A stretch of 64,000 nt of DNA, taken from the NCBI GenBank assembly GCA_003045895.1, contig PZPC01000013.1, positions 1 through 64,000 of the forward strand, written 5' to 3'. Within the stretch, counting starts at the first letter, position 1. Each line of letters starts with the position of its first letter. The notes under the pieces were generated by a model that ran no database searches, was not told the DNA's origin, and saw only the letters and a program-made list of their open reading frames with translations. The DNA comes from Bacteroidota bacterium. GTDB lineage: Bacteria; Bacteroidota; Bacteroidia; Chitinophagales; Saprospiraceae. Below, piece after piece: positions 1 through 64,000 of this stretch. Made by a program: the position numbers and the translations under genes.

Positions 1-29
1 AAAACGGATACGCCTGATGTTGGTCTCGC

Positions 30-143
30 CCTACTTTTACACGTTTACACTTTTACACCTTTACACGGTCTAAAACCTCCGACCTCCCACCTCCCACTTC
101 CGACCTCCCACTGCTCACTTCCAATTTCCCACTTCCCACTTCC
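30..143. repeat. Low-complexity TTTACAC / CTCCCACTTCC intergenic repeat
   Basis: The stretch holds several near-tandem TTTACAC units followed by a run of imperfect CCTCCCAC, CTTCCGAC and CTTCCCAC units, ending about 30 bases before the first gene. The same two-part design, TTTACAC then CTTCCCAC, recurs at 25401-25460 and 51039-51092, and related CTTCCGAC/CCCACCTCC units form the hairpin at 21451-21503. All lie between genes. Function is unknown; it looks like a variable-number short repeat family of this genome. Confidence 0.6.
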
Positions 144-176
144 ATAATATTCTCTTACCTTGCCAAGAAAAACAAA

Positions 177-935
177 ATGAGACAATTTTCTTATGTGCTT
201 TGTCTGCTGTTAGCCGTAGCGACCAGTGGCTGTTTTGAGATGCTGGAAGACATTTACGTCAATGCCGATGGTTCGGGGCAGTACCAACTTACAATGGACA
301 TGAGTTCCATGTTGGAAGAAGGTTTTATGGGCGACATGATGAAGCAGGGTATGAAGGATGAAATGGGGGTAGATAAGTTAGAGATCGACTCCTTAATTTC
401 GCTCACCGATTTCCAGGAGGGGGCATTGCCGCCCTCCCTTACCGAAAAAGATCGGGACATTCTCGATCGTACAGAAGTACGTTTGCGCATGAGCGAATCC
501 GATGCAGTCGGCAGCGTGGTGATCAAATTCCTTTTTGCTAGTCTGGGTGAACTCAACGATTTCCAGCGAACATTTGCCAAACTTAACGAAAACGGTGGAG
601 AAGCTTCAGGTATGGGCGGGCTGATGAGCAGTAGCACCATGACGGGAAGCAACTCCTTGTGGAGCCTCTCCGGACGTACGCTGAAGCGGGAAGTAGACAG
701 CTCGGAGAGCAAAAGCATGATGGACGGTATGGATGATGAAACCATGAGCATGATGAAGATGTTTATGGCGGACGCTACCTTCACCACCGTTTACCACTTG
801 CCGGGTGCGGTGAAAAAATGTACCATTGAGCAGGCCAAGGTGGATGGTAAAACGGTTACCGTATCTTACGGCTTTCTCGATATGTTGGAGAAAACGCCCA
901 ATACTGGCGGAGAGATTAAATTTAAGCAAAAATAA
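177..935 (+). CDS. Hypothetical lipoprotein, Met-rich
   Basis: The 252-residue product starts with a lipoprotein signal peptide: a hydrophobic stretch (residues 6-17) and a Cys at about 19 in an ATSGC lipobox. The mature part opens with an acidic segment containing NADGSGQY and is unusually rich in Met, including MGDMMKQGM and DETMSMMKM. I recognise no enzymatic motif. Membrane anchoring is inferred from the lipobox. The first ATG fits the signal peptide; a TTACCTTGCC sequence just upstream resembles a weak -7 box. It is followed 87 bases later by another unknown gene and then lptE, so an envelope role is plausible, but no function can be assigned. Confidence 0.75.
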   Translation: MRQFSYVLCLLLAVATSGCFEMLEDIYVNADGSGQYQLTMDMSSMLEEGFMGDMMKQGMKDEMGVDKLEIDSLISLTDFQEGALPPSLTEKDRDILDRTEVRLRMSESDAVGSVVIKFLFASLGELNDFQRTFAKLNENGGEASGMGGLMSSSTMTGSNSLWSLSGRTLKREVDSSESKSMMDGMDDETMSMMKMFMADATFTTVYHLPGAVKKCTIEQAKVDGKTVTVSYGFLDMLEKTPNTGGEIKFKQK

Positions 936-1022
936 TAGCGAACTTCCGGTGCGCCGTGCCAGGTACCGCGCACCGGAGGTCTTGTTGGCTACCAACCGAT
1001 TCGATCACTTAACCCTTGCGTC

Positions 1023-1448
1023 ATGATTGACAAATTGCTAAAAACCTTCCAGGATGCCGGTGATACCATTCGCGATCAGGCCAGTAACCTGAGCACCGGT
1101 GCTAAAGACAAGGCTTACGCGGTCATCGAAGATTGGCTACAGATTTTTCCCCAGCTGAAAGCCTACGGACTGCACGTGGAAAGTTTTGCGCTGGGAGTTG
1201 CCCTGAGCCCTTCCCTGGAAGTGGATATGAAAGGTACCCACGCGGATTTCTCGATGGACAAGTTGGACGAAATCCTTGCTGATGAGGCTACTAATACGGC
1301 GTTGCGCAGTGTTATGTCTACTATCCGGACGACTTACGCTTTGCACCGCAAGATCAATGCGGAGTTGCAGGAACCGCTGATTGTAAAAATACGAATAAAG
1401 CTATCGCCCGAAGTGAAGGTTTTTATCGGCGAACCGCTGATCCAGTAA
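1023..1448 (+). CDS. Conserved-looking hypothetical protein, 141 aa
   Basis: A soluble-looking protein without signal peptide or membrane segment. The N-terminal 35 residues are amphipathic helix (DKLLKTFQDAGDTIRDQA), followed by mixed alpha/beta sequence ending in a strand-rich tail (VKIRIKLSPEVKVFIGEPL). I do not recognise the family. The start follows the previous gene by 87 bases and the stop is 9 bases from lptE, so co-transcription with lptE is likely. Length, codon use and operon position support a real gene; the function is unknown. Confidence 0.7.
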   Translation: MIDKLLKTFQDAGDTIRDQASNLSTGAKDKAYAVIEDWLQIFPQLKAYGLHVESFALGVALSPSLEVDMKGTHADFSMDKLDEILADEATNTALRSVMSTIRTTYALHRKINAELQEPLIVKIRIKLSPEVKVFIGEPLIQ

Positions 1449-1457
1449 CTTACAGCT

Positions 1458-1967
1458 ATGAACCGATTTTTTGTTTTTCTCTTGTTTTTCTTCAGCCTTA
1501 CGACCTGGCAGTGTGGCAACAATGGCTACTCTTTTCGGGGCATTAGCATTCCTGCCGACGTCAGGACCTACTACGTGGGGCAGTTCAAGAACAATGCGCT
1601 TAACGCACCACCAACCATTGCCACCGATTTTTCGGAAGCACTCAAGGAAAAAATTCGCCGCGAAAGCCGACTCATCCTGAACGAAACCAGCCCCGACGTA
1701 GAGTTTCAGGGAACCATTGTCGATTTCCGGGTAACGGCCGAAGCTCCTCAGCCTGGTGCTACCAGTGCCATCAACCGACTAACCATCATCACGGCAGTAC
1801 AGTACAGCAGCAACAAAGACGAAACAGCTGGGTTTAAGAAGAATTTTTCCTTTTTCTTCGATTTTCCTGCTTCCGTTGATCTGGCCTCGGTTCAGACCGA
1901 TGCCATCGAGGCTATTTTTACCCAGCTTACGGAAGATATCTTCAACGCTGCATTCACAAACTGGTAG
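1458..1967 (+). CDS. lptE: LptE family LPS-assembly lipoprotein
   Basis: LptE is the outer-membrane lipoprotein that plugs the LptD barrel and helps insert lipopolysaccharide on the cell surface. The 169-residue product has a signal peptide with Cys at about 19 (TTWQC), then the NGYSFRGISIP opening typical of Bacteroidota LptE, a central ATDFSEALKEKIRRES helix, and a FQGTIVDFRV strand. Length matches the family (about 165-175 aa). A Trp just before the lipobox Cys is unusual but the signal peptide is otherwise normal. It closes a three-gene rightward run; the next gene is a tRNA on the opposite strand. Confidence 0.85.
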   Translation: MNRFFVFLLFFFSLTTWQCGNNGYSFRGISIPADVRTYYVGQFKNNALNAPPTIATDFSEALKEKIRRESRLILNETSPDVEFQGTIVDFRVTAEAPQPGATSAINRLTIITAVQYSSNKDETAGFKKNFSFFFDFPASVDLASVQTDAIEAIFTQLTEDIFNAAFTNW

Positions 1968-2076
1968 CGTAAGCAGGGGGGGAGCCGCCGGAAAGCTAGC
2001 TTATGGGCAAAGCTGGATGGAATTAGCTGGCAAGAGAGGTTGCTTCGGTGGGGTAAAAGAGAACCCGCCCTAAAAC

Positions 2077-2105
2077 AAAAAAAAGCCGGCTCCGAAGGAA
2101 CCGAC
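2077..2105 (-). terminator. Rho-independent terminator of tRNA-His
   Basis: On the minus strand a 9-bp GC-rich stem, GTCGGTTCC paired with GGAGCCGGC (G-T pairs included) around a TTC/TTCG loop, is followed at once by eight T residues. It starts 10 bases after the tRNA-His 3' end and may also stop lptE transcripts coming the other way. Confidence 0.85.
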
Positions 2106-2115
2106 TTTAGGTTTG

Positions 2116-2190
2116 GGTGACTAACCGGATTTGAACCGGCGACCTCTGGAATCACAATCCAGCGCTCTAACCAACTGAGCTATAATCACC
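2116..2190 (-). tRNA. tRNA-His (anticodon GTG)
   Basis: Read on the minus strand this folds as a full cloverleaf. The acceptor stem GTGATTA pairs with TAGTCAC (one G-T). The D-arm is AGCTCAGTTGGTTAGAGC. The anticodon stem-loop is CTGGATTGTGATTCCAG with GTG in the loop, and the T-arm is CCGGTTCAAATCCGG. An extra G at position -1 faces C73, the identity feature of tRNA-His. The terminal CCA is not encoded (CCAAA follows), as usual in Bacteroidota. It stands alone between two rightward protein genes with its own promoter and terminator. Confidence 0.97.
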
Positions 2191-2250
2191 AGGTTGGAAA
2201 TTTATTTACGCTTTTCAGCGCTAATAAACTGCTTTTCTTATAAAGCGCTG

Positions 2251-2281
2251 CAAATATAGATTTTGTTCCTTTAACAGTCAA
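2251..2281 (-). promoter_or_regulatory. Bacteroidota-type promoter of tRNA-His
   Basis: On the minus strand a perfect -7 box TATATTTG (2258-2251) is preceded by TTG (2281-2279) with a 20-bp spacer, the spacing expected for the Bacteroidota primary sigma factor. Transcription should start about 50 bases before the tRNA. The leader carries a 7-bp inverted repeat, CAGCGCT...AGCGCTG (2217-2250). Confidence 0.75.
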
Positions 2282-2315
2282 TTTTTTCAAGAAATATTGT
2301 CCTAATTTTTTTACT

Positions 2316-3077
2316 ATGAGACATACAATCCTTTTCAGCCTGTTCGTATTACTGGTCAGTTGTCGGTCCGAAAACAATGCGGTCAACGACGAATCGGCCG
2401 CTTTAGCCAAGGTCCAACTCCAATGTGAAACCCTGGAGGAAGTGGATGGCGTACCTCGTTCGGCTGTGTATGCCCTGCTTAACGACAGCAAAATCAAACT
2501 GGCCGAGTTGACCATTTGCGAAACGATTCTTCCGGCAGACTATGCCGACAAGGGCATTCCTGCTGATGCCCTCACTGCCGTTGGTGGCTGGTGGGCTGGT
2601 TTGGGCGACTACGTTTACGCGCGCCTGGAGAGCGGGCAATTGCAACTTTTTATTGGGGGAATTGGGGAAGGGGAAGAAGGCGTAGAGCCGGTTGCCCAGT
2701 ACGCCCCTTTAGCAACTTACCAGAAGGGGCAGTTTCAGCTGTTGCGCCCATTGCACCTTGCCGATCTGGCAGGCTACTACATGCACCAGAGTGCCGACAC
2801 CAGTTACGTCTTGTTCCTGGGACTTAAAGGTCCGGCCCTGATCAGCAAAGTCTTTGCTACTGGCGAACCGATGCCTGCCCAAAAAGTACTGCAAAGGGCC
2901 CTGCCCGAATTTGCTACTGGTCCTGAAACCGATTTTATTTGTGACCTCAACTCCCTTAATTTTGTGTCTGAGGCAGGATATGGCCACGTCTACTGGAGCC
3001 CTGATTCGGCGGCTCTGACGTTCTACCAGTTCCTCGGGAAACCGGATACGGTGGTTTTTGAACTGCTGACGTATTAG
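2316..3077 (+). CDS. Hypothetical lipoprotein
   Basis: A 253-residue protein with a short lipoprotein signal peptide (MRHTILFSLFVLLVSC, Cys 16). The mature part has no motif I recognise; it contains aromatic beta-type segments (GGWWAGLGDYVYARL, SYVLFLGLKG) suggesting a beta-rich periplasmic or outer-membrane-anchored domain. A TAATTTTT sequence about 6 bases before the start codon is a near-match to the -7 box and would give a very short leader. It runs convergently toward the ccm operon with only 40 bases between the stops. Function unknown. Confidence 0.7.
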   Translation: MRHTILFSLFVLLVSCRSENNAVNDESAALAKVQLQCETLEEVDGVPRSAVYALLNDSKIKLAELTICETILPADYADKGIPADALTAVGGWWAGLGDYVYARLESGQLQLFIGGIGEGEEGVEPVAQYAPLATYQKGQFQLLRPLHLADLAGYYMHQSADTSYVLFLGLKGPALISKVFATGEPMPAQKVLQRALPEFATGPETDFICDLNSLNFVSEAGYGHVYWSPDSAALTFYQFLGKPDTVVFELLTY

Positions 3078-3117
3078 CGGGCTTTCCCGAGAGGGGGATT
3101 TTGCTGGCCAGACTGCA

Positions 3118-3903
3118 TTACCCCAAATCGTGCTTTATCCCTGCGGTCAGAATGGTATAAATGTCCGCCCACTGCGGATGATCGTGTAGCATCGCCAGGT
3201 GTCGTTCAATCGTTGCCTGGTCTTCGCGGATGGCCGGGCCGGTTTGGGCTTCCCGGGGGGTAAGGTCTTGTAGCTTTAGAATGGTTTCCATGAGGAGGGG
3301 TTGGACCAATTCCTCAGGCAGATTGTGTTCCCGCAGGAGGGACCGACTGATGTGTTGCAAATAATTAGTAAAATTATTAACAAATATGGCGGCCAGATGC
3401 AACTGGGCGCGTTGCTCGTCGGAGACAGCGTATACTTTGGTGGAAAGTAGCCGGGCCAGATTGGCCACGGCGGGGTAATCGGCCTGCTGCGCTGTGAACA
3501 GACAAAGGGGGATGGTCTTGAAATCTACTTCCCGGTCGCGGGAGAAGGTTTGCAAGGGATAGAAGACCCCGTAGTGCGAAAAATAGGGTGAAAGCACCGT
3601 GCTGGGTGTAGCACCTGCCGTGTGTAGGACCAATGCCCCGGGGGCGATAACCTGTGCCAATGTTGCCGCTACTGCAGCAATAGCATCGTCTTTTACGGCG
3701 ATCAGGTAGAGGGCTGCCCGGGGCGGGATGTCCTGCAAGGTGTTCCCGCCGGGACAACCTAAATGATTGGCTAAAGCAGTTGCCTTTTCGGCACTTCTGC
3801 TCCAGACGTAGCTTACGCACAGGCCACAATGGGCCAATTGCCGCCCCAGGTGCCAGGCCACGTTGCCGGCACCCACCAGCACGATATCCTTAGGCCAGGA
3901 CAC
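3118..3903 (-). CDS. Rossmann-fold DUF2520 domain protein
   Basis: A 261-residue protein with an N-terminal NAD(P)-binding Rossmann fold: VLVGAGNVAWHLG near residues 9-21 is the dinucleotide-binding loop. The C-terminal helical half (LHLAAIFVNNFTNYL) matches the DUF2520 architecture, related to F420/ketopantoate-reductase-like dehydrogenases. The substrate is unknown. The start is GTG at 3901-3903, overlapping the 3' end of ccmF by 14 bases, so translation is probably coupled. In Bacteroidota this family is often in housekeeping operons, so the ccm linkage need not be functional. Confidence 0.8.
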   Translation of the reverse strand: MSWPKDIVLVGAGNVAWHLGRQLAHCGLCVSYVWSRSAEKATALANHLGCPGGNTLQDIPPRAALYLIAVKDDAIAAVAATLAQVIAPGALVLHTAGATPSTVLSPYFSHYGVFYPLQTFSRDREVDFKTIPLCLFTAQQADYPAVANLARLLSTKVYAVSDEQRAQLHLAAIFVNNFTNYLQHISRSLLREHNLPEELVQPLLMETILKLQDLTPREAQTGPAIREDQATIERHLAMLHDHPQWADIYTILTAGIKHDLG

Positions 3904-6757
3904 GCTGGGTGCGTATGCGATGAACCATGCTCAGGGTCAGACCGAACATCATAAAGGTAGCGCCGATCCAGAAATAATTGATCCCTGGAAATTCAATCGC
4001 CTGGAGAGCAACCCAGTCGGTCCGGTAGGCTTTGGTAGCTACCGAAAATGCAGCCTGGGGAACGCGGGGAGGTGCTTTGGCCAGGAATATTTTAGCTTTT
4101 CCTGTTTGGGGGTCAAGGGAAACAAAGCGACTGTGAATACCTGCTTCCGTGACCTCGTCCTTGAGGTTCAGCGGGCGGCTGTCGCGAATAAAAAATACGG
4201 GTTCCGAGGTAAATTTCTGGCCGGAAGCAGCCTTGACCTGGAGGGTGGCACCTACCGCAATGTCACCCGTTGCAGGGGTGTAATTGGGGTGGGTGGGGGT
4301 TCGGTTGAAACCGGTAAAGGTAACGGTTACGTCATCCACCCGGACACTGTCGCCCGCGGCAAGGTCATACTCCTGATAGCCGAGCTTACCCTCGGGCGTA
4401 TAAACCAGGTCGAAAATTTCCTCGTTGAGTTTGACCCGGGTATTGATGGGGTTGATTTGTGCCGGAAAGCTGTAAAGTACCTGACCCCGCAGAACAATGA
4501 CCGGATGGGCAATGAAACTGGTATCGAGTTCCGAGTTGTGTACCCGTATCTCCGCACCCACGGCAAGATCGCCCTCTTCGGGCAAGTAGTCGGGGTGAGC
4601 AGCATTGCGGCTCAGGCTGAGCAACTCCAGGTCTACCGTGCGCACGCTGAAAGTATCGCGATCTTCGATGGGGACGGTATCCAACAGGGTAACCTTTTCA
4701 CCAACGGCCAGGGTGAACGGGAGGTAATTGAGGCTATCTTCCTTCGCCTTTTTGGCGTCGATGTCCATTTCCTCCGGCGGCAAGGCGGCAATGTGGGTGA
4801 AAATATCGCGGTTCCAATATTGCTTGGTACTGGGGTTGGAGGCTGCTACTTTGGTAAAGGTTTTGTCGTAAAGGATATTAGGTGATAACTGGAATTGCTC
4901 GATCACCTCCCCCGTAGGGCTCAGCCGTTTGTAGTCGATAAAGTACGTGCGGGTGAGGTAGTCCATGGTGTCTTTGCGCAGGGTCAACTCGTAATCGGCC
5001 ATTATCATGGGCGAATCCTGGATCAGTAAGACCGTATTGCGCTTGGCTTCCTCGTTGGCGGTTAGCCCTTCCATTAAGAATGGATTGCGGGAGATCACTT
5101 TCTGGTTCAAACCACTGAAAAGCACCCCCACGATCATGAGCCCAAACCCGATGTGCGAAATAGCTGAACCACCTACTTTGATGTTCCCCCGTAGGAAGAA
5201 GATGAGGTGGTCCAGGTTGGTCACTACGCCAAACCAACCAGTAAACATAAGGAGTTGGTATTGCCAGGCCTGTAATTGAATGGCCCGTGTGGTGAGGTAG
5301 GTGAAAACTGCGGCGAGTACTACGCTAACGCCCAGGTGCAGCCAAAACTGCTTCTGGTACTGCGGGAAATTGCTTTCGCGCCAGCGCAGAAACTGGCTGA
5401 AACCGGATAGCAAACCGATGAAAACGCCAATCCAGAGTTGGTACTTATTGAAGTGGGGGATGGGATCGGTGATTACATGACCGACGAATCCGGGGTCGAA
5501 GAACTCCCGGATTTTGTTGTAAACGGGCAAGGAGGTCGAGACCGTGATCAACACCGCGGAAAAAAGCAAGACCAAACTGCCGATGAACAACCAGAATTCC
5601 TTGCTGCTGGTGGTTTCTTCTTTGGCGACAACGGGAATCCCCTTCAGCCGGGAGAAGAACAGGTACGTAGACAAGAAGAGGTAGATAAAAATAAAACTGA
5701 CCAGCTGCCATTCCAGCCCCATTTCGGTAAACGCGTGAACCGAAGTTTCGCCCAGTACACCACTGCGGGTGAGGAAGGTAGAATAGATAATGAGGAGAAA
5801 AGACAACGCGTAGAAGATATAGCTGGCGCGGATGCTGTGGTCGGTATTCCGTGCGATCAGGTTGGTATGGATACCCGCAATTAGGGCAATCCAGGGGACC
5901 AACGACATGTTTTCCACCGGATCCCAGGCCCAGTAGCCACCAAAACTGAGGGCTTCGTAGGCCCAGGCACCGCCCATGAGGATGCCCGTTCCGAGAATAG
6001 CGCCACTAAACAAGGCCCACGGTAAGACCGGCTTTAACCAGCCCCGGTGATCGCGCACCCACAAACCTGCCATCGCAAAAGAAAAAGGTACCACCGTGGA
6101 GGCAAAGCCCAGAAAGAGGGTAGGGGGGTGGACGGTCATCCACCAGTTCTGGAGCAAGGGATTCAGCCCCGTACCTTCCAGCAAGCTGACGTATTCCGCA
6201 TTAGCGAACAACGGAATATTCATGGTGTCGCGCAAGAGTAACATGGGGTTGCTACCGATGCGATATGCTTCCTCACCAAAACCCAGGTATACGCCTAGCA
6301 GCATACTGCCAATAATTACCTGTACCGACGACACAATGGACAGCACAGGGGCCTCCCACTGCCGGGCGGAAAGAATCAGCAACCCACCCAGCACCACGTG
6401 CCAGAACATCCACAGCAAAAAACTGCCTTCCTGCCCTTCCCAAAAGGCCGAAAAAATGTAGCGGAAAGCCAGATCGTCATTAACGTGAGCCTGTACGTAC
6501 TGGTACTCGTAATAATTATTGATCATGACAAAGAAGATGCACCCAATAACGGTGAGCACCGCTGCGCCATGGATCCCAAATGCAATACGCCCTAACCTGC
6601 GCCAACTGGTCGCCAAGGGTTCGTTGGCCCGCTTTTGGGTGGCAAAATAAAAGGCCAGTGCACTCAACAAGGCACTGCAAAAGGCAAGAAATACGGCTGG
6701 CTGACCAATGCGGCCGGGCCACAGGTGTTCGCCAACGTACTGGATTTGGTCGGTCAT
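3890..6757 (-). CDS. ccmF: Cytochrome c maturation heme lyase subunit CcmF
   Basis: CcmF is the multi-pass inner-membrane protein that transfers heme from holo-CcmE to apocytochrome c. The 955-residue product shows WEGQEGSFLLW (106-116), WWMTVHPPTLFLGF (205-218) and the tryptophan-rich heme-handling motif GGYWAWDPVENMSLVPW (273-289), then further membrane helices. A long periplasmic region follows around residues 550-900, with a last transmembrane helix near the C-terminus. At 955 aa it is longer than proteobacterial CcmF (about 650 aa) because of that extended periplasmic section. It sits 75 bases downstream of ccmE in the same leftward operon. Confidence 0.93.
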   Translation of the reverse strand: MTDQIQYVGEHLWPGRIGQPAVFLAFCSALLSALAFYFATQKRANEPLATSWRRLGRIAFGIHGAAVLTVIGCIFFVMINNYYEYQYVQAHVNDDLAFRYIFSAFWEGQEGSFLLWMFWHVVLGGLLILSARQWEAPVLSIVSSVQVIIGSMLLGVYLGFGEEAYRIGSNPMLLLRDTMNIPLFANAEYVSLLEGTGLNPLLQNWWMTVHPPTLFLGFASTVVPFSFAMAGLWVRDHRGWLKPVLPWALFSGAILGTGILMGGAWAYEALSFGGYWAWDPVENMSLVPWIALIAGIHTNLIARNTDHSIRASYIFYALSFLLIIYSTFLTRSGVLGETSVHAFTEMGLEWQLVSFIFIYLFLSTYLFFSRLKGIPVVAKEETTSSKEFWLFIGSLVLLFSAVLITVSTSLPVYNKIREFFDPGFVGHVITDPIPHFNKYQLWIGVFIGLLSGFSQFLRWRESNFPQYQKQFWLHLGVSVVLAAVFTYLTTRAIQLQAWQYQLLMFTGWFGVVTNLDHLIFFLRGNIKVGGSAISHIGFGLMIVGVLFSGLNQKVISRNPFLMEGLTANEEAKRNTVLLIQDSPMIMADYELTLRKDTMDYLTRTYFIDYKRLSPTGEVIEQFQLSPNILYDKTFTKVAASNPSTKQYWNRDIFTHIAALPPEEMDIDAKKAKEDSLNYLPFTLAVGEKVTLLDTVPIEDRDTFSVRTVDLELLSLSRNAAHPDYLPEEGDLAVGAEIRVHNSELDTSFIAHPVIVLRGQVLYSFPAQINPINTRVKLNEEIFDLVYTPEGKLGYQEYDLAAGDSVRVDDVTVTFTGFNRTPTHPNYTPATGDIAVGATLQVKAASGQKFTSEPVFFIRDSRPLNLKDEVTEAGIHSRFVSLDPQTGKAKIFLAKAPPRVPQAAFSVATKAYRTDWVALQAIEFPGINYFWIGATFMMFGLTLSMVHRIRTQRVLA

Positions 6758-6832
6758 AAGTTGAAAACTCAGCAGGCGTTAAAAGCGACTTTCGTCATTT
6801 TGGCCCAATCACAAATATGGCTCAGGTGAAAT

Positions 6833-7228
6833 TTACCCCTGCTTTTCTTTAATATTAATCTCTTCGTCTTTGTACTTCGACGGGCATTTCAGGAGCACGT
6901 CAGTAGCAACAAAAGTGTCGTCTTGCATCCTTCCGGTCAGTACGACCTGCTCCGAAAGCTCAAAATCCTGGGGCTTGGGTTGTAGCAAAACTACTTTCTG
7001 AATAGCCTCGGAAGCGTCGCGAATATAGAAGGTGAAGTGATTCGGATCTTTTTGCGGATCGTAGGTCATTTCCTTGTCTTTGGCCAGTTGACCCGCAATT
7101 TTTACCCGCTTGCCCGTCGTTATCGCATCCGAAATGGAAGCGTAGGTACTCAGGTCATCTTTGGCCATTACAAAAAGGGAAACCGCCAGGGCGATCATAA
7201 TTCCCGCTATGATATATACCTTTTTCAT
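6833..7228 (-). CDS. ccmE: CcmE heme chaperone with CxxxY motif
   Basis: CcmE is the periplasmic, membrane-anchored chaperone that holds heme covalently before delivery to CcmF. The 131-residue product has an N-terminal transmembrane anchor (residues 4-21) and an OB-fold domain (RVKIAGQLAKD, HFTFYIRD, VVLTGRMQDD). The usual heme-binding HxxxY is replaced by Cys115-Pro-Ser-Lys-Tyr119 (KCPSKY). A CxxxY form is known from some other CcmE proteins, so this is a recognised variant rather than a broken gene. It is the first gene of the ccmE-ccmF-DUF2520 operon. Confidence 0.9.
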   Translation of the reverse strand: MKKVYIIAGIMIALAVSLFVMAKDDLSTYASISDAITTGKRVKIAGQLAKDKEMTYDPQKDPNHFTFYIRDASEAIQKVVLLQPKPQDFELSEQVVLTGRMQDDTFVATDVLLKCPSKYKDEEINIKEKQG

Positions 7229-7251
7229 TGGTAAGGGATTTTAAAACATTG

Positions 7252-7259
7252 CAAAGGTA
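7252..7259 (-). promoter_or_regulatory. Probable -7 box of the ccm operon
   Basis: TACCTTTG on the minus strand fits TAnnTTTG and lies 23 bases before the ccmE ATG. No clear TTG at the expected upstream distance. Confidence 0.4.
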
Positions 7260-7374
7260 CAATACCCACCACCAAGATGGGTAATTCCACTGTCAAATTA
7301 TCAGGCTCTCCCGGCAACGCGGCCGGGTGTGCGAAGGTACAGCAACCCAGGCTGGTGCCTGTACCGGTGGCAGG

Positions 7375-8916
7375 TCACAACTCATTGACGTGTTTTTTAA
7401 CCTGGTCAGCCCGTTGCAGGATGGCCGCCTTTTGTTCCCCGTCGTAGCGATCCCAGGTACGGTAGGCCATCCCAATGCGGGGATTGTTGCTCAGCTTACT
7501 GCGGTGGCGATCCATGAAGTCCCAGTAAAGGCTATTAAAAGGGCAGGCATTTTCACCGGTTTTTTCTTTGTAGTTGTAGCGGCACTTGGTGCAGTAGTCG
7601 CCCATTTTATGCATATAGTTGGCACTGGCGACGTAGGGTTTGGTGGCCAACAAACCACCGTCGGCAAACTGGCTCATCCCCCGGGTATTGGTAATTTCAA
7701 CCCATTCGATGGCATCCATATAGATGCCCAGGTACCACTCGTCCAGCTGATCGGGATCTACGCCCAGCAACAGGGCGAAATTACCCGTCACCATCAGGCG
7801 CTGAATGTGGTGGGCATAGGCGTGCTCCAGCGACTGACCGATAGCGTGTTGAAGGCACTTCATGTTCGTGTTGCCCGTCCAGAACCAGGCCGGTAAGTCG
7901 GCTTGATGAGCGAAAAAGTTTTTGCTGGCGTAGTTGGGCATCTGTGCCCAGTAGACCCCTCGCATGTATTCCCGCCAGCCGATGATCTGCCTGACAAAAC
8001 CCTCTACTTGTGCCAGGTTGATGGTATCCTGGTTTTTTTGCCAGTGCGCAATAACGGATTCAACGACTTCGAGGGGGTGGAGCAGTTTGGTATTTAAAAC
8101 AAAAGAAAGCAAGGAATGAAACAACAGCGGATGGCGATCCGTCATGGCATCCTGGTAGGTGCCGAAAAAAGGCAGCCGATTTTCACAAAAATCCTGGAGT
8201 ACCGCCAGGCCTTCGGTGCGGGTGACCGGCCAGGAAAATTCGTCGGCATTAATTTCACCAATGGTGGCCACCCCTTGAGCGGCCACCATGCCCACCAGGT
8301 CGTGTACCTGTCGCGGAAACCGTGGGATGGGTGGAATGGTTAACTGAGCGGGCAGTTTCTTGCGGTTTTCGGCGTCAAAATTCCAGCGCCCCGCGAGTGG
8401 ACTGGCACCATCATCTTCCATCAGCAACTGGTAGCGAACACGGATTTTGCGGTAGAAGGTCTCCATGAGATAGGTCTTCTTGCCGGCAAAAAGGTCGGCC
8501 AGGAAGTTGCGTGGTACTAAAAAGTGCGCACTGTCGACAACTACCGTAGGGACCGGAAGTTCTGTTTGTAGTTGTTGCAGCGCCTGATCCAGCCGGTATT
8601 CGTCCGGTAATTGGTAGGAAAAAGCAGTGTATACACCGGTGGCGATGATGGCTTTAATCTGCTCCGTAAGAGCGCCTCGATTCTCGGGGTCGTCCAGGGT
8701 CACGTAGATGACCTGGTGGCCTTGCTCTTCCAGCCAGGTTTTGAAATGGCGCATGGCCAGAAAGAAGCCAACGATCTTCTGAATGTGATGACGGACATAA
8801 TCGGTTTCCGAACGTGCCTCGATAAGCAAGTACGTAACGGAAGCCGTTTTTTGGTTAAACCAGTTGTGCTGTTGGTTGAGCTGGTCACCAAGGATTAACC
8901 GGAGGGTAGCGGGCAT
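7375..8916 (-). CDS. FeS-type cryptochrome/photolyase (PhrB-like)
   Basis: The product belongs to the FeS-containing bacterial cryptochrome/photolyase family, whose Agrobacterium member PhrB repairs (6-4) photoproducts using FAD. With the start at the internal ATG (8916, MPATLRLILGDQL, the usual N-terminus) it is 513 aa. Four cysteines at 354, 442, 445 and 458 (NMKCLQ, YCTKCRYN, NACPFN) have the same relative spacing as the [4Fe-4S] ligands of PhrB as I remember them. The FAD-binding C-terminal half is intact (VEGFVRQIIGWREYMRG, ITNTRGMSQFADGG). The track's 20-residue extension has no homologous look. A DUF2256 gene, a common partner, lies about 10 kb away. Confidence 0.92.
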   Translation of the reverse strand: MPATLRLILGDQLNQQHNWFNQKTASVTYLLIEARSETDYVRHHIQKIVGFFLAMRHFKTWLEEQGHQVIYVTLDDPENRGALTEQIKAIIATGVYTAFSYQLPDEYRLDQALQQLQTELPVPTVVVDSAHFLVPRNFLADLFAGKKTYLMETFYRKIRVRYQLLMEDDGASPLAGRWNFDAENRKKLPAQLTIPPIPRFPRQVHDLVGMVAAQGVATIGEINADEFSWPVTRTEGLAVLQDFCENRLPFFGTYQDAMTDRHPLLFHSLLSFVLNTKLLHPLEVVESVIAHWQKNQDTINLAQVEGFVRQIIGWREYMRGVYWAQMPNYASKNFFAHQADLPAWFWTGNTNMKCLQHAIGQSLEHAYAHHIQRLMVTGNFALLLGVDPDQLDEWYLGIYMDAIEWVEITNTRGMSQFADGGLLATKPYVASANYMHKMGDYCTKCRYNYKEKTGENACPFNSLYWDFMDRHRSKLSNNPRIGMAYRTWDRYDGEQKAAILQRADQVKKHVNEL

Positions 8917-9067
8917 AATGAATAATTGTTCCCGCTTTAACAGAACGAAACAATTTTGGTTGGGCTTTTTCACCAATTCTGTGGTGGAAAAGAACAGGTT
9001 TATTCAGATTTGTCCAACTATTATCTTTCGTTCTGGAGGCAGACCATTAGCCAGGGGAGTGCCAACT

Positions 9068-10315
9068 TTAATGACGCATGGCTTCTACAGGGTCCAGCTT
9101 ACTGGCTTGTAAGGCCGGCACAAACCCCGCAATAACGCCGATAATGACAGACATGCCTGCTCCGAGCAACACATTTGTGAAACTGATAAAAATCGGGAAA
9201 TCCAAAGCCGCCGTGAGTACTTGGGTAATCAGAAAGACCAGACCCAACCCAATGATCCCCCCGAGTAGACAAAGGATAATGGCTTCGATCAGGAATTCGA
9301 GTAAAATGACGTGTCTTTTGGCTCCCAATGCCTTTTTAACACCAATTTGCCCCGTACGTTCTTTGACGGAAACAAACATGATATTGGCTACGGAGACCCC
9401 GCCCACCAGGATCGAGAAAAAACCGATAACACCACCGAGGAGGTGCAAAACACCGAAAAATTGGTCAAATTGCTGCGAGACAATGGTTAACTCATTGAAA
9501 GAAAAAGAATCATCCTGGCGGGGTTTAAGTCGGCGCTGCGCGCGCACCAGGGCCCGCAATTCACCCTTCATTTGTTCGAGATCGATATCGGGTTTGGCCT
9601 TTACCGCGATAAATGTGTTGTCTTGCCGGGCATTGACGTTGGTCAGGCTACGCAGCTTATTGTAGGTAACCATAATAGCTTCATCGAAATCCAAGGGGTT
9701 GATTAATGCGTCTCCAGACCCTTCCAGCACCCCAATAACTTCGTAGGTGCCACCCTGAAGTTTGATCGCTTTGCCTACGGGCTCTACTTCACCGAAGAGT
9801 TCCTGAGCGACCTTGTAGCCCAAGACTACTTTGTTGCTGCTGTAGAACGACTCGGACGCAGAAAAGAAACGGCCGCGGGAGAAGTTCATCCCAAAAACGG
9901 CGGGAAATTCGGTCGTAACGCCACACAGGAAAACCCGTTCTACACTGTTGGACTTCCACTTCAGCGTTCGGTTGCCAGCACCCATGAAAAAAGTACTCAT
10001 CTTGGCTGAACGGGCCTTGTCACGAATGATCTCGTATTCATTGTACTTGGGGCTGGGCCGCTTGAGCAAGTCCCACCAATTGTCACTGTTATTCCCCCAG
10101 GGCCATTTTTGGATATAAACCACGTCATTGCCCAGCTTTTCCATACTTCCCCGGATGTTGTATTCCAGAGAATCCACGGCGGAAAGCACCCCGATGATAC
10201 AGAAGATACCGATGGAAATGCCAAGCAACGACAAAAAGCTACGCAGCTTGTTGCCGGTAAGCTGTTGTAAAGCCTGACGGATACTTTCCGTAATTATTTT
10301 TATAAAAATTCGCAT
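9068..10315 (-). CDS. MacB/FtsX-type ABC transporter permease
   Basis: A 415-residue permease of the MacB type: first transmembrane helix after a basic N-terminus (LRSFLSLLGISIGIFCIIGVLSAVDSL), a large periplasmic MacB-like core domain (about residues 45-285), then three C-terminal helices in the FtsX domain. The FtsX signature is GVSVANIMFVSVKERTGQIG and KKALGAK. These permeases use an ATPase such as MacB/LolD for mechanotransmission, efflux or lipoprotein transport. No ATPase or membrane-fusion partner is adjacent here, so substrate and partner are unknown. Confidence 0.88.
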   Translation of the reverse strand: MRIFIKIITESIRQALQQLTGNKLRSFLSLLGISIGIFCIIGVLSAVDSLEYNIRGSMEKLGNDVVYIQKWPWGNNSDNWWDLLKRPSPKYNEYEIIRDKARSAKMSTFFMGAGNRTLKWKSNSVERVFLCGVTTEFPAVFGMNFSRGRFFSASESFYSSNKVVLGYKVAQELFGEVEPVGKAIKLQGGTYEVIGVLEGSGDALINPLDFDEAIMVTYNKLRSLTNVNARQDNTFIAVKAKPDIDLEQMKGELRALVRAQRRLKPRQDDSFSFNELTIVSQQFDQFFGVLHLLGGVIGFFSILVGGVSVANIMFVSVKERTGQIGVKKALGAKRHVILLEFLIEAIILCLLGGIIGLGLVFLITQVLTAALDFPIFISFTNVLLGAGMSVIIGVIAGFVPALQASKLDPVEAMRH

Positions 10316-10510
10316 ATAAGTCAGGTATTTGCGCTAAGCTAGTGTTTTCTGTTAGTAGCAATCTCGCTTTTCCGATCAAGCGGTTATAAAATTCTGCCAA
10401 CAACAATAAATGGCAGGTGAATCCACCTTCTTTTTATACAGACCAGCCGGAACCGGAATTTTATATTTTAAATATATCGCCTGGAAAGCGGATAGTGGTG
10501 AAATAATGGT

Positions 10511-10518
10511 TAATTTTG
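10511..10518 (+). promoter_or_regulatory. Probable -7 box of queA
   Basis: TAATTTTG matches TAnnTTTG and sits 31 bases before the queA ATG in a 234-base A+T-rich divergent region. No good TTG element at 19-21 bases upstream. Confidence 0.4.
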
Positions 10519-10549
10519 CGCTCTTATTTAAAAAGGTAAAAAACTGCAG

Positions 10550-11614
10550 ATGAGAACCAAACTTTCTCATTTTAATTACAATCTTCCCGAAACACTCATA
10601 GCCAAGTATCCAAAGCCCGAGCGGCACGATTCTCGCTTAATGGTCGTTCACCGCGATTCAGGTGAAATCGAGCACCGAGACTTTAAAGATATTCTTGAGT
10701 TTTTTGATGATGAAGATGTTCTTATTTTCAACAATACCAAGGTTTTTCCTGCCCGTATGTACGGCCGCAAGGAAAAGACGGGTGCCAAGATCGAAGTATT
10801 CCTGCTCCGGGAGTTGAATACGGATGCGCGCTTGTGGGATGTGCTCGTTGATCCCGCCCGGAAGATCAGGGTAGGCAACAAGCTGTATTTTAGCGACGAG
10901 CATGACAACGATCGACTGGTTGCTGAGGTAGTGGATAATACCACGTCGCGGGGGCGAACCATTCGTTTCCTCTACGACGGTTCGGACGAAGAATTCCGCA
11001 AGGAACTCACCTATTTGGGAACGACCCCGCTGCCTAAGCGGATTGGTCGGGAAGCCGAAGAAAGTGACAAGGAGCGTTTCCAAACGGTTTTTGCCAAAGA
11101 AGAAGGTGCCGTTGCGGCGCCTACTGCCGGCCTGCATTTTAGCCGCGAGCTAATGAAGCGGTTGGAAATCAAAGGCATCGAGTTTGCTGAACTGACCCTT
11201 CATATTGGGTTGGGGACTTTCCGGAGTATCGACGTGGAAGATTTGTCGAAGCACAAGATGGATGCCGAATATTTTCGGGTTGCGCAGAAAGCGGTGGAAA
11301 CCGTGAACCGGGCCAAGCTTGCTGAAAAGAAGATCTGTGCCGTCGGTACAACAGTTATGCGAGCCGTTGAGACTTCTGTTTCGGCAGAATCGCTGCTCAA
11401 AGCTGCCGAAGGTTGGACCAACAAATTTATTTATCCGCCCTACGACTTCAAGATTGCCGATTCGATGGTGTCCAACTTCCATTTACCCAAATCCAGCTTG
11501 CTGATTATGGTAAGTGCTTTTGGTGGACCCGAACTCATCCGGCACGCTTACGAGGAGGCCATCAAAGAGAAGTATCGGTTTTTTACCTATGGTGACGCGA
11601 TGCTGATTATTTAA
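10550..11614 (+). CDS. queA: tRNA preQ1(34) S-adenosylmethionine ribosyltransferase-isomerase
   Basis: QueA transfers and rearranges the ribosyl moiety of SAM onto preQ1 at tRNA position 34, making epoxyqueuosine in queuosine synthesis. The 354-residue protein has the expected N-terminus ([23 protein letters not shown]), the [15 protein letters not shown] segment, [13 protein letters not shown], the [14 protein letters not shown] region and the C-terminal [19 protein letters not shown]. Length is normal for the family. It is first in a rightward run and is followed by a strong hairpin 40 bases after the stop. Confidence 0.95.
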
Positions 11615-11654
11615 TTCTGCCTTTTGCGCGCTATCAAAGCAATACTTCGGCTAC

Positions 11655-11689
11655 AGAAAGCGTATCCTTTGTCAAAGGATACGCTTTCT
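11655..11689 (+). terminator. 16-bp perfect hairpin after queA
   Basis: AGAAAGCGTATCCTTT and its exact reverse complement are separated by only GTC (11671-11673). It looks like the queA terminator, although only a short TTTT follows. The ATG chosen for the next gene begins at the base directly after the hairpin, so it may also control that gene. Confidence 0.6.
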
Positions 11690-12913
11690 ATGTTTTATAC
11701 CAATCCAAGGGGGATTATCGCTCCTGCTAAATTGTGGTTGATTCTGTTCTGCTTGCCAGTAATGGCCAGTGCTGCTCCCATTGATCCCGTCCGGGAGTTG
11801 GTGGTGAACTTTTACGAACAGGATATCACTTTGTCTTACCAGGAAGAGATGCTGTTTAAGCAGCCTGTTCGCATCGAAGAATTAGCGCTGCGTCGGGCTT
11901 TTGACCAGTTGGAAAACCGACCCTACCAAATGCTGCTGGCCACCTTACAGGCCCGGGTGGTTGAATGGGGGCTGAATGATTGGCTCTACGGGCAACTGAT
12001 CCGCCAGTGCCTGCATCGCCTTTACGGGGCTGGTACCAACGACCCGGCGGTGGAACTAACCACGTATTTCCTTTTGGCAAAAAGCGGGTTTGATGTGCGC
12101 CTCACTTACCGCTCCAAGCTGGTACAGGTAAATGTATATACCCTGGATGTGTTGTACGAAATTCCACTGATCCAGGAGAATAACCGACAATACGCCAATT
12201 TGTCAAATAAAGAAAAAGGTACGCCGTTAAATAATTCGATGTACCTGCTCGACCATCGGCCGAATCCGACGGGTAAGCCTTTCTCATTTACGGTCAATCA
12301 ATGGCCGGTTTTTTGTGCATCCACCCAGCAACGAATGGTCGCTTTTGCCTATGCAGGAGAGAATCATGAGGTGGCGGTAACCTACCATACAGGAATCGCC
12401 CGGCTATTACAAGACTACCCCCTGGTGGATGAATATTGGTACCTGGATGCACCACTCTCCAATGGCTTATTGCAATCGCTGGTGCCGGAATTAAATGAAC
12501 TAATGGCTGGTCGAAGTCAGGTGGACGCCCTGGCCTTACTGGCTGCTTTTACCCGATCTGCTTTTAATTACAAAGACGATAAGCAGGTTTTCGGAAGTAA
12601 CAAGCCGTTGGTGGCTGATGAGTTGTTTTTTTACCCCTTTTCAGATTGCGAGGACCGTTGTGCCTTGTTTTTTGCTTTGGCTAAAGTGTTACTTGATCTC
12701 CCCATGATCGTCATAGCTTATGACGATCACCTGAGTATAGCCGTAGCACTGGAGGGGCGTGTTGGAAATACGGTAAGCTACCAGGGAGCGAATTATACCT
12801 TTTGCGATCCTACCGGTCCGAAGTATTCTTCGGAAATCGGAGAAATCCCACAAGGCTACGAAGGCAAGTCATTTGAGATTATCGGCCAATATCCCAAACG
12901 TGCGAAGCCGTGA
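11690..12913 (+). CDS. Secreted transglutaminase-like protein
   Basis: The C-terminal part carries a transglutaminase-like (papain-fold) triad: Cys in PFSDCEDRCALFF, His in YDDHLSIAVAL and Asp in FCDPTGP. The family covers proteases, amidases and binding domains; the substrate is unknown. From the ATG at 11690 the N-terminus is MFYTNPRG followed by a hydrophobic export signal ending VMASAAP, so the protein is probably periplasmic (407 aa). The ORF track starts 22 codons earlier at TTG, inside which the queA terminator hairpin would be coding; I prefer the ATG but it has no visible Shine-Dalgarno and lies flush against the hairpin. A small CCGGCA...TGCCGG hairpin follows the stop. Confidence 0.7.
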   Translation: MFYTNPRGIIAPAKLWLILFCLPVMASAAPIDPVRELVVNFYEQDITLSYQEEMLFKQPVRIEELALRRAFDQLENRPYQMLLATLQARVVEWGLNDWLYGQLIRQCLHRLYGAGTNDPAVELTTYFLLAKSGFDVRLTYRSKLVQVNVYTLDVLYEIPLIQENNRQYANLSNKEKGTPLNNSMYLLDHRPNPTGKPFSFTVNQWPVFCASTQQRMVAFAYAGENHEVAVTYHTGIARLLQDYPLVDEYWYLDAPLSNGLLQSLVPELNELMAGRSQVDALALLAAFTRSAFNYKDDKQVFGSNKPLVADELFFYPFSDCEDRCALFFALAKVLLDLPMIVIAYDDHLSIAVALEGRVGNTVSYQGANYTFCDPTGPKYSSEIGEIPQGYEGKSFEIIGQYPKRAKP

Positions 12914-13055
12914 GTTGGAAATAGCATTACTACACCGGCATTTTGCCGGGGAATTGTCAGATTTTTTTGATGTTAATAACTTGATTTACAGTGATATAGG
13001 TTTTTAAGGGAGTGTTTGTTTAAAACTTCCGTTAGTACTTAATCGTTCTGTTTAT

Positions 13056-13063
13056 TACTTTTG
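13056..13063 (+). promoter_or_regulatory. -7 box TACTTTTG upstream of DUF2795 gene
   Basis: An exact TAnnTTTG box, 38 bases before the ATG at 13102. The same octamer recurs before other genes in this window (32768, 47166, 48724 on the minus strand, 48841). Confidence 0.45.
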
Positions 13064-13101
13064 CCGGATTATCTTTTGCAATCAGATAAAAATGTCTTAA
13101 T

Positions 13102-13323
13102 ATGTATTGGACGCTAGAATTAGCAACCTATTTGGAGGATGCACCTTGGCCCGCCACCCGTGATGAACTCATCGATTTTGCGATTCGTTCAGGATCCCCG
13201 TTGGAGGTTATCGAGAACCTGCAAGGGATGGAAGATGAAGGAGAAATGTACGAATCTATTGAGGATATCTGGCCTGACTATCCGCGAAAAGATGACTTTC
13301 TTTTTAACGAGGATGAGTATTAA
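13102..13323 (+). CDS. DUF2795 domain protein, 73 aa
   Basis: A small acidic soluble protein (MYWTLELATYLEDAPWPATRDELIDFA...) matching the compact form of DUF2795 common in Bacteroidota. The helical part GSPLEVIENLQGMEDEGE is followed by an acidic tail, DFLFNEDEY. The molecular function is not known. It has its own likely promoter upstream and a strong terminator downstream, so it is probably monocistronic and well expressed. Confidence 0.85.
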   Translation: MYWTLELATYLEDAPWPATRDELIDFAIRSGSPLEVIENLQGMEDEGEMYESIEDIWPDYPRKDDFLFNEDEY

Positions 13324-13365
13324 AACAGCTTATTCCCGGTAAACAACCTGCCTACTGGCAGGACG

Positions 13366-13402
13366 AAAGGTTTTTCGCATGGATGCGGGAAACCTTTTTT
13401 TT
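13366..13402 (+). terminator. Rho-independent terminator
   Basis: AAAGGTTTTTCGCAT pairs with ATGCGGGAAACCTTT (15 bp, two G-T pairs) around a GG loop and runs into eight T residues. It ends the DUF2795 transcript. Confidence 0.9.
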
Positions 13403-13513
13403 ATTTTGGTAAAACGAAGTTACATTTTACTGTTAAATGTAACTATTTTGTGACAAGGTTAATGGACTTGTTTCGGGCACTTTACCCGATTTTTCACCAG
13501 TTAGGGAAGCAGC

Positions 13514-15028
13514 ATGAAGAACCTTTTGGAAATAGCAGCAGTAGTCACCAAAAAGAAGGTTAAAAAAATTGAAATATTCGATGAATACAGCTTGCGCAAC
13601 AAAAGCAGCAAATTCAATGAATTTTACGATGACCTCACCTCGGGGCAGTACAAGAACGACCGGGACGCAGCAGCGAAGTTGTACAGTTGTAGCCCGAAAG
13701 ATGCCCGTTATCGGCAGTTGAAATCCCGGTTTCGGAAACGCTTACTCAATACCCTCTTTTTTCTGGATGTCAATAAGCCCGCTGCTTCTAATTATGATCG
13801 TGCGCACTTCAGTTGCCACAAAGAGTGGACCCTGGTAAAAATTCTTCAAGATAACAATGCCAATAATTCGGCAATTGGTCTGGCCCGCAGTATCCTAACG
13901 ACGGCCCAGAAGTTCTATCTTTCGGAAATTATTGTGAATTGTTCACGAATCCTTCGGGAAGATGCGGCCCGGGAAGGCAACAGCAAGGATTTTGAAATGT
14001 ACGATGACTTACTGAAGGGTCACAGCCTTATCCTGTCGGCGGAAATGCGCTCAGAGGAACTGTATCAACGAGTGGTAATGGACTACTACCGCCCGCTACA
14101 CAAGGACAACGACCTGGAAGAGCGGATGGAAGCTTATTGTAACACCTTGTTGAGTTTATCAGAAACTTATGATTCCCCACTGATTTTCTACAATATGTTT
14201 TTGGTGTGGGCCATGCGCTACGAAATGATCCGGGAGTACGAGGCGCTCCTCGAGGTTTGTGAGCGAGCGGAAAATTACATCAGAGAAAACCCTGAATTTT
14301 ACCAAGAGGATCGGCTGATTGATTTTTATACCAAAAAAATGTCGGCCTATTTGCATCTGGGCAATTACAGCAAAGGACAGATCAATGCCGAGCAGTGTCT
14401 GAAGCGTTTTCCTCAGGGAACACGTCCCTGGTTTACCTTCATGGAATATTACCTTTTGCTGGCTTTACATACCAATCACAATATCCAGGCCCTGGCTATC
14501 TACAATCAAACGGTTTCCAACAAAGGGTTCGCTAAACAAGATTACCTAACCAAGGAGAAGTGGGAACTCTTTGAGGCGGTCATTTATTTTCTGTTACAGA
14601 AAAGTGGTATGTCCCGGCGGATTGTCACCACCAGGCGACGCCAGCCTTTCGTGCCTGATGAGTTCATTGAAAAAACGTTGAATTATAGTTCTGACGAAAA
14701 AATTTTGGCGGTTTTCATGCTCATCATGCAGGTCTTTTTTGCCATTCAGAAAAAGCGCATCAACAAAGCGGATGAGTTGATTGACCAGCTGCAAAATATG
14801 GCCAACCGCAATTTGCATAAAGAGGAATATTTTCGACCTATTCAGTTTATTCGGGCGTTGCTTCAGGTGCGTAAAGCCAATTACCAGTTGGAGGACGTGC
14901 GCAATACCGAGAAATACCTGGAACGTATGCAGCAGCAACCTTTTAACTACCGGGGGGTACTCACCCAGGTAGAACCTTTGCGGTTGGAAAATCTCTGGCA
15001 ATTGTTCCTCGAACAATTGGAAGCTTAG
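13514..15028 (+). CDS. Helical-repeat (TPR-like) hypothetical protein
   Basis: A 504-residue, almost entirely alpha-helical protein without signal peptide. The N-terminus is basic (TKKKVKKIEIF), followed by a short region resembling a four-helix start (FYDDLTSGQYKNDRDAAAKLY). Repeated helix pairs such as EAYCNTLLSLSETYDSPLIFYNM and YSKGQINAEQCLKRFPQGTRPW look like divergent TPR units. I recognise no catalytic motif. It may be a scaffold protein. It sits 45 bases upstream of cmk, which has its own promoter box. Confidence 0.65.
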   Translation: MKNLLEIAAVVTKKKVKKIEIFDEYSLRNKSSKFNEFYDDLTSGQYKNDRDAAAKLYSCSPKDARYRQLKSRFRKRLLNTLFFLDVNKPAASNYDRAHFSCHKEWTLVKILQDNNANNSAIGLARSILTTAQKFYLSEIIVNCSRILREDAAREGNSKDFEMYDDLLKGHSLILSAEMRSEELYQRVVMDYYRPLHKDNDLEERMEAYCNTLLSLSETYDSPLIFYNMFLVWAMRYEMIREYEALLEVCERAENYIRENPEFYQEDRLIDFYTKKMSAYLHLGNYSKGQINAEQCLKRFPQGTRPWFTFMEYYLLLALHTNHNIQALAIYNQTVSNKGFAKQDYLTKEKWELFEAVIYFLLQKSGMSRRIVTTRRRQPFVPDEFIEKTLNYSSDEKILAVFMLIMQVFFAIQKKRINKADELIDQLQNMANRNLHKEEYFRPIQFIRALLQVRKANYQLEDVRNTEKYLERMQQQPFNYRGVLTQVEPLRLENLWQLFLEQLEA

Positions 15029-15060
15029 GGAATTGAACCCAACTGCCAACGAAGAATTGT

Positions 15061-15068
15061 TATCTTTG
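15061..15068 (+). promoter_or_regulatory. -7 box of cmk, implying a leaderless mRNA
   Basis: TATCTTTG fits TAnnTTTG exactly and ends only 5 bases before the cmk ATG, so transcription should begin at or next to the start codon. The box lies between the upstream stop codon and cmk. Confidence 0.5.
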
Positions 15069-15073
15069 CAGCC

Positions 15074-15748
15074 ATGGAAAAGGGAATAATAATTGCCATT
15101 GATGGGTTCTCCGCTTGTGGGAAAAGTACATTAGCCAGGGCCTTAGCAAGCACCTTGGATTACCTCTACATCGACTCGGGAGCCATGTACCGGGCCGTAA
15201 CGTTATTCTTCCTGCGGGCGGGTATAGCAGCAACCGATGAAACCGCGGTGAAAGCCGCTTTGGGCCAGATCCAGATTTCATTCGAGACAGTGGATGGCAA
15301 AGTCGTTACCTACCTCAATGGGGAGCGGGTGGAAGAGGAGATCCGACAAATGAGGGTCTCCCGGCGAGTTAGCGAAGTCGCAACTATTTCGGCTGTCCGG
15401 CGTGCGCTCGTTGCCCAACAGCAGGCATTGGGACGGAAGAAGCGTTGTGTCATGGACGGGCGTGACATCGGTACCGTGGTTTTTCCAGCCGCTGAGCTGA
15501 AAATATTCCTCACGGCTGATCCCCAGGTACGTGCTCGCCGGCGCCTGTCCGAAATGCTGGCCAATGGTCACCAAATAACCCTGGAAGCCGTCACGGAAAA
15601 CCTGCTTTCCCGTGACCAAATTGACAGCAGCCGGGAAGATAGCCCCTTGCGGCAAGCTCCGGATGCGGTTGTCATTGACAATACCGTACTCAGCCCCGCC
15701 GAACAATTGGCCATGGTGGCCGTATTGGCCCGGATGCGAGGAGCCTAA
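15074..15748 (+). CDS. cmk: Cytidylate kinase
   Basis: Cmk phosphorylates CMP and dCMP with ATP. The 224-residue product has the P-loop GFSACGKST (residues about 11-19), the DSGAMYRAVTLFFL substrate segment, the MDGRDIGTVVFP motif and the RRRLSEM / SREDSPLRQAPDA lid and C-terminal region. Length is normal. It is followed by a 16-bp hairpin terminator separating it from a convergent gene. Confidence 0.95.
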   Translation: MEKGIIIAIDGFSACGKSTLARALASTLDYLYIDSGAMYRAVTLFFLRAGIAATDETAVKAALGQIQISFETVDGKVVTYLNGERVEEEIRQMRVSRRVSEVATISAVRRALVAQQQALGRKKRCVMDGRDIGTVVFPAAELKIFLTADPQVRARRRLSEMLANGHQITLEAVTENLLSRDQIDSSREDSPLRQAPDAVVIDNTVLSPAEQLAMVAVLARMRGA

Positions 15749-15751
15749 ATA

Positions 15752-15786
15752 AGAAAAGCCGATGATGGAACATCATCGGCTTTTCT
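15752..15786. terminator. Bidirectional terminator, 16-bp perfect stem
   Basis: AGAAAAGCCGATGATG and its exact reverse complement flank a GAA loop, between the convergent cmk and the gene ending at 15803. The TTTTCT arm supplies U-rich ends in both directions. The 16-bp stem with 3-nt loop has the same geometry as the queA hairpin. Confidence 0.85.
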
Positions 15787-15802
15787 GCTAAGCACAATAG
15801 CC

Positions 15803-16213
15803 TTACAGGTCGCGCAACGAATTGCGGTCGCGGAGAATATCTTTCAATTCTTTCAAAAAAGCATATTGGTGAGGAACGGCTTCCCGTAGCGCATCTTTAA
15901 TAGATACAAACGCACCCTGTTCCAGTGACTTCAGTTTTTCTTTCAACTGAACGGCATCCTGATAGATCATGTTCTTCAGGCTGGGAATTTCGTGCCAGTC
16001 TCCTTCTACGGCATAAGCTTCTTCGGTGCTGCCGTCCTGTTCTTCTACCGGATCCAGGGAAATATAATTGTAATGGTCAGCAGTAGTGGTCTGGTCCATT
16101 TCTCCCTGTGGAAAACTACGGCCTTCCTGTTGTTCATCATGGAGAAAGAAGACTTCCAGTCCTCTTTCCCGAAAGCGGTAAATGATGAGATTGACTTTTT
16201 TTCGAAGGCTCAT
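15803..16213 (-). CDS. Degenerate Nudix-like protein
   Basis: The first 40 residues (KKVNLIIYRFRERGLEVFFLHDE, then FPQGEMD) resemble the opening strands of a Nudix hydrolase fold. No Nudix box (GX5EX7REUXEEXGU) can be found, so pyrophosphohydrolase activity is unlikely. The middle is acidic (DPVEEQDGSTEEAYAVEGDW) and the C-terminus is helical (EAVPHQYAFLKELKDILRDRN). It could instead be an unrelated Bacteroidota family. A 91-base gap separates it from the next leftward gene. Confidence 0.45.
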   Translation of the reverse strand: MSLRKKVNLIIYRFRERGLEVFFLHDEQQEGRSFPQGEMDQTTTADHYNYISLDPVEEQDGSTEEAYAVEGDWHEIPSLKNMIYQDAVQLKEKLKSLEQGAFVSIKDALREAVPHQYAFLKELKDILRDRNSLRDL

Positions 16214-16304
16214 TTGCCTGGATTTTACTTTTTCTGGCCTGAAAAGACCGGAAAATTGATTTTTATTGCAATTAGAACAGCATGGAAGAACAATGGTTCA
16301 CGAA

Positions 16305-16979
16305 TCAGGAATTCACGGATCTGCTCACCAGTTCTTTTAATACCAGCGCAAGGAACAATTGTTCCTCTTTGTCGTTGATTTCGGGTTGCAAGTATTCAAA
16401 GGCGCGTTCGTAAAGCCCTTTGTCTCCTTTGGAGACTTTTCGGGTGAGATTACCAATTTCTTTTCCGCCTACTTCAACCGGGAGGAGGGAAGGGTTGGAC
16501 TGTTTCATGCTGGCAATGGGCTTCCCGGTGCGTTTCCCCTGGAGCACACCCTCGCGCGAAAGGGTACCTACTTCCTGTCCATCAATGAATAGGGTACCTA
16601 TTCCCTTTTGAATATAATAGATGTATTCGTGTTCGGCACTACGGGCGTACAGCAAGGCGTTGGGCTTGTCGCTATTGCTGAGGTACTCGCGGTAATTATA
16701 GGCTAAAACAGGTTCATGGTAGATGGTGGTGAAAATGCCCTTTGCCGTTGTGGTGATTCCTTTGCGCAGCACCTGCTTGTCTTGCCCCAGGCTAAAAAGT
16801 TCCAGTTCTTCCTTGTTGATGGGAACGAGGTCTTTGGCCCAAAGATCCATATCTTCTTTCATGCGGGCGGTTTCCAGTGCCAGCCTTTTGCTTCCAGGTG
16901 CGATGTTTTTGGCAATCAGACTCGTGAGCGCAAGGCCACCGAAAATCAAGGTGGCAGCCAAAATGGCTAGATAAATCAT
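16305..16979 (-). CDS. Hypothetical membrane-anchored protein
   Basis: A 224-residue protein with one N-terminal transmembrane helix (IYLAILAATLIFGGLALTSLIA) and a mostly soluble remainder. The middle has beta-type sequence (GTLFIDGQEVGTLSREGVL, GGKEIGNLTRKVS), and the C-terminus is helical. I do not recognise the family. It is in a leftward run with the gene upstream (48 bases away). Confidence 0.65.
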   Translation of the reverse strand: MIYLAILAATLIFGGLALTSLIAKNIAPGSKRLALETARMKEDMDLWAKDLVPINKEELELFSLGQDKQVLRKGITTTAKGIFTTIYHEPVLAYNYREYLSNSDKPNALLYARSAEHEYIYYIQKGIGTLFIDGQEVGTLSREGVLQGKRTGKPIASMKQSNPSLLPVEVGGKEIGNLTRKVSKGDKGLYERAFEYLQPEINDKEEQLFLALVLKELVSRSVNS

Positions 16980-17027
16980 AAATAGCGTTTAAGTTATGCT
17001 ACCGGCAAAGGTAAGGCTTTATTGTGA

Positions 17028-18092
17028 TTACCGCTCGCGAAAATTGACCCTTTTGCTTTGTTGTGCTGGGTTGGCCAGGTTTTCCAGGCAGTGAGCCAGG
17101 TAACGGCGTTGTTCGGGAAGCAGCAGTGTTCCGGGGAATTTGATGAGTGCCTGTAGTTCCGTACGGATAAGTGGGAAGTCTTCCCAGAAAGTAGTTTGTG
17201 GGTTGGCGCTATCATCAACCAGCAGTTCGCACAGGTACTGCCATTCGGTCGTGGCCAGCGGATACTGCTGGTTGAGGCTATCGAGTTGTTGCAGGATACG
17301 CAGGTGAATACCCCGCCCCAGGAGACTGTGGGCCTGGGTGGAGGAAACGGGAAAGGACCAGGCAGGGAAGCGGTATTCGATACCGTCGGGCGGATAAATG
17401 CGCGTTCGGTAAAAATGGAAGAGCGCATCATCGTCGGGGGCTGCGGTTGCCGCACTGCGTGTTTGCCAGGCATTAAAATCGATCCACCAGGACAGGTGGC
17501 GGTGATCCTGATAGGCGAGGCACCCCGGCAAGAGATCCTGCGCCTCCGTCAGGGAGAGGGTAGGGTAATCCGCCAGCGCTTTGGTCAGTTCATTGCGCAG
17601 GCTCCGGGTAGCCTGGAAAGCCAGTAGCAAAACACTGGCCTGGTCTTCCTGGCGCCAAACAGTAGCCAGTTCCTGGTACCGGTTAAAAGCTTCCGTAGGC
17701 ATAACCGCCTGCAAACGGTTGTTCCATTGCCAGGTCAGGGGGTTTTCCTGAACGGAAAAATAAGCGGGGTGACCAAAGACCCAGGCGGTTTGCTGGGGGC
17801 TGAGTTGAATTTGCAGGTAAGGTTGGGTCAGGGTGTCTTGTTGGTAGTAACTGGTGTAGAGCCGGGAGGATACCAACCCGGTAAATAGCAGTTGGGTTCC
17901 CGGAGGCAGTTGGGCCAAAGGTTCCTCATGCGGGCGGGCGTAGGCGGTCACGTTAGTGAGGGTCGTCCGTTTTTTGCCGAGAAAGACGGGTAGGTTGTTG
18001 TTCGCCTGATCTATCGGTGCCTCGGCCTGGCAATTGGATAATAGCACCACCAGGAGTAAACAGCAATAAAAAATCAGGCTGGGATTGCGCAT
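17028..18092 (-). CDS. Hypothetical lipoprotein with SH3-like N-terminal region
   Basis: A 354-residue product with a lipoprotein signal peptide (LLLVVLLSNC, Cys near 21). Residues about 40-120 (TNVTAYARPHEEPLAQLPPGTQLLFTG... QTAWVFGHPAYF) look like a bacterial SH3 domain, a small ligand-binding fold of envelope proteins. The rest is helical with several Trp residues and no catalytic motif I can name. It starts 18 bases after the oxidase subunit III gene, so the two are likely co-transcribed. An outer-membrane-facing location is inferred. Confidence 0.65.
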   Translation of the reverse strand: MRNPSLIFYCCLLLVVLLSNCQAEAPIDQANNNLPVFLGKKRTTLTNVTAYARPHEEPLAQLPPGTQLLFTGLVSSRLYTSYYQQDTLTQPYLQIQLSPQQTAWVFGHPAYFSVQENPLTWQWNNRLQAVMPTEAFNRYQELATVWRQEDQASVLLLAFQATRSLRNELTKALADYPTLSLTEAQDLLPGCLAYQDHRHLSWWIDFNAWQTRSAATAAPDDDALFHFYRTRIYPPDGIEYRFPAWSFPVSSTQAHSLLGRGIHLRILQQLDSLNQQYPLATTEWQYLCELLVDDSANPQTTFWEDFPLIRTELQALIKFPGTLLLPEQRRYLAHCLENLANPAQQSKRVNFRER

Positions 18093-18110
18093 GGAAAGTC
18101 GGGCAGTTCC

Positions 18111-18749
18111 TTACCGAAAAAGGTAGTTGATGAAGAAAAAGAGCACCAGGTAAACCCACAGGGCATCCAGGAAATGCCAGTAGATGGTAAGCAGCCGTAG
18201 TTTGAGCCGTTTTTCCGGATCACTAAAATAAACCAATACACTGACGGGTTCCTTCATTTTTTGGTAAGCTTGCCAGAGGAAATAACCCAGAAAAGGAATA
18301 CCACCAATAACGTGGGCGAAGTGCAGGCCGGAAATGACGTAGAGGTAGCCGGCAGAGTTGCCACTATTGATGAATATTTTTTGGTGAAACAACTGGTTCC
18401 AGGCCATGATTTGCATACCCAAAAAAAAGATGGATAAGCCCAGTGTAATACCCAGCGCCAGTTTATAGGTACTGGTGTTGTCGGCGAGGTAGGCGCGTTT
18501 GGCCCACAACATGGTACCGCTGCTGGCGATCAGGATGAGCGTATTGAACAAAAAGAGGGTGGGCAATTTAATGGGGGGCAACTGGTTCTGTACCCGCGAA
18601 TAAACAAAGGCCAGGCTTAGGGAAAGAAAAAGCATACACAAGCTGAAGATCAGCAGAATGAGCAACACATTGTAGGGGTGAAAGGCAAAGGAACCGTACT
18701 CATCTCCGTCGGCCCGGAATTGTTGGCTAAGGGGTATTTTTTCTGGCAT
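18111..18749 (-). CDS. Heme-copper oxidase subunit III family protein
   Basis: Subunit III supports proton uptake and stability of terminal oxidases. From the ATG at 18749 ([11 protein letters not shown]) the protein is 212 aa with about five membrane helices. Family hallmarks are [17 protein letters not shown] and the C-terminal [16 protein letters not shown]. The track's 13-residue upstream extension (MIAAGKK...) lies inside the DUF2256 gene and is not needed. No oxidase subunits I, II or IV are nearby, so this is an orphan subunit in an unusual context. The start overlaps the DUF2256 coding region by 23 bases. Confidence 0.85.
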
Positions 18750-18903
18750 GATTTTTATTTTTACGACTTTCTTGCCGGCAGCGATCACTGCAGAACTTCA
18801 CTTCCTCCCACACGCGCTCCCATTTTTTACGCCAGGTGAACGGCCGTTGGCAATGCTGGCATTTTTTTTGGGGCAAGTCGGATTTTTGCTTGGCTCGTGG
18901 CAT
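18727..18903 (-). CDS. DUF2256 zinc-ribbon-like protein, 58 aa (absent from ORF track)
   Basis: Translating the minus strand from the ATG at 18903-18901 gives 58 residues ending at TAG (18729-18727). The protein has a four-Cys pattern, [18 protein letters not shown] then VKFCSDRC, characteristic of DUF2256. CxxC pairs suggest zinc binding; the function is unknown. In many genomes DUF2256 genes are linked to cryptochrome/photolyase genes, and such a gene lies 10 kb away here. It is too short for the 60-aa ORF track. Its 3' end overlaps the oxidase subunit III start by 23 bases in another frame, so translational coupling is likely; the upstream gene ends 46 bases away. Confidence 0.92.
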
Positions 18904-18949
18904 GCCTATCTAACTTCGTTCCGACGGAAAAGTTGGTAAAGTGGCGACC

Positions 18950-20674
18950 TTATTTTTGTAAATCTGCTTCTAACTGATTCAATCGCGTATTGATCTCGCG
19001 GTGTTGGGATTCCAGGTCGACCAGGTGTTTACCTTCTTTGGCCAGGTGTTCATCAAAACGCAGGAAGTTAGCTGCAATCCGCTGCTTGAGGTGCTGAATA
19101 TAGGTCTTCAGGGTGTCCGTTACTTCACCCAGTAGCCGTTCCCGGCCCCGGTCGATTTCCAGCTGAAAGCCTTCCGTTACTTTGCGCCGCTTGGAACGGG
19201 TACTGAAACCGGCAAAGAGGATGCCGATGGCCGTTAAAATGCCTCCCGTGACGTCGAGCATCCCGATTTGGCTAACGGTCATCAGGATGACGCCAATTGC
19301 CGCAATTCCGGAGCCGGCCGCCAGGTTCGGCGACAAATTGGTGCGTTCCGGAAACAAGGATTCGTCGGTAAAATTTTCGGTCCGGCTGATGAACCGGGAA
19401 AACTGGTCTTGCAAGTCGCGCAGGACATTCTCCCGGCGCTCGGCAATATCGCTGAAGATCTCGTGGTCGTTGCTGAGAATGGTTTTACTGGAACGGATTT
19501 GCAGGTCGATCATTTTGGCCATTTGCTGGATGCTGCCAGCCAGGTCTATCATTCCTTCGTTGAGGCGTTTTTGGAGGGCCGTATTGAGTTCGTCTTCCAG
19601 TTCTTTGGCCAACTGGGTCAGCCATTCCTGGGCACCCGGCGTTTTGGTAAAAATGCTGCTCACCGAGCGTTTGAGCAAGCCGAAAAGACTCAATCCTGCT
19701 TCTAATTCCAGGTATTTTTTGGTCGTAATCCGATCGTATGCTCCGAGCAAGGCATCCGACAACAGTTCCACTTGCTTGTAACTTTTGCGCTCCTGCTCGT
19801 TCAGGGTTTCGTCAATTTGATCCCGGAATGCTTCGTCGGCATGAAACTGTTGGCGGCGTAGCACCAGCCCCTCGGTAATCCGGGCATTGATATTTTGGGC
19901 GGTTTGCACGCTGTTGAAAAGCTTCAGGGCCGGTGCCTGGCCCCCGGTGATATTGTCGGTGATGTAATTGCGCAGGGGAAGAAAGCCACTGTCTGCTACC
20001 AGTCCTTCCTGTTCCTGCTTGGCCGATACCGCGAAGATGTGTGGTTCGGTCATGCCTTTCTTCAGCGCGAAGTCCCGCACGCCCTGGATGTTGATAGCCA
20101 GGTCTTCGGCGGGCATTAAGTCTTTTTGCTGAAGGACAAAAATGACCTTCTTGCGCCATTCGCCCTGGATGAAATCGAAAAAGGACCAGGCAGACTGGCG
20201 GTAGGGGTTTTTGGCTTCAAAAACGAAGACGATCAAATCCGAAGCCGGCACAAAGCGTTCGGTAATCTCCTGGTGGTGCTCCACAATGGTGTTGGTTCCC
20301 GGGGTATCGACAATGGCGATATCGCGGAGAATATCAACCGGAAGAATGATCTTTTTGAGGTATTCATTGACTTGTACCTCCGCCCGCTCTTCACCGTAGA
20401 GGATCTGTTGGATGGTGTCGGTCATCGGTTGAGGAGCCACTTTGGTGATCTCCTCACCGGTGGCGAGCAAAGCATTGATAAAGCTACTTTTGCCCGCTTT
20501 AACTTCACCTACAATGACGAACATAAAGGGTTCGTGCAGCCGGTTGCGCAGTTCACTCAGGGTGGCACTCAATTCTTCGTGACCGATGCGAATGGTCAAC
20601 TCATGCAGGTCTTTGATACTTTCCTCCAACTGAGCACGCTGGGCTTGCAATTGTTGATTGAGCAGTTTGGCCAC
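18950..20674 (-). CDS. Bacterial dynamin-like GTPase
   Basis: A 574-residue dynamin-family protein, a membrane-remodelling GTPase class. G1/P-loop GEVKAGKSSFINALL (about 56-70), G2 Thr in PMTDTIQQI, G3 DTPGTN (123-128) and a non-canonical G4 LQQKDLM (181-187; Lys-Asp kept, no N/TKxD). Long helical segments follow, then a hydrophobic hairpin (GIAAIGVILMTVSQIGM...GILTAIGILFAGF, roughly 455-490) suited to membrane insertion, and a C-terminal coiled coil. It is single, not in the tandem pair seen for some bacterial dynamins. It is first of a leftward run with DUF2256 and oxidase subunit III. Confidence 0.88.
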   Translation of the reverse strand: MAKLLNQQLQAQRAQLEESIKDLHELTIRIGHEELSATLSELRNRLHEPFMFVIVGEVKAGKSSFINALLATGEEITKVAPQPMTDTIQQILYGEERAEVQVNEYLKKIILPVDILRDIAIVDTPGTNTIVEHHQEITERFVPASDLIVFVFEAKNPYRQSAWSFFDFIQGEWRKKVIFVLQQKDLMPAEDLAINIQGVRDFALKKGMTEPHIFAVSAKQEQEGLVADSGFLPLRNYITDNITGGQAPALKLFNSVQTAQNINARITEGLVLRRQQFHADEAFRDQIDETLNEQERKSYKQVELLSDALLGAYDRITTKKYLELEAGLSLFGLLKRSVSSIFTKTPGAQEWLTQLAKELEDELNTALQKRLNEGMIDLAGSIQQMAKMIDLQIRSSKTILSNDHEIFSDIAERRENVLRDLQDQFSRFISRTENFTDESLFPERTNLSPNLAAGSGIAAIGVILMTVSQIGMLDVTGGILTAIGILFAGFSTRSKRRKVTEGFQLEIDRGRERLLGEVTDTLKTYIQHLKQRIAANFLRFDEHLAKEGKHLVDLESQHREINTRLNQLEADLQK

Positions 20675-20759
20675 ACTTAACGGGTTTGATGAATAAAACG
20701 AAACTTACCCTGCGCAAGCTAATGAATCAGGGTGGGTTGCTGACCCCTTAAATCTTTTG

Positions 20760-21404
20760 TTAAGACGCAGAAACGCTGCTAAGATACAGATTGGATTGGG
20801 GTCCCTGACAAAAGATAAGGTCTAAAATACTCAAATTGGGAATAAAGCCATGTTTTTCACCAAAGACCTGGGGGTAGGCCGGGAAGATCGTCCCGGTTGA
20901 TCCTTCACTAAAGGTAGCGGGCGGTAAGGTGTTTCTGATATCCACGGTGGATGGGGGCAAGTCCTGGGCGTAGGCCGTCGTTGGTTGAATGGTTTTGTCG
21001 GCCCAATGCAGGAACCCGAAGACCGTCGTGAGGAGCGCCAGGTTGAAATCCCAAAGATGAGCATACTGCTTCGTTAAAAAATGCGGTGCCAACGCATCGG
21101 CATAGTAGGCGAAAAAAGGGGAATTACCGTAAGCCGATTGAATACTTTGCCAATGTTGCCGGTGCCAGGGCTCGTGGTAGGTTAGTGCAACTTGCTGAAT
21201 GGGTTGTTGGTTGTTTTTGCCTTTGGCCAACGGAATACTCAACCGCTGAACCCCATTGGCACCTAACAAGTGGCAACGGTTGCGATAACTCCCTTTTTGG
21301 TAGTTTTCACAAGCTTCCACCAATACCAGATCAGCCTTTTTGAAATGATGAAATGCATCAATACAAGGCAGATAATGCAATTCGGATAGCACGGTGGAAG
21401 GCAT
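20760..21404 (-). CDS. WbqC family protein
   Basis: From the ATG at 21404 the product is 214 aa and opens with STVLSELHYLPCIDAF, the typical WbqC N-terminus, followed by CENYQKGSYRNRCHLLGANG and TYHEPWHRQHWQSIQSAYGNSPFF. WbqC-like proteins occur in surface polysaccharide loci and are proposed to act in glycan precursor synthesis; the exact reaction is uncertain. The longer ORF of the track would begin inside the 21451-21503 hairpin and encode repeat-derived sequence (LPTAHLRFPI), so I reject it. No other polysaccharide gene is adjacent. Confidence 0.88.
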   Translation of the reverse strand: MPSTVLSELHYLPCIDAFHHFKKADLVLVEACENYQKGSYRNRCHLLGANGVQRLSIPLAKGKNNQQPIQQVALTYHEPWHRQHWQSIQSAYGNSPFFAYYADALAPHFLTKQYAHLWDFNLALLTTVFGFLHWADKTIQPTTAYAQDLPPSTVDIRNTLPPATFSEGSTGTIFPAYPQVFGEKHGFIPNLSILDLIFCQGPQSNLYLSSVSAS

Positions 21405-21450
21405 GGGCAGTGGAAAGGACGAGGTATTAATTAAAATGAAAATAGGAAAC

Positions 21451-21503
21451 CGGAGGTGGGCGGTCGGAAGCAAGACCTTCTCACTTCCGACCGCCCACCT
21501 CCG
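21451..21503. repeat. 20-bp perfect inverted repeat made of the CTTCCGAC/CCCACCTCC repeat
   Basis: CGGAGGTGGGCGGTCGGAAG (21451-21470) and its exact reverse complement (21484-21503) flank a 13-nt loop, and CGACTTCCGA follows the second arm. It lies between the subtilase stop and the wbqC start. It could act as a terminator, though there is no T-tract. The units match those at 30-143, so it probably arose from two oppositely oriented repeat copies. Confidence 0.8.
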
Positions 21504-21516
21504 ACTTCCGATTTCG

Positions 21517-23169
21517 TTACGCTTTCGGCGTCAGACCAGGATCGCGGGCGGGTGCTTTCTTCTTGGCACCTTTCGTTTGAATGGCCATTTCTACTGCGCG
21601 GAAGGTGTTGGCTATGCCACCGCTTACCGACAGTTTGCTCAACGTGGCTTTACCGTCTTCACCCGGAACATTAACCATTTGCTGGGGCTTCACCGAAGAA
21701 TCCATGATGATCTGCTTCACCTGCTCAGCGGTCAGGTCGGGGAAGTAGGAGCGCAATAGTGCGGCGAGGCCAGCAACCATTGGAGCAGCCATACTCGTAC
21801 CCTGCAGGTCTTCGTATTCGTTGTTGGGGACGGTAGAGTAGATTTCTACCCCTGGCGCGAAGACGTCTACTTTATCGGCACTCCAGTTGGAGAAGTCAGC
21901 CGTCAGGTTTTCGTCATTAGCAGGGCCCATGGCACCGATTTCTATCCAATTGTCGGCGTACTTGGGCTTTAAAAAGCCTTTTTTGGCAAATTTGTCATTG
22001 GGGTAATTGTTGTCAAACTGGTTCTCCTTGCCGTCGTTGCCAGCTGCGTGTACCAGTAAAACATCTTTGGAGCGGGCGTAACGCACCGCATCATCAACGG
22101 CAGCTTTGTAGGGCGACTCGCCTTTGCCAAAACTCATGTTGATCACAGTGGCGCCGTTATCTACGGCGTAGCGAATGGCGTTGGCCACGTCTTTGTCGCG
22201 TTCATCACCATTGGGTACCGCGCGTACCGACATGATGCGGACGTTGCTGGCTACCCCGTCCATACCAATACCGTTGCCACGGATAGCGGCAACAATACCG
22301 GCTACGTGGGTACCGTGTCGGGCATCAGGGCCTTCCACGTCGTTGTTGCCATAGTTGCGGTCATTCAAATTGGCCGGATCATCACCCACAATAGCGCGGG
22401 CATCGTATTCCGGGTTCCAGTTGAAGTTGTACGATTCGCCGAAGTAATCAGCGGCACCTTTCACCTGGCCATAAACGTCGGCGAAGTCTTCGCCTTTGTC
22501 GAGGATACCATTCATAAATTGGGCGGCTTTGCCTACATTGCCAGCATCTTCAACATGCTTTTCAACATCCGCCTGTTTGATATTGCCCGGTTTTTTACCA
22601 ATGGCCTCCACAAGGTCGTCCATCATTTCCAGTGTCCGGCCGTACAGCAGGGCATTGGGCTCCAGGCTACTCCGCTTTTCTTCAATGGTTTTTTCGTATT
22701 CCTTGAACTGGTTGTAGTCCTTGCGGGCAGATTTTGACAACTTGGCCACGTCCACGCCGTCAAAACGAGTCTTGTACTGACGGTACATGCGGATGATTTC
22801 CAGGTTTTCAGCATTGATGTTCTGACCGTCTTTGCCACCAATGAAATTCCAACCATGGATATCATCGATGTAGCCGTTTTGGTCGTCGTCAATGCCGTTG
22901 CCGGGGATTTCGTTTTTGTTGACCCACATGATGTCGGCCAGATCTTCGTGCTCGGCATCTACGCCCGAGTCAATGATGGCAACAATCACCGTCTGCCCGC
23001 CCTTGCCCGCGAGTAATTCAGCGTAAGCCTTGTCGGTACTCATGCCAGGGAAACCGTCCTTTGTGAGGTCCAGTTGGGGCCAATTCTTGGGCGTTGGCGT
23101 TTCTGATTGGGCGCTTAGCAGGGAGAATCCAAGTAGGAATATAAATCCTAAAAATTGATGCAGTTTCAT
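21517..23169 (-). CDS. Secreted S8 (subtilisin-like) serine peptidase
   Basis: From the ATG at 23169 (MKLHQFLGFIFLLGFSLLSAQ) the protein is 550 aa with a Sec signal peptide. The S8 triad is complete: Asp in VIVAIIDSGVDAEHEDL, His in RHGTHVAGIVAAIRGNG, Ser in GTSMAAPMVAGLAALL. Between Asp and His is an insertion of about 150 residues, rich in Lys/Glu helices (KSARKDYNQFKEYEK...EKHVEDAGNVGKA), unlike compact subtilisins and common to large Bacteroidota S8 enzymes. No T9SS tail is visible; the C-terminus is basic (KGAKKKAPARDPG). The track's 14 extra N-terminal residues are not needed. Confidence 0.92.
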   Translation of the reverse strand: MKLHQFLGFIFLLGFSLLSAQSETPTPKNWPQLDLTKDGFPGMSTDKAYAELLAGKGGQTVIVAIIDSGVDAEHEDLADIMWVNKNEIPGNGIDDDQNGYIDDIHGWNFIGGKDGQNINAENLEIIRMYRQYKTRFDGVDVAKLSKSARKDYNQFKEYEKTIEEKRSSLEPNALLYGRTLEMMDDLVEAIGKKPGNIKQADVEKHVEDAGNVGKAAQFMNGILDKGEDFADVYGQVKGAADYFGESYNFNWNPEYDARAIVGDDPANLNDRNYGNNDVEGPDARHGTHVAGIVAAIRGNGIGMDGVASNVRIMSVRAVPNGDERDKDVANAIRYAVDNGATVINMSFGKGESPYKAAVDDAVRYARSKDVLLVHAAGNDGKENQFDNNYPNDKFAKKGFLKPKYADNWIEIGAMGPANDENLTADFSNWSADKVDVFAPGVEIYSTVPNNEYEDLQGTSMAAPMVAGLAALLRSYFPDLTAEQVKQIIMDSSVKPQQMVNVPGEDGKATLSKLSVSGGIANTFRAVEMAIQTKGAKKKAPARDPGLTPKA

Positions 23170-23385
23170 GAAAATAGTTGATGTTTGAGAAAAAGCAGCT
23201 ACCCACTTCAACCTATAAAACAGGCTACGCAGATGCCACTGTAATTACTTCTATGTATTATAAACGTTCAAAATTAGAAAACGAACGCATTGTTTAGACC
23301 TTAAAATATCATATTAGTAACCAATTGTTACCTATTGGCAGTGAATGAACGATTTTTGACTATTAAATGATATTTGTGCCGCGAA

Positions 23386-24186
23386 TTATTCCCCGGCCAG
23401 GTGCAGCATCCGATCCTCGACCAGGCGCACCAGGTCGGTAAATTTGGGATCCCTTTTCATTTCCCGTTGCCGGTGGAGGGGCAGGTCAACGTGGATGTGT
23501 TCGACAAATTTCGAAGGCGCCTTTTTCATGATATAAATATCATCGGCCAGGTAGACGGCTTCGCTGATGTCGTGGGTGACAAAAATGACGGTCGGGTGGA
23601 TTTCTCGCCATAGTTCAGCAAGTAGGTCCTGCATTTGCAGGCGGGTATTGATGTCGAGGGCACCAAAGGGCTCGTCCATTAAGAGGATTTCCTGGTTGGC
23701 GAGCAAGCTACGGGCAATAGCTACCCGTTGTAGTTGCCCCCCGGACAGGGTAGGGTACTGGGCAAATTTTTGCTCGTGCCCGGCCAGCCCTACCTTATGG
23801 ATCATTTCCATGGCCACGCTGGTTCGTTCTTTTTCCGTAGCTCCCCGATAGTCCAGTGCCAGTGCTACGTTTTCCAACACCGTCAGCCACGGTAAGCTGG
23901 AATATTGCTGGAAAACCATCCCGACCCGGTTGTCAGGACCAATCGGCTGCTCGTGCATAAGAACTTCCCCGGAAGTCGGTGCCTGCAAGCCGGCAATGTA
24001 GCGCAGCACCGTAGATTTCCCACAGCCGCTGGGGCCGAGAATAACGACGAACTGCCCTTGGGCGGGTTTATCTTCCACCAGGAAGTCCATCTCCTGGATA
24101 ATGAAGCTTTGGCCGCCGTCGTAGCTTTGTGACACCTGGCGCAGCTCGATGATGTTTTTGTAGGACGAATCGTTAAATACGGACAT
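23386..24186 (-). CDS. NitT/TauT-type ABC transporter ATP-binding protein
   Basis: A 266-residue ABC ATPase of the SsuB/TauB/NrtD class. Walker A GPSGCGKST, Q-loop VFQQYSSLPWLTVLENV, signature LSGGQLQRVAIARSLL, Walker B LLMDEPFGALD and the switch His in IFVTHDISEAVYLAD are all present. The family energises uptake of nitrate, sulfonates, taurine, pyrimidine precursors or similar small anions; the substrate here cannot be told. It begins 2 bases after the permease gene ends, so they are co-translated. Confidence 0.93.
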   Translation of the reverse strand: MSVFNDSSYKNIIELRQVSQSYDGGQSFIIQEMDFLVEDKPAQGQFVVILGPSGCGKSTVLRYIAGLQAPTSGEVLMHEQPIGPDNRVGMVFQQYSSLPWLTVLENVALALDYRGATEKERTSVAMEMIHKVGLAGHEQKFAQYPTLSGGQLQRVAIARSLLANQEILLMDEPFGALDINTRLQMQDLLAELWREIHPTVIFVTHDISEAVYLADDIYIMKKAPSKFVEHIHVDLPLHRQREMKRDPKFTDLVRLVEDRMLHLAGE

Positions 24187-24188
24187 AA

Positions 24189-25307
24189 TTAGGAAATATA
24201 GGAACGTTGAAAACGGATTTCACCGTAAATAACAGCAATCAAACCCGTAATAACCGTGATGTACAGTAAGCTTTGGAGGGGTTGGGCCCAGTTTGGGAAA
24301 ATACTGCTGAGCAGTAAAAACAGCATTACGCTACCCAGCATCATCCAGAACCCGTACCGCACCTCTTTCAAGCCCGTAAAAACGGTCTTGTAGTATTTGT
24401 GGGGAAACAAGCGCTTGTCGAGGTAGACAAAGAGTCGGTCCTGCAGAAAACCCACCAAAATGATGACCAACAACCAGGCAAAAACCTTGTCTACTTTGCC
24501 GTATTTACCATTGAGCCAGATCATGGCGCCGACGCCACCTTCCCGGTTGAGCAGCTCGGCGATGATGATATAGGTCCAACTGATGGCCGTAAGTACCCGG
24601 ATGTCATCCATCAATTTACTGAGGACCGCTGGAAAATACACCGACTTGATCATTTGCCAGTTGGTAGCGCCCAGGGTAAAGACGGTGGTGAGGTATACAT
24701 CTTCTACTTCTTTGATCCGTTGAATAACCACCGGCAATAAATACACCAGGATACCAAAGGCCAAAAAAGCGATCTTCATGCTATCGCCCACGCCAAACCA
24801 GAGGATAAACAAACCGGTGACGGCCGTTAGTGGTAAGTAACGCAAGGCATCAACCTGCTTGCTGAACAAGCCCCGCAGAATGGGCAATAAACCAATGGGG
24901 AAACCAATAAAAATGGCTAAAAAGACGGCCCAAAAGTAGCCTTGCAGGTTGCGCCACACCGAAATCCAGGTGTTTTTCGCCAGTTGATCATCCCGTTGCA
25001 ACAGCGGAAATGCTTGCAACACTTCGTTGGGTGGCGGGAGCAAGGGGTAGATTTTTTCAAATTCAGTAGCATTCGCCAGATTGATAGAGTCGACCTGGAG
25101 AATACTGTCCAGGTTAATCGCAAAATCATCCTTCTCCTGGTCCAGCATAGAAGGAAGGTGGGTGTTGTAGTCAATGACGGGGCGCTCAATAGACAACATT
25201 TCTGCCAGCCCCCACCAGATTAGAACAACAATGACCAGCCCAGCCAGCGCCAGCAGCAATTGTTGCCGGCCGTTGTAACGGTCTCTTAAATGTAATAGTG
25301 AAGCCAT
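24189..25307 (-). CDS. NitT/TauT-type ABC transporter permease with extra periplasmic segment
   Basis: From the ATG at 25307 (MASLLHLRDRY) the protein is 372 aa. After the first helix (LLLALAGLVIVVLIWWGLAEML) comes a loop of about 80 residues, longer than in SsuC/TauC (includes LDQEKDDFAINLDSIL). The normal LPPPNEVLQAFPLL segment and the transporter core follow. The EAA-type coupling loop TTVFTLGATNWQMIKSVYFPAVL contacts the ATPase. No substrate-binding protein is encoded beside the pair in this window. The C-terminus has two additional helices after a basic stretch (RLFPHKYYK). The 28-residue upstream extension of the ORF track is unlikely. Confidence 0.85.
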   Translation of the reverse strand: MASLLHLRDRYNGRQQLLLALAGLVIVVLIWWGLAEMLSIERPVIDYNTHLPSMLDQEKDDFAINLDSILQVDSINLANATEFEKIYPLLPPPNEVLQAFPLLQRDDQLAKNTWISVWRNLQGYFWAVFLAIFIGFPIGLLPILRGLFSKQVDALRYLPLTAVTGLFILWFGVGDSMKIAFLAFGILVYLLPVVIQRIKEVEDVYLTTVFTLGATNWQMIKSVYFPAVLSKLMDDIRVLTAISWTYIIIAELLNREGGVGAMIWLNGKYGKVDKVFAWLLVIILVGFLQDRLFVYLDKRLFPHKYYKTVFTGLKEVRYGFWMMLGSVMLFLLLSSIFPNWAQPLQSLLYITVITGLIAVIYGEIRFQRSYIS

Positions 25308-25400
25308 ATTGGGTTTGCCTGTTAAAGAAGCTACCAAGGTACTAAGTCTGCGCGAATTGCTGAAATTAATCCTCATTCCGGCTAATAACACTTTTTCCTA

Positions 25401-25460
25401 CCTTTACACGCTTAAGCATTTGGACAATAATAAATTTACATTTTTACACTCTTCCCCTCC
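25401..25460. repeat. Dispersed intergenic repeat, copy 2
   Basis: A 39-base core (25411-25449) is matched at 51039-51077 with a single C/T difference, and both copies run from TTTACAC into a CTTCCC tract. Here it fills the gap directly before the methyltransferase ATG. It is related in its TTTACAC and CTTCCC parts to 30-143. Confidence 0.85.
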
Positions 25461-26300
25461 ATGCCCGTACCTTGGTCTACCCATTTTCACTGGTTGGGTG
25501 TAGCTTGTCGCTACTACCTACGGGCGCGTACCCGCTACGATGTGCATTCCCCTTTTCTGGCCAACTGGGTCGCGAAAGTATTGGAAGATCGGCGCGAATT
25601 TTATGCCTTTGACGATATTGCTGCCGTTCGCCGCTTCTGGCGACAATCCCCCCAGCGGGTTGATTATGCCCATGATCTGGGTGCCGGGAGCCGGGCGGGG
25701 CAGGGGCGGCAGCGGCGCGTGCGCGATCTGGTTCGTTGGAGCGCTATCGACCAATTTAGTGGTCAATTACTTTTTCGGATGGTTTTGCAAGCTCAGCCAA
25801 AAACGATCCTGGAATTGGGTACCAATCTCGGTTTTTCGGCCATGTACTTGCGGGCGGCGGCCCGTGGCGCCCAATTTATTACGATCGAAGGCAACGAAAC
25901 GGTGGCGCGTCTGGCTGCTCACTCCCTTGAGCGGGCCAATTTGCCGCCCGTTGAAATTCGGACAGGTGCCTTCGCGGCGGTCTTGCCCGGCGCTTTACGC
26001 GATTTGCAGCAGGTAGATTTTGCCTGGCTCGATGGTGACCACCGCGGAGACGCTACCCTCGCGTATTACGAACAAATTTTACCTGCGTTGCAACAGGACA
26101 GCGTCTTGGTCGTCGGCGATATCCATTGGTCGGCAGATATGGAACAGGCCTGGAACCAGCTGAAGGCCCGGCCTGAGGTTACGTTGAGTATAGACCTGTT
26201 GCACCTCGGGGTTCTTTTCTTTCGCCCGCAGCAGAAAGCCAAAGAAGATTACACGCTGATTCAGGCCAGATGGAAGCCCTGGCGGCTGGGGTTTTGGTAG
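25461..26300 (+). CDS. Class I SAM-dependent methyltransferase
   Basis: A 279-residue protein with motif I TILELGTNLGFSAMYL (SAM-binding loop, about residues 114-129), an acidic strand end ITIEGNE, and motif IV-like DFAWLDGDHRGDATLAYYEQ, resembling O-methyltransferase/class I enzymes. The N-terminal 60 residues (RYYLRARTRYDVHSPFLANWV) are characteristic of a Bacteroidota group. The substrate is unknown. The ATG directly follows the dispersed repeat with no room for a separate promoter, so transcription probably starts inside or before the repeat. Confidence 0.85.
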   Translation: MPVPWSTHFHWLGVACRYYLRARTRYDVHSPFLANWVAKVLEDRREFYAFDDIAAVRRFWRQSPQRVDYAHDLGAGSRAGQGRQRRVRDLVRWSAIDQFSGQLLFRMVLQAQPKTILELGTNLGFSAMYLRAAARGAQFITIEGNETVARLAAHSLERANLPPVEIRTGAFAAVLPGALRDLQQVDFAWLDGDHRGDATLAYYEQILPALQQDSVLVVGDIHWSADMEQAWNQLKARPEVTLSIDLLHLGVLFFRPQQKAKEDYTLIQARWKPWRLGFW

Positions 26301-26621
26301 CATTACGGATAAACCGGACTACAACCAGGCCAATAAATAAGGGTAGCTAAACGAGATGCTGAGTTATTTATTTTTGCGGGATGGCTTATTTTTTAGAAAT
26401 CAGTGGATGGCCCATTTGGCCGAATATTGTTCAGTGAGGCCGTTAAACAGGAACGCATAATCGGGGAAGAAGAATTACTGGTAGACAATTATTTTATAAT
26501 CAGGAGGTTGCTATTGCTACGTGAAGCACTTTGGTAGCAATTAATTAAGATTCGCTTAACATTGAGTGTGTAATTTTACGGATATTTGTGCAAACAACTT
26601 ATTCATTAAAATCACTAATTT
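26301..26621. other. 321-base intergenic region before the TonB receptor
   Basis: A+T-rich, no ORF of note on either strand. The last 60 bases should hold the receptor promoter: GATATTTG (26581-26588) is a one-mismatch -7 box, but no TTG sits at the normal distance. No strong hairpin was seen. Confidence 0.5.
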
Positions 26622-29600
26622 ATGAACTTTTTACGGTTAATGCGAGCCACGTTAGCAATTGCTGCCCTGTTCTTGCTCCCAGGTTCTGTCTTCGCACAAG
26701 GGGTAACTACCTCTTCCATGCAAGGGCGAATCACCGATAGCAATGGGGAACCATTGATCGGTGCGAATATCGTTGCCGTTCACCTGCCCTCTGGAACGGT
26801 AATCGGTACGGCTACGGAAATTGACGGTAGTTACCGTATGCCTGGTATGCGGGTTGGCGGTCCTTACAAAGTGACGATCACTTACACCGGCTATGGCGAA
26901 CAAACCATTGAAGGTATTTACCTGCGCCTGGGCGAAAACTTCAAGCGCGATTACACGCTCGAAGATGCGGCCATTGCACTGGGAATCATCGAAGTGACGG
27001 GAACCCGCGGAACGGTTGGTACCAACTCTGGCGCCAGTACCCAAATCACCGAAGAGGACATCAACAATGTGCCCACGTTGAATCGCGACCTGAGCGACTA
27101 CGTCCGCCTTACCCCCCAGTCAACGGGTTTTGGTGGTGGAACCTCTTTCGGAGGTGTCAACAACCGCTACAACGCCATCTACGTAGATGGTGCAGTAAAC
27201 AACGACGTATTTGGCTTGTCTTCACAAGGAACCAACGGTGGCCAGACGGGTACTTCACCTTTCTCGATCGATATCATCGATCAGTTGCAGGTGGTCCTGT
27301 CTCCCTATGATGTTTCCCTGGGTGGTTTCGCTGGTGGTGGTATCAACGCCGTTACCAAGTCGGGTACCAACGAGTTCAAAGGAACAGCCTACTACTTTAC
27401 GCAAAACGAAAATTTTGTGGGCAAAACCAATGAATCTCAGACGGAACGCACCGGTAGCGAGCGCACCGAAGTGGCACCTTTTACCCAGAAAACTTACGGT
27501 GCTTCCCTGGGTGGCCCCATTATGAAGGACAAGGCCTTCTTTTTTGTGAACGCCGAAATCCAGGACGATGTAACGCCTTCACCATTTGACTTTGGCATCT
27601 ATAATGGTGATGCTACCCTGGCTCAGTTGCAGCAGGTTCGCGACTACACGCGCGACAACTTCAACTACGACCCCGGTACCTTTGCCGATGGCTCCAACAA
27701 GTTGGAAGGTATCAAATTGTTCGCCAAGTTGGACGTTAACCTCAACGATAACAATCGTCTGACGCTGCGCCACAACTACACCAAAGCGGATAACACCAGC
27801 ACTTTTGCTTCTAGTGCAAGCCGGATTAACTATTCCAACAACGGTATTTTCTTCCCCAGTACCACCAATTCTTCGGCACTGGAGTTGAACTCTCGTTTTG
27901 GCAATAAATTCAGCAACAACCTGATCGTCGGTTTCACCACGGTTCGCGATGACCGCGACCCCATTGGCGGTGACTTCCCCTACGTATTCATCAACGACGG
28001 TGCGGGTGAGCTTGCTTTTGGTTCGGAACAATTTTCTACGGGTAATATCCTGAACCAGGATATCTTTACCCTTACCGACAATTTCAAGATCTACAAGAAC
28101 AACCACACCATTACCATTGGTACCCACAACGAGTTTTACCACGCGTACAACTTGTTCATTGGCCAGAACTATGGTACCTACCGTTTTGGTAGTGTGGCCG
28201 ACTACCTTGCTGGCGCGCCTGCCACCGAGTACGACCGTGCCTATTCATTGGTGGATGACATAACCGGTGACGGTTCGGCTGCTGGTGCTACTTTCGATGC
28301 CATCCAGTTGGGCCTTTATGCCCAGGACGAATGGTCGGTTTCACCCCAGTTCACGTTGAGCTACGGTTTGCGTATCGACGTGCCGATCATCACGACCGAT
28401 CCGGCCATCGATCCTTCTTTCAACACGACGACCCTGCCCCTGGTAGCCCAGTCTTATCCGATTGCCAAAGACGTAGAAGGTGGCAAAGCGCCTGATGGAC
28501 AGATCATGTTCTCGCCCCGCGCGGGTTTCACCTACGATTTTGCCAGTGCCCGTCGCACCATTCTGCGTGGTGGTGTAGGTATCTTCACCAGCCGTATTCC
28601 TTTCGTGTGGCCCGGTGCCATGTTCAGCAACAACGGTCTGACCCTCGGCCGCGTAGACGAACGCAACATCACGGGTGATGTGGTTTTCAACCCAAGCATC
28701 AAAGAGCAGTATACCAACCCTGATTTCACGGTTCCTTCTGGTCAGGTCGACTTGTTCACCACCGACTTTAAGTTCCCACAAGTACTGCGCGGTAACCTGG
28801 CTGTGGATACCGAATTGCCAGGTGGCATCTCTGCTACCCTGGAAGGTATTTACACCAAGACGTTGAACAACATCGTGTATACGCAAGTAAACAACGACCC
28901 TACGGTGAATTTCAACTGGACGGGCAATGGTGGTGATGACCGGCCGGTTTTCAACCGCAGAAACCTGGACAATACCTACAGCGCCATCTACCTGGCTTCC
29001 AACACCAACGAAGGTTACACGTATAGTGTAACGGCTGCGTTGGCTAAGGAATTCGACTTTGGTTTGAATGCAACCCTGGCCTACACCTACGGTGATGCCG
29101 AGGCCGTTAACGAAGGAACGTCTTCTCAGAACTCTTCCCAGTGGCGTGGCCAGGTGAATACGGATGGCCGTAACTCGCCTGTATTGGGTCGTTCAGACTT
29201 CGCTTTGGGTAGCCGCATCCTGTCTACCCTGACTTATCAGTTCGACTGGAACAAGAGCAAGAATGCCACCACGGCTATTACCTTGTTCTACGAAGGCGCC
29301 AAAGGTAGCCCTTACTCTTACGTCATTGGTGGTTCCAACGCCCGGAACATCAACAACGAAGCCGGTAGCACCAGTGCCAACCGGAGCTTGATTTGGGTTC
29401 CTGCCAACGAGTCTGAGATCAATTTGGTCGATAAGAATGGTGTTTCTGCGGCCGAGCAGTGGAACAACTTGAACGCTTTCATCGAAAATGATCCTTACCT
29501 GAGCGAAAACCGCGGTGGTTACGCCGAGAAGAACTCCAACTGGTCGCCTTACACCAGCTTCCTGGATGTGTCTTTGCGCCAGGATTTCGGTGTTAAAGTG

Positions 29601-29861
29601 GGTGGCAAAACGCACAAGCTCCAGGTCAGTTGGGATGTGTTCAACTTTGCCAACTTGTTGAACCCTTCCTGGGGTGTCCGTTACAACGTACCGGGTAACT
29701 TCAACAACTACTTCCTGTACACCTTCGAAGGTTACGAGGCCGACGGCACCACGCCTAAGTTCTCTTACCTGGAAGATAAAACGGGTAACGATGCCCTGAA
29801 CATCAGCGACTTCAGCTCACGCTGGCGCATGCGTTTGGGTCTTCGCTACATCTTTAACTAA
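26622..29861 (+). CDS. Oar-like TonB-dependent outer-membrane receptor
   Basis: A 1079-residue outer-membrane protein. Signal peptide to about residue 25 (LPGSVFAQG). Next is a carboxypeptidase-regulatory-like domain (GRITDSNGEPLIGANIVAVHLPSG...DGSYRMPGMRVGGPYKVTI), then a plug domain (NRDLSDYVRLTPQ, YVDGAVNNDVFG, ISLGG-type PYDVSLGGFAGGGINAVTKSGTNEF). A long beta-barrel ends in a terminal aromatic strand, WRMRLGLRYIFN. This is the Oar/OmpA-related TonB-dependent class, named for Myxococcus Oar; the ligand is unknown. No SusD-like partner is adjacent, so it is not a SusCD system. Codon use looks optimised, consistent with high expression, and a strong terminator follows. Confidence 0.92.
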   Translation: MNFLRLMRATLAIAALFLLPGSVFAQGVTTSSMQGRITDSNGEPLIGANIVAVHLPSGTVIGTATEIDGSYRMPGMRVGGPYKVTITYTGYGEQTIEGIYLRLGENFKRDYTLEDAAIALGIIEVTGTRGTVGTNSGASTQITEEDINNVPTLNRDLSDYVRLTPQSTGFGGGTSFGGVNNRYNAIYVDGAVNNDVFGLSSQGTNGGQTGTSPFSIDIIDQLQVVLSPYDVSLGGFAGGGINAVTKSGTNEFKGTAYYFTQNENFVGKTNESQTERTGSERTEVAPFTQKTYGASLGGPIMKDKAFFFVNAEIQDDVTPSPFDFGIYNGDATLAQLQQVRDYTRDNFNYDPGTFADGSNKLEGIKLFAKLDVNLNDNNRLTLRHNYTKADNTSTFASSASRINYSNNGIFFPSTTNSSALELNSRFGNKFSNNLIVGFTTVRDDRDPIGGDFPYVFINDGAGELAFGSEQFSTGNILNQDIFTLTDNFKIYKNNHTITIGTHNEFYHAYNLFIGQNYGTYRFGSVADYLAGAPATEYDRAYSLVDDITGDGSAAGATFDAIQLGLYAQDEWSVSPQFTLSYGLRIDVPIITTDPAIDPSFNTTTLPLVAQSYPIAKDVEGGKAPDGQIMFSPRAGFTYDFASARRTILRGGVGIFTSRIPFVWPGAMFSNNGLTLGRVDERNITGDVVFNPSIKEQYTNPDFTVPSGQVDLFTTDFKFPQVLRGNLAVDTELPGGISATLEGIYTKTLNNIVYTQVNNDPTVNFNWTGNGGDDRPVFNRRNLDNTYSAIYLASNTNEGYTYSVTAALAKEFDFGLNATLAYTYGDAEAVNEGTSSQNSSQWRGQVNTDGRNSPVLGRSDFALGSRILSTLTYQFDWNKSKNATTAITLFYEGAKGSPYSYVIGGSNARNINNEAGSTSANRSLIWVPANESEINLVDKNGVSAAEQWNNLNAFIENDPYLSENRGGYAEKNSNWSPYTSFLDVSLRQDFGVKVGGKTHKLQVSWDVFNFANLLNPSWGVRYNVPGNFNNYFLYTFEGYEADGTTPKFSYLEDKTGNDALNISDFSSRWRMRLGLRYIFN

Positions 29862-29905
29862 AGTGCCTCGCGTTTGAAACGCTTAGCCATTTAGTAATAA
29901 GCCGG

Positions 29906-29945
29906 ACGGGCAACTGTGATCCTATCACGGTTGCCCGTTTGCTTT
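29906..29945 (+). terminator. Rho-independent terminator of the receptor gene
   Basis: ACGGGCAACTGTGAT pairs with ATCACGGTTGCCCGT (15 bp, one G-T) around CCT, followed by TTTGCTTTT. Confidence 0.85.
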
Positions 29946-30101
29946 TAGCAATACTGAAATAACTACGGCCTATCCTGCAATAACAATACCTGGAAAGATT
30001 GCCGGGCAACCATATTTTCCGTAATTTTCCACCCAATTATTCCATTAGTAGTGGGGCAAAAGCTGATTTTTTTAACGCCCCTTACCCAAAACCACTCCTT
30101 G

Positions 30102-32693
30102 ATGCGAAATTTTACCGTTTTCATTACCCTATTATTGTTAACGACCTCCCTGGCCTGGTCCCAAACCAGCCACCTGGTGGTCACGAGCGGGCTCACCTTT
30201 GTGCCCGCGCAGCTGACGATCAACGTTGGTGATACGGTCATTTGGCGGAATGAGGGCCTGGATCTCCACAACGTCAACGGCAGTACGGCTACTTATCCCA
30301 ACAACCCCGCCGGGTTTTCCAATGGTGCGCCTTCCAGCAGCTTATGGGAGTTCCGGCACGTCTTCACGCTGCCCGGCACCTACACCTACCAGTGCGACCC
30401 CCACGTTTCGGCCAACATGTTCGGTTTTATCACCGTCAATGGCAACACCGGCGGCGGCGTAGACCTGGTCATTTCCGAGATCATGTACAACCCGCCGGAG
30501 AGTGGGGTAGATACCTACGAATACATTGAGTTGTACAACAATGGCAGCAATGCCGTTAATTTGCTCAATTACGGCTTCACGGCGGGCGTTGAATACACCT
30601 TCAACTCGGGCTACAACCTGGGCGCCGGCGACTACGTACTTTTTGCCGTCGACAGCGTGGCTTTCGCCGCTGCTTTTGGTATCAATGCGTTCCAGTTTAC
30701 GGCGGGTAGTCTCTCCAATGGGGGGGAATTGATCGCCTTTGCCGACCCCACCGGGAATATCGTAGACTCGGTTGATTTCGACGACAGCTTTCCCTGGCCA
30801 ATCGCCGCCGATGGCTTCGGCGCCAGCCTGGTGCTTTGTGATGTCAACAGCGACAACAATGACGGCGCCAACTGGGCCGCTGCTAATACCGGAACCGGCG
30901 TTATCTCCGGTGGCATAGAAATTTTTGGCAACCCAGGCAGCGCTTCGGCCTGCCCCGAAGGTGCTACGGTCCGCTTCCTGGACACCGCCCTGGAAGTAGC
31001 AGAAGACCAGGGAACAGCCACCGTGCGGGTCGAAATCCGTGACGCTGGCGACCAGGATTATACCGTTGCTATCGAAGCCGATGCGGCTTCTACAGCTACG
31101 GTGGGTACGGACATTGCCTTTAGCCCCACCAGCCTGACCTTCCTGGCGAGCGCCGGTGCCGTCGACACCCTGGAAATTACCCTAACCATTACCGACGACC
31201 TGGCACCGGAGACGCTGGAATTGCTGCGCCTCAATTTGGTCAACGCCAGCATGGGCCTCACCATCAATGGTATTGCCAGCACATCCAACATCACGATTAC
31301 GGACAACGATACCGATATTCCCAACGTGGTAATCACCGAGATCATGTACAGCCCCCCAGGAACCGACACCGAAAGTGAATACCTGGAATTGTACAACAAC
31401 GGCAATACGCCCGTGGAACTGGCCGGTTTTTATTTTTCTGCCGGTATCGTAGACACCTTGCCAGCTTACACCCTGGCTGCTGGCGGCTACCTGCTGCTCT
31501 CCGTGGATTCGGCTAATGTAGAAGCCCTCTACGGCGTTCCCGCTCTGCAGTGGGAGAGTGGTTCGCTCAACAACAGCGGCGAATTGATCGAATTGCGCGA
31601 CGCTTCTGGCAACGTGGTCGATGCGGTCCAGTACGGCGTTGCGGGTGACTGGCCCAGTGCGGCCAATGGCAGTGGCCCAGCCCTAATCCTCTGTGACGCC
31701 AATGCCGACAACAGCCTGGCGGCCAGTTGGATTGCCGGGGTACAACCCACCGGGGTGTTCATTAGCGGTATTCAAATCCTGGGTAGCCCCGGTGCCAGCA
31801 ACAATTGTACCCCTCCCGAACCAATGGGCTATACCCCTTACCCTGTCGGAACGGTTACCAGTATCAACGCCAACGGGGTGATTGACTCGCTGGGTGTGCA
31901 AGCCGAACTGACGGGTATTGTCTATGGGGTCAACCTGCGCCCCAATGGTCTGCAATTCACTATCATCGATGCAGCCGGTGACGGTATTGGGGCATTTAGC
32001 AGCAGCGCTACCTTTGGCTACACCGTAACCGAAGGCGACGAAGTGACCCTGCAGGGCACCGTCAGCCAATTCAGTGGCCTGGCCCAGATGAACCTGGATA
32101 CCGTTATCCTGAACAGTATGGGGAATGCACTGGTGAATCCTACGCCCGTGACTGTACTCAACGAGGACACCGAATCGCAGCTGGTCGAATTAACGGGGGT
32201 CACTATTACCGATGTCGTTACGGCCGGTGGCCTGAATGTCACCCTCGACGATGGTCAGGGAAATACTTACCTGATGCGCATTGATTTTGATACCGACATC
32301 ACCGAAGCCTTCATCACGGGGCTGGGCGGCAATACGCTCAAAGTGGTGGGTATTGGTGGCCAGTTCGATGGCTCAGAACCCTACGACGAAGGTTACCAGA
32401 TTCTGCCCCGCTACCAGGCGGATATTACGGTCATCAACCGGGTAGAAGAACCCGTCTGGGGTGCCGGCGTCGCTGTTTTCCCGAATCCCGTGCGCAACCA
32501 GCTGACCATCACGTCGGCTGTTGACCTGGAACAGGTCGTGGTGAAAAACGGTTTGGGCCAACCCGTACTGCGTATCGCGGCAGGAACGAGCAACCGCCAC
32601 GTGTTTTCAGTAGCTACGCTGGCGGCTGGCGTATACTTTGTCGAAATGTACAGCGGTGGCGAGCGCGTAGTTCGTCGCCTGGTCAAACAATAG
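30102..32693 (+). CDS. Secreted cupredoxin / lamin-tail / Calx-beta protein with T9SS sorting domain
   Basis: From the ATG at 30102 the product is 863 aa with signal peptide (MRNFTVFITLLLLTTSLAWSQ). Residues about 22-115 form a plastocyanin-like cupredoxin with a complete type 1 copper ligand set: His56 (DLHNV), Cys98, His101 and Met106 (CDPHVSANM). Two lamin-tail domains follow (VISEIMYNPPESG... and VITEIMYSPPGTD...), separated by a Calx-beta-like domain (FLDTALEVAEDQGTATVRVEI). Then comes an OB-type region (GVQAELTGIVYGVN) and a C-terminal T9SS type A sorting domain (VAVFPNPVRNQLTI...GVYFVEM...RRLVKQ). It should be secreted to the cell surface. The role of the copper domain is unknown. Confidence 0.85.
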   Translation: MRNFTVFITLLLLTTSLAWSQTSHLVVTSGLTFVPAQLTINVGDTVIWRNEGLDLHNVNGSTATYPNNPAGFSNGAPSSSLWEFRHVFTLPGTYTYQCDPHVSANMFGFITVNGNTGGGVDLVISEIMYNPPESGVDTYEYIELYNNGSNAVNLLNYGFTAGVEYTFNSGYNLGAGDYVLFAVDSVAFAAAFGINAFQFTAGSLSNGGELIAFADPTGNIVDSVDFDDSFPWPIAADGFGASLVLCDVNSDNNDGANWAAANTGTGVISGGIEIFGNPGSASACPEGATVRFLDTALEVAEDQGTATVRVEIRDAGDQDYTVAIEADAASTATVGTDIAFSPTSLTFLASAGAVDTLEITLTITDDLAPETLELLRLNLVNASMGLTINGIASTSNITITDNDTDIPNVVITEIMYSPPGTDTESEYLELYNNGNTPVELAGFYFSAGIVDTLPAYTLAAGGYLLLSVDSANVEALYGVPALQWESGSLNNSGELIELRDASGNVVDAVQYGVAGDWPSAANGSGPALILCDANADNSLAASWIAGVQPTGVFISGIQILGSPGASNNCTPPEPMGYTPYPVGTVTSINANGVIDSLGVQAELTGIVYGVNLRPNGLQFTIIDAAGDGIGAFSSSATFGYTVTEGDEVTLQGTVSQFSGLAQMNLDTVILNSMGNALVNPTPVTVLNEDTESQLVELTGVTITDVVTAGGLNVTLDDGQGNTYLMRIDFDTDITEAFITGLGGNTLKVVGIGGQFDGSEPYDEGYQILPRYQADITVINRVEEPVWGAGVAVFPNPVRNQLTITSAVDLEQVVVKNGLGQPVLRIAAGTSNRHVFSVATLAAGVYFVEMYSGGERVVRRLVKQ

Positions 32694-32720
32694 ACCCACT
32701 GGGTTGTTTTTTAACAGAAA

Positions 32721-32754
32721 ACATGGGCTGTTCCGTTTTCGGGACAGCCCATGT
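32721..32754 (+). terminator. Hairpin terminator
   Basis: ACATGGGCTGTTCC pairs with GGGACAGCCCATGT (14 bp, one G-T) around GTTTTC; flanking AACAG/CTGTT could extend it. Followed by GCTGTTTCGTTC rather than a pure T-tract. Confidence 0.75.
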
Positions 32755-32767
32755 GCTGTTTCGTTCT

Positions 32768-32775
32768 TACTTTTG
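32768..32775 (+). promoter_or_regulatory. -7 box of patatin gene, implying a leaderless mRNA
   Basis: TACTTTTG, an exact TAnnTTTG, ends 5 bases before the ATG at 32781, the same spacing as at cmk. Confidence 0.5.
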
Positions 32776-32780
32776 TAGCT

Positions 32781-33593
32781 ATGGCAGTAAGTAAATTAAA
32801 GATTGGGTTGTGCCTGTCCGGCGGCGCCGCCCGGGGGATTGCCCACGTAGGGGTTATCCAGGCCTTGTTGGAAGCAGGCATTGAGCCTGCCGTCACGGCC
32901 GGTTCCAGTGCGGGGTCCGTTGTCGGGGTGCTGTACGCAGCGGGTCTTTCCCCCTCCGAAATGCTGGATTTTATTGAACAAAGCAACTTTCTGAAATTGG
33001 TGAAATTCGGCCTGCCCAGCGGCGGCCTGTCCCGGCTGACGTTCATCAACGAGCGTTTGGCTGCCGTCATTCCTGAGAATGATTTTGCCAGGCTCAAGAA
33101 GCCCCTTTTCGTGACCATGACCAACCTGAACAGTGGCCAGCTGGAAGTGCGGAATTCGGGGCAATTGTTTGAAGTCATTACGGCTTCCTGCTGCATTCCC
33201 CTGGTTTTTAAACCCGTGGAAATTGATGGCCACCTGTACGTCGATGGCGGTCTGCTGTCCAATCTGCCGGTGGAACCCTTGCTCACCGAGGCCGACTTTA
33301 TCATTGGCGTTAACGTGATTCCGCAGGTGGTGCTGGAAAACAAAGCCCTGAATGGCGTTATCGACATTGCCAATCGCTGTTTTGACCTTTCGATACTGGC
33401 CAATTCCCGACCCCAGGTGAGCCTCTGCGACTACCTGGTCCGCATGGAAGGGATCGGTGAGTTCGGCGTTTTTCAGTTCAACCGCTACCAGGAAATCTAC
33501 GAGTTGGGCTACGCAGAGGCCGTGCGCCAAATGCCCGAAATTTTAGCGACCCTCAAGGCGCAGGAGGTGGTGGTGGCTTCTTCGAGTTTGTAG
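32781..33593 (+). CDS. Patatin-like phospholipase
   Basis: The ATG at 32781 (MAVSKLKIGLCLSGG) gives 270 aa. Patatin features are complete: oxyanion-hole loop SGGAARGIAHVGV, nucleophile elbow GSSAGS, and catalytic Asp in YVDGGLLSNLP. The catalytic Ser-Asp dyad would hydrolyse acyl esters of phospholipids. No signal peptide or membrane segment is visible, so a cytoplasmic RssA-like member is most likely. The track's 10 upstream residues overlap the promoter box and are rejected. It runs convergently with the phosphoribosyltransferase gene, 11 bases apart. Confidence 0.92.
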   Translation: MAVSKLKIGLCLSGGAARGIAHVGVIQALLEAGIEPAVTAGSSAGSVVGVLYAAGLSPSEMLDFIEQSNFLKLVKFGLPSGGLSRLTFINERLAAVIPENDFARLKKPLFVTMTNLNSGQLEVRNSGQLFEVITASCCIPLVFKPVEIDGHLYVDGGLLSNLPVEPLLTEADFIIGVNVIPQVVLENKALNGVIDIANRCFDLSILANSRPQVSLCDYLVRMEGIGEFGVFQFNRYQEIYELGYAEAVRQMPEILATLKAQEVVVASSSL

Positions 33594-33604
33594 GTCAGCT
33601 TTCG

Positions 33605-34099
33605 CTACCGCAGGTACGCCGATCGTTCTCCTTCGCTGGGCAATTCTACCTCAATGTGCTCCCGCATGGTGGTCGCTAGCGAGAGACCGTAATAATTTAC
33701 TTTTATTGGAAAGTTCTTGTGGGTGCGATCCACCAATACCGCTATTTCAATCTGTTTGGGCAGAATATCCAGGAGGGGCTTACAAGCGTAGAATAAAGTG
33801 CGACCGGTATTGGCTACATCATCCACTACCAGGATAGGTTTGCCCGCCAGATCGGCCAGTGGCATACCAATGGTAATGGGGGTGGCCAGTGGATTGGCCG
33901 GATTGATCTGGATATTGGTCAGGTTGATCGGTGCTTTAGCCAGCCGGCGGAGTTCGGCCACCAGCAACTCGGCAAAGCGCATGCCGTTGCGGTTGATGCC
34001 CGCTACGATCAGTTCCTTTTCGGCGGTGTTGTGTTCCATGATCTCGATGGCCAACCGCCTGATTTTTTGTTCTATTTGCCGGTGATTCAGTATCTGCAT
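33605..34099 (-). CDS. PyrR-like phosphoribosyltransferase
   Basis: With the start at 34099 (MQILNHRQIEQKIRRLAIEI) the protein is 164 aa. The PRPP-binding motif ILVVDDVANTGRTLF is clear, and the overall layout (helical N-terminus, GINRNGMRFAELL, C-terminal hood TTMREHIEVELP) is that of small type I phosphoribosyltransferases similar to PyrR. Whether it makes UMP from uracil, regulates pyrimidine genes, or uses another base cannot be told. It is single and divergent from the Fe-S module. Confidence 0.85.
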   Translation of the reverse strand: MQILNHRQIEQKIRRLAIEIMEHNTAEKELIVAGINRNGMRFAELLVAELRRLAKAPINLTNIQINPANPLATPITIGMPLADLAGKPILVVDDVANTGRTLFYACKPLLDILPKQIEIAVLVDRTHKNFPIKVNYYGLSLATTMREHIEVELPSEGERSAYLR

Positions 34100-34351
34100 G
34101 GTCGTTTGTTGTGGAGCACTCAAAGTTAGGTAATCTCTGCTTAGGGCAAACACATCTTTTGGGTTTGATTGCTACAAAAACACCAAAGCCCCTGGATTTT
34201 ACCCTGGCGCGCTACTTTTGTCCAGGTTGCTACCGCAACAAAAGCGATAGACTTTACGGCCATATGACGAATTAGCGAAAATTCGCTGGAGATTCTATTC
34301 CCATTGCCAATACTTTTATTTACTTTGCAGTAAAGTTGAGTAACAAGAATT

Positions 34352-35692
34352 ATGGTGCAGCAAATTTTATTTTTGATCCTTGCCGGCGGCGCTTCGGCCT
34401 ACGCCTGGACACAGTTCATGGCCATCCGGAAGACCATTCTACTGGGGCAAGACGAAGTAATAACGGGAGACACGAGTGCCCGCTGGCGCAATGTGCTGTT
34501 GATCGCCTTTGGGCAAAAGAAGATGTTCAAGCGCTGGATACCTGCGGTGTTCCACCTGTTTATCTACGTGGCATTTTTGTTTACGCAAGTGGAGCTGATT
34601 GAGATTTTCATCGATGGCGTCTTCGGCGTACACCGGTTCTTTGCCAGTTTGCTGGGTGGTTTTTACACCCTGATTATTAATACGATCGAAATTCTTTCCG
34701 TGTTGGCCTTCGTCGCCACGTTTATCTTTTTGGCGCGGCGCAATTTGCTGAAAGTACCCCGCCTGGTAAAATCGGAACTGAATGGTTGGCCCAAACTGGA
34801 TGCCAATCTAATCCTGATCTTCGAGGTCATTCTTTTGGTGGCTATTTTTAGTATGAACGGCGCCGACGTGGTGCTGCAGGGCCGTGACCCGCTGCACTAC
34901 CACGACACGGGCTTTCTGGCCGTCAGTTCCTGGCTGGGACCAGCTTTGTTTGGCGGCCTGAGTGACGGTGCGCTGGTGCTGGTCGAACGCGCGGGCTGGT
35001 GGCTGCACCTGGGCATGGTCTTGTTGTTCCTGAACTACCTGCCCAAATCGAAGCACCTGCACATCCTGCTGGCTTTCCCGAACACGTTTTTTGCGCGGCA
35101 ACGCCCCCGCGGAGAAATGGAAAATATGCCCGCCATCATGAACGAAGTTAAAAGCATGATGGGCCTGGCTGAAGATACGGGCGCCGCCGACGAAGAACTA
35201 CCCGAATTCGGCGCCAATGATATTACGACCCTCAGTTGGATCGACGTGTTGGGGGCCTACACCTGTACCGAATGTGGGCGCTGTAGCTCGGTGTGTCCGG
35301 CCAATGCCACGGGCAAGCAACTCTCGCCCCGCAAGATCATGATGGATATCCGTGACCGGGCCGATGAGGTCTACACCAAGATCCAAAGTGGCAAGCCCGA
35401 GTATGCCGTGGACGCTGAAAAACCACTGGACAAAACCAATTTCAACGACGGTAAATCCCTTTTTGATTACATCACCCGGGAAGAGCTGCACGCCTGCACG
35501 ACCTGTAATGCCTGTGTGGAGGCTTGTCCGGTGTTGATCAACCCCCTGGAGCCGATCCTGAAAATGCGGCGCTACGAAATCCTGACCGAATCGGCGGGAC
35601 CCGGTTCCTGGCTGCCGATGTTCAATTCAATTGAAAACAGCGGCGCTGCCTGGAGCATGACGATCGACCGGGAAGAGTGGACGAAAGCCTAG
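34352..35692 (+). CDS. Membrane Fe-S oxidoreductase, HdrC/NarI-like fusion
   Basis: A 446-residue protein. The first 235 residues hold about five or six membrane helices of the NarI/DsrM-like type. A cytoplasmic domain follows with two [4Fe-4S] motifs: C305, C308, C311, C315 (CTECGRCSSVCP) and C382, C385, C388, C392 (CTTCNACVEACP). This resembles HdrC-type electron-transfer subunits fused to a membrane domain, probably linking the quinone pool to a partner. The partner is the CCG-domain protein encoded 54 bases downstream. The pair is common in Bacteroidota; the physiological electron donor and acceptor are not established. A TTTACTTTGCAGTAAA palindrome lies in the promoter region. Confidence 0.88.
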   Translation: MVQQILFLILAGGASAYAWTQFMAIRKTILLGQDEVITGDTSARWRNVLLIAFGQKKMFKRWIPAVFHLFIYVAFLFTQVELIEIFIDGVFGVHRFFASLLGGFYTLIINTIEILSVLAFVATFIFLARRNLLKVPRLVKSELNGWPKLDANLILIFEVILLVAIFSMNGADVVLQGRDPLHYHDTGFLAVSSWLGPALFGGLSDGALVLVERAGWWLHLGMVLLFLNYLPKSKHLHILLAFPNTFFARQRPRGEMENMPAIMNEVKSMMGLAEDTGAADEELPEFGANDITTLSWIDVLGAYTCTECGRCSSVCPANATGKQLSPRKIMMDIRDRADEVYTKIQSGKPEYAVDAEKPLDKTNFNDGKSLFDYITREELHACTTCNACVEACPVLINPLEPILKMRRYEILTESAGPGSWLPMFNSIENSGAAWSMTIDREEWTKA

Positions 35693-35746
35693 TTAATTAA
35701 AAATCTTCTCCGCCCCACAAAGGTCGGAGGGCCATTAGATAGTGTG

Positions 35747-36526
35747 ATGAAGATCAAAACCATGGCGGCCTACGCGGCCGAAGGAAAAGAACCGGAAATA
35801 TTGTTCTGGGTAGGTTGTGCCGGTAGTTTCGACGACCGTGCCCAAAAGGTGACCCGGGCCTTTGCGGAAATCCTAACGGCTGCCGAAATGGAATTCGCTA
35901 TCCTGGGCAACGAAGAGCAGTGCACCGGTGATCCTGCCCGCCGTGCGGGCAATGAGTTCATTTTCCAAATGGTGGCCCTGCAAAATATTGAAACCCTCAA
36001 TATGTACCAGGTCAAGAAGATCGTGACGGCTTGTCCGCACTGCTTCAATACCATTAAAAACGAGTACCCCGCGTTGGGCGGTACTTACGAAGTGGTGCAC
36101 CATACGCAGTTGCTCCAGCAGCTGATCGACGAAGGCCGCATCAAGCTAAAGGAAGGTGGCACTTTCCAGGGTAAGCGAATCACTTATCACGACAGCTGCT
36201 ACCTGGGGCGGATCAACGGCGTTTACGAAGCGCCCCGTGCCGTACTGGCTTCGCTCGACAGCCAGCTGGTAGAACTCAAACGCAGCAAGCAGAACGGCCT
36301 GTGCTGCGGCGCTGGCGGTGCCCAGATGTGGAAAGAAGACGAACCCGGTGACAAGCGCATCAACATCGAACGGTCCGAAGAAGCGCTGGCGACCGGCGCG
36401 TCGGTCATCGCCGTCAATTGTCCTTTCTGCCTGACGATGATGAGCGACGGCGTCAAAGCCAAAGAAAAGCAAGACGAAGTCATGGTCCTCGATCTGAGCG
36501 AACTGATTGTACAAAACCTCGCTTAA
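35747..36526 (+). CDS. CCG-domain (HdrB/LutA-like) Fe-S protein
   Basis: A 259-residue soluble protein with CCG-type cysteine motifs. They include VGCAGSFDD, QCTGDPARRAGN, ACPHCFNTIKNEY, SCYLGR, the signature LCCGAGGAQMW, and NCPFCLTMMSDG. CCG domains bind unusual Fe-S clusters in heterodisulfide reductase B, glycolate/lactate oxidase and succinate:quinone reductase E proteins. With the membrane protein upstream it forms a two-subunit redox module. The track begins at a GTG one codon earlier; the ATG at 35747 is equally possible. The next gene starts 9 bases after the stop. Confidence 0.9.
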   Translation: MKIKTMAAYAAEGKEPEILFWVGCAGSFDDRAQKVTRAFAEILTAAEMEFAILGNEEQCTGDPARRAGNEFIFQMVALQNIETLNMYQVKKIVTACPHCFNTIKNEYPALGGTYEVVHHTQLLQQLIDEGRIKLKEGGTFQGKRITYHDSCYLGRINGVYEAPRAVLASLDSQLVELKRSKQNGLCCGAGGAQMWKEDEPGDKRINIERSEEALATGASVIAVNCPFCLTMMSDGVKAKEKQDEVMVLDLSELIVQNLA

Positions 36527-36535
36527 CTTATACCT

Positions 36536-37012
36536 ATGCTACCTACCGATCTATCACCCACCTCCCGCGTGTGGGTTTACCAGGCCAACGTGCCTTTTGC
36601 CAGCAGTGAGGTGGAAGCAGTAACCACCCACCTGGCGGCTTTTGCCCAGCAGTGGGTGAGCCACAACAACCAGTTGCGCGCCGGGGCCACCGTTTTGCAC
36701 GATCGCTTTGTGGTACTGGCCGTCGACGAGTCCCAGTCGGGTGCCAGCGGTTGCAGCATCGACAGCTCCGTCAACTTCCTCAAAAAGCTAGGTTCCCATT
36801 ACGAGCGCGACCTCTTCGATCGGCTGCGCTTTTCCTACGAAAAGGACGGTGAGGTGCATACCGTCGGGAAAGAGGAGTTCGTCGAATTGTACGCCCAGGG
36901 TGAGATCAACGACGAAACGATTGTTTTTGACCCCCTGGTGAAAACACTGGGCGAATTGTCGTCGGCTTTTCGGAAACCGCTGAAAGACAGTTGGCACGTG
37001 CGGTTCGTCTGA
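36536..37012 (+). CDS. Bacteroidota small protein mislabelled 'ABC transporter ATPase' in databases
   Basis: A 158-residue protein similar to a family found near CCG/HdrC-like genes in Bacteroidota. Conserved-looking segments are SRVWVYQANVPF, LRAGATVLHDRFVVLAVDE, SGASGCSIDSSVNFLKKL and LKDSWHVRFV. There is no Walker A, signature or Walker B sequence, so the database name would be wrong. The true function is unknown. The position, 9 bases after the CCG gene, suggests a conserved operon and perhaps an accessory role in the redox module. Confidence 0.75.
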   Translation: MLPTDLSPTSRVWVYQANVPFASSEVEAVTTHLAAFAQQWVSHNNQLRAGATVLHDRFVVLAVDESQSGASGCSIDSSVNFLKKLGSHYERDLFDRLRFSYEKDGEVHTVGKEEFVELYAQGEINDETIVFDPLVKTLGELSSAFRKPLKDSWHVRFV

Positions 37013-37173
37013 GCACTTGTTTGGTGCGAACCGCTGGCTAGACATTCCGTGGGGTAGGCACTCAACGATGGTCGTCTTGTTTTTTTATCGCTACTTTCCT
37101 ATCTTTAGTAGATTAAAGACAAGCCCTTTCCCGGGGGAAGGCGATACTTGTATTCAAGTACAAAGACAACATC

Positions 37174-37641
37174 ATGATCGGTAAGGTAAAACAGTGGCTG
37201 GGAATTGAAGGCGTTAAGTTGGAACTACGCATTCCAGAGGGGCAGTTGCTGGGTAGTGGTCGTCTAGAGGGCACTATTCATTTTCAATCCATGAATCCGC
37301 AAACCGTGACGGGTATTCGCGTCGTCCTGATCGAACGCTATGGTCGGGGTAGGGGAGAAGAACGCCTGGTGGACGAATACGAACTAGGCGCAACAGAACT
37401 CAACGAAACGTTTAATGTGGAACCCGGCGAAGAAGTTGTTAAGTCGTTTGACTTGCGCTTTCATGTTTTGCGTTCGGCAGTCGACGATTGGGGTTCGCGC
37501 AACCTGGTCAACCAACAGCTGGCTAAAGCAGCCCGCTGGGTGCGCAACGCAGCATCGCAATACCGGGTGGAAGCCGAAGCCAAAGTAAAAGGTGTAGCCC
37601 TCAATCCCTTCGACAAAAAGGTGGTTAAATTGGGGCGCTAG
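37174..37641 (+). CDS. Spo0M-like arrestin-fold protein
   Basis: A 155-residue soluble protein. The beta-rich pattern (GVKLELRIPEGQLLGSGRLEGTIHFQS, QTVTGIRVVLIERYGRGRGEE, FNVEPGEEVVKSFDLRFHV) resembles the N-terminal half of Spo0M, an arrestin-like fold. Spo0M proper is about 250 aa, so this is a short form. Its role outside sporulation is unknown. The promoter region has a TACTTGTATTCAAGTA inverted repeat about 20 bases before the ATG. It converges on ffh with 5 bases between stops. Confidence 0.6.
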   Translation: MIGKVKQWLGIEGVKLELRIPEGQLLGSGRLEGTIHFQSMNPQTVTGIRVVLIERYGRGRGEERLVDEYELGATELNETFNVEPGEEVVKSFDLRFHVLRSAVDDWGSRNLVNQQLAKAARWVRNAASQYRVEAEAKVKGVALNPFDKKVVKLGR

Positions 37642-37646
37642 CGCGA

Positions 37647-39008
37647 TTATCTTTTCCGGAATCCTTTCTTTTTTGCGGCACCTACGCCCGGTGCACCAGC
37701 GCCACCCATCATACCCGGGTTTTTGCTCATTTGGTGCATCATCTTGCGCATCTGATCAAACTGTTTGATGAAGCGGTTGATGTCGTCCATTTGCTGGCCA
37801 CAGCCGCGGGCAATGCGCTTCTTCCGACTCAGGTCCAGCACCTCGGGGTTTTCTCGTTCCAGCGGAGTCATCGAGAAGATGATGGCTTCCACCTTATTGA
37901 AAGCATTGTTGTCGATATTCAGGTCGCGGGTCATCTTGCCGATGCCGGGAATCATGTTCAGGAGGCTCTTCAAGTCGCCCATGCGGCGCAACTGGGCAAT
38001 CTGACTGAGGAAGTCGTTGAAATCAAACTTGTTCTTTTTGATTTTCTTTTCCAGGCGCTTGGCCTCTTCTTCGTCAAACTGGTCCTGGGCTCTCTCCACA
38101 AAGGATACGATATCTCCCATGCCCAAAATCCGTTGAGCCATGCGCTCGGGGTGAAAGACATCGAGGGTATCCATCTTTTCGCCGGTAGAGACGAATTTGA
38201 TGGGTTTACCTACCGTATATTTAACCGACAGGGCGGCTCCGCCACGGGTGTCGCCATCGAGTTTGGTCAGTACGACACCATCGTAATTGATGCGGTCGTT
38301 GAAAGCTTTGGCGGTATTAACGGCATCCTGGCCGGTCATGGAGTCGACGACAAAAAGCGTTTCGTTGGGGGAGATCGCATCTTTGACCTGCGCGATCTCA
38401 TTCATCATGGCTTCGTCGACCGACAAACGGCCTGCGGTGTCCACGATGACGGCATCGTACTTGTTTTTTTGGGCAAAGGCAATGGCGTTGAGGGCGATCT
38501 CTACCGGATTCTTGTTTTCCGGTTCCTTGTAGATGCTGGCACCGACTTGCTCGGCAATGACGGTCAGCTGGTCAATGGCCGCCGGACGGTAGACGTCGCA
38601 AGCACAAACCAGGACTTTCTTGTTGCGTTTTTCTTTTAGGAACAACGCGAGCTTGCCGGTAAAGGTCGTTTTTCCCGATCCTTGCAAGCCTGCGATCAGG
38701 ATGACAGCCGGATCCCCTTTGATGTTGATACCCGCAGCTTGTCCTCCCATCAACTCGGTGAGTTCGTCCTGGACGATCTTCACCATAAGCTCACCCGGTT
38801 TGATATTCTTCAGGAGGTTTTCCTGGCCGAGTGCTTTGTCTTTTACCCGGTCGGTAAATTCCTTGGCGATCTTGTAGTTAACATCCGCGGCAACCAGGGC
38901 CCGTCGGATCTCTTTGACCGAATGGGCAATATTTATATCTGTCAGTTTAGCGTCACCACTTAAACTTTTAAAAACACCGTCGAGTCGATCACTTAAACTA
39001 TTAAACAT
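37647..39008 (-). CDS. ffh: Signal recognition particle protein Ffh (SRP54)
   Basis: Ffh binds signal sequences and 4.5S RNA and delivers nascent chains to FtsY at the membrane. With the start at 39008 (MFNSLSDRLDGVFKSL) the protein is 453 aa. The N domain, G domain (P-loop GLQGSGKTTFTGKLA, DTAGRLSVDEAMM, TKLDGDTRGGAALS) and Met-rich M domain (GQQMDDINRFIKQFDQMRKMMHQM) are all intact, with a glycine-rich basic tail. The track's nine-residue extension would begin in the leader. Its promoter and a palindrome lie just upstream. Confidence 0.96.
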   Translation of the reverse strand: MFNSLSDRLDGVFKSLSGDAKLTDINIAHSVKEIRRALVAADVNYKIAKEFTDRVKDKALGQENLLKNIKPGELMVKIVQDELTELMGGQAAGINIKGDPAVILIAGLQGSGKTTFTGKLALFLKEKRNKKVLVCACDVYRPAAIDQLTVIAEQVGASIYKEPENKNPVEIALNAIAFAQKNKYDAVIVDTAGRLSVDEAMMNEIAQVKDAISPNETLFVVDSMTGQDAVNTAKAFNDRINYDGVVLTKLDGDTRGGAALSVKYTVGKPIKFVSTGEKMDTLDVFHPERMAQRILGMGDIVSFVERAQDQFDEEEAKRLEKKIKKNKFDFNDFLSQIAQLRRMGDLKSLLNMIPGIGKMTRDLNIDNNAFNKVEAIIFSMTPLERENPEVLDLSRKKRIARGCGQQMDDINRFIKQFDQMRKMMHQMSKNPGMMGGAGAPGVGAAKKKGFRKR

Positions 39009-39032
39009 AAAAATGAGCATTATTTGGGGCTG

Positions 39033-39052
39033 CAAATATACAGAATATTCTG
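39033..39052 (-). promoter_or_regulatory. ffh promoter with 12-bp palindrome
   Basis: On the minus strand TATATTTG (39040-39033) is an exact -7 box 24 bases before the ffh ATG. Directly upstream, in the -33/-7 spacer, lies the perfect palindrome CAGAATATTCTG (39041-39052), a possible operator. No TTG at the standard distance. Confidence 0.55.
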
Positions 39053-39475
39053 TTTGCGAGGGGTAATGTAGGTGAGGAATACCAATATGCGGAGAAAATT
39101 AAATTTTTCGTTTGATATCCATTTAATACTTGTCCTGTTAAAAGTGGCCAGATTCCCGGGACGGTGTTTAAAATCAGGGCTTCGGTCCATTATGTTAGAA
39201 AAAAAACATCCAATTTTTCGTTTTTTTTGTTGGTAGCGATTAAATTTACCATGATTATATTAGGTTGTATTGGTATTCTTTCAAATAATAGTCTGTAGTT
39301 GTCTTTAAACGCCGTACTAACGTTGATTAGGCGATAGTAGCTTTTTCCAACAAGGTAGTCCCCAAATAGCGTTTTGCCCAAGACCGTTGGTTGTAGAATT
39401 TCCCTTAACGGGGGATGTTCGAGTTAGCCCAACGACTTGTATTTTCATACTATTCACTTACTAACTACCACACTT
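39053..39475. other. 423-base intergenic region between ffh and the OmpA-like gene
   Basis: A+T-rich and without a convincing gene. The 63-codon minus ORF at 39190-39381 lacks family features and overlaps no visible signal. The last 60 bases should hold the promoter of the OmpA/HhH operon, but no exact TAnnTTTG box is seen there. Confidence 0.5.
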
Positions 39476-40312
39476 ATGTCCACATTTATGAAGTGGCTGG
39501 TGATGTTACTAATCTGGTTAGCGTTTTCGCTTGCTACTTTTCGCATGTGCGTAAAAGAAGCGTGTTGTGATGAATGCGTACAAACAGAGGCCGTGACAGC
39601 CGTACCAGCCGAAACTTCGGTGCAACGTTACCCTATTGACTTTCAGTGGAACGACGCCCAAGCCTACACCAATGCTGGTTTCGCTGCAATCCGCGATCGA
39701 TTAGTCGCTGAGATGGGAGACAACAATTCACTGGTGATTACGGGCAAGTATTTTACCTCCGAAAAAGCGCCGGATGGCTTCTCCTCCATGGGACTGGCCA
39801 GGGCTACACAACTGAGGGATATGCTGGCACCGTACATTTCTCCCGACCGGATCAAACTGGCCGACCTACGACTTGATGACACCGAATCGGTGAAAACCGG
39901 GTATTTCGAAGCCGTCGATTTTGAATGGCGGGCCAATGATGCCAAAGAAACGACCGAGGTGATTGAATTGGCCAACAAAGTCATCATCCGCTTCCCCTAC
40001 AGCTCAGCCGTTAAAGAAGCAGATCCTACGGTCGACGAGTACCTCGACAAGCTGGCTAAACGGCTGCAACAAACAACCGAAAGGATAAAGATTACCGGCC
40101 ATACGGATGATCGTGGTCCTGAAGCAGGCAACCTTAAACTGAGTGAACGACGCGCCCGGTTTATTCGTGATGTATTGGTCAAAAAAGGCGTGGCCACCGA
40201 CCGGATGGATATCGAGTGGAAAGGGGAATCCGATCCTACCTCCAGTAACGATACGGAAGAAGGCCGTCACAACAACCGTCGTGTTGAACTGCAAGTCCTG
40301 AAGGCTAATTAA
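39476..40312 (+). CDS. OmpA-family protein with a degenerate second OmpA-like domain
   Basis: The ATG at 39476 gives 278 aa: a membrane anchor (KWLVMLLIWLAFSLATF, 6-22), a cysteine cluster (CVKEACCDEC, 25-34), then two domains. Residues 165-276 are a normal OmpA/MotB peptidoglycan-binding domain (VIIRFPYSSAVKEAD, ITGHTDDRGPEAGNLKLSERRARFI, GRHNNRRVEL). Residues 52-150 follow the same plan (IDFQWNDAQAY, LVITGKYFTSE, LARATQLRDML) but lack the TDxxG core, suggesting a diverged duplicate. The track's upstream TTG start is less likely. The partner gene begins 30 bases later. Confidence 0.82.
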   Translation: MSTFMKWLVMLLIWLAFSLATFRMCVKEACCDECVQTEAVTAVPAETSVQRYPIDFQWNDAQAYTNAGFAAIRDRLVAEMGDNNSLVITGKYFTSEKAPDGFSSMGLARATQLRDMLAPYISPDRIKLADLRLDDTESVKTGYFEAVDFEWRANDAKETTEVIELANKVIIRFPYSSAVKEADPTVDEYLDKLAKRLQQTTERIKITGHTDDRGPEAGNLKLSERRARFIRDVLVKKGVATDRMDIEWKGESDPTSSNDTEEGRHNNRRVELQVLKAN

Positions 40313-40342
40313 TTTTTTGCTGTCCTAAAAAAACAATCTATT

Positions 40343-41344
40343 ATGTCAAACATATTATTATTCGATACCGGCTGCTGTCATTTTATTTGTCCTTGGTGGC
40401 TGTTGTGGACTTTGGTTGCTTTCTTGTTGGGAGCGCTATTGCACCATTTGCTTTTCTGCAAAGGCAAGCAGGATGAAATAGATAAACTCATCCTTGAGCG
40501 CGATGGCTATCACGCGCAGTACATCAATGCGGAAAAAGATTTGGCTAGCATAAAGTACCAACTCGATCAGGCTAATAAAGAAGTGCGTTCGCTGAAATCG
40601 GCGCTGCACAAGTGCGAGGCCGATGTGGCTGGTCTTAAGGCACACGCCAGTATGGAGTCGGGTGCGGGTGGTGCTGCCCTTGGTTTTGCCGCTGGCGCAG
40701 CGAGCCGCGGCCTGGGCGCTGCGCCTGCCAGCCGGGGAACGACCAACTTCGCTACTATTTTGGGTAGCGATAACCTGCAAATAGTAGAAGGAATTGGCCC
40801 CAAGATTGACGGTTTGCTCAAAGCAGACGGGATCAATACCTGGGGTGAACTGGCAGCTTCTTCTCCCGAGCGCTTAAAGGGTATTCTGGATGTCGCTGGC
40901 TCCCGCTACCGCCTGGCTGATCCCAAAACCTGGCCCCAGCAGGCAAAACTCGCGCACGAAAACAAGTGGGATGAGCTGATTGAATACCAGAAATTTCTCG
41001 ATACTGGTACGGAGACCAAGGGCGACTTCGAAAATCCTTCGAAAGTTGAAAAGTTGATCGCCAAGCTAATGGGCTACTCTACCAACCCCAATGACTTGAA
41101 AGTAGTGGAAGGTATCGGCCCTAAAATCGAAGGCCTGTTGAAAGATGCCGGGATCAAAACCTGGTCGGATTTGGCGGCCGCCAGCATGGATCGTTTGCAA
41201 GGAATTTTAAACGATGCCGGCGACCGCTATCGCCTGGCTGATCCCTCTACCTGGCCCAAGCAGGCTGGTTTAGCAGCTGCCGGAAATTGGGACGAGCTGA
41301 AAACGTACCAGGAATTTCTTGACGGTGGCAAAACACCAGGTTAA
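40343..41344 (+). CDS. Membrane-anchored coiled-coil protein with two helix-hairpin-helix domains
   Basis: A 333-residue protein. Transmembrane helix 17-38, coiled coil about 40-100, Ala/Gly-rich linker 105-135, then two tandem helix-hairpin-helix (H3TH, COG3743-like) domains at 144-219 and 251-326. Each has VEGIGPKI, TW..LA, a GxRYRLADPxTWP segment and a W-D-E-L..YQ.FLD end. The family is described as a predicted DNA-binding or nuclease-like domain, but no catalytic residues are visible. The copies are about 65% identical by eye, so the duplication is fairly recent. It is in an operon with the OmpA-like gene; a strong terminator follows. Confidence 0.82.
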   Translation: MSNILLFDTGCCHFICPWWLLWTLVAFLLGALLHHLLFCKGKQDEIDKLILERDGYHAQYINAEKDLASIKYQLDQANKEVRSLKSALHKCEADVAGLKAHASMESGAGGAALGFAAGAASRGLGAAPASRGTTNFATILGSDNLQIVEGIGPKIDGLLKADGINTWGELAASSPERLKGILDVAGSRYRLADPKTWPQQAKLAHENKWDELIEYQKFLDTGTETKGDFENPSKVEKLIAKLMGYSTNPNDLKVVEGIGPKIEGLLKDAGIKTWSDLAAASMDRLQGILNDAGDRYRLADPSTWPKQAGLAAAGNWDELKTYQEFLDGGKTPG

Positions 41345-41372
41345 ATGATTATGGAGTAAGTTGCTTTTCTTT

Positions 41373-41417
41373 CCCCCACCTCCTGTAATGAATGGAGGTG
41401 GGGGATTTTGTTTTTTT
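41373..41417 (+). terminator. Rho-independent terminator
   Basis: CCCCCACCTCC pairs perfectly with GGAGGTGGGGG (11 bp) across a 10-nt loop, followed by ATTTTGTTTTTTT. It ends the OmpA/HhH operon. Confidence 0.9.
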
Positions 41418-41516
41418 AAGATCAAGCCGAACGCCTTTTGCACCGGTTCGCAAACTTCCTGAACTTAATGTTCGTGCTGTTGTTGAAACTAACCAATAAG
41501 AAAGTTACACCGTATT

Positions 41517-42275
41517 ATGATTATGAGACCAATCCTTTCTTTCCTCTTACTTTTGGCTTTTTTTACCCTTACCGGGCAGACGTCCGATAATCCAGCCGCT
41601 GAGGGCTTCCGGGCCAGCGCTTCCGATCCACAGGCTATCCAGTTGGCTGATGAGGTCATGCAAGCTATGGGCGGACGTACGGCCTGGGACAATACCCACT
41701 TTATCCGTTGGACTTTCTTTGGCCGCCGTACCCTGCTGTGGGACAAATGGACGGGTAAGGTGCGAATAGATTTCCCCGACAAGGAGGACGTTTTTATCGT
41801 TGATATCAATACGGGCGAAGGTAAGATCTGGCTAAACGGGGAAGAACAAACACAGCCCGATACCCTGGCTAAATATACGGCTCAGGCCAGGAGCATTTGG
41901 ATCAACGATGCCTACTGGTTGGTGATGCCCTACAAGCTCAAGGACACTGGCGTAACCCTGCGCTATCTGGGCCAGCAGCAACAAGGGGACACCATTCGTC
42001 ATCAGCTGCAACTGACCTTCGAAAATGTGGGCGATACCCCCGAGAATAAGTACTGGGTGTTTGTCGACGACCAAACCAAATTGGTAGATGAATGGCAATT
42101 CTTTCCGCAGTTCGACGATGCAACACCGCGCTTCAGCACCCCCTGGGCTGACTATAAACCGTACGGCGCTATTCTGCTCTCCGGTAACCGTGGGCGCGGA
42201 CAATTGACCGATATTGCCGTTTACGACGAACTCCCTGCCAGCGTTTTTTTGGTGAAAGATCCCTACGAAAGGTAG
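41517..42275 (+). CDS. Secreted DUF6503-like protein
   Basis: A 252-residue protein with a signal peptide (RPILSFLLLLAFFTLTGQ). The mature part, with QLADEVMQAMGGRTAWDNTHFIRWTFFGRR near the start and repeated beta-strands, resembles Bacteroidota DUF6503 proteins, probably a LolA/LolB-like beta fold. No catalytic residues are evident. Two possible starts, two codons apart, make little difference. Its last 13 bases overlap the convergent glycosyltransferase gene. Confidence 0.6.
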   Translation: MIMRPILSFLLLLAFFTLTGQTSDNPAAEGFRASASDPQAIQLADEVMQAMGGRTAWDNTHFIRWTFFGRRTLLWDKWTGKVRIDFPDKEDVFIVDINTGEGKIWLNGEEQTQPDTLAKYTAQARSIWINDAYWLVMPYKLKDTGVTLRYLGQQQQGDTIRHQLQLTFENVGDTPENKYWVFVDDQTKLVDEWQFFPQFDDATPRFSTPWADYKPYGAILLSGNRGRGQLTDIAVYDELPASVFLVKDPYER

Positions 42276-43426
42276 GCTTCGGAACGCAGCCAGTCAACCA
42301 CCGCGCTGACGGCGTGGGGACCGTAATGGGTATCGAAAAAGCTTGCGGGGGTAGGATGATTCCCCCGGGGTAGGACCTGGATAATCGCTTCGGCAAAGGC
42401 CGCTACATCCCCATCGGGAACCTGAACCAGTTTTTCGCCGTAGACCGCCGCTGAAACACCCAAGGCACCGGTTGCGTAAGAAATGACCGTCTTCCCATAG
42501 GCCACTGCTTCTACCAGTTTGGTTTTTACGCCACCACCGCTTTGAATCGGGTTGAGCACCAGGTCGCAGGCTGCTACGTATGTTTCGATGTCGGGCACAA
42601 AGCCCAGGTAGTGGATGCCTTCGGATTGCCGGTTGCTAAAATCCTGGTATGTGGCAGGTAATCCACCTCCGCAGATAAGGATATGATAAGTGAAGTGGGC
42701 CCGTTGGCGGAGTAAGGGATTGATCTTGGTCACAATCGCGATTACGGCCTCCAGGTTGGGGCCATAGTTTTGGGGCCCAAAAAACAGGAGTAATTTGTCT
42801 TCCATTTTCCAACCGTGGCGCTGCACTACAGCCTGCCGTTTGGCCATTGAGACGGTAGGGTGCGGACTTTCCTGTTGATCAACCGGGTACGGGATCGCCA
42901 GGCATTTTTTGGGGTCGAGCCCGAATAAGTGGGGAGCCGCTGCTTGTTCCTGTACGGAAATAAAAGCTACCGCTGCGGCCCACCGGTAGACAAAGCGTTC
43001 GCTGAGCCACATGAGTGGCCACCACCACTTTCCTAAACTGCGCCAACGTTGGTATTCCAGATTATGGCTAATGACGAGCACCCTGACGGGTAATCCCCAC
43101 AGAAAGGGCCAGAGCAATAAGCCAAAATAATGGTGCTGGAGAACCAGAAATTGGATGTTATTGGTTTGCAGAAAACGCCTGACGCGCCAGCCGACCCGCG
43201 GATCGACGTATTTGCGCTTTTTATCATCGAACAGTTCAACCCCATTTACGCCAGGGAGTGATTCGTTGCCAGCCGTAGTTATGCAAAAGGTGCCGGGCCA
43301 CGCTTGTGCCAGGTATTTGACGTAGGCAAAAACGGCCCGGTGGCCACCGCTGCGCGGTGGCGAAAAAGGGTAGGGGGCAAGAATCGCCAGCTTGCTGGAG
43401 GACGTATTTTGTGGGTTCGTATTCAA
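42263..43426 (-). CDS. Glycosyltransferase, GT4-like
   Basis: A 387-residue GT-B fold enzyme. The N-terminal domain starts KLAILAPYPFSPPRSGGHRAVFAY and contains VLVISHNLEYQRW. The C-terminal nucleotide-sugar domain contains LLLFFGPQNYGPNLEAV and the donor-binding NPIQSGGGVKTKLVEAVAYGKTVI. It probably adds a sugar to a surface glycan or lipid; donor and acceptor are unknown. It lies 3 bases downstream of the yfhO gene, so they are co-transcribed. Confidence 0.88.
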   Translation of the reverse strand: MNTNPQNTSSSKLAILAPYPFSPPRSGGHRAVFAYVKYLAQAWPGTFCITTAGNESLPGVNGVELFDDKKRKYVDPRVGWRVRRFLQTNNIQFLVLQHHYFGLLLWPFLWGLPVRVLVISHNLEYQRWRSLGKWWWPLMWLSERFVYRWAAAVAFISVQEQAAAPHLFGLDPKKCLAIPYPVDQQESPHPTVSMAKRQAVVQRHGWKMEDKLLLFFGPQNYGPNLEAVIAIVTKINPLLRQRAHFTYHILICGGGLPATYQDFSNRQSEGIHYLGFVPDIETYVAACDLVLNPIQSGGGVKTKLVEAVAYGKTVISYATGALGVSAAVYGEKLVQVPDGDVAAFAEAIIQVLPRGNHPTPASFFDTHYGPHAVSAVVDWLRSEAYLS

Positions 43427-43429
43427 CAG

Positions 43430-45946
43430 TTAGCGCTTCTTTTTTGCCTTAGAAACAGGGGCTGGCTCCGTTGCAACCGTTGTTGGCCTTGCCAATTCTC
43501 TTTTCACCGCCCAACCCATGTAGCCCAATAAAGCCAGCAGCAGGATGAGGGAAGAAATAGCAGAAACTGTTTTGCCCAGGTAATAGGAGCGGGGTTCGAA
43601 TTTGAAGACGATCTCGTGCTGACCAGCGGGAATTTTCAACGCCCGGAGGACGTAATCAACCCGGATGTGTGCTACGGGCTGCCCGTCGACGTAGGCTTGC
43701 CAACCTTTATTCGGCCCGTACCAGATTTCGGAAAAGACGGCCAGCTCTTCCTGGTCGGTACTGCTGCGGTAGGTTAAGCGATTGGGGCGATATTCGGCGA
43801 GTTGGATGGTGCCGGCACCACTGGGGCGCAATCCGTTTACATAGGCTGCAAACTCGTCGTTGACGACCGCCGCCTTGCGTAAGTTAACTTGTCCCAGGGC
43901 ATCAATTTCGGCATTGGCGGTAGGCACCAACGCAACAGAGTCCACGAGCCAGGCATTGCCCAGGGCACCGGGGTTTTGTTGCACGGTGGCCGCGCCGTCC
44001 TGGCCGGGCACGATGAAATACTTGGTGTTCAGCATATTAAACACCGCCTGGTTACCTTGGGATAAGTAGCGGTCGATCAAGTCCTGGTAGCGCTGTAGTT
44101 TGGCGGCGTGGTAGCCGCCCACCATTTTGTGGAAATAAGAAGGTCTGGACGACTGGAAGGGATCAACCGTGGTGTCGAATACCCGGAAGTTCGGGTCTTG
44201 GTCGGCCAGTATTTGGGTGTCGGCGGGGCGGGGCGTGAAAACCTGGTTGACAGCAGTAGGTCGTTCGAAATCATCTTTGTTCAGGTAGCGCATGCCCACG
44301 CCGAAAAGGTCAAAAACCGTAAGTAATCCCAGGCCAATGAGCACGGGCATTGCCTTGATTTTTTCCTGAACAAAGAAATAGACACCGCCCAGCGCCAGGG
44401 CAGCCAGTATGAAAGTCCGGAAAGCATCCGCGCGCATCATGTCGGCGCGGGTTTCCTGCAGGCTCTTCAGGATTGGTTGCAGGATTTCTGGTTGCAATTG
44501 ACCCCCAAACATGCGGTTGATTTTGCTCGCTTCACCGGGGGTGGTGAAGTCAAACATGCCAGGGCCTACGACCGCAAAAAACAAGGCAATACTAAGCGCA
44601 ATGCCCCCACCGATAGCCAGACTACGGATAATTCTGGCTTTGGGTTGGGCGCCCGAAAAGATCGAATGGAGGGCCAGAATCGCCAGCGCCGGCACTAAAA
44701 AAGAAGTAACACTCAGAATGGAATTGGGCGTCCGGAATTTATTGTAGAGGGGGAAATAATCAAAAAACAGCCGGCTCAGTCCCTCAAAATTACTGCCCAT
44801 AGATAAGAGCAAGGTGAGTAAGGTACCCAGTCCGAGCCACCATTTTACGGGCCCATCCACCAGGAAAAGCCCCACCAGGAAGAATAGTACCATAATGGCC
44901 CCGAAGTAAATGGGTCCACTGGTAAAGGGCAAGGCACCCCAGTAGAGTGGTGCGCTGAAATTTTTACCCTGGCCAGCTCCCAGCCGGGTCATGGTCTTGC
45001 CGTACGGAGAATCATCGGTAGTTGGTTCCGCAGAACCGCCACCCACTACGCCCGGGATGTAAGCTGAAAACAGGTCGAGGGGACCGTTGCTCCACTGCAT
45101 GGCATAGTCCCAGTTTAAGCCGTCGACGCTGCTGCTGGAGGAATTATCCTGAGCGGTGGCTTGTTGCTCCAGGATGGGTTTTCCACGCATGGTATCCTGT
45201 GCGTATTCGTAGGTGATCCAGAGATTAGACGCTGCTGCCCCCAGGGCCAGCACGCCACCAATAGCCAGGGCACCGGCAGCTTTGGCAAAATGCGGAAGGG
45301 TGCCATTTTTAATGTTACTGACCAGCTCCGCGATGCCCCAAATAAGCACCGTCAGGAAAAAATAATAAGTCATTTGCACGTGGTTGGCGGCCAGGTCCAT
45401 ACCCATGCCGATTCCAAACAACAACCCACCCAACAGGTACCTTTGGCGGAAAGCCAGCAGTAAACCACTGGCCACCAGCGGGAGGTAGGAAATGGTTCGC
45501 AGCTTGGTCTCATGCCCGGCTTCGAATAACACCAGGTTATTGGTGGCAAAGCCAAAGGCCAGGGCACCAATGATACTTAGCCAGGGGCTAACGCCCAGCA
45601 GAACCATCAAAATATAGAAGCAAATCATAGCAGCGATGAACTGCCCGGCGGGCGGCTGGATGTACAAACGAGCTACATTTTCCAGCTTTTTGACGTAGTT
45701 GCCGCTACTGACCGTGTTGATCTGGTAGGAAGGCATACCGCCAAACATAGCGTTGGTCCAGAGCGATTCTTCGCCCGTGGCGGCCTTGAACTGACGCAAT
45801 TCTTCCGACATCCCCCGGTAGCCAATAATATCGCCCTGACTGACGATTTTACCGGAAAATTGCGGAGAAAAATAAAAAACTGCGGCGGTAATAAAGATGG
45901 CCAACGCAGCCAGGTGGGGCAAAAAGGATTTGATCTGGAGTTGCAT
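43430..45946 (-). CDS. YfhO family membrane protein
   Basis: An 838-residue multi-pass membrane protein with about 12 helices and a long C-terminal extracytoplasmic domain. The N-terminus (AALAIFITAAVFYFSPQFSGKIVSQGD then WTNAMFGGMPSYQ) is typical of YfhO, a GT-C-like family implicated in glycosylation of lipoteichoic acid or surface polymers in Firmicutes. The C-terminal region ends with a last helix and a basic tail (KAKKKR). It sits in a leftward operon, gpsA-yfhO-glycosyltransferase, consistent with envelope glycan or lipid synthesis. Confidence 0.88.
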   Translation of the reverse strand: MQLQIKSFLPHLAALAIFITAAVFYFSPQFSGKIVSQGDIIGYRGMSEELRQFKAATGEESLWTNAMFGGMPSYQINTVSSGNYVKKLENVARLYIQPPAGQFIAAMICFYILMVLLGVSPWLSIIGALAFGFATNNLVLFEAGHETKLRTISYLPLVASGLLLAFRQRYLLGGLLFGIGMGMDLAANHVQMTYYFFLTVLIWGIAELVSNIKNGTLPHFAKAAGALAIGGVLALGAAASNLWITYEYAQDTMRGKPILEQQATAQDNSSSSSVDGLNWDYAMQWSNGPLDLFSAYIPGVVGGGSAEPTTDDSPYGKTMTRLGAGQGKNFSAPLYWGALPFTSGPIYFGAIMVLFFLVGLFLVDGPVKWWLGLGTLLTLLLSMGSNFEGLSRLFFDYFPLYNKFRTPNSILSVTSFLVPALAILALHSIFSGAQPKARIIRSLAIGGGIALSIALFFAVVGPGMFDFTTPGEASKINRMFGGQLQPEILQPILKSLQETRADMMRADAFRTFILAALALGGVYFFVQEKIKAMPVLIGLGLLTVFDLFGVGMRYLNKDDFERPTAVNQVFTPRPADTQILADQDPNFRVFDTTVDPFQSSRPSYFHKMVGGYHAAKLQRYQDLIDRYLSQGNQAVFNMLNTKYFIVPGQDGAATVQQNPGALGNAWLVDSVALVPTANAEIDALGQVNLRKAAVVNDEFAAYVNGLRPSGAGTIQLAEYRPNRLTYRSSTDQEELAVFSEIWYGPNKGWQAYVDGQPVAHIRVDYVLRALKIPAGQHEIVFKFEPRSYYLGKTVSAISSLILLLALLGYMGWAVKRELARPTTVATEPAPVSKAKKKR

Positions 45947-45974
45947 GCTTAAGGTTTTCGGTCAAGATAAGAAG

Positions 45975-47021
45975 TTATAAGAAATCTACATCTACATCGT
46001 AGGGATAGGTCATCAGGTAGTTCATGGCATCTTGAACTGGAAACCCCTGGAAGACAATACGGTACAACATTTCCGTAATGGGCACCCTCAATTTATAGTA
46101 ACGGGCCAGGTAGCGCGTTATTTTAAGGGTCCGAACGCCTTCGGCCAGTTCGGGCATACTGTCCGCAATCGTCTCAAAGGTTTCGCCACGGCCGAGCCGA
46201 TAACCAAAAGTGTAATTGCGGCTTTTCTTGCTGGTGGCGGTGGCGATCAGGTCACCGATTCCTGCAGTCCCAAAAAAAGCCTCCGTATCGGAACCCATGG
46301 CTTTGCCAAAGTAGACCATTTCCATAAGCCCACGCGTAAGTAGCATCGCCTGGATGTTTTTGCCTAAACCATAGCCTTTGAGTATGCCAGAACCCAGTGC
46401 AATCGTATTTTTTAAGGCTCCGGCCAATTCTGCTCCCAGCAAATCGTGGGAGCCAAAAACGTGGAACAACGGGCTACTCAATACGGCTTTCCCCGCGCTA
46501 ATCACTTCCGTGAACTTGCTCGCGATGAGGGTCGCGGTTGGTTGTCCTTCCAGGATTTCCTGGGCCAGGTTGGGCCCCGACAGGCAACCAATTCGGACCA
46601 CCACACTTTCCTGGCGAATGACTTCTGAAATGGTGCTAAGGTTCGAACGCATCACGCCTTTCTCTTCTATTTCCCGCTCCAGCACACCATTCAGATCAAA
46701 TCCTTTGGTGGCGTGGATCAAAATATGGTAGGGATGCAAATACGGCGCCATGTCTTGCATCATGGACCGGAAAGAAATAGAAGGTACAACCGGAAAGAGC
46801 AATTGACAGGCACCCACGACTTCTGCCAGGTCGTTGGTAGCCCGCACCCGTTCGGGAAGAACAATACCGTGTCGTTCCTGCCGGGTATTGATGAGATCGA
46901 CTACCTCTTGCTTGCGGGCATAAATGAGGACATCGGTGTTGTAAGCTAGCAGGTTTGCAATAGCGGTGCCAAAGCTGCCGCCACCGATTACGCCTACTGG
47001 TTTTCCATTTGCTGTTGGCAT
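45975..47021 (-). CDS. gpsA: Glycerol-3-phosphate dehydrogenase [NAD(P)+]
   Basis: GpsA reduces dihydroxyacetone phosphate to sn-glycerol 3-phosphate for phospholipid synthesis. From the ATG at 47021 the protein is 348 aa. It shows the Rossmann motif VGVIGGGSFGTAIANLLA, the ATKGFD segment, GPNLAQEI, the catalytic-Lys region GALKNTIALGSGI, and FGTAGIGDLIATATSKKSRN. The track's 14 extra residues upstream are unlikely. It leads the operon with yfhO and the glycosyltransferase (28-base and 3-base gaps). Confidence 0.94.
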   Translation of the reverse strand: MPTANGKPVGVIGGGSFGTAIANLLAYNTDVLIYARKQEVVDLINTRQERHGIVLPERVRATNDLAEVVGACQLLFPVVPSISFRSMMQDMAPYLHPYHILIHATKGFDLNGVLEREIEEKGVMRSNLSTISEVIRQESVVVRIGCLSGPNLAQEILEGQPTATLIASKFTEVISAGKAVLSSPLFHVFGSHDLLGAELAGALKNTIALGSGILKGYGLGKNIQAMLLTRGLMEMVYFGKAMGSDTEAFFGTAGIGDLIATATSKKSRNYTFGYRLGRGETFETIADSMPELAEGVRTLKITRYLARYYKLRVPITEMLYRIVFQGFPVQDAMNYLMTYPYDVDVDFL

Positions 47022-47165
47022 ATCAATTGAATCTGCTGACCGTTTAAATGAATGGCCAACCAAGGATTAATTATCTTCAGGGCAAAATAACGCTAAATAT
47101 GGCAAAAAAGGGCACTTCCATTTTCCTAATTCGTCCGGGTACTTTTCAATTCGCCCAGGATGTGC

Positions 47166-47173
47166 TACTTTTG
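47166..47173 (+). promoter_or_regulatory. Probable promoter, -7 box TACTTTTG
   Basis: An exact TAnnTTTG box 18 bases before the ATG at 47192. Nineteen bases upstream is TTTT, a partial -33 element. Confidence 0.5.
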
Positions 47174-47191
47174 GCGTAAAGAAATATATTT

Positions 47192-48085
47192 ATGCCGAAG
47201 TACATGGTTTCCTTCGTAATGCTTTTATCTGTTTTTACGCTGCGGGCGCAATTGCCTCAATCTAATATTTATTTATTTGATGTTAAGCAGGTTTCAGACA
47301 GCCTTTTCGAGTTTACCCATCCGCAGTTTCTAACGGGCTTTAACCCGAATGGATACAACAACCAACCAGCGTTCTTCTCCAACGATGAGCTCTATATCTC
47401 CGCCCAGCTGCCTGCTATGCAGCAACCGGAATTATACCTCCTTAACCTCAAGGAAAAGACCAAGTTGCGGGTGACGGAAACCCAGGAAGGAGAATTTTCT
47501 GCTATGCGAATGCCAGATTACTACAACTTTTCTGCCATTCGTCAGGAATACATCAATCGGGATACCGTCATCCGTTTGTGGCAGTTTCCGCTGGATCGAT
47601 TGACCAACGGAAAGCCGGTTTTTAAATACTTACAAGGTATTGGCTACTACACCTGGGTCAATAGCAAGGAAGTAGCCGTATTCGTACTCGACAACCCCAA
47701 TTACCTGGCCCTGGCCAATGTGGATACCGATGAATTGTTGCCGCTGGCGACCAACGTGGGGCGCTGTATCAAAAAGTTGCCCAATGGCAACCTGACTTTC
47801 GTGCAGAAAAATGAACAGGGGATTTGGCAGATTATGGAGTTGTCTTTGTACCGCCGTACCAACCTGACTCCCCAGCCCATCATTACCAGCCTGGTAGGTG
47901 CCGAAGATTTTGCCCTGCTACCCGACGGTAGTTACATTATGGGAAAAGGCAGCAAATTGTACAAGTTTAATCGTTTCCGCGATGAAGACTGGGTTGAAAT
48001 TGCTGATTTGCGGTTCTATAACATCACCAATATCTTCCGATTGGCCATAAGCCCAGATATGAAAATTGCTATTGTGGCGAACTAG
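47192..48085 (+). CDS. Hypothetical secreted beta-propeller-like protein
   Basis: A 297-residue protein with a signal peptide (MVSFVMLLSVFTLRAQ). The body consists of repeated beta-blade-like segments (NQPAFFSNDELYISAQLP, PELYLLNLKEKTKLRVTE, GAEDFALLPDGSYIMGKG, KLYKFNRFRDEDWVEIAD), suggesting a PD40/WD40-like propeller. No enzyme motif is visible. Its last 17 bases overlap the convergent uridine kinase gene. Function unknown. Confidence 0.7.
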   Translation: MPKYMVSFVMLLSVFTLRAQLPQSNIYLFDVKQVSDSLFEFTHPQFLTGFNPNGYNNQPAFFSNDELYISAQLPAMQQPELYLLNLKEKTKLRVTETQEGEFSAMRMPDYYNFSAIRQEYINRDTVIRLWQFPLDRLTNGKPVFKYLQGIGYYTWVNSKEVAVFVLDNPNYLALANVDTDELLPLATNVGRCIKKLPNGNLTFVQKNEQGIWQIMELSLYRRTNLTPQPIITSLVGAEDFALLPDGSYIMGKGSKLYKFNRFRDEDWVEIADLRFYNITNIFRLAISPDMKIAIVAN

Positions 48086-48704
48086 TATGGGTGGTCAAAT
48101 GGTGGTCTAAGAAGCCTTGCACGACCCGCAATCCCATATGCAACTGCTGGTTGTTGTTGATGATGAGGTCCGCTTCGTCCATATAGGGCTTGATGTACTT
48201 CTCAAAAGCAGGGAGAACGTGGTTTTCGTAGCGGTAGAGGACATCTTCGAGGGGGTAGTTGCGCTCCACCCGGTCCCGTTTGATTCGCCGAATAACTTTC
48301 AGATTCTCCTTGGCGTGCAGGTATATTTTCAGATCCAGCAGTTCGCACATTTTTTTAAAGTGAAAGACAAAGAGCCCTTCCACAATAATAATAGGAGTGG
48401 GATTGAAAACCAGTAGCCTGGAGGAAGCCTTTTCGTTGTTGAAGGTGTATTCTTGTCGTTCTACGATTTGACCCTGTACCAGTTGACCAACATCGTGGAT
48501 AAAAGCTTTTTTATCAATCGATCGGGGTAGATCAAAATTAGTGATTCCCTGGTTGTCGCTTCTTTGCTCTTCCCGGGGGCGGTAATAATCGTCTTGCGAA
48601 ATTACGCAAAGCTGCGTCTCCGAAAAACTGTCCTTTAAGCTTTTGATGAAAGTTGTCTTGCCGGAGCCGCTGCCGCCGGTAATGCCAATGATGAATGGTC
48701 GCAT
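48069..48704 (-). CDS. udk: Uridine kinase
   Basis: Udk phosphorylates uridine and cytidine in pyrimidine salvage. The 211-residue product has a P-loop GITGGSGSGKTTF (residues about 8-20), SQDDYYRPREEQ, NFDLPRSIDKKAF, IIIVEGLFVFHF and the RIKRDRVERNY lid region. Length is normal. It is divergent from a concentrative nucleoside transporter gene, so uptake and trapping of nucleosides are encoded side by side. A TACTTTTG box lies 19 bases before the start. Confidence 0.92.
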   Translation of the reverse strand: MRPFIIGITGGSGSGKTTFIKSLKDSFSETQLCVISQDDYYRPREEQRSDNQGITNFDLPRSIDKKAFIHDVGQLVQGQIVERQEYTFNNEKASSRLLVFNPTPIIIVEGLFVFHFKKMCELLDLKIYLHAKENLKVIRRIKRDRVERNYPLEDVLYRYENHVLPAFEKYIKPYMDEADLIINNNQQLHMGLRVVQGFLDHHLTTHTSSPQ

Positions 48705-48723
48705 AGCCCAATATAGGTTTGGG

Positions 48724-48731
48724 CAAAAGTA
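48724..48731 (-). promoter_or_regulatory. -7 box of udk
   Basis: TACTTTTG on the minus strand, an exact TAnnTTTG, 19 bases before the udk ATG and within an AAAAGT/ACTTTT inverted repeat. Confidence 0.45.
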
Positions 48732-48838
48732 GACTTTTAAATAGTGTTAGAAAAATAATTGTCGACCTTATTGGCGCGGGCTAGCGGACCGTTTGAGTAG
48801 CTGCCTCAAAAAGGATAGACCTTGTTCCAAATACTTTA

Positions 48839-48868
48839 CTTACTTTTGGCCGGTTGGACAAAAGTAAG
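48839..48868. promoter_or_regulatory. Inverted repeat carrying two face-to-face -7 boxes
   Basis: CTTACTTTTG (48839-48848) and its exact reverse complement CAAAAGTAAG (48859-48868) are separated by 10 bases, ending 5 bases before the transporter ATG. The left arm is a plus-strand -7 box for the transporter; the right arm is the same box on the minus strand, facing udk. It could be an operator, overlapping opposed promoters, or a leader hairpin. Confidence 0.6.
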
Positions 48869-48873
48869 GGATT

Positions 48874-50211
48874 ATGGATTTTATTATTGATTTATTGCGT
48901 GCTGGTTTGGGGATTACCATCTTATTGGGGATCTGTTATTTGCTTAGTAGTAACCGCAAGGCCATCAATTGGCGACTGGTCGCCATTGGGATGGGATTAC
49001 AGTTTTTCCTTGCTTTTTTCATCCTTATCGTGCCTGGCGTAAGCAATGTTTTCGACCTCATCTCCCGCGGCTTTACCAGTGTTATCGCTTTTACGGCTGC
49101 TGGATCTCAGTTTATGTTTGGGAATATTGTCAAGGACATGAGTTCCTTCGGCTACATTTTTGCCTTTCAGGTACTACCAACGATTGTTTTTTTTAGTGCC
49201 CTTACGGCCATCCTCTATTATTTTGGAATCCTGCAAAAGATCGTTTACGGCTTAGCCTGGCTGCTCTCCCGGACCATGGGCCTATCGGGGCCGGAAAGCT
49301 TAGCTGCTGCCGCTAATGTCTTCATCGGACAAACGGAAGCACCGCTCGTCATCAGGCCCTACCTGGAAAACATGACCAAGTCAGAGATTTTATGCCTGAT
49401 GACCGGCGGTATGGCCACGATCGCGGGTAGTGTCTTTGTTGCCTACGTCGGGTATCTGGGGGGGACGGATGAAGTTGCGCGCTTGTTTTTTGCCAAACAT
49501 TTGCTGACGGCTTCTATTATTTCGGCGCCGGCAGCGATCGTGGCGGCGAAAATGCTCTATCCGGAAACCGAGCGCGATGGTGATATCGACAAACAAATGG
49601 AAATGGCTGAAGACGAGGCTACCAATGTCCTTGATGCTATTTCCCGTGGCACCACCGACGGCTTGAAATTAGCGGTTAACGTAGGTGCCATGTTGCTCGT
49701 ATTTACGGCGCTCATCTTTATGATGAACTCCATTTTCCTCAACCTCACCGATTTGGTGAACTGGGGTTTTGCCCAGGTTTTTTCCAGTGTGGGCGACTGG
49801 AATGAGCAAATTGCCCTGTCTACCAATAACCGCTTCGAAGGGTTTAGCTTTACGTATTTACTGGCAATGGTTTTCGCCCCTTTTGCCTGGATTCTGGGTG
49901 TTCCTTTTGAGGATATTACCGTGGTGGGTCAGCTGCTGGGACTCAAGACTGTCATCAATGAGTTTGTCGCTTACGAACAGTTCCAGGGGGTTTTAGCAGA
50001 AGGATTGCTTAAGAATCCCAAATCAGTAATTATCACTACTTATGCACTTTGTGGATTTTCCAATTTTGCTTCTATTGGCATCCAAATTGGAGGGATTGGC
50101 AGTTTGGCTCCGGGGCAGCGCCCGACCTTGACCCAGTTTGGGATAAAAGCGTTGATTGGAGGTACCATTGCTTGTTTTCTAACCGGCACCATTGCTGCCC
50201 TGTTCGTCTGA
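48874..50211 (+). CDS. Concentrative nucleoside transporter (CNT/NupC family)
   Basis: A 445-residue inner-membrane protein of the CNT family, which imports nucleosides with Na+ or H+. Features are the N-terminal helices, the FGYIFAFQVLPTIVFFSALTAILYY region, the substrate-binding motif VFIGQTEAPLVIRPYL, and the second signature NEFVAYEQF followed by CGFSNFASIGIQIGGIGSLAPGQ. All are in family order and the length is normal. Its divergent neighbour udk supports pyrimidine nucleoside uptake, though purine specificity cannot be excluded. Confidence 0.93.
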   Translation: MDFIIDLLRAGLGITILLGICYLLSSNRKAINWRLVAIGMGLQFFLAFFILIVPGVSNVFDLISRGFTSVIAFTAAGSQFMFGNIVKDMSSFGYIFAFQVLPTIVFFSALTAILYYFGILQKIVYGLAWLLSRTMGLSGPESLAAAANVFIGQTEAPLVIRPYLENMTKSEILCLMTGGMATIAGSVFVAYVGYLGGTDEVARLFFAKHLLTASIISAPAAIVAAKMLYPETERDGDIDKQMEMAEDEATNVLDAISRGTTDGLKLAVNVGAMLLVFTALIFMMNSIFLNLTDLVNWGFAQVFSSVGDWNEQIALSTNNRFEGFSFTYLLAMVFAPFAWILGVPFEDITVVGQLLGLKTVINEFVAYEQFQGVLAEGLLKNPKSVIITTYALCGFSNFASIGIQIGGIGSLAPGQRPTLTQFGIKALIGGTIACFLTGTIAALFV

Positions 50212-50215
50212 TTTT

Positions 50216-51010
50216 TCAGAATTTCTTGGTGGTGAAATGAAAACAGGCACCTGCTCCCACGGTGCTCTCTACCCAGATTTTACCGCCGTGGCTTTCGACA
50301 ATGCGTTTACACAAAGCTAAACCGATTCCGGTGCCTTGGTCACCAACTTCCCGGGCGTGCAGCCGGGTAAACAACTCGAATATCTTTTGGTGATGGACGG
50401 GGTCAATACCGATTCCCTGGTCTTGAATCGTAAACTCCCAGCAGGCCTGCCGGTCATGGGCCGTAATAGTGATGTGGTTTTCACGACCAGGCTGGCCATA
50501 ATGGATGGCATTGGCCAACAGGTTTTGAAAAAGCTGGGAAATCCGCATCCGGTTGCCCTGGAATTGAGCAGGTAAATTGATTTCCTCAATCGTTATACCC
50601 TGTTGTTCTAAACTGTGGCGTAGATCATACTTGACGAGCATCAACATGTGCTTGGTCTGGATGGTCTCTTCGACAAAGATTCGGCCAGCACGGGAATACT
50701 CCAGGAGATCAAAAATGAGCTTTTGTAACCGGATAACGCCGTTGGTCACGTGTTCAAAATACTCCTCCAGTTCGGGGCTGAGTTGCTCTGGCGGAAGCTT
50801 TTTTCGGATAATGCCCAGGAATCCTTCCACGGAGCGGAGCGGATCCTGAAGATCGTGGCTAGCTACGTAGGCAAAGTACTCCAGATCCTGGTTACTTTGC
50901 TGTAAATCAACGATTTGTTGCCGTAACTGTTGGATCAGCTCGCGCTGATCCTGAGTTTCGGAATTTAGGTCTTTAGTCATCTTTTCATGTTGTCTTTCGT
51001 AAAAACGCAT
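50216..51010 (-). CDS. Soluble sensor histidine kinase
   Basis: From the ATG at 51010 the product is 264 aa. An N-terminal coiled coil (about residues 10-45) leads into the phospho-acceptor helix FAYVASHDLQDPLRSVEGF. The HATPase region follows, with N-box QNLLANAIHYG, G1 IQDQGIGID, F-box IFELFTRLH and G2 GTGIGLALCKRIVESHGGKIW. There is no membrane segment and no sensor domain, so input must come from a partner. No response regulator is adjacent. An alternative ATG at 50980 would shorten it by 10 residues. The track's 25-residue extension translates the dispersed repeat. Confidence 0.88.
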   Translation of the reverse strand: MRFYERQHEKMTKDLNSETQDQRELIQQLRQQIVDLQQSNQDLEYFAYVASHDLQDPLRSVEGFLGIIRKKLPPEQLSPELEEYFEHVTNGVIRLQKLIFDLLEYSRAGRIFVEETIQTKHMLMLVKYDLRHSLEQQGITIEEINLPAQFQGNRMRISQLFQNLLANAIHYGQPGRENHITITAHDRQACWEFTIQDQGIGIDPVHHQKIFELFTRLHAREVGDQGTGIGLALCKRIVESHGGKIWVESTVGAGACFHFTTKKF

Positions 51011-51038
51011 CTTTACGAACTTTTTAAGGGTGCCCCGC

Positions 51039-51092
51039 CTTAAGTATTTGGACAATAATAAATTTACATTTTTACACCTTCCCACCTTCCCA
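51039..51092. repeat. Dispersed intergenic repeat, copy 3
   Basis: The core 51039-51077 matches 25411-25449 at 38 of 39 bases and continues into CTTCCCACCTTCCCAC. It begins directly after the stop of the prolyl oligopeptidase gene (read leftward) and ends before the histidine kinase start. Confidence 0.85.
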
Positions 51093-51093
51093 C

Positions 51094-53247
51094 TTACCCC
51101 CGAATATATTTTACCGCTGCATCGGTGTTGTAGAAAAAGAAAGACCAGATATCAGCTTGTTCTTCGATGATTTTATTGATGGGCTTACCCGCACCGTGTC
51201 CGGCATCGGTATCAATGCGGATGAGCACGGGATTGTCTCCGGCCTGGCATTTTTGCAGCTGGGCCGCAAACTTGAAACTGTGGGCAGGAACAACCCGGTC
51301 GTCGTGGTCGGCCGTTGTGATCAGCGTAGCCGGATAAGCAGTACCGGGTTTGAGGTTATGGAGCGGACTGTAAGCCAGCAGGTTGGGGAAATCCGCCGGA
51401 TTGTCACTGGAACCATATTCTGGTATCCAGCCTTTGCCCACCGTAAACTTATGGTAGCGCAGCATATCCATCACCCCAACGGCTGGGAAAGCGACTGCAA
51501 ACAGATCCGGGCGCTGGGTCATAGCAGCCCCTACCAGCAAGCCGCCGTTGCTGCCGCCGGCGATAGCCAGCTTTTCTTTGCGGGTATAGCCTTGGTCCAT
51601 CAGGTATTCGGCCGCCGCAATAAAGTCGTCGAAGACATTTTGCTTTTTATCCAGCATACCTGCCTGGTGCCATTCTTCGCCGTATTCGCCACCTCCGCGC
51701 AGGTTGGGCATGGCGAAAACACCACCATTTTCCAGTAATACCAGTCGGGAGGCGCTGAAACCAGGTGTTAAATTGACGTTGAAGCCACCGTAGCCGTAGA
51801 GGTAGGTGGGATTGTTGCCATCCAGCTCCAGGCCTTTTTTGTGAACGATAAACATACTCACCGGCGTACCATCCTTGCTTTTGTAGAAAACCTGCTTCTC
51901 TTCGTAATCAGCCGGATTAAACTTCAGTTCGGTCTGGTAGAAGGGGGAAGATTTTCCACTGGCCACGTCGTACTTGAAGATCGTGGGCGGGTAGATGAAA
52001 GAGGTAAAAGAATAGAACAGTACCGTGTCATCTTCGTCGCCACCAAGGCCGCCAGCAGTACCTGTTCCCGGTAGTACAATAGCTTGTGTATCAGTGCCAT
52101 CGTAGTTGAGTCGGTAATACCGGTCCGTAGCCTTTTCCAGGTAGTTGGCAAACAAATAACCCCCTCCACTCGCCACGTTTTGCAGCAGGTTACTGGTTTC
52201 AGGAATAATTTCTTTCCAGTTTTCGGGTTCGGGCGTGCGGATATCCACCTCTACCAGCCGGTAGTTAGGCGCCCCAATGTCCGTCAGCACCAGGAAACGC
52301 TCACCGATGGTATGCACCACGGTACTCTTGTTTTGGTAGCCCGCAAAAAGCGGTACAAATGCACTGCTGTCTACTTGCAAATCCTTGTAGTAGGTGGCAA
52401 AGCCATTGGTGCCCGGCGCGTCAAACAGGATGAAGTAGTTGCCGTCTTCCGTCACGTAACCATAGTGGTAATTGGCGGGGTTTTCGTCGTCGCGAAAAAC
52501 AAGTTCATCGGCGTCCTGCGGCTGACCCAACTGGTGGTAATAGACACTGTGGTAGAGGTTGTTGCCGGATAGTTTTTTACTGGGCTCCGGCGAGGGGTAA
52601 CGGCTGTAGAAGAAGCCATTGCCAGACCAGCCCGCACCACTGAATTTGACCCATTCCAACTGGTCGGGTAGTTCCTTTTTCGTCGCTACCTCCATCACCC
52701 GAATCTGCTGCCAGTCGCTACCACCGTGGGCCACCGAAAAGGCTACGTAGCGGTCATCTTCCGAAAAACCGACGAGGTTGATGGAAGTGGTTCCATCTTT
52801 GGACCAGACATTGGGATCGATAAACACACTGGGCTCTCCTTCCAGGCCTTTTTGTACGTAAATCACCGCCTGGTTTTGCAACCCGTCATTTTTGGAAAAA
52901 AAGTAATATTCACCCGCCCGCTGCGGAGAACTTAGCCGCGGGTAGTTCAAGAGTTCTGTCAGCCGGTCTTCAATTTGGCGGCGAAAAGGGATGTTTTCTA
53001 AATAGCCGAAGGTCACGTCGTTTTCTGCTGTTACCCATTCCTTGACTTCCTTGGAGGTATCCACTTCGAGCCAGCGGAAGGGGTCATGTATGAGGGTCCC
53101 GTGGTAATCATCTTGCTGGTCTGTTTCCCGGGTTACTGGGTAGACAACTGGCATCTTGGTATAGTTTGTTGTTGATCCTTGATTTTGCCTGGTAGTACAC
53201 GCTAGCAATAACAATAAACTAGCCCAGCAAAGGGTACGAATAAACAT
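51094..53247 (-). CDS. Prolyl oligopeptidase (S9A) lipoprotein
   Basis: From the ATG at 53247 the product is 717 aa with a lipoprotein signal (LCWASLLLLLAC). The N-terminal HDPFRWLE segment and a seven-bladed propeller region precede the C-terminal hydrolase domain. That domain has the nucleophile in IAGGSNGGLLVGA, Asp in TADHDDRVVPAHS and His in DAGHGAGKP. Typical function is cleavage of short proline-containing peptides in the periplasm or at the surface. Upstream and divergent is a large amidohydrolase gene. Confidence 0.93.
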   Translation of the reverse strand: MFIRTLCWASLLLLLACTTRQNQGSTTNYTKMPVVYPVTRETDQQDDYHGTLIHDPFRWLEVDTSKEVKEWVTAENDVTFGYLENIPFRRQIEDRLTELLNYPRLSSPQRAGEYYFFSKNDGLQNQAVIYVQKGLEGEPSVFIDPNVWSKDGTTSINLVGFSEDDRYVAFSVAHGGSDWQQIRVMEVATKKELPDQLEWVKFSGAGWSGNGFFYSRYPSPEPSKKLSGNNLYHSVYYHQLGQPQDADELVFRDDENPANYHYGYVTEDGNYFILFDAPGTNGFATYYKDLQVDSSAFVPLFAGYQNKSTVVHTIGERFLVLTDIGAPNYRLVEVDIRTPEPENWKEIIPETSNLLQNVASGGGYLFANYLEKATDRYYRLNYDGTDTQAIVLPGTGTAGGLGGDEDDTVLFYSFTSFIYPPTIFKYDVASGKSSPFYQTELKFNPADYEEKQVFYKSKDGTPVSMFIVHKKGLELDGNNPTYLYGYGGFNVNLTPGFSASRLVLLENGGVFAMPNLRGGGEYGEEWHQAGMLDKKQNVFDDFIAAAEYLMDQGYTRKEKLAIAGGSNGGLLVGAAMTQRPDLFAVAFPAVGVMDMLRYHKFTVGKGWIPEYGSSDNPADFPNLLAYSPLHNLKPGTAYPATLITTADHDDRVVPAHSFKFAAQLQKCQAGDNPVLIRIDTDAGHGAGKPINKIIEEQADIWSFFFYNTDAAVKYIRG

Positions 53248-53435
53248 AGTTTGTATTTTTGAGCCCACCAGCACTGCTGGCGAGGCAGTAGAATTCGGAC
53301 ACATTAATTGAATCCTAAAAATAGCTATTTTTTTTGAGAAGAAAAGATTTGGACGCTAACAGCTACTCCCTCTCCACTACTTTCTGGAATTCAAAAAATA
53401 GGCTATCTTGGCCCGGAGCAAAATATAAAACGCTA

Positions 53436-56400
53436 ATGCATCAACTAATAGTCACGATTGTTCTTCTTTTGTCAACAAGCTTAACTTTTGGTCAAGGGGC
53501 AGGAAAACCCGAAAAATGGGACGTCAATAACCCACCGGGGGAATGGAACTGGCAATCGGTACAGTTTACCACCGACGAAGGTACCTGGATGAACCTGGAC
53601 GTGAGCCCCGATGGCAAAACCATTGTTTTTGACCTCCTGGGAGACATTTACGCCATGCCCATTGCGGGCGGCCCGGCTCGCGTACTGCGCAGTGGGCTGG
53701 CCTGGGAAGTGCAGCCCCGGTTTAGCCCTTCTGGCAAGCAGATCCTGTTTACCAGCGACGCCGGCGGCGGAGACAATATCTGGGTCATGAATGCCGATGG
53801 CAGCGATGGCAAACAGGTCACCAAAGAAGATTTTCGCCTGCTCAACAATGCCGCCTGGACACCCGACGGCCAGTACTTCGTGGCGCGTAAGCACTTCACC
53901 TCCCAGCGTTCGCTCGGAGCCGGAGAAATGTGGCTGTACCACCTCAGCGGCGGCAGCGGGATTCAACTGACCGAACGCAAAAATGACCAACAGGATGTCA
54001 ACGAACCTTCGGTTTCGCCCGATGGCCGCTACGTCTACTTCAGCGAAGACATGTACCCGGGCGGGTATTTCCAGTACAACAAAGACCCCAACAGCCAGAT
54101 CTACGTCATTCGCCGCTACGATCGCCAGGAAAACAAGATCGAAGACCTCATCACGGGTGCTGGTGGCGCCTGCCGGCCACAAATTTCCAACGATGGGAAA
54201 AAGCTGGCTTTTGTCCGCCGGGTACGTACAAAAACGACCCTGTTGGTCTACGACCTGGAAACGGGGGAAGCATTTTCGCTCTACGATAACCTGAGCAAAG
54301 ACCAACAAGAAGCCTGGGCGGTTTTTGGCGCTTATACCGGTTTCGACTGGACCCCGGACGATGCCGCCATCGTCATCTGGGCCGGCGGAAAAATCTGGCG
54401 GATCCCCAGTGATCCCCTCAGTAAAGCCAAGCCCGTCGTGATTCCTTTTAGTGCTACCGTGGATACCAAAGTAGCGGAAACCCGGCGCCAGCAAAACGAT
54501 GCCTTTACCAAGGATTTTGACGTTAAGGTGATTCGCCACCTCGTGACCGCTCCCGATGGTAAGTCGGTAATCTTCCATGCCGTTGGCCACCTCTGGCAAA
54601 TGGCGCTGGCAACCGCCAAACCAACCCGCCTGACCAAAACTACTCAACTGGAATTTGAACCCGCTTTTTCGCCCGATGGCCAGCAACTGGCCTACGTCAG
54701 TTGGGATGACGAAGAAATGGGCGCCCTGGTTGTCCGCAACCTGGCAACGGGCATCGAGCGCACCCTTACTACGGAGAAAGGCATCTTTCGTACCCCTTCC
54801 TTTTCGCCTGATGGGCAATCGTTGGTGTACCAAAAAGAAGAAGGCAACGGCCACCAGGGCTATACCCATTGCACCGAACCGGGCATCTACTTAATCTCCG
54901 TAAAGAGTGGCACGCCCACGCTGGTTACTCCGCGCGGCGATTTTCCGGTTTTCAGCGCCGACGGGCAACGGATTTTTTACCAAACCGGCGGCTTCCTCTT
55001 CGGTAGCCTCACCAAAGGTTTCTACAGTTGCAAGCTCGATGGCAGCGACGAAAAGAAACACTTCGATGGCCAGTACGCCCAACGCTTCAGCATCAGCCCC
55101 GACAACAACTGGATTGCCTGGTCGGAGTTGTTTAAAGTCTACGTAGCTCCTTTCCCAAAGTCGGGAAAAGCCGTAGGCATCAACGCCCAAACCAAAGCCG
55201 TCCCCGTGGCACAGGTGGCCAAAGATGCGGGGATTAACATCCACTGGTCTGCCGACAGCAAAAGCTTGCATTGGACCCTGGGTAACGAATATTTTTCGGA
55301 TAACCTCAACGAGCGTTTCGCCTTTTTGCTGGGCGCCGGCGATAGTATTCCACCGCTTGACTCAACCGGATTGCGCATCCCCCTGCGCCTGCCCATGGAC
55401 CAACCCACGGGCATCGTAGCTTTTACGAATGCGCGCCTGATTACCATGGAAGGCGACGCCGTAATCGAAAACGGTACCCTGATTGTAGAAGGTAATGTGA
55501 TTAAAACCATGGGCCCCGGCGCCAGCACGCCAGTTCCGGCTGCCGCCAAGGTCATCGACTGCACGGGTAAGTCCATCATGCCCGGCATTGTGGATGTACA
55601 CGGCCACCTGGGCGATTTTCGCTACGGCATAAGCCCGCAAAAAAGCTGGTACTACTACGCCAACCTCGCCTACGGAGTCACCACGGCCCACGACCCCAGC
55701 TCCAACTCGGAGATGATCTTCAGCCAGAGTGAGATGATCAAAGCGGGTGAAATGGTAGGTCCGCGCCTGTTCAGCACCGGAACCATCATCTACGGTGCCG
55801 ATGGCGACTTCAAAGCGGTGATCAACAACCTGGACGACGCGCGCTCGGCGCTGCGCCGCACCCAGGCCTACGGGGCTTTTAGTGTGAAAAGCTACAACCA
55901 GCCCCGCCGCGAGCAGCGCCAGATGGTGATGCGGGCGGCCAAGGAATTGGGCTTGCTGGTCGTGCCGGAAGGGGGCTCGTTCTTCTACCACAATATGACC
56001 ATGCTGGCAGATGGACACACCGGGGTGGAGCACAATATTCCAGTGGCGCCGCTCTACCGGGATGTGACCACTTTTTGGGCGGCCACCGAAGCCCACAATA
56101 CGCCTACGCTCATCGTCAACTACGGCGGCGTGAACGGGGAATACTACTGGTACCAAAATACCAACGTCTGGGAAAAAGACCGCCTGCTCACCTTTACGCC
56201 GCGCCCGGTTGTCGACAGTCGGGCCCGCCACCGTACCATGATTCCGGCAGAGGAGTATGAAAATGGCCACATCCTCACCAGTCGTTCGCTCAAGAAACTG
56301 ACGGACGTGGGGGTAGAGATCAACCTCGGCTCGCACGGACAACTTCAGGGCTTAGGCGCTCACTGGGAACTCTGGATGCTACAGCAAGGCGGTATGACCA

Positions 56401-56723
56401 ACCAGGAAGCCCTCTCCGCAGCTACCATCAATGGGGCCCGCTACCTGGGTATGGACCACCAGATCGGTAGCCTCAAAACAGGCAAACTCGCCGACCTCAT
56501 CGTCATCGATGGCAATCCGTTGGCGGACATCCGCGCCAGCGAAAAGGTGGATATGACGATGGTCAATGGCCGCTTGTACGATGCCGCAACCATGAACGAA
56601 GTGGGCAATTACCAGCGCAACCGGACCAAATTCTACTTCGAGCAACCGGGCAGTGGCAACGTCTGGCCCGTAATGACCGAAACCGGTAGTGCCATGCCCA
56701 CCCAGTGTGCGTGCCAGCGGTAA
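53436..56723 (+). CDS. TolB-like propeller / amidohydrolase fusion protein
   Basis: From the ATG at 53436 the product is 1095 aa with a signal peptide (HQLIVTIVLLLSTSLTFGQ). Residues about 45-660 carry repeated PD40/TolB blades (LDVSPDGKTIVFD, PRFSPSGKQILFTSDAG, PSVSPDGRYVYFSED, PAFSPDGQQLAYVSWDD). The C-terminal part is a metal-dependent amidohydrolase: ALLTMEG-type entry, GKSIMPGIVDVHGHLGDF with the HxH ligands, NLGSHGQLQGLGAHWELWM, and the end domain GSLKTGKLADLIVIDGNPL. Likely a secreted peptidase or amidase; the substrate is unknown. It pairs with a second amidohydrolase 119 bases downstream. Confidence 0.9.
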   Translation: MHQLIVTIVLLLSTSLTFGQGAGKPEKWDVNNPPGEWNWQSVQFTTDEGTWMNLDVSPDGKTIVFDLLGDIYAMPIAGGPARVLRSGLAWEVQPRFSPSGKQILFTSDAGGGDNIWVMNADGSDGKQVTKEDFRLLNNAAWTPDGQYFVARKHFTSQRSLGAGEMWLYHLSGGSGIQLTERKNDQQDVNEPSVSPDGRYVYFSEDMYPGGYFQYNKDPNSQIYVIRRYDRQENKIEDLITGAGGACRPQISNDGKKLAFVRRVRTKTTLLVYDLETGEAFSLYDNLSKDQQEAWAVFGAYTGFDWTPDDAAIVIWAGGKIWRIPSDPLSKAKPVVIPFSATVDTKVAETRRQQNDAFTKDFDVKVIRHLVTAPDGKSVIFHAVGHLWQMALATAKPTRLTKTTQLEFEPAFSPDGQQLAYVSWDDEEMGALVVRNLATGIERTLTTEKGIFRTPSFSPDGQSLVYQKEEGNGHQGYTHCTEPGIYLISVKSGTPTLVTPRGDFPVFSADGQRIFYQTGGFLFGSLTKGFYSCKLDGSDEKKHFDGQYAQRFSISPDNNWIAWSELFKVYVAPFPKSGKAVGINAQTKAVPVAQVAKDAGINIHWSADSKSLHWTLGNEYFSDNLNERFAFLLGAGDSIPPLDSTGLRIPLRLPMDQPTGIVAFTNARLITMEGDAVIENGTLIVEGNVIKTMGPGASTPVPAAAKVIDCTGKSIMPGIVDVHGHLGDFRYGISPQKSWYYYANLAYGVTTAHDPSSNSEMIFSQSEMIKAGEMVGPRLFSTGTIIYGADGDFKAVINNLDDARSALRRTQAYGAFSVKSYNQPRREQRQMVMRAAKELGLLVVPEGGSFFYHNMTMLADGHTGVEHNIPVAPLYRDVTTFWAATEAHNTPTLIVNYGGVNGEYYWYQNTNVWEKDRLLTFTPRPVVDSRARHRTMIPAEEYENGHILTSRSLKKLTDVGVEINLGSHGQLQGLGAHWELWMLQQGGMTNQEALSAATINGARYLGMDHQIGSLKTGKLADLIVIDGNPLADIRASEKVDMTMVNGRLYDAATMNEVGNYQRNRTKFYFEQPGSGNVWPVMTETGSAMPTQCACQR

Positions 56724-56747
56724 GTGCGGGTTCGGTTCGTTGAACGA

Positions 56748-56784
56748 GTCATCCAACCGGTGCTAATGGCACCGGTTGGATGAC
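56748..56784 (+). terminator. 16-bp perfect hairpin between the amidohydrolases
   Basis: GTCATCCAACCGGTGC and its exact reverse complement flank TAATG. No T-tract follows, so termination strength is uncertain; flanking CGTTG/CAACG could extend it. Confidence 0.6.
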
Positions 56785-56842
56785 AACGCCAGAAAATTGT
56801 ACGGCTTAACAATCTTTTTCTATCGCTTGTGAATAGACCTAT

Positions 56843-58435
56843 ATGAAAACCAACTTCCTCCTTTTTCTTTTTCTTGGAATCGCTTCTCTCACCTTCGCCC
56901 AGGTCGATGCATCTCCCAACCGCAAGGCGGGCGAGGGGAGTGGGCCACATACCCAACTCATCATTCGGGGGGTGACCCTCATCAACGGCAACGGCGCACC
57001 ACCGCGGGGCCCCATTGATATTGTGGTCGAAAACAACCGCATTGTGGGTATTAAGGTAGTGGGTAATCCGGGTGTTCCGATTGCCGCCGACGACCGACCG
57101 ACCCTGAAAGAAGGTGGAGTCGAACTGGACGCCGAAGGCATGTACCTGCTGCCCGGTTTTGTGGATATGCACGGACACATCGGCGGCCAGGCACAAGGTG
57201 CTGATGCCGAGTACGTCTTTAAATTGTGGCTCGGCCACGGGGTCACTACCTTACGGGATCCTTCTTGTGGCAATGGCCTCGACTGGGTGCTGGCCCACAA
57301 AACGCGCAGCGCGGCCAATGAGATCGTTGCCCCGCGGATTGCGGCCTACACGGTTTTCGGACAGGGTAATTACGACCTGATCAACACCGCCGAAGGTGCC
57401 CGCGAGTGGGTACGTGCCAATGCCAAAAAAGGCGCTGATGGCATCAAGTTTTTCGGTGCGGCGCCCGAAATCATGGCTGCTGGACTCGAGGAAAACAAAA
57501 AGCTCGGCCTCCGCTCGGCTTGCCATCACGCCCAGATGGACGTGGGCCGGTGGAACGTGCTCAACAGCGCCCGCGCCGGGCTAACGTCAATGGAACACTG
57601 GTACGGCTTGCCCGAAGCGCTTTTTGCCGACCGAACGGTGCAAAACTATCCGGTCGACTACAATTACCAAAACGAACAAGACCGCTTTACCGAAGCGGGG
57701 CGACTCTGGAAACAGGCTGCACCGCCGTACAGCGACCACTGGAACAAGGTAATGGACGAACTGCTGGCCCTGGATTTTACCCTGGACCCTACCTTCAATA
57801 TTTACGAAGCCAACCGCGACCTCATGCGGGCCCGCCGGGCCGACTGGCACGAAGAATACACCCTGCCCAGCTTGTGGCGCTTTTACCAACCCAGCCGCAT
57901 CAGCCACGGGTCGTACTGGCATGCCTGGGGAACCGAACAGGAGGTGGCCTGGCGCGAAAATTACCGCCTCTGGATGGCTTTCATCAATGAATACAAAAAC
58001 CGCGGCGGGCGCGTGACTGCCGGCTCCGATTCTGGCTATATTTACCAACTCTACGGTTTCGCCTACATCCGCGAGCTGGAGCTCTTGCGCGAAGCAGGCT
58101 TCCATCCCCTGGAGGTAATCCGTGCGGCCACGCTTGCCGGCGCGGAGGCGCTGGGCCTGGATCGTGAAATTGGAACGGTGGAAGTGGGCAAAAAGGCCGA
58201 TTTTGTAATCGTCCGGGAAAACCCCCTCGCCGACCTTAAAGTGTTGTACGGTACGGGAGCGATCCGGCTGGACGAAAACAACGAAGTGGTACGTACCGAG
58301 GGCATCAAGTATACCGTCAAGGACGGTATTGTCTACGATGCGCAGGCGCTTTTGGAAGACGTCAAAGCCATGGTGCGTGCGGCCAAATCATCAGAAGGGG
58401 TAGAAATTCGCCAACCCGGCAGTAAAGACTACTAG
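56843..58435 (+). CDS. Secreted amidohydrolase family protein
   Basis: A 530-residue protein with a signal peptide (NFLLFLFLGIASLTFAQ). It is a metal-dependent amidohydrolase: IIRGVTLINGNGAPP, LLPGFVDMHGHIGGQ (HxH), GVTTLRDPSCGNG, ACHHAQMDVGR, VTAGSDSGYIYQLYGF, and the terminal REIGTVEVGKKADFVIVRENPL. Probably hydrolyses a peptide-like or cyclic amide substrate in the periplasm. It belongs to the same functional cluster as the prolyl oligopeptidase and the fusion amidohydrolase, suggesting exported-peptide degradation. Confidence 0.9.
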   Translation: MKTNFLLFLFLGIASLTFAQVDASPNRKAGEGSGPHTQLIIRGVTLINGNGAPPRGPIDIVVENNRIVGIKVVGNPGVPIAADDRPTLKEGGVELDAEGMYLLPGFVDMHGHIGGQAQGADAEYVFKLWLGHGVTTLRDPSCGNGLDWVLAHKTRSAANEIVAPRIAAYTVFGQGNYDLINTAEGAREWVRANAKKGADGIKFFGAAPEIMAAGLEENKKLGLRSACHHAQMDVGRWNVLNSARAGLTSMEHWYGLPEALFADRTVQNYPVDYNYQNEQDRFTEAGRLWKQAAPPYSDHWNKVMDELLALDFTLDPTFNIYEANRDLMRARRADWHEEYTLPSLWRFYQPSRISHGSYWHAWGTEQEVAWRENYRLWMAFINEYKNRGGRVTAGSDSGYIYQLYGFAYIRELELLREAGFHPLEVIRAATLAGAEALGLDREIGTVEVGKKADFVIVRENPLADLKVLYGTGAIRLDENNEVVRTEGIKYTVKDGIVYDAQALLEDVKAMVRAAKSSEGVEIRQPGSKDY

Positions 58436-58536
58436 CCAATTGGGTCCTTTGCTTAACATTAACACCCAAAGGTTTGCTGGTTCGTGCATGTTTTGACAAT
58501 TTTGCGGGGAATTTTCCATGAACTAAATTTTTTTCC

Positions 58537-59094
58537 ATGAACCGTATTAAATCACTAACCCTTTGCCTGGTGATGGGACTGGCCTTTTCGGCCTGTAAAC
58601 ACGATGCGCCGGAGCAAGCTGGCGAAATGCCCGCAACCGTAGCTACCACGACACCTGCCGGGGAACCCGGTAAAACGGGTGGAAGTTATGCCTCACCCGT
58701 TTTGCCCGATCAGAACAATCCCCGGATACAACTATTGTTGCGTACCTTTTGGGTAGCTGAATACTGGGTCAATCACGCGGATAACAGCCAAAACAAACCC
58801 AACAAAGGCCGCTGGTGGCGGTTCAATCCGGATGGCACCTTCACCACCGGGCAGTGGGAACAAACCTTCTCCAATGGCAGTTGGGTTGTTTTCCGGGATG
58901 GAGAAAAGGAACTGCTGCACCTGGATGCCGCAGACGACAACCTGGATATGGAATTTGAATTACAGGCTATTTCCCAGTTGCAGGATTATATGTCGTGGGT
59001 AGGTACCAAAACGTATAAGATGAATAGTATTGCCGTGAAGGCGACCAGCCTGCTGACCATGCCTACCAAGGCACAGTTTGGGGTGACCGATTAG
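58537..59094 (+). CDS. Hypothetical lipoprotein
   Basis: A 185-residue product with a lipoprotein signal peptide (LCLVMGLAFSAC, Cys 20) and a low-complexity linker (PATVATTTPAGEPGKTGG). A lipocalin-like or META-like segment follows: FWVAEYWVNHADN, GRWWRFNPDGTFTTGQWEQTFSNGSWV. The WxFxxDGxF pattern suggests a small beta-barrel ligand-binding fold, but the family is not certain. Twelve bases including the start codon are duplicated just upstream, producing a two-codon ATG-AAC-TAA ORF. Confidence 0.65.
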   Translation: MNRIKSLTLCLVMGLAFSACKHDAPEQAGEMPATVATTTPAGEPGKTGGSYASPVLPDQNNPRIQLLLRTFWVAEYWVNHADNSQNKPNKGRWWRFNPDGTFTTGQWEQTFSNGSWVVFRDGEKELLHLDAADDNLDMEFELQAISQLQDYMSWVGTKTYKMNSIAVKATSLLTMPTKAQFGVTD

Positions 59095-59173
59095 GCTACC
59101 AGCGTTGGTGAAAAAGCAGTCACAAACATAAACGTTTCAGGCGGCTCAGGTGGCTCGCCGCTGGAGCGTATAG

Positions 59174-59216
59174 TAAGCGCTTGTTGGGATGGATTATTCC
59201 CCCCAACAAGCGCTTA
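59174..59216. repeat. 15-bp perfect inverted repeat
   Basis: TAAGCGCTTGTTGGG (59174-59188) and its exact reverse complement (59202-59216) flank a 13-nt loop between the lipoprotein and amylase genes. No T-tract; a terminator is plausible. Confidence 0.65.
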
Positions 59217-59294
59217 ATTTATGGGATAAATCCGTCTTTTAATATTATATTGTCTTGCTGTGGCCATTCCTTTTTACTTTTAATTTTCTCCCTT

Positions 59295-61238
59295 ATGCGT
59301 TTCCCTATACTGTTGTGGTTCACCTTTACTGGCGCGATAGCATTTGCTCAGCCCAAAACCATCTATAACGATGATCCTTTTCAGAAGCTGCCGCTCGGGA
59401 CGCACGAGTCTGAGTATTACTACCGACCAGCAAACGGGGCTCATTTTGGGGAGCCACGGGTAGAACCACCCTTTTGGTGGACAGATATGGCTGAAACGAC
59501 CCTGGAGGTAATGATTTATGACCAGGGTATTCGCGATTGGGAACCACAACTTGACTATCCCGGCGTGAAATTGTTGACCGCCACCCGGTTGGACAATCCC
59601 AATTATTTGTTCCTGTTGCTGGAAATTGAACCGGGTACCAACCCCGGTACCCTGACGATTGCTTTGCGTGAATCTGCGCAGGGACCCGTCCGAAACTACC
59701 CCTACGAACTCAAGGCCCGCACACCCCAGCAGACCAAAGCCCAGGGCGTGACGGCGCAGGACTTGATTTACCTTATTATGCCCGACCGTTTTGCCAATGG
59801 CGACACCGGCAATGACAGTGTCGCGGGGATGAAGCAGCAAGGAACCAACCGCGATAAGGTGTACTTCCGCCACGGTGGCGACCTGATTGGCATCATGGAA
59901 CACCTGGATTACCTGGAATCTCTGGGGGTGACCACGCTGTGGTTGAATCCTGTACTGGAAAACGACCAGCCTTACGAAAGTTACCACGGCTACGCCATCA
60001 CCGATCATTACCGCATCGATCGTCGGTTGGGGACCAATGAGCAATACCGGCAGTTGGTGCAGCTGGCCCACGAGCGGGGCCTGAAAGTGATCATGGACGT
60101 CGTCTTTAACCAAACCGGTGACGAACACTGGTTTATGCATGACCTGCCAGCCCGCGACTGGATTCACCAGTGGTAGGAAGGCTTTCCCCGTATTTCTTAC
60201 CGAGCGCCCGTACAACTGGACCCTTACCGGTCGAAAAGCGACCTGGCCCAAGTGACAGAAAGTTGGTTCGACCAACACATGCCCGACCTCAATCAGCAGC
60301 AACCTCAATTGGCCAACTACCTCATCCAAAACAGCATTTGGTGGACGGAGTACAGTGGTCAGGACGGATTCCGGATAGATACCTACGCCTATTGTGACCA
60401 GGAATTTATGGCCCGCTGGAACCAGCGCATCCTGCGGGAATATCCCCAGATGGGCATCTTTGCCGAAACTTATGTGCACGGCCCCGGCATCCAGTCGTGG
60501 TTTACCGAAGGCACCCGGGCCAATGCCCACAACAGCCACTTGCCCGGGGTGACGGATTTTCAACTGTACTACGCCATCACCGAGTCCCTGATGGCCGAAC
60601 AAGGTTGGACGAGTGGGGTCGCCCGGCTCTACTATACCCTCGCCCAGGATTACTTGTACCAGGATCCTTACCGCAATGTGTTATTCCTGGACAACCACGA
60701 CCTCGGGCGTATCTACGGCGTACTGGGGGAGGATCTGGAAAGATTCAAATCGGGCATCGCGCTGCTGCTCACCCTGCGGGGTATTCCCATGTTGTATTAC
60801 GGTACCGAACTGCTCCTTACGGGTACCGGTGGAAGTTTCAGTGAGGGAGGCCGCAAAGATTTTCCCGGCGGCTTTCCGCGTGACAAACCCAATAAATTTA
60901 AGGAGCGAGGCCGTACCGACGCCGAACAGGAAGCCTTTGCGTATATTCAAACCCTGGCCAACTACCGCAAAGCGCAGCAGGTGTTGCAAGATGGGCAACT
61001 GATGCAGTTTGTTCCCGAGGATGGGGTATACGTGTATTTTCGCTACAACGCGAATCAAACGGTCATGGTCGCCTACAATTCCAATGCACGGGAAACAACA
61101 ATCCGTACCGCTCGCTTTGCCGAGCAGCTGGCCGGGTTCTCGGTGGCGAAAAATATTGTCAGTGGGGTGATCTTGCCAGATCTCAGTCAGTTGGTATTAC
61201 CGGCACACGGGACTTTGGTGCTAGAATTGCAGGAGTGA
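59295..61238 (+). pseudogene. Alpha-amylase family (GH13) gene interrupted by in-frame TAG
   Basis: Two ORFs of the track (59181-60176 and 60252-61238) are in the same frame and are halves of one GH13 gene separated by a TAG at 60174-60176. Read through, the protein is 647 residues with a signal peptide (RFPILLWFTFTGAIAFAQ) and an N-terminal cyclomaltodextrinase-type beta domain. The four GH13 conserved regions are all present: DVVFNQTGDEH before the stop; GFRIDTYAY (nucleophile Asp), FAETYVHG (acid Glu) and FLDNHDLGR after it. The 25 codons between the stop and the second track ORF continue the homologous-looking sequence. A single nonsense change or an assembly error is the simplest explanation. 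It would act on maltodextrins or starch. Confidence 0.9.
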
Positions 61239-61332
61239 CCACAACAACTTAATATTGGCCTTATTAATTATCAAATCAGTATTGGCGCTGAAGTGCAAAT
61301 TGGCAGCTTAATTAAGCTATAATATTTATTCC

Positions 61333-61361
61333 CCCCCACTAGCATAAATTGCTAGTGGGGG
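61333..61361. repeat. 11-bp perfect hairpin before the last gene
   Basis: CCCCCACTAGC pairs with GCTAGTGGGGG around ATAAATT, 14 bases before the ATG at 61376. It could terminate the amylase transcript or act in the leader of the next gene. Confidence 0.6.
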
Positions 61362-61375
61362 TATAAATTAATCCC

Positions 61376-64000
61376 ATGAACAATTTTCAATTACTCTTCA
61401 TCTGCCTGCTATTGAGCAATGCAGGCACTACACAAAGTATCCTCCCCAGCTATGATGCCCAACCACAATGGATAGTGGGAATGGGTGGAGCATTTACTTC
61501 ACCCACGACCTGGGTCTATTCCTATGGCGATAAGACACAAATTTGCGACCAAGAATGGATAGAAATTTTGTTGCTACCCGATCAGGAGTGTGGCTTGCAA
61601 CGCGTAGGGTTTTATCGGGAAGAAGCATTGAAGGGTTGGTTTAGGAGGGATACTACCTGCACTGAAAATGCCTACCTGATTTACGATTTTACTTTGGAAG
61701 TTGGCGATACTTTTAACCTTCCACTCCTAAGATTTACAAGTAATGTCTATTCCGATGCAATAGTCTACCATCGAGATACTTTACCCGACGGGAATATTGA
61801 ACTTTTTTTAGAGGAACCTGCTGATTTTGATACAGAAATAACTTGGCAAACGGGCTGGGGATCTTCACGCGATCCTTTTCGTTTACTATCATTTTGTGCA
61901 CAATATGGAGCTGCATGTGAGTTAGGAACTAATACCGTCTGTGTGCAGGACAGCAGCGGTAAATTGTACCCTACTTTTGGAAACGATGCTATTTGTGATC
62001 CAGCCTGGCAACGCTGGTACGTGAACCAATCTGCTGGCTCAGGAGCACAAAGCGGCAAAAGTTGGAACGATGCCTTCTTGCGACTAGAACAAGCCTTGGC
62101 CGTAGCCAGTTGTGGGGACGAAATTTGGGTAGCAACAGGCAGCTATTATCCTGCGGCAGACCACAACAATCGCGAACTCAGTTTTAATATTCCTCCAGGT
62201 GTGCGCGTATTTGGAGGCTTTGCTGGAACAGAAACCAACCGTTACAACAGAGCCCTAGCCGATCATCCAACTATTCTGAGTGGTGAAATTGGCGATCCGT
62301 TGCTTACTTCCGATAACAGCCTGCATGTGGTGTATTTTTATGGTGCAGATACCACCACGGTTTTGGATGGATTTACCATAGAAAAAGGGCATGCCTTTGA
62401 CAGCCAGACAGCTGTGTTTTTCTATGGCGGTGGCATTCTATTGCAAACCGATGCCACGGCGCCCATCTGTGATCCTGTGATCAGAAATTGCATTATCCAA
62501 AACAACTATGCACAAAATGGCGCTGGCTTGGCCGCCATGGGCAGTGATTTTCGCAGAGCTTATCCCCGTATACAAAACTGTTCTTTTATCCGCAACCGTT
62601 GCTTCTCCTTCGGGGCAGGGCTGTACCTGCGCTGGCGAGGGCATCCAGAAGCAGGTATTCCCTTGTTGGAAGATTGTGAGTTTATTGAAAACTATGCCCG
62701 CATTCATGGGGGAGGGGTGTATTTTGAAGAACTCCATGACCAGCTATTGATCAAAAATACAATTTTCCAGAGAGATTCAGCACAATTTGAAGGTGGAGGT
62801 TTAGCAGGTGTTCACATAACAGGGTTAAAGACCAGCTTGAACTTAATGAATTGTAAGTTTATAGAAGGCTATGCGAAAACCGGTGCTGGAATAGCTTTTT
62901 CGAATATAGCAAGTACACCACTACCTGTTACAACGGAGTTCTCCGTTGATATAACTATTGATTTCACTGATTTTATCAATAATTATGGCCAGCAGGAAGG
63001 AGGAGGTATAATTATTGCCAATGCGGGTGGTTTTTTGAATTTTACCATCACCAATTCCTTGTTCGAAGGCAACTATGTGAACTCGCAAGATGTGGCGGTA
63101 GGGCTGGGAATTGAATGCGCCGTTGGAGGTATTCTTAACGCGAGGGTAGACAAATGCCGCTTTATTAACAATAGACATAATTTTCCCAACCTGGGCGATG
63201 GCGCACTTACCTTGAATGGTTTTTTAAACGGTGCCACCATACATTCGGTTATTACCAATTCGTTGTTCAAAGATAATGTGAGGGCGCTAAGATTATCTTC
63301 TGGTACTGGTGGAGGCTATGGCCGCCACACGGTTGCCAATTGTACGTTCACGAACAATGGAAATTATCCTATTGGAGGAGGATATGGCTCTAATACAGAA
63401 ATTGTAGATAACGAAATATACTTCTACAACAATATCGTCTGGGAGCCACAATCGGTGTATGCCATTCGTACTGGTGAAGCCAATGTTTTGAACGGGCTTT
63501 TTATCAGTCATTCCCTTTTCAATGCACTGGATTGCAATCGACCAGGCGGGAACCTGGCTTGTGGCGAAGGCATTATTGTGGGCGAAGACCCGCTTTTTAT
63601 TGATCCCGTACAAAATGACCTGCACACGGCTGCTTGCTCACCTGCTCGTAATGTAGGCAACAATGGTGGCTTGGATTCATTAGGCTTGCTGACAGACTTT
63701 GATGGGCAGCCTCGTGTACTGGAAGGTATTGTGGATTTGGGAGCTTTTGAATGGCCTGCTGCCTATATCAGCCTCACGGCTCAAATTACACCTGCCACTG
63801 GACCTGGCACAGCAGACGGAGCAGCAGTCGTTGAAGTTGTTGATGGCGTTGCGCCCTACACGTTTTTGTGGGATACAGGAGTTACTGATAGCATTGCTTC
63901 GGAGTTACTACCAGGAACATATAACGTTACTGTAACCGATGCCCATGGGTGTCGCAGCGCTCTTGCGCTAGTTGTTTCTTTTGTAACCTCCGTGTCAAAT
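61376..64000 (+). CDS. Partial surface protein: beta-helix plus SprB-like repeat (absent from ORF track)
   Basis: An ORF open for 875 codons from ATG 61376 to the right edge; the track omits it because no stop lies in the window. Signal peptide NFQLLFICLLLSNAGTTQ. A unique N-terminal region of about 230 residues is followed by a right-handed beta-helix/choice-of-anchor region. This begins near SAGSGAQSGKSWNDAF, has repeated NCxFxxN turns such as RNCIIQNNYA and NCSFIRNRC, and closes with DFDGQPRVLEGIVDLGAFEW. The last 65 residues resemble an SprB repeat (GAAVVEVVDGVAPYTFLWDTG...TYNVTVTDAHGC). It is probably a large T9SS-exported surface protein; the sorting domain would lie beyond the window. 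The sequence is visibly more A+T-rich than its neighbours. Confidence 0.88.
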   Translation, partial: MNNFQLLFICLLLSNAGTTQSILPSYDAQPQWIVGMGGAFTSPTTWVYSYGDKTQICDQEWIEILLLPDQECGLQRVGFYREEALKGWFRRDTTCTENAYLIYDFTLEVGDTFNLPLLRFTSNVYSDAIVYHRDTLPDGNIELFLEEPADFDTEITWQTGWGSSRDPFRLLSFCAQYGAACELGTNTVCVQDSSGKLYPTFGNDAICDPAWQRWYVNQSAGSGAQSGKSWNDAFLRLEQALAVASCGDEIWVATGSYYPAADHNNRELSFNIPPGVRVFGGFAGTETNRYNRALADHPTILSGEIGDPLLTSDNSLHVVYFYGADTTTVLDGFTIEKGHAFDSQTAVFFYGGGILLQTDATAPICDPVIRNCIIQNNYAQNGAGLAAMGSDFRRAYPRIQNCSFIRNRCFSFGAGLYLRWRGHPEAGIPLLEDCEFIENYARIHGGGVYFEELHDQLLIKNTIFQRDSAQFEGGGLAGVHITGLKTSLNLMNCKFIEGYAKTGAGIAFSNIASTPLPVTTEFSVDITIDFTDFINNYGQQEGGGIIIANAGGFLNFTITNSLFEGNYVNSQDVAVGLGIECAVGGILNARVDKCRFINNRHNFPNLGDGALTLNGFLNGATIHSVITNSLFKDNVRALRLSSGTGGGYGRHTVANCTFTNNGNYPIGGGYGSNTEIVDNEIYFYNNIVWEPQSVYAIRTGEANVLNGLFISHSLFNALDCNRPGGNLACGEGIIVGEDPLFIDPVQNDLHTAACSPARNVGNNGGLDSLGLLTDFDGQPRVLEGIVDLGAFEWPAAYISLTAQITPATGPGTADGAAVVEVVDGVAPYTFLWDTGVTDSIASELLPGTYNVTVTDAHGCRSALALVVSFVTSVSN

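Follow-up and report, generated by a model that had tools for sequence, protein, structure and literature searches.

An OmpA–HhH gene pair of Bacteroidota with covarying juxtamembrane cysteines as a candidate envelope tether

What a membrane protein bearing two HhH domains might do beside an OmpA-family protein of predicted peptidoglycan (PG)-binding type is the question raised by two adjacent genes in a Saprospiraceae genome. Both lie within a 64,000 nt stretch of contig PZPC01000013.1, which as a whole is called the window here. A first-pass annotation, made from the letters of the sequence, had read the pair as a two-gene operon with internal duplications in both products, and had proposed for it either a DNA-to-envelope tether or a part in DNA uptake or processing. 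No description of the OmpA–HhH pair was found in the open literature; one article that names both product kinds (PMC10434189) fell outside that check.

Architecture and predicted topology of the two proteins

The two ORFs lie 30 bp apart on the forward strand (Table 1), and both products are internally duplicated, as first described. A strong terminator stands directly after the HhH gene, and the two-gene unit thus ends there. This hairpin was found by folding; a pattern-based scan misses it because its loop is longer than 8 nt. The ATG assigned to the OmpA gene fits the MS... start of its relatives. In the window, ffh is located divergently upstream of the pair. Downstream of the pair, at 41517-42275, is a conserved gene (cluster 3, found in the loci of 14 genomes), whose product is probably secreted and has no Pfam match.

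Table 1. Features of the OmpA–HhH locus, in positions of the window
Feature	Coordinates	Strand	Basis
OmpA-family CDS, inner-membrane-anchored, 278 aa	39476..40312 (stop included)	+	ORF; PF00691; ATG at 39476
OmpA protein, N-terminal TM helix, residues 3-29, predicted N-in	39482..39562	+	AlphaFold; hydropathy, charge pattern
OmpA protein, juxtamembrane Cys cluster C25, C30, C31, C34, predicted periplasmic side	39548..39577	+	alignment; Cys enrichment
OmpA protein, degenerate first OmpA-like domain, residues 54-155	39635..39940	+	hhalign to second domain; AlphaFold
OmpA protein, second OmpA domain, residues 163-278, PG-binding signature T210 D211, R226	39962..40309	+	PF00691; Foldseek; alignment
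Gap between OmpA and HhH genes, 30 bp	40313..40342	+	
HhH-protein CDS (TM, coiled coil, two HhH domains), 333 aa	40343..41344	+	ORF; PF14520/PF14229; AlphaFold
HhH protein, N-terminal Cys C11, C12, C16, predicted periplasmic TM edge	40373..40390	+	sequence; Cys covariation with partner
HhH protein, TM helix, about residues 17-38, predicted N-out/C-in	40391..40456	+	positive-inside pattern; alignment
HhH protein, predicted cytoplasmic coiled coil, residues 39-106	40457..40660	+	single predicted helix 15-106
HhH domain 1, residues 143-222	40769..41008	+	profile, alignment, AlphaFold
HhH domain 2, residues 250-330	41090..41332	+	profile, alignment, AlphaFold
Intrinsic terminator, 12-pair GC-rich stem, 10-nt loop, T-tract	41372..41417	+	-26.9 kcal/mol, z -5.7

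For the OmpA protein, AlphaFold predicts an N-terminal helix followed by two alpha/beta units. A profile search places PF00691 at residues 184-268 with a score of 69 bits (cut-off 27.2), and in Foldseek searches the second domain matches the C-terminal PG-binding domain of OprF (5u1h, E 1.3e-11) and also OmpA with diaminopimelate (DAP; 3td4). The DAP-binding positions are kept among 36 aligned relatives, where D211 is nearly invariant and R226 invariant. Together these comparisons suggest that the second domain is of the PG-binding type. The closest relative, from a sister species (G062), has lost the Asp of the TGHTD motif (GHAS), and this loss counts against the tether model discussed below. 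The first OmpA-like domain is without the TGHTD motif and retains the ARA helix. A profile-profile comparison with hhalign aligned residues 54-155 with residues 163-278 (probability 96.4, E 1.4e-9, 20% identity); judged by this alignment, the N-terminal half of the protein is a diverged copy of its second domain, in agreement with the degenerate and normal domains first noted.

The description of two similar HhH domains on a membrane-anchored coiled coil was likewise confirmed. HHH_5 (PF14520) matches the second protein in two stretches, with 39 bits against a cut-off of 27, and the two units of about 80 aa are 65% identical (52 of 80 positions). AlphaFold predicts one helix spanning residues 15-106, which comprises the TM segment and the coiled coil, and then two five-helix domains. 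Each unit consists of the HhH and two extra helices, and W197, Q200 and Q216 of domain 1 are invariant, as is G30 of the TM helix in an alignment of relatives. A Foldseek search with the model of the whole protein, in which the long helix dominates, gave no significant match (E >= 0.08).

To assign the two proteins an orientation, the charges flanking each TM helix were compared. Saprospiraceae HhH proteins have on average 0.10 Lys/Arg before the helix and 3.10 after it, with more after than before in 39 of 41, and those of Flavobacteriaceae have 0.00 before and 2.08 after, with the same direction in 24 of 24. By the positive-inside rule the C-terminus of the HhH protein is therefore predicted to be cytoplasmic; a periplasmic location of the HhH domains, which the first-pass annotation had named, together with an inability to bind DNA, as contradicting its proposal, is not what the charges predict. 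Around the TM helix of the OmpA protein the net-charge pattern is reversed, though less sharply. OmpA domains act in the periplasm. Both proteins are thus predicted to reside in the inner membrane with one helix each and in opposite orientation, the OmpA domains being periplasmic and the coiled coil and HhH domains cytoplasmic.

Conservation and genomic context of the pair

The value of the first reading depended on whether the pair is conserved, and the two genes do occur together. Among 150 sampled genomes of the window's family, 138 match the HhH protein somewhere, many of these matches being single domains within other proteins. Where the match is strong (the genome's best match at E <= 1e-55), an OmpA match lies immediately upstream, on the same strand of the same contig, in 62 of 62 genomes, and the gene order is OmpA–HhH in all 40 loci that were read out. 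The HhH gene is present in L068, L075, L079 and L086 as well, where its seeming absence came from the choice of a longer antisense ORF. Organism names that go with the pair include Saprospiraceae and Lewinella, and shorter versions with one HhH domain occur in Tenacibaculum, Aquimarina and a Capnocytophaga MAG. Flavobacteriaceae have the pair as well, and 46 of 151 genomes sampled there match the HhH protein. It is rare in Proteobacteria: some MAGs have the reversed order, HhH then OmpA (L133, L136, L234, L239), a related HhH protein was present in 5 of 274 genomes of a class-wide sample around L133, and in Burkholderiales the HhH protein was found in one of 200.

Two further pairs were observed. 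The genome of the window carries a second, diverged paralogous OmpA–HhH pair on another contig (C153, L187:6769-9069), in which the HhH protein is without an N-terminal Cys and the OmpA protein has two spaced Cys. Another genome of the same family (G086, locus L243) has a pair of the Flavobacteriaceae type, which was possibly acquired by horizontal transfer.

With its single TM helix at the N-terminus and an OmpA domain in the periplasm, the OmpA protein resembles anchors of the MotB, ZorB and TssL type, and the ZorB and TssL models match it. It differs from them in its extra degenerate OmpA domain and its Cys cluster, and in having as partner a single-TM coiled-coil HhH protein rather than a multi-TM channel. 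No multi-TM channel partner of the MotAB, ZorAB or ExbBD type recurred as a neighbour at the loci read. A test for Zorya ZorB gave no ZorA partner or defence locus, and a defence role was rejected: ZorB-type models match the OmpA domain only, and the HhH protein has no PADLOC hit.

The neighbouring genes also bear on the suggested role in DNA uptake or processing, according to which the pair would form a complex tied to natural transformation. In one Saprospiraceae subclade (L087, L090, L091, L097, L101 and L102), comEC and a comEA-like gene with HHH_3 motifs lie divergently upstream. This adjacency is limited to that subclade (6 of 41 loci), however; other loci adjoin ffh and other genes, and the neighbours in Flavobacteriaceae are unrelated. 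ComEA, whose DNA side is outside the inner membrane, is like the second protein a membrane-anchored HhH protein, but it is of the HHH_3 type, as is the ComEA-like neighbour in L097, whereas the matches of the HhH protein are to HHH_5 and DUF4332 and its HhH side is predicted to be cytoplasmic. This half of the earlier proposal was abandoned, and we consider it very improbable.

Juxtamembrane cysteines covary between the partners

The covariation of juxtamembrane Cys residues between the two proteins is a new finding, which was missed in the first reading of the sequence. Cysteine is concentrated in the stretch after the OmpA TM helix (125 Cys in 1640 aa, versus 13 in 9479 aa in the rest), and the C30 column is invariant in the alignment of OmpA proteins. 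Nearly all main-class HhH proteins have Cys at the outer edge of the TM helix (n = 41), L092 being the clear exception.

We grouped 49 distinct HhH proteins of the Flavobacteriaceae type by their upstream partner. A full-length OmpA partner accompanies 38 of them, two of these partners (L199 and L204) being read with a broken frame. Seven (L208, L210, L217, L219, L220, L252 and L260) have just upstream a reduced partner of 34-96 aa that keeps the TM helix and Cys motif and has lost the OmpA domains, and four (L215, L262, L265 and L266) have no partner. N-terminal Cys are found in all 45 HhH proteins with a partner, full or reduced, and in none of the four without one (Fisher 4.7e-6, uncorrected for relatedness). 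On the HhH tree the Cys and partner traits each change three times, always together; the independent co-losses of partner and Cys number 2-3, too few for a significant sign test. Whole-genome searches of the four partnerless genomes returned only distant OmpA-domain matches. As the same searches recover some, not all, of the reduced partners, the absence of a partner is taken from the local upstream reading.

A second data set consisted of 88 pairs from Saprospiraceae and named organisms. In 61 of these, a CC or CxxC motif in the OmpA protein goes with Cys in the HhH protein, and in 13 a C-x6-C motif in the OmpA protein goes with no Cys in the HhH protein; the other 14 fall outside both classes, one of them (L070) through a cut-off artefact. 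The first class is as expected of a disulfide between the two proteins, and the second as expected of an internal one. A disulfide is the most likely form of the link, and a shared metal site is possible. The second class, with no Cys in the HhH protein, counts against the tether model.

The covariation, together with the persistence of partners that consist of TM helix and Cys motif, points to a heterocomplex coupled through Cys, and we regard a Cys-coupled, PG-anchored membrane heterocomplex as likely. At the level of gene content, the mini-partners, which have no OmpA domain, show that the predicted PG attachment is dispensable in some genomes, and this counts against the tether model. Such genomes suggest that the pair is built around the membrane–Cys contact, wall binding being optional.

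The same residues could also belong to a redox- or metal-sensing membrane complex, in which the Cys cluster would be the sensor and the HhH part would relay its state to the cytoplasm. The clustering of three to five Cys at the edge of the membrane, frequently as CC or CxxC, is consistent with a sensor, as is the retention of the Cys segment where the OmpA domain is lost. However, neither protein has an output domain (kinase, cyclase or sigma factor) in profile searches, and the Cys positions are more variable than is usual for metal sites. We judge sensing to be improbable, and the Cys-coupled heterocomplex is the reading carried forward here.

The HhH-type domain in other proteins and a model for the pair

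What the cytoplasmic side of such a complex might hold was approached through other proteins with the same domain. By sequence, it is found at the C-termini of bL21, NuoE, uS2 and the phasin PhaH, and it also tails RC-LH1 protein-O, where its function has been described as obscure (PMC12079452). Protein-O of Dinoroseobacter shibae (8yy9) has, like the HhH protein, a TM segment and a C-terminal domain of this family, but it differs in its two TM helices, its internal disulfide and its place in a photosynthetic complex, and no OmpA partner has been described for it. The number of HhH domains per protein ranges from one to seven.

Several further occurrences were seen among the loci read. In the genome of the window, a bL27 (contig C24, L189:7256-7912) has a tail that shares 61% identity with HhH domain 2, and the domain is also found as the tail of a coiled phasin-like protein; a bL27 in L131 has three such domains. 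RpoC (beta') of Planctomycetes MAGs has four copies in L146:1741-7212 and three in L139:1771-7026, and that in L134:5-4621 also bears the domain, RpoC having been identified by Pfam in L139 and L134 and by its matching start in L146. The domain ends a COX1-type oxidase subunit in a Chloroflexi MAG (L181:4510-6438), an NrfD-type membrane subunit (L178:4468-6246) and a uS1-like S1-repeat protein (L175:777-3041). In a protein of 1100 aa (L138:6007-9309), five HhH domains occur together with a long helix rich in Ala, Lys and Glu and with a membrane segment at the C-terminus.

Tails on COX1, NrfD, NuoE, phasin, protein-O, bL27, bL21, uS1 and RpoC are hard to explain by DNA alone, and the occurrence of the domain on both respiratory and ribosomal proteins speaks for a protein ligand or for a mixed role. 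The pair could then be a PG-anchored docking hub: its HhH domains would bind to the same domain, or to a common one, where ribosomal proteins, RNA polymerase, respiratory complexes or phasins carry it as a tail, and these machines would be placed at fixed envelope sites with no need for DNA contact. The range of one to seven domains is consistent with such a hub, as are the tails on RpoC, uS1, NrfD, COX1, NuoE, bL21, uS2 and protein-O, those on bL27 and the phasin-like protein of the same genome, and the position of the invariant W and Q in the two extra helices, outside the HhH hairpin. Against it, homotypic binding is putative, the single-domain (tail-like) matches in Flavobacteriaceae are not distributed like the pair, as judged by ORF lengths and match spans only, and a review describes PhaH as a DNA binder (PMC13052382). 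We consider docking of proteins an unlikely alternative, although a substantial one.

According to that review, non-specific DNA binding via the HhH domain is reported for the C-terminal end of Caulobacter PhaH (PMC13052382, citing Salinas 2023), and PhaH is said to attach PHB granules to the nucleoid. Homology to the PhaH C-terminus reaches E 8e-16, for a paralogue in the genome of the window. No better functional lead to the domain is available, and through sequence homology it favours DNA as the ligand. The tether half of the earlier proposal is thereby supported from outside, by the DNA binding reported for a domain of this kind. The HhH protein is not itself PhaH (NF045508), since its full-length score is 30.9 against a cut-off of 250 and the match is confined to the HhH domain; PhaH is a soluble protein of granules, whereas here the domain is carried by a membrane-anchored coiled coil with a partner of the PG-binding type. 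Net charge was rejected as a test of DNA binding: the HhH domains are net negative (mean -2.8), and a ComEA-like HhH control, which is negative too, shows that charge does not discriminate.

We propose that the pair may form a two-protein, envelope-spanning tether in the inner membrane. The Cys of both proteins would join just outside this membrane, the OmpA protein would reach into the periplasm and hold PG by its second OmpA domain, and the HhH protein would extend into the cytoplasm with its coiled coil and HhH domains. There the HhH domains, one to seven in number, would bind DNA non-specifically, and the nucleoid would be held to the cell wall. The sequences show the domains, the operon, the conserved pairing and the Cys covariation, and topology and folds are predictions. 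We infer physical association of the partners, the chemistry of the Cys link and PG binding from the patterns described above, and it is by homology to the PhaH tail that the HhH domains are candidate DNA binders. The whole mechanism with DNA as the cytoplasmic ligand is, in our estimate, close to an even call, leaning slightly towards doubt. A more specific form, a continuous disulfide-locked bridge from chromosome to cell wall, whose halves would be separate single-pass proteins that coevolve through Cys on the outer face and whose valency would range from one to seven HhH domains, seems to us rather doubtful.

The pair would belong with the envelope tethers, its cytoplasmic ligand being putative. 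In the SUN–KASH (LINC) bridges of the nuclear envelope, a disulfide in the space between the membranes links two TM proteins that couple the chromatin side to a scaffold outside. The likeness is one of working and not of homology, and if the model is true, a disulfide-locked bridge would be a bacterial counterpart of these structures by analogy only. The ligand of this uncharacterised HhH-type domain would explain many proteins at once, among them ribosomal proteins, RNA polymerase, respiratory proteins and phasins. For bacteria that have no dedicated landmark proteins, the mechanical link between nucleoid and envelope is a largely open question. The halves of the pair can be mutated separately, and natural variants exist in which the partner is reduced to TM helix and Cys motif or in which partner and Cys are both lost, which makes the question directly testable.
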